The translations under genes were made by a program, and so were the position numbers. 7,905 nucleotides of DNA from Anaerolineaceae bacterium. Its GTDB lineage: Bacteria > Planctomycetota > Phycisphaerae > FEN-1346 > JAACEH01. Positions 1 to 7,905 of the stretch are shown here, piece by piece. Location: assembly GCA_011682595.1 (NCBI GenBank), contig JAACEH010000136.1:1-7905 (forward strand), given 5' to 3'. The notes beneath the pieces were generated by a model, which worked only from the letters and a program-made list of their open reading frames with translations, was not told the origin of the DNA and did not search any database. Every line of letters starts with the position of its first letter. The stretch's first letter is position 1.

Positions 1-33
1 GGCCTGGGATGGGCCTGGGATGGGCCTGGGATG
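1..33. repeat. 11-bp tandem repeat, three perfect copies
   Basis: The unit GGCCTGGGATG occurs three times head to tail with no mismatch, at 1-11, 12-22 and 23-33, and then gives way to GAGGTGG. The array touches the left edge of the window, so its true copy number is unknown. It lies just downstream of the stop codon of the minus-strand sulfatase-like gene. It is a short variable-number type repeat; no function can be read from it. Confidence 0.85.
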
Positions 34-44
34 GAGGTGGTCGT

Positions 45-2246
45 TCACTCTATGGCGCTTGACGGTGAACGCTTCCTGACCATGTGTTCGCCGCGCCGCT
101 CGCGAAGCGGGTCCTGCTCCATCCATTCCCAGAGACGCGACTTCAATCGCTCGAACACCTCCGGGTGTGCCTCTTTCACATCCTTGCTGCATTCGGGATC
201 GCGCTCAAGGTCATATAGTTCGTATCGCGCCCCGTCGGTCAGCGGCAGGTAAAGCAGCTTCCACTGCGGCGTCCGGACCATCCGCTGCCGCGCGGTAACC
301 ATCACGTCCAGGTACTGGCGCTTGATGCCGACCTGTCCGTTATCCAACTCCGTTACCTCCAGTGTCTGCGACAGCGGGGGATAGCGCAGGTAATCGTCTC
401 CCTCCAGTTGCTTCTCGCCGCCAAGCAGTACGCCGCTTTCGGCGAAGATCATCCCCGGACGCTCTTCTCTCTGCCCGCGGATCAGGTCGAGCAGCGACTT
501 GCCCTCACACTCCTCGGGCACCGCCTGGCCCACCCGCTGCAGAACCGTGGGCATGAAGTCCACCGTGCCGGCCAGTTCCTTGATCGACCGTTCCTTGTCC
601 CGCAGCTGGGGGTCGGAAATGATCAGCGGTATGCGACTGTCGTAATCGTCGCCGAACAGAAAACGGCCGTGGCCCCAGGAGTATTCCGTCTCGAACAGGT
701 CCTCGCCGTGATCGCTGGTGATGATCACCGTCGTATCGTTCCACAGGTTCAGTTCCTTGAGCGAGCCGAGGATTTCGCCCACCTGGTCGTCGAAGCAGCG
801 GATCGCTCCGTCGTAGAGAGCCCGGGCCTGTTGCGGATCAAAATAGTTCTCGGCCTCCAACCCTCCGCTGGCTATCGCCTCGTAGCTGGGGATATTAACA
901 CTCAGCTTGTGATGCCCCGTGTAACCGTCCCGGGCGAACATCCGGTAGTACGGGTAGCGCGTCGAAAAGGGCAGGTGCGTCTCGCTGTAGAAGACGATCA
1001 TGAAAAACGGCTGCCGGCGGTGAGCCGATTCCTCCAGGTGCCGCACCGCCGTGCGGGTCAGTGCCCCCGGATTGGGATTCACCAGCGGACCCTTTATGGT
1101 CGGATACATCTTGTGCCCGATCGGGTTGTCGGCGAAGGCCACCAGCAGCGGATGCCCGCGGCAGGTCTCCTGGGAGATCCAGGTGTTGATGCTCCAGGCC
1201 TCCGGCCCCACCTCCGTCACGTCAAACCCGTAATCGACCTTGCCGAAATCGCCCCCCGCCCAATCGCTCAACACGTAGGATTTGTAACCCTTCTTCTTCA
1301 ACTCGCCGGCCAGCGTCGGCAGGCCCAACTTGATCTGCGAATCGCGCGGCCACGTGTAACGCAGTCCGTGCGTGTGAGGGTAGGTGCCGGTCATCATGCT
1401 CGTCCAACTCGGCAGCGTCCGGGCCTGCGGCACATAGTAGTTCTCGAAGCGAACCGCCGTGGCCCCCAGGCGGTCGATGTTCACGCTGGTCGGCTTATCG
1501 TAGCCGTACAGGCCGAGATGATCGGGCCTCAGGCCGTCGGAGGCCAGGATCAGAATGTTCGGACGCCCGTCGTCGCGCGGCTCGGCCGGCAACTGCTCCA
1601 GCACACGCACCAGTCCCAGGCCGCCAACCAGGATCGGCAGCACCGCCGCCAGGGCCACGACCGTCTGCCGCACGCGACGCTCCATGCGACTGAACGAGCG
1701 GATGACGCCGCCAACCACCAGCACGCAGATTGCAGACAGGAACAGGGCCCGCACGGCTGTGAGCAACCAGGGAGGAACCACATCGCCCGTCCAGCCGATC
1801 AGCCAGATGCCGAAGTCCGTCCGGCAAACATTCTCCAGAATCCGAGGGCTGTAGACGGCGCTGGAGACGGTCTTGTAAAAGAGAATGGCCAGCACTATCA
1901 GTATCGTCCCACGGCCCGCCAGGGGCACCGTGACCCGCCGGCGGAAAACCGAACTCCAGGACCACAGCATCAGCCAGCAGAAACTTCCCAGAAACAGGCC
2001 GATGATCAGGTACCCGGCCAGAATCCAGGCCGAGCTGCCAACCAGGGTGGGAAGGAACTGATCGACAACCTGTTCGCTGACCGTCGGGGCGGAGCTGCTG
2101 TTCTTGATCAGCAGCCGTACCGTACAGATGCAGTAGATGACCACCAGAATGGCTTCGGCCACCGCCACACACAGAAGCCACGTGCGCACCGTCGACGGCG
2201 GACTGCCGGACTGTTTTTCCTCGGAGGATGACCGCGAATCCGCCAT
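45..2246 (-). CDS. Membrane-anchored sulfatase-like hydrolase/transferase (alkaline phosphatase superfamily)
   Basis: From the ATG at 2246 this is a 733-residue protein. Five hydrophobic segments come first (about residues 22-46, 71-96, 113-131, 160-182 and 194-216). A sulfatase-fold domain begins at about residue 229 with RPNILILASDGLRPDHLG, where D237 is the expected metal ligand. The superfamily metal/active-site blocks are present: TLPSWTSMMTG with T277 at the nucleophile position, H291 and H293 in YPHTHG, H424 in SETHLPF, D512/H513 in TSDHGED, and H526 in WGHG. Classical sulfatases carry Cys or Ser followed by xPxR at the nucleophile so that it becomes formylglycine; here these positions are Thr and Trp. 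Five membrane helices plus an outer catalytic domain with a Thr nucleophile is the plan of LtaS and EptA phosphotransferases, but the domain itself reads like the sulfatase family. Substrate is unknown. An in-frame GTG at 2297 would add 17 polar residues; neither start has a well-spaced Shine-Dalgarno. The ATG is preferred because it puts a short charged N-terminus ahead of the first helix. Confidence 0.9.
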   Translation of the reverse strand: MADSRSSSEEKQSGSPPSTVRTWLLCVAVAEAILVVIYCICTVRLLIKNSSSAPTVSEQVVDQFLPTLVGSSAWILAGYLIIGLFLGSFCWLMLWSWSSVFRRRVTVPLAGRGTILIVLAILFYKTVSSAVYSPRILENVCRTDFGIWLIGWTGDVVPPWLLTAVRALFLSAICVLVVGGVIRSFSRMERRVRQTVVALAAVLPILVGGLGLVRVLEQLPAEPRDDGRPNILILASDGLRPDHLGLYGYDKPTSVNIDRLGATAVRFENYYVPQARTLPSWTSMMTGTYPHTHGLRYTWPRDSQIKLGLPTLAGELKKKGYKSYVLSDWAGGDFGKVDYGFDVTEVGPEAWSINTWISQETCRGHPLLVAFADNPIGHKMYPTIKGPLVNPNPGALTRTAVRHLEESAHRRQPFFMIVFYSETHLPFSTRYPYYRMFARDGYTGHHKLSVNIPSYEAIASGGLEAENYFDPQQARALYDGAIRCFDDQVGEILGSLKELNLWNDTTVIITSDHGEDLFETEYSWGHGRFLFGDDYDSRIPLIISDPQLRDKERSIKELAGTVDFMPTVLQRVGQAVPEECEGKSLLDLIRGQREERPGMIFAESGVLLGGEKQLEGDDYLRYPPLSQTLEVTELDNGQVGIKRQYLDVMVTARQRMVRTPQWKLLYLPLTDGARYELYDLERDPECSKDVKEAHPEVFERLKSRLWEWMEQDPLRERRGEHMVRKRSPSSAIE

Positions 2247-2324
2247 CAGCGCTGGATGATCTCCCGGTTCCACGCTATCGGTGCATACCCCCACCACTGC
2301 AGATTCCGAAGTGCTATATATTTC

Positions 2325-2353
2325 ATGTTAGCGCCGGACACGCCCCGCCACAA
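2325..2353 (-). promoter_or_regulatory. Weak candidate promoter for the sulfatase-like gene
   Basis: On the minus strand TTGTGG (2353-2348) lies 17 bases upstream of TAACAT (2330-2325), followed by the AT-rich TATATA at 2320-2315, which could serve as an alternative -10. The region is locally AT-rich against a GC-rich background and would leave a leader of roughly 70 bases before the ATG at 2246. The -35 matches the sigma-70 consensus only in its first three bases, so this is a tentative call. Confidence 0.3.
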
Positions 2354-2446
2354 GCTTTTTCTGGCCGCGCCCGGCACGCAGACCGTCCAGGGGCTGGAAT
2401 TGGTCCTGCAGGTAAGTTGTTCCTGGAGTAAGTTGAAAAGAGGAAG

Positions 2447-2462
2447 GGGGCGACGCCGCCCC
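2447..2462 (-). terminator. Possible intrinsic terminator (GC hairpin plus pyrimidine tract)
   Basis: GGGGCG at 2447-2452 and CGCCCC at 2457-2462 form a perfect 6-bp stem with a 4-base loop. Read on the minus strand the stem is followed by CTTCCTCTTTTCAAC, a U-rich but interrupted tail. It would separate the nitroreductase transcript from the sulfatase-like gene. The tail is imperfect and the stem is about 190 bases from the nitroreductase stop, so confidence is low. Confidence 0.33.
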
Positions 2463-2584
2463 AACTCGGAGTCCCCCCCCGCTTACATGGCTCGCCGGTC
2501 GCCACCCAACTACAGCCGACCCACAGCAGTCTAACCCACAAGCGCCGGCCGTCCACATGAATGTCGCATCAGGCCGGCCCGCAC

Positions 2585-2614
2585 TGACACCGTAGTGTCA
2601 TTCTGCCGGCAGAA
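2585..2614 (-). terminator. Tandem hairpins downstream of nitroreductase
   Basis: Two adjacent palindromes lie 34-63 bases beyond the nitroreductase stop. The first reached by a minus-strand transcript is TTCTGCCGGCAGAA (2601-2614), a perfect 14-bp palindrome. Next is TGACAC-TACG-GTGTCA (2600-2585), a 6-bp stem closed by C-UACG-G, which belongs to the extra-stable UNCG tetraloop class. No U-tract follows, so this is more likely an mRNA 3'-end stabiliser or Rho-assisted end than a classical intrinsic terminator. Confidence 0.4.
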
Positions 2615-2647
2615 AGGTAAAGTAACAGTGGCTCAGAAGCGGCGCCA

Positions 2648-3160
2648 TCAGCAGAAACTGTCGTAGCGAACCACCTCCTCCAGCGGCTTCCTCGGGCGGG
2701 CCTGCGGCGATTCGCCGGGATAGCCCAGCGGAAGAACGTGCGCCGCCACGACTCCTTCGGGCAGGCCGACGACGCGGCCAACCTTGTCGGCCTCGAACGC
2801 TCCGATCCAGCAGGCGCCCAGTCCCAGAGCCACCGCCGCCAGTGTCATGTGGTCCACCGCGATTGACGTGTCGACCGCCCCGCCGCGCAGGCCGCTGCGC
2901 ATCGTCCGCTTGGCATCGGTCGTGCAGATCACCAGCACCACCGGAGCAGTGGCCACGAAGCTCTGGTTGCAGCAGGCCTCGACCAACTTCTCCCGCCGGG
3001 CCGCATCGCGGACCACCACGAAAATCCACTCCTGCCGGTTGTTGCCGCTCGGGGCCAGACGCCCGGCCTCCAGAACCGCCTGCAACTTTTCGTCCTCCAC
3101 CGGGCGATCCTCGTAAACCCGAACGCTGCGCCTCTGCCTGATTGCTTCCATGACATCCAT
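2648..3160 (-). CDS. Nitroreductase family protein (FMN-dependent oxidoreductase)
   Basis: This 170-residue protein belongs to the nitroreductase family: cytoplasmic flavoenzymes that use FMN and NAD(P)H to reduce nitro, quinone or related substrates, usually as dimers. Family blocks appear in order. RQRRSVR at residues 8-14 is the N-terminal FMN-phosphate-binding segment. LAPSGNNRQEW at 35-45 is the second flavin contact. A mid-protein segment ends in AVALGLGACWIG, and a C-terminal LPLGYPGE segment precedes the Lys/Arg-rich tail typical of the short forms. The length is normal for the compact subgroup. The open frame extends upstream to 3259, but the start at 3160 is preceded by AAAGGAG with 8 bases of spacing and places the conserved motif at the usual distance, so the upstream part is treated as leader. 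The natural substrate cannot be deduced. It appears to be a single-gene unit with hairpins on both sides. Confidence 0.93.
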   Translation of the reverse strand: MDVMEAIRQRRSVRVYEDRPVEDEKLQAVLEAGRLAPSGNNRQEWIFVVVRDAARREKLVEACCNQSFVATAPVVLVICTTDAKRTMRSGLRGGAVDTSIAVDHMTLAAVALGLGACWIGAFEADKVGRVVGLPEGVVAAHVLPLGYPGESPQARPRKPLEEVVRYDSFC

Positions 3161-3167
3161 TTCCGCC

Positions 3168-3174
3168 GCTCCTT
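3168..3174 (-). promoter_or_regulatory. Ribosome binding site setting the nitroreductase start
   Basis: On the minus strand AAAGGAG lies 8 bases before the ATG at 3160. This decides between that start and the in-frame upstream ATG at 3259, which has no comparable motif. Confidence 0.75.
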
Positions 3175-3285
3175 TCCGGTCACCCGAGTAAACCATCACT
3201 AACGGTTCCAGTTCACCCTCTTTCCATTTCCCTTTCAGACTACACGACACCGACCGCAAAATCCAGTCGCTACCCGAACCAGGCA

Positions 3286-3350
3286 GTAGGGCGGCTGAAG
3301 CGCAGCCGCCGATTGTGAGAATAGACCGCGTGGCTGCAAGCAGCCACTAC
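3286..3350. repeat. REP/BIME-like pair of inverted GTAG-tagged palindromes
   Basis: On the plus strand GTAG (3286-3289) is followed by an 8-bp perfect stem, GGCGGCTG (3290-3297) with CAGCCGCC (3303-3310), and a 5-base loop. About 20 bases on, a second hairpin, GTGGCTGC (3330-3337) with GCAGCCAC (3340-3347), is followed by CTAC, so that on the minus strand it also begins with GTAG (3350-3347). The two stems share the GGCTG core. Two GTAG-tagged palindromes pointing at each other between genes is the layout of repetitive extragenic palindromes arranged as a BIME; GTAG is the conserved tag in REPs moved by RAYT (TnpA-REP) transposases. No RAYT gene is present here. The element lies just past the stop of the downstream HtrA-like gene and may stabilise or end its mRNA. 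Confidence 0.65.
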
Positions 3351-3360
3351 ACTCCTCCCG

Positions 3361-4443
3361 CTAATCCGGCCGCTTGCCCAGGGTGACCTCGACCTGGATT
3401 TCCCTGTTCTTATTCCCCTTGCCGGCCCGCCTGATCTTCAGATTGACGAGGTCTCCGGGCCGCTTGTCCTCCAGGAAATCGACCAGGTCGGCGAACGATT
3501 CGATTTTCTGCTCGTCGGCCTTGATGATGACGTCGCCGGCCCGCAGGCCGGCCCTTTCGGCGGCGCTGTCCGGGGCGACGGCCAGGATGCGGCAGGCGTC
3601 GGCCATGTCGTCGCGAACGACGCCCAGGAAGGCTCGTTCGGCGAGTTCCCTGATCGGCGGATCAGGATTCTCCCGGGCCCGTTTCAACAACGCCGGCAGC
3701 AACTCCACCGGCAGGGCGAGATTCAACGCGGTCTCGGTCTCGCCGTGACGTTGCGGCTTGGTGAGAATGCCCACCACCCGTCCGCGGCTGTCGGCCAGGG
3801 CGCCGCCTTCGCTGCCGGCGTTCACGGTGGCATCGGTCAGCAGCAGATCGCCGGTGTAGCGGAGCCCGGTGCGCACCTTGCCCCGGCCGGCCAGGACCCC
3901 GGCACTGACGCTGGCCGAGCTGAGGCGCTTCATGTCCGAACCGATCGGGTAGGCGACCGAGGCCACCCAGTCCCCGGGGGCAAGGTCCTTGCTCGAGCCC
4001 AGGGTAACCGCAGGCCAGGTGCGCTCGGGCGAAGGGCGGGGCGGCGGCGGGGTCTTCTTCTGTTTCTCGGGGCCGGCCTTGGTGATAACGTCGCCGGGAG
4101 TTTCCTCCGGCGCCGGGTCGGTGATGATCTGCAGAATGGCCAGCCCGATCTTCTTGTCGCGGACCAGCACGCGGGCTCTTGTCTGCGGCTGGTCGGGCAG
4201 GTACAGCAGGTGCTCGTTCCGGCTGATGATGCCGAGGTCGGTGACCACCAGGCCGTCGGCCGAGACGATCAGGCCGCTGGCGTGCCGCGAGCCGTCGAAA
4301 ATGCGGACCGCAGCCGGGCCGACCCGGGCGTAAATCTCGGTGAACGGGTGGCTGACGCCCTCGCTTGCCGCCGCCAGGGGCCATGTCGCCAGCCAGACGA
4401 GCACAAGGGCCAGGGTCGTGATGGGAACGATTCTCTTTCTCAT
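3361..4443 (-). CDS. Catalytically inactive HtrA-like (S1C) protein with PDZ domain
   Basis: From the ATG at 4443 this is a 360-residue exported protein. MRKR, a hydrophobic core and an AAA site near residue 26 form a signal peptide. A trypsin-like domain (about 30-250) and one PDZ domain (about 271-358) follow. It aligns by eye with the neighbouring protease, but every catalytic position is changed. The His of TNFHV is Gly71 (TDLGII). The Asp of GDIAL is Gly100 (IGLAI). The Ser of GNSGGP is Glu212 (GSEGGA). The structural glycines remain, so the fold is probably kept and peptidase activity lost. A Pro/Lys-rich linker of about 35 residues (109-143, with KKTPPPPRPSPERTW) is inserted between the two half-barrels. 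It could be a chaperone, adaptor or regulator of the active partner; this is inference. It lies 44 bases or so after that partner's stop, likely in one operon. An ATG two codons upstream (4449) is possible, but AGGA is correctly spaced only for 4443. Confidence 0.9.
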   Translation of the reverse strand: MRKRIVPITTLALVLVWLATWPLAAASEGVSHPFTEIYARVGPAAVRIFDGSRHASGLIVSADGLVVTDLGIISRNEHLLYLPDQPQTRARVLVRDKKIGLAILQIITDPAPEETPGDVITKAGPEKQKKTPPPPRPSPERTWPAVTLGSSKDLAPGDWVASVAYPIGSDMKRLSSASVSAGVLAGRGKVRTGLRYTGDLLLTDATVNAGSEGGALADSRGRVVGILTKPQRHGETETALNLALPVELLPALLKRARENPDPPIRELAERAFLGVVRDDMADACRILAVAPDSAAERAGLRAGDVIIKADEQKIESFADLVDFLEDKRPGDLVNLKIRRAGKGNKNREIQVEVTLGKRPD

Positions 4444-4493
4444 GGGCATCCTGCATCAAGAGCGCGGTCATGGGGCAACCGGGCCGAAGTTAA

Positions 4494-5600
4494 TTACTGG
4501 TCGGGCTCCTGGTTTTCTTGCGGTTCGTCCTGCTGCTCGGGCGACTGCTTTTCGGTGTCATCCTGATCGGGTTCATCCTTTTCGGGTTCGCCCTGATCTT
4601 GGTCACCGTCGTCGCGGTCCTTGTCGGCGCCTTCGTCCTGGTCGTCGTTGGCTTTCGGCGGCGACGTCCCGGCGGCCCGCTCGGCTATCCGCAGGGCCGC
4701 CACGGACTGGATGCCGCCGAGTTGAACTGTCCTGGTCATCACTTTCCCGTCACGGCGCAGGCTGATCTTGACCCGTCTTCCGGCGGGCCGGGTCTGCACG
4801 AAGTTCCTCAGTTGTCCGGGCCCTTGAATCCGCCGGCCGTCCAACTGCAGCAGGACGTCCCCCTCTTTGAGGCCGAAAATCTCGGCTGGAGATTCGTCGC
4901 GAATCGACTTGATCATCAGGCCACCGTCCTTCAGATCGGTCTCGTAAACGCCGAGGTAACCGCGGTCCACCTCATGGCCGGCCTTCAAGTCGTCGAGGAA
5001 CATCTTGATCGAATCGATGGGCACGGCGAAACCGATGCCGGCGTTGATGCGCCGCCAGGACATTCCCCTGACTCGCCGGGCGGCGATGCGACCGTTGATG
5101 CCCACCAGTTGGCCTTGCATGTTAAACAGCGGCCCGCCGGAGTTGCCGGGGTTCAGGGCCGCGTCGATCTGAATGGCGTCGGCGTAGATGAGGTTCTGCC
5201 GCAGCAGCCCGCCGCCGGGCAGGTAGCGCTGCAGCCCGCTCACCACACCCAGGCTGACCGTGGGTCGGAAGTCGGTGGCCAGCATGAAGGGGTTGCCCAT
5301 GGCGATGACCCACTGGCCGACCTGCAGGGCGTCGCTGGAGCCCAGCGGAGCGAAGGGCAGGGGCTCGTCGCTGTCGATCTTGATCAGTGCGATGTCGCCG
5401 GTGCGATCGAGTCCGCAGAGTCGGGCCTCCAGGACTTTTCCTCCGGGGCGGCCGACGCGCAGGTTGGGGGTCTTGCGGGTAACGTGGAAATTGGTCAGGG
5501 CGTAGCCGTCGCTGCTGATGATGACGCCGCTTCCCGTGCCGGGAGACAACTGTTTGGTGCGATCGTTGACCCGAAAGACGCTGATCACCGTCGGCGTCAT
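4494..5600 (-). CDS. HtrA/DegP-like serine protease with PDZ domain and acidic tail (N-terminus probably frameshifted)
   Basis: A trypsin-like serine protease of family S1C, which degrades or refolds damaged proteins outside the cytoplasm. Numbering from the ATG at 5600 (368 residues), the triad is H39 in TNFHV, D69 in GDIAL and S154 in NPGNSGGPL. The protease domain ends near residue 200. One PDZ domain covers about 213-300 (RGYLGVY, then SPAEIFGLKEGDVLLQLDG). Residues from about 318 to the end are low complexity, almost all Asp, Glu, Gln, Lys and Pro, and strongly acidic. The ATG at 5600 gives no signal peptide and starts inside the domain. Upstream codons in this frame still read like HtrA (SAAEKVQQQRIELIQR) until a TGA at 5661-5663, with no start codon between. 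A signal peptide lies just upstream in another frame (5597-5764), so the intact gene probably began at 5764. First gene of a likely two-gene operon. Confidence 0.88.
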   Translation of the reverse strand: MTPTVISVFRVNDRTKQLSPGTGSGVIISSDGYALTNFHVTRKTPNLRVGRPGGKVLEARLCGLDRTGDIALIKIDSDEPLPFAPLGSSDALQVGQWVIAMGNPFMLATDFRPTVSLGVVSGLQRYLPGGGLLRQNLIYADAIQIDAALNPGNSGGPLFNMQGQLVGINGRIAARRVRGMSWRRINAGIGFAVPIDSIKMFLDDLKAGHEVDRGYLGVYETDLKDGGLMIKSIRDESPAEIFGLKEGDVLLQLDGRRIQGPGQLRNFVQTRPAGRRVKISLRRDGKVMTRTVQLGGIQSVAALRIAERAAGTSPPKANDDQDEGADKDRDDGDQDQGEPEKDEPDQDDTEKQSPEQQDEPQENQEPDQ

Positions 5601-5764
5601 GCGCTGGATGAGTTCGATCCGCTGTTGCTGGACCTTCTCCGCCGCAGAGGGCCGTCCACCTCATCGGCCCGGCAGGGGGATGGCCCGACCAGGATGGCGG
5701 CGACCGAGCAGGCCCATGCCGCCAGTGCCGCCAAGACAGGCCACTTGTCGCTCAGGATTGTCAC
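5597..5764 (-). pseudogene. Out-of-frame signal-peptide segment of the HtrA gene
   Basis: A 55-codon frame runs from GTG at 5764 to TGA at 5599-5597. Its first 36 or so residues form a clean signal peptide: MTILSDKWPVLAALAAW, a hydrophobic core, then CRADEVDG. After that the sequence becomes RRRRSSNSGSNSSSA, which does not look like protein, while the frame one base back gives RPSAAEKVQQQRIELIQR and runs into the protease. A single missing base between about 5640 and 5663, or a -1 ribosomal shift, would join the two. Its TGA overlaps the ATG at 5600 as ATGA, so translational coupling is an alternative, though this would leave the protease without a signal peptide. GGGAG lies 11 bases before the GTG. 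A sequencing or assembly error is the simplest explanation. Confidence 0.6.
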
Positions 5765-5782
5765 TTTTGCTCGAACTCCCTT

Positions 5783-5819
5783 CCGATAGTATTGTATCGG
5801 CTCGGTCCCCGTTTGCCAG
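5783..5819 (-). promoter_or_regulatory. Candidate sigma-70-type promoter of the HtrA pair with overlapping palindrome
   Basis: On the minus strand CTGGCA (5819-5814) is followed after 17 bases by TACAAT (5796-5791), a 4/6 and 5/6 match to the consensus hexamers. The implied start lies near 5784, about 20 bases before the GTG at 5764. An inverted repeat, CCGATA (5783-5788) and TATCGG (5795-5800) with a 6-base spacer, spans the -10 and the likely start, where a repressor or other regulator could bind. Regulation of the HtrA pair through this site is inference. Confidence 0.5.
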
Positions 5820-5904
5820 AGGCAAGCTGGAATTGGCGGCCGCAGGCCCCCGGCGTCCGTTATTTGATACGATTTTTATGTTTCCGTGGGCGCCAAAGAT
5901 TCGA

Positions 5905-5910
5905 TAAAAT
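5905..5910 (+). promoter_or_regulatory. Possible -10 element upstream of the exported helical protein
   Basis: TAAAAT at 5905-5910, with an overlapping TATTAT at 5910-5915, lies in the most AT-rich stretch of the window (about 5861-5916). No convincing -35 hexamer is found at 16-18 bases. The only TTGACA-like site, TTGATA (5865-5870), is too far upstream. If used, it would give a leader of about 150 bases that includes the tandem duplication and the paired palindromes. Confidence 0.33.
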
Positions 5911-5916
5911 ATTATT

Positions 5917-5948
5917 GGTCCAGAGGCGTTTAGGTCCAGAGGCGTTTA
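5917..5948. repeat. Perfect 16-bp tandem duplication
   Basis: GGTCCAGAGGCGTTTA occurs twice in immediate succession, at 5917-5932 and 5933-5948, without a mismatch. It lies between the AT-rich possible promoter and the inverted palindromes that start near 5952, so it is probably within the leader of the plus-strand gene. It could be slippage, a duplicated binding site, or a scar at the edge of the neighbouring palindromic element. Confidence 0.85.
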
Positions 5949-5951
5949 ACA

Positions 5952-6034
5952 GGGTGCCATGGTCTGGCGCAGCCAGGCCATGACGAACGTTCGGCAGATG
6001 ATCACGGCCTGACCTTTGGTCAGACCGTGGCGCC
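5952..6034. repeat. Pair of related imperfect palindromes in inverted orientation
   Basis: Hairpin A pairs 5958-5968 with 5972-5982: an 11-bp stem with one G-T wobble and a 3-base loop. Hairpin B pairs 6003-6014 with 6018-6029: a 12-bp stem with one C-A mismatch and loop TTT. The halves are themselves related. The plus strand at 5952-5966 (GGGTGCCATGGTCTG) and the minus strand at 6034-6020 (GGGCGCCACGGTCTG) differ by two transitions, so A and B are inverted copies of one palindrome family. The whole could fold as two local hairpins or one long stem. It sits 36 bases before the gene at 6070. It resembles a BIME-type mobile palindrome, distinct from the GTAG type at 3286-3350, but a leader switch is possible. 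Confidence 0.6.
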
Positions 6035-6057
6035 CGCGTCCGGTGAGAAGCCATTTT

Positions 6058-6062
6058 GGAGG
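6058..6062 (+). promoter_or_regulatory. Ribosome binding site of the exported helical protein
   Basis: GGAGG lies 7 bases before the ATG at 6070, an ideal Shine-Dalgarno arrangement that fixes this start. Confidence 0.85.
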
Positions 6063-6069
6063 ATAGCCC

Positions 6070-6888
6070 ATGTTTGGCAAGTTATCGATGGCCACCGCGG
6101 TCGGTCTGGGCTTTCTGTTGCCTCTGGTGTTGGCCGGCCGGGCGATAGCCGAGGAGAACGACCCTGGTGGGGAGACCAAGCAGAACAAGAAAAAGGTCGA
6201 CAAGTACCTGGGCATCGACTGGGGTGACGACCAGAAGAAAGACGACAAGAAGGAGGCCGATGATCCCAACGCGGCCTCCCCTTCGAGAGAGGTCGATCTG
6301 ACGACGGTCCTGAGCGGGCCTCAGGCCAAGCGTCTGGCGGCGATCAAGAAAAAGGTCGCCAAGGCCGACAAGCTGGCCGAGTTGGCCGCCAAGACACTGG
6401 CCGGGCAAACCAAGGGCGTCAAGAAATCCATGGCGATTCGCCAGTACGACGGCGCCTCGGCCATCTTCAAGAAGGCCATGGCCGACATCGAGAAGCTGGC
6501 CAGGTCGATCAACGACGACGATACGCGGCTGACGCTGTTGCGGGAGTACGGTGACAAGTACAAGAGGCAGGCCTGCGAGTTGCTGTGCAAGGCCGGCCTG
6601 GCGGCCATCAAGACGGCCGGCAACAAGGTGGACAACATCAAGACCGCGGTCAAGTACTTCAAACGGGCCCGGAAGATCGATCCGACATATCCCGGCATCG
6701 CCGAAGGGATTGCCGCCGCTCGGTCGGCCTACAAGGACATCACGACGCGCCTGGCCGAGGCCAAGAATCGCAGTTCCGGCGGCGGCGGCGGCGACACCAC
6801 GCCCCCGGATCGCGGACGCGAGGACGAACAGCAAGGGCGCGAGGATCGCACTCAGGATGGCCGCGAATACGAGCGAGACACCCACTAG
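6070..6888 (+). CDS. Exported Lys-rich alpha-helical protein of unknown function
   Basis: I do not recognise this 272-residue protein. It starts with a clear signal peptide: K4, a hydrophobic core at about 8-23, and AIA before a likely cut at residue 27, followed by EEND. Residues 28-75 are charged and probably disordered (DDQKKDDKKEADD). Residues 80-230 look almost wholly helical, rich in Ala, Lys and Leu. AVKYFKRARKIDPTYPGIAEG (about 193-213) resembles the second half of a tetratricopeptide (TPR) unit, so a TPR-like or helical-hairpin fold is possible. Two Cys at 169 and 173 lie close together in ACELLC. A GGGGG run at 237-241 leads into an Arg/Asp/Glu-rich tail (DRGREDEQQGREDR). It forms a single-gene unit with a strong ribosome binding site and a terminator right after it. 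A scaffold or binding role outside the cytoplasm is a guess. Codon use looks native. Confidence 0.85.
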   Translation: MFGKLSMATAVGLGFLLPLVLAGRAIAEENDPGGETKQNKKKVDKYLGIDWGDDQKKDDKKEADDPNAASPSREVDLTTVLSGPQAKRLAAIKKKVAKADKLAELAAKTLAGQTKGVKKSMAIRQYDGASAIFKKAMADIEKLARSINDDDTRLTLLREYGDKYKRQACELLCKAGLAAIKTAGNKVDNIKTAVKYFKRARKIDPTYPGIAEGIAAARSAYKDITTRLAEAKNRSSGGGGGDTTPPDRGREDEQQGREDRTQDGREYERDTH

Positions 6889-6951
6889 CGGCGCCGTGCG
6901 GCGGCGGCGACGTCCGGCGTCGGCCTGAAACTTGGGGCACAATCTTACACG

Positions 6952-6991
6952 GCCGGTTTCGCGACACGAGCGAAACCGGCTGTTTTCTTTT
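6952..6991 (+). terminator. Strong intrinsic terminator
   Basis: GCCGGTTTCG at 6952-6961 pairs perfectly with CGAAACCGGC at 6971-6980; one more C-G pair leaves a 7-base loop. TGTTTTCTTTT follows immediately. This is a textbook Rho-independent terminator 64 bases after the stop of the exported helical protein, and it separates that gene from tatC. Confidence 0.93.
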
Positions 6992-7013
6992 CACCGGCCG
7001 CCCGACAACGGTC

Positions 7014-7042
7014 TTGGCAGAGCGGCCGCCGGCGGCAATAAT
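7014..7042 (+). promoter_or_regulatory. Sigma-70-type promoter of tatC
   Basis: TTGGCA (7014-7019) and AATAAT (7037-7042) are separated by exactly 17 bases; each matches the consensus in five of six positions. AATAATAA is conspicuous in GC-rich surroundings. The expected start near 7049 leaves a leader of about 29 bases that includes the ribosome binding site. Confidence 0.65.
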
Positions 7043-7065
7043 AAGGACGTCTCAGCGGCTGCCAC

Positions 7066-7070
7066 AGGAG
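7066..7070 (+). promoter_or_regulatory. Ribosome binding site supporting a TTG start for tatC
   Basis: AGGAG lies 7 bases before the TTG at 7078. The first in-frame ATG, at 7102, is preceded only by the weak GAAAG, so TTG is the better start. Confidence 0.7.
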
Positions 7071-7077
7071 AGACCCG

Positions 7078-7884
7078 TTGGCGGAACCCGACGAAAGAAA
7101 AATGAGTCTGGGCGAACACCTGGAGGACCTGCGCCGCCGGGTGCTCCTGGCCCTGGCCGGGCCGCTGGTCGGCTTCGTCGTCTGCTATGTGTTCTTCAGG
7201 AACCACCTGCTGTACGCCATCCTCAATCCGCGTTTCCCGACCTTCCTGCCGGTCAAGCCGGTCGAGCGGGCCTTCAACATGGCCAACCCATACGACGTCT
7301 TCATCACCATGATGTTCACCTCGCTGATCGTCGGTTGCATTGCGACCTCGCCCTGGTCGATCTATCACATCTGGTCTTTCATCTCCGGCGGGCTGTACCC
7401 CAAAGAGCGGCGCTACGTCCGCAGTTTCGGCGGCTTCAGCGTGGTGCTGTTTCTGTCCGGGGCGGCCTTCTTCTATTTTCTCGTTTACCCGATGACGGTC
7501 AGCTTCCTTTACGGCTTTGCGGCCGAATACAATGCGTTTATCGCTCGAACGGCCGGCCAAGGGGCGACCATCAACCCGGACACCCTGCTGGGCGGCTACG
7601 TCAACTTCGTCCTGTTGCTGACGCTGGTCTTCGGGGTCATGTTCCAGTTGCCGCTGGTTGTGCTCTTCCTGGGCAAGATCGGGCTGGCCGACGTCGGAAC
7701 GTTTCGCCACTATCGCCGGCACGTGTTGCTGGGCCTGGTGGCCCTGGCCGCCCTGGTGACGCCGCCCGACGTGTTCAGCCAGGTGGCCCTGGCCCTGCCC
7801 ATGTGGCTGCTCTATGAAATCGGTGTCCTGATCCTGTGGATCTCCGAGCGCCGCAAACAGCGAGCCGACGCCGAACAATCCTGA
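7078..7884 (+). CDS. tatC: Sec-independent (twin-arginine) protein translocase subunit TatC
   Basis: TatC is the multi-spanning receptor of the Tat system; it binds twin-arginine signal peptides and, with TatA/TatB-type subunits, exports folded proteins across the cytoplasmic membrane. The 268 residues are a usual TatC length. The N-terminal MSLGEHLEDLRRRV (9-22) is the signature cytoplasmic segment, with E13 and E16 in the signal-peptide-binding area. LYPKERR (106-112) matches the conserved first cytoplasmic loop, with E110 at the key Glu. Six membrane segments lie at about 22-40, 73-95, 120-145, 175-199, 212-228 and 230-252. FGVMFQLPLVV (185-195) is the conserved fifth-helix region with Gln190 where E. 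coli has Glu. TPPDVFSQ (218-225) is also typical. The start is TTG, chosen from the AGGAG upstream. It has its own promoter and no tatA/tatB upstream; only 21 bases remain after the stop. Confidence 0.97.
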   Translation: MAEPDERKMSLGEHLEDLRRRVLLALAGPLVGFVVCYVFFRNHLLYAILNPRFPTFLPVKPVERAFNMANPYDVFITMMFTSLIVGCIATSPWSIYHIWSFISGGLYPKERRYVRSFGGFSVVLFLSGAAFFYFLVYPMTVSFLYGFAAEYNAFIARTAGQGATINPDTLLGGYVNFVLLLTLVFGVMFQLPLVVLFLGKIGLADVGTFRHYRRHVLLGLVALAALVTPPDVFSQVALALPMWLLYEIGVLILWISERRKQRADAEQS

Positions 7885-7905
7885 GCAGGATGAGCAGGAC
7901 GGCCG

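What the first reader, a model, noticed from the sequence alone, without database searches (positions are those of the whole stretch)
3361..5764. Adjacent active and dead HtrA proteases in one operon
The upstream gene has an intact H39/D69/S154 triad. The downstream paralogue keeps the same barrel-plus-PDZ plan but has Gly, Gly and Glu at those three positions. Loss of all three while the structural glycines, PDZ domain and signal peptide stay intact argues for a kept non-enzymatic role rather than decay. HtrA proteins work as trimers or larger cages built through their protease domains, so a dead partner could form mixed assemblies, deliver substrates or restrain the active one. The Pro/Lys-rich insert between half-barrels exists only in the dead copy, and the acidic tail exists only in the active copy. 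A charge-based contact between them is a speculative but testable idea.
Basis: partly seen in the sequence, partly recalled or inferred. Interest (0 to 1): 0.75.

Follow-up and report, generated by a model that had tools for sequence, protein, structure and literature searches.

The report
Active protease with dead partner proteins
In planctomycete bacteria a working quality-control protease is encoded beside one or two look-alikes that have lost the cutting machinery but are kept by evolution, which suggests that these dead copies are working parts of a mixed protease complex.

Summary
In detail: an HtrA/Deg protease with H39/D69/S154 lies 44 nt upstream of a dead paralogue with Gly73/Gly102/Glu214 and an intact barrel and PDZ. 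In relatives these are the first two genes of a three-gene cassette: active, dead A (the window's copy), dead B (usually Asn, Lys/Arg, Tyr). Of 60 loci fetched from one planctomycete class, 56 hold the trio in that order on one strand; 45 of the 60 were chosen because A and B were already adjacent, and 11 of the other 15 hold it. So do 18 of 20 picked among strong phylum-wide hits. Over 397 genomes the active type occurs in 82 and dead B in 81, with 81 shared. Relatives of dead A are under purifying selection. It is fused to the active enzyme in 15 loci, needing at least 5 changes on a tree. No dead B was found in the window. Best explanation: a mixed HtrA oligomer, possibly a 1:1:1 trimer, whose dead subunits assemble or regulate one active subunit. 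This is inferred. The proposed charge contact is not supported. The window's active gene has an apparent frame break.

The parts
4494..5600 (-). Active HtrA/Deg (S1C) protease, 368 aa as read from the ATG at 5600; triad H39 (5484-5486), D69 (5394-5396), S154 (5139-5141); protease + PDZ
5601..5764 (-). 5' end of the active gene: GTG start and signal peptide readable from 5764 in a frame different from the protease frame; the protease frame is open up to 5660 but has no start upstream of 5600 (apparent frame discontinuity)
   Evidence: relatives P0123 and P0124 carry the matching N-terminus in one frame
4497..4676 (-). Acidic C-terminal tail of the active copy (60 aa, net charge -19)
3361..4449 (-). 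Dead A pseudoprotease, 362 aa: signal peptide (by eye), chymotrypsin-fold barrel, one PDZ; triad positions Gly73 (4231-4233), Gly102 (4144-4146), Glu214 (3808-3810)
4021..4122 (-). 34-aa Pro/Lys-rich, net-neutral insert between the two half-barrels of dead A
4342..4344 (-). Phe36 of dead A, at the column where HtrAs often carry an aromatic residue; Arg in every readable row of the active class
   Evidence: the role of this position in the trimer is recalled knowledge

Best explanation
The pair is part of a planctomycete envelope quality-control protease made of non-identical HtrA subunits: one active (ACT), dead A and, in relatives, dead B. The genes are co-transcribed in the order ACT-A-B, each subunit is exported, and the chymotrypsin-fold domains assemble into a mixed HtrA oligomer, most simply a 1:1:1 trimer. 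In it the dead subunits supply trimer contacts and the cross-subunit loop signals that HtrA enzymes need to switch on, plus extra PDZ domains for substrate capture, while only ACT cuts. Shown here: lost triads, conserved gene order, near-perfect co-occurrence in one class sample, purifying selection among relatives, repeated natural ACT-A fusion, preserved barrel in the model. Inferred: co-transcription, export of all three, physical complex, stoichiometry, activation by the dead subunits.
For: Order ACT-A-B on one strand in 56 of 60 fetched class loci: 45 of 45 picked for A-B adjacency and 11 of 15 picked for dead B only; 18 of 20 picked among strong phylum hits. ACT in 82 and dead B (strong cluster, over 220 bits) in 81 of 397 genomes, 81 shared; the one exception, G045, has ACT and dead A with dead A running into the contig end. 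ACT keeps H/D/S in 55 of 55 readable cases. Dead A lacks Ser in all but 2 of the 92 domains tallied (91 by motif, L110 by eye). Dead B is Asn-(Lys/Arg)-(Tyr/Phe) in 54 of 60. Each class is one clade (SH-aLRT: ACT 99, dead A 99, dead B 97). dN/dS for dead A 0.064-0.188, similar to ACT. ACT and dead A are one open reading frame in 15 loci, 6 changes on the tree, 5 forced by well-supported branches, which points to direct contact. Dead A model: pLDDT 84, barrel 2.3-2.4 A from DegP/DegQ over about 190 residues. The column with a frequent HtrA aromatic is Arg in 81 of 81 readable ACT rows but Phe/Tyr/Trp in 50 of 72 dead A and Phe in 130 of 180 dead B rows. Precedent: in human HTRA1 a monomeric inactive mutant and an inactive trimer-forming Ser-to-Ala mutant combine into proteolytically active heterotrimers (PMC11252331, passages).
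Against: No biochemical data. The fused-protein model (pLDDT 73.6, pTM 0.69; 8 of 14 rows cover the second half) does not settle how the domains pack. No dead B was found in the window, so the window shows at most two of three subunits. In G397 dead B stands next to a 21-residue dead-A relic, with ACT about 183 kb away; L189 and L193 show dead B without ACT or A nearby; in six fused genomes (G046, G184, G217, G248, G260, G355) dead B is on another contig. 21 of 125 other HtrA rows also carry Arg at the aromatic column, and 22 of 72 dead A rows have no aromatic there, so Arg alone does not prove failure to homotrimerise. MamO, the nearest precedent, activates its partner through a TauE domain; its protease domain was insufficient (PMC4794232). 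Co-occurrence counts are not phylogenetically independent. dS is 0.7 or more in 28 of 29 pairs, and no pair includes the window itself.
Confidence: 0.55

Rival explanations
1. The dead copies are free-standing substrate receptors or chaperones: separate homo-oligomers that bind unfolded envelope proteins through barrel and PDZ and hand them to the active protease without forming mixed trimers.
For: PDZ domains and barrel are preserved; in six fused genomes dead B is on another contig yet still present. DegP-type chaperone activity without cleavage is general knowledge.
Against: Repeated ACT-A fusion into one chain favours a fixed one-to-one contact over a free-standing receptor. Linkage and order are tighter than a diffusible partner needs.
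Confidence: 0.2
2. The dead copies are repurposed ligand-binding or sensing proteins, as MamO binds metal, whose partnership with the protease is regulatory or merely transcriptional.
For: Dead B replaces the triad by nearly fixed residues (Asn 58 of 60, Lys/Arg 56 of 60, Tyr/Phe 60 of 60), which looks like selection for a particular site rather than simple loss. MamO is a precedent: degenerate site, activation of MamE, metal binding (PMC4794232: passages and section 8).
Against: Dead A varies at its triad positions, unlike a dedicated ligand site. A metal-binding motif was not searched for.
Confidence: 0.13
3. The dead copies restrain the protease: mixed oligomers are less active, and the dead subunits act as built-in inhibitors until a signal removes them.
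For: Fits a pseudoenzyme in the same complex; the fusion, order and co-occurrence evidence does not distinguish activation from restraint.
Against: In HTRA1 mixed trimers the inactive corrector subunit did not interfere with the wild-type enzyme (PMC11252331). Permanent covalent fusion of an inhibitor is less easily relieved.
Confidence: 0.09
4. Dead A in the window is simply a decaying duplicate.
For: All three catalytic positions are lost, and the neighbouring active gene carries an apparent frame break. Selection could not be measured on the window's own copy.
Against: An orthologous clade across a phylum, purifying selection in relatives, intact frame, barrel and PDZ.
Confidence: 0.02

Closest known systems
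MamE/MamO of magnetotactic bacteria (PMC4794232; passages and section 8 read)
   Same: Active HtrA (MamE) with a degenerate-site HtrA paralogue (MamO) encoded in the same magnetosome island; the dead protein is needed for the active one's proteolysis.
   Different: MamO activation needs a C-terminal TauE transporter domain and it binds metal; no fusion of the two is described in what I read. Here an exported pseudoprotease with a PDZ, usually two dead partners, in planctomycetes.
Plant Deg7 (PMC3473262, passages read); yeast Nma111/Ynm3 as a similar tandem is recalled, not tested
   Same: One chain with an active protease domain and a degenerate one; the degenerate domain is reported to be involved in trimerization of AtDeg7. 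The 15 fused planctomycete loci have active then dead.
   Different: Deg7 has four PDZ domains and is eukaryotic; here the two fused proteins scanned have two PDZ stretches, most loci keep separate genes, and a further separate dead subunit exists.
Plant Deg5/Deg8 hetero-oligomer (PMC4877387 and PMC3640471, passages read)
   Same: Non-identical HtrA subunits in one complex; described in 2016 as the only Deg proteases so far known to form hetero-oligomers.
   Different: Built of homotrimers; Deg5 lacks a PDZ domain and detectable activity but still has its catalytic His in the structure; not a three-gene cassette.
Engineered human HTRA1 mixed trimers (PMC11252331, passages read)
   Same: An inactive subunit rescues an assembly-defective subunit that still has its active site, in heterotrimers.
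   Different: Engineered point mutants, not natural paralogues.

Membership tests
Active HtrA/Deg (S1C) peptidase | Chymotrypsin-fold domain followed by PDZ | tested here: met
Active HtrA/Deg (S1C) peptidase | His-Asp-Ser catalytic triad | tested here: not met
   Dead A: Gly73/Gly102/Glu214. Met for the window's active copy. Dead A is therefore filed as a pseudoprotease relative, not a peptidase
MamO-type pseudoprotease | Degenerate HtrA encoded with an active HtrA | tested here: met
   Window genes 44 nt apart; 56 of 60 fetched class loci
MamO-type pseudoprotease | C-terminal TauE transporter domain | tested here: not met
   Dead A ends shortly after the PDZ (residues 274-354 of 362); no further Pfam domain
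MamO-type pseudoprotease | Surface di-histidine metal site | not tested
   No metal-site search was made
Deg7-type tandem | Active plus degenerate protease domain in one chain | tested here: not met
   Separate genes in the window; met in 15 related loci
Deg7-type tandem | Four PDZ domains | tested here: not met
   One PDZ per window protein; two PDZ_2 stretches in fused L095 and L088, the two fused proteins scanned of 15
Hetero-oligomeric HtrA | Physical complex of non-identical subunits | not testable with these tools
   Only indirect support: fusion, order, co-occurrence

The most novel reading that the evidence does not exclude
Planctomycetota carry an obligately heterotrimeric HtrA: one active subunit that has lost the usual aromatic trimer contact (Arg in 81 of 81 readable rows) and cannot assemble or fire alone, plus two different, permanently dead subunits that complete the ring. 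This would be a phylum-wide HtrA design with a single active site per trimer, in which pseudoenzymes are structural and allosteric subunits.
Probability: 0.33. Interest if true: 0.87.

Novelty: new variant of a known kind. Interest (0 to 1): 0.72.

Why it matters
HtrA proteases are understood mainly as homo-oligomers whose identical subunits switch one another on. A cassette spread through a phylum, with one active and two conserved dead paralogues and repeated fusion, would be a natural experiment in how many active sites an HtrA assembly needs and what pseudoproteases do for their active kin. It is directly testable with three co-expressed proteins, and the natural fusions give ready-made constructs. 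It also gives planctomycete genes annotated as 'serine protease Do' a different likely meaning: two of the three cannot be ordinary serine proteases.

Tried and rejected
Rejected.

Decay of the dead copy: disfavoured on clade, selection and fusion evidence.

Neighbourhood function (tatC, 272-aa gene, S24-type regulator, nitroreductase, sulfatase): in the fetched stretches of the 60 class loci tatC occurs only in L072 and L073, the 272-aa gene only in L073, the S24 gene only in L072 and L073, the nitroreductase in none; the sulfatase has one weak hit, L087. The cassette itself, not the neighbourhood, is the conserved unit.

Viral contigs scanned with the dead copy: no relative. A first alignment for the fused model put single dead-A rows on the wrong half and was not used (A9); a 14-row alignment replaced it (A10). 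A direct heterocomplex prediction was not possible with the tool.

A regular-expression tally of dead-B Ser-site residues gave 3 odd letters of 89; on recheck all three are motif misfires and read NYGG. In the same tally the one unread dead-A domain of 92 is L110, which reads Pro.

Rows dropped or chosen: the 60 class loci are 45 of the 46 genomes with A and B adjacent (G394 was not fetched) and 15 of the 28 with dead B only; the later 20 and the phylum 20 were hand-picked, the latter from about 65 strong hits. The fusion tree left out L107, cut at a contig edge. dN/dS used 29 pairs with enough shared dead-A words; ratios were undefined for 3 ACT, 2 dead A and 1 dead B values. The class tree used 25 of 61 loci, window included, plus 16 database proteins.

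Whether this is in print: searches of open-licence PMC papers; in the titles and abstract beginnings listed, and in the passages read of eight papers, I saw no report of an HtrA trio or of planctomycete HtrA pseudoproteases. Inactive HtrA or serine-protease homologues as such are known: 42 in 91 prokaryote genomes (PMC2605481), some cyanobacterial Degs (PMC4877387), several plant Degs (PMC3473262). Planctomycetes are known to have many PDZ proteins (PMC6411480). Subscription papers and preprints are not covered.
Full report
What is in the window. The 7905-base window carries, on the minus strand, an HtrA/Deg protease (4494-5600) and 44 nt further a second HtrA-like gene (3361-4449). Both match Pfam Trypsin_2 and PDZ. 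The first has H39/D69/S154, invariant in the 27 aligned members of its family. The second has Gly73, Gly102 and Glu214 at the aligned positions. Around them lie, divergently, a 272-aa protein without a Pfam or NCBIfam match (6070-6888) and tatC (7078-7884), and downstream a nitroreductase (2648-3259) and a sulfatase-family protein (45-2297). The window's own genome is not held. Its nearest named relative, L001, is titled a Phycisphaerae bacterium, and that class lies in Planctomycetota.

A flaw in the active gene. The finding's end coordinate 5764 is a GTG start with a plausible signal peptide, but that frame does not continue into the protease. The protease frame is open from 5660 and has no start codon before the ATG at 5600. 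Relatives P0123 and P0124 begin with a similar signal peptide and read on in one frame. Whether this is a real mutation or an assembly or sequencing error cannot be told here.

Orthologues of the dead copy. A search of 5.8 billion proteins gave 15 further orthologues at 250-585 bits, then a drop to 101 bits. In the 16 the Ser position is Glu in 15 and Gln in one; the His position is never His (Gly, Asp, Ser, Arg or Ala); the Asp position is Gly in 4, Lys in 4, Gln in 3, Glu in 3 and Asp in 2. So the conserved loss is the nucleophile, not the exact Gly/Gly/Glu set. For 9 of the 16, counting the window, a protein of the active family has the same longest-contig length, suggesting shared contigs.

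A third gene. In the two named genomes found to encode a close orthologue, L001 and L002, a third HtrA paralogue follows the dead copy at once. I call it dead B: there it reads Asn at the His position, keeps Asp, and has Tyr for Ser. In two more distant genomes the same three genes recur. I therefore surveyed 397 genomes of that class, drawn from a larger group. Dead A was found in 53 (E <= 1e-45). Dead B matched in 238 at the same cut-off, of which 81 form a strong cluster over 220 bits (next 195.7); only these 81 are counted as dead B. In 46 of the 53, dead A and dead B are adjacent, A first.

The cassette. I fetched 60 class loci: 45 of the 46 with A and B adjacent and 15 of the 28 genomes with dead B only. 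56 hold all three classes (all 45, and 11 of the 15), all 56 in the order active, dead A, dead B on one strand. Triads: the active copy is H-D-S in 55 of 55 readable cases (one cut at a contig edge). In the 56 dead A domains the Ser position is Pro 36, Ala 15, Glu 3, Gln 2; the His and Asp positions could be read in 41 and were never His or Asp. In 60 dead B domains the positions are Asn 58, Lys/Arg 56 and Tyr/Phe 60. Of the four exceptions, L119 and L125 are cut by contig ends; L118 has a broken dead A at a contig end; L117 (G397) has dead B beside a 21-residue dead-A remnant, with ACT about 183 kb away. Over 92 dead A domains tallied later, two keep a Ser but lack His and Asp (L118; L165; tally).

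Co-occurrence. Searching the same 397 genomes for the active class gave 82 genomes at E <= 1e-65, one match each. 81 of them are the 81 dead-B genomes; one has ACT only, none dead B only, 315 neither. The exception, G045, has ACT and dead A, with dead A running into the contig end. These counts are not phylogenetically independent, and each search scored only four or five candidates per genome, so some members may be missed. Across the phylum, dead B was sought in 387 genomes and matched in 210 at E <= 1e-50, of which 65 form the strong cluster (264 bits or more). In the 30 best loci dead A lies directly upstream in 27. Of 20 regions hand-picked from that cluster and fetched with longer flanks, 18 hold the full trio in order on one strand; L189 and L193 show dead B alone. 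In part of these phylum-wide loci dead A shows a His and an Asp at or next to the triad positions and lacks only the Ser, so loss of all three is not universal.

Natural fusions. In 15 loci the active enzyme and dead A are one uninterrupted open reading frame, active half first. On a tree of 76 active domains this label needs at least 6 changes, 5 forced by well-supported branches; some may be fissions. Repeated fusion of exactly these two partners is the strongest hint of physical contact. In six fused genomes dead B is on another contig but still present.

Age and selection. On a 90-row tree the active, dead A and dead B sequences each form one clade (SH-aLRT 99, 99, 97), with broadly similar but not identical internal branching. 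In 29 pairs of related loci dN/dS is 0.064-0.188 for dead A, 0.036-0.221 for the active copy and 0.037-0.225 for dead B. Only one pair (L104/L105) has low dS (about 0.2; dead A ratio 0.148); in the others dS is 0.7 or more, often above 1, so the values are rough. No held DNA was close enough to include the window itself.

Structure. The window's dead A models at pLDDT 84; its barrel superposes on DegP and DegQ at 2.3-2.4 A over about 190 residues. The fused L095 protein models at pLDDT 73.6, pTM 0.69, which does not establish how the two barrels pack. At an N-terminal column where HtrAs often carry an aromatic, the active class has Arg in 81 of 81 readable rows, dead A Phe/Tyr/Trp in 50 of 72, dead B Phe in 130 of 180, and 125 other HtrA rows Phe or Tyr in 67 and Arg in 21. 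That this column lies in the trimer contact is recalled from HtrA structures; [quoted passage not shown]

Mechanism. I favour a mixed HtrA oligomer. In human HTRA1, a monomeric inactive mutant and an inactive, trimer-forming Ser-to-Ala mutant assemble into active heterotrimers (PMC11252331, passages), so dead subunits can switch on a partner that cannot assemble alone. In magnetotactic bacteria the pseudoprotease MamO is needed for MamE proteolysis, although this requires its TauE domain and its protease domain is insufficient (PMC4794232). In plant Deg7 the degenerate protease domain is reported to take part in trimerization (PMC3473262).

Limits. No dead B was found beside dead A or elsewhere in the window; it may lie elsewhere in the genome, be lost, or be unneeded in this lineage. 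All functional statements are inferred. In the open-licence papers searched I saw no description of this cassette; subscription papers and preprints were not covered.

Noticed in passing
window 5601-5764 (-): Signal-peptide frame of the active HtrA (GTG at 5764) does not continue into the protease frame; relatives read in one frame.
   Followed up: partly
window 6070-6888 (+) and L001 3512-4336 (-): Exported-looking, Lys-rich, 272-aa protein without a Pfam or NCBIfam match next to the cassette; a relative (228 bits) sits in the same place in L073/L001.
   Followed up: partly
window 7078-7884 (+), L072, L073: tatC lies beside the cassette in the window, L072 and L073, but was not found in the fetched stretches of the other 58 class loci.
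   Followed up: yes
L002 10356-11342, L072, L073: An S24-type (LexA/CI-like) regulator lies downstream of the cassette in the window's closest relatives.
   Followed up: no
L137-L161, e.g. L137 529-2598 (-): In many phylum-wide hits (genomes of about 4.7-9 Mb) the dead B frame is about 640-770 aa, often with a C-terminal extension that weakly matches a second PDZ region.
   Followed up: no
L011 20-1462 and L012 2523-3965: Active copies outside the window's clade carry a long C-terminal extension with almost no Pfam match (one sub-threshold DUF4292 hit in L012, E 0.0084).
   Followed up: no
alignment A1, column of window Asp71: 13 of the 16 closest dead A proteins have a His two residues before the catalytic His position (TH motif); the window and its two nearest relatives have Asp there.
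   Followed up: no
L117 6792-8098 and G397 C1:3783162: One genome keeps dead B beside a 21-residue dead-A relic, with ACT about 183 kb away; the stretch next to it contains masked bases.
   Followed up: partly
L118 and L165: Two dead A proteins retain a Ser at the nucleophile position while lacking His and Asp.
   Followed up: partly
L137, L138, L139, L182-L184 and similar: Some phylum-wide dead A proteins show a His and an Asp at or next to the triad positions and lack only the Ser.
   Followed up: no
dead B domains of the 60 class loci: Dead B replaces the triad with nearly fixed Asn, Lys/Arg, Tyr, more uniform than expected from simple loss.
   Followed up: partly
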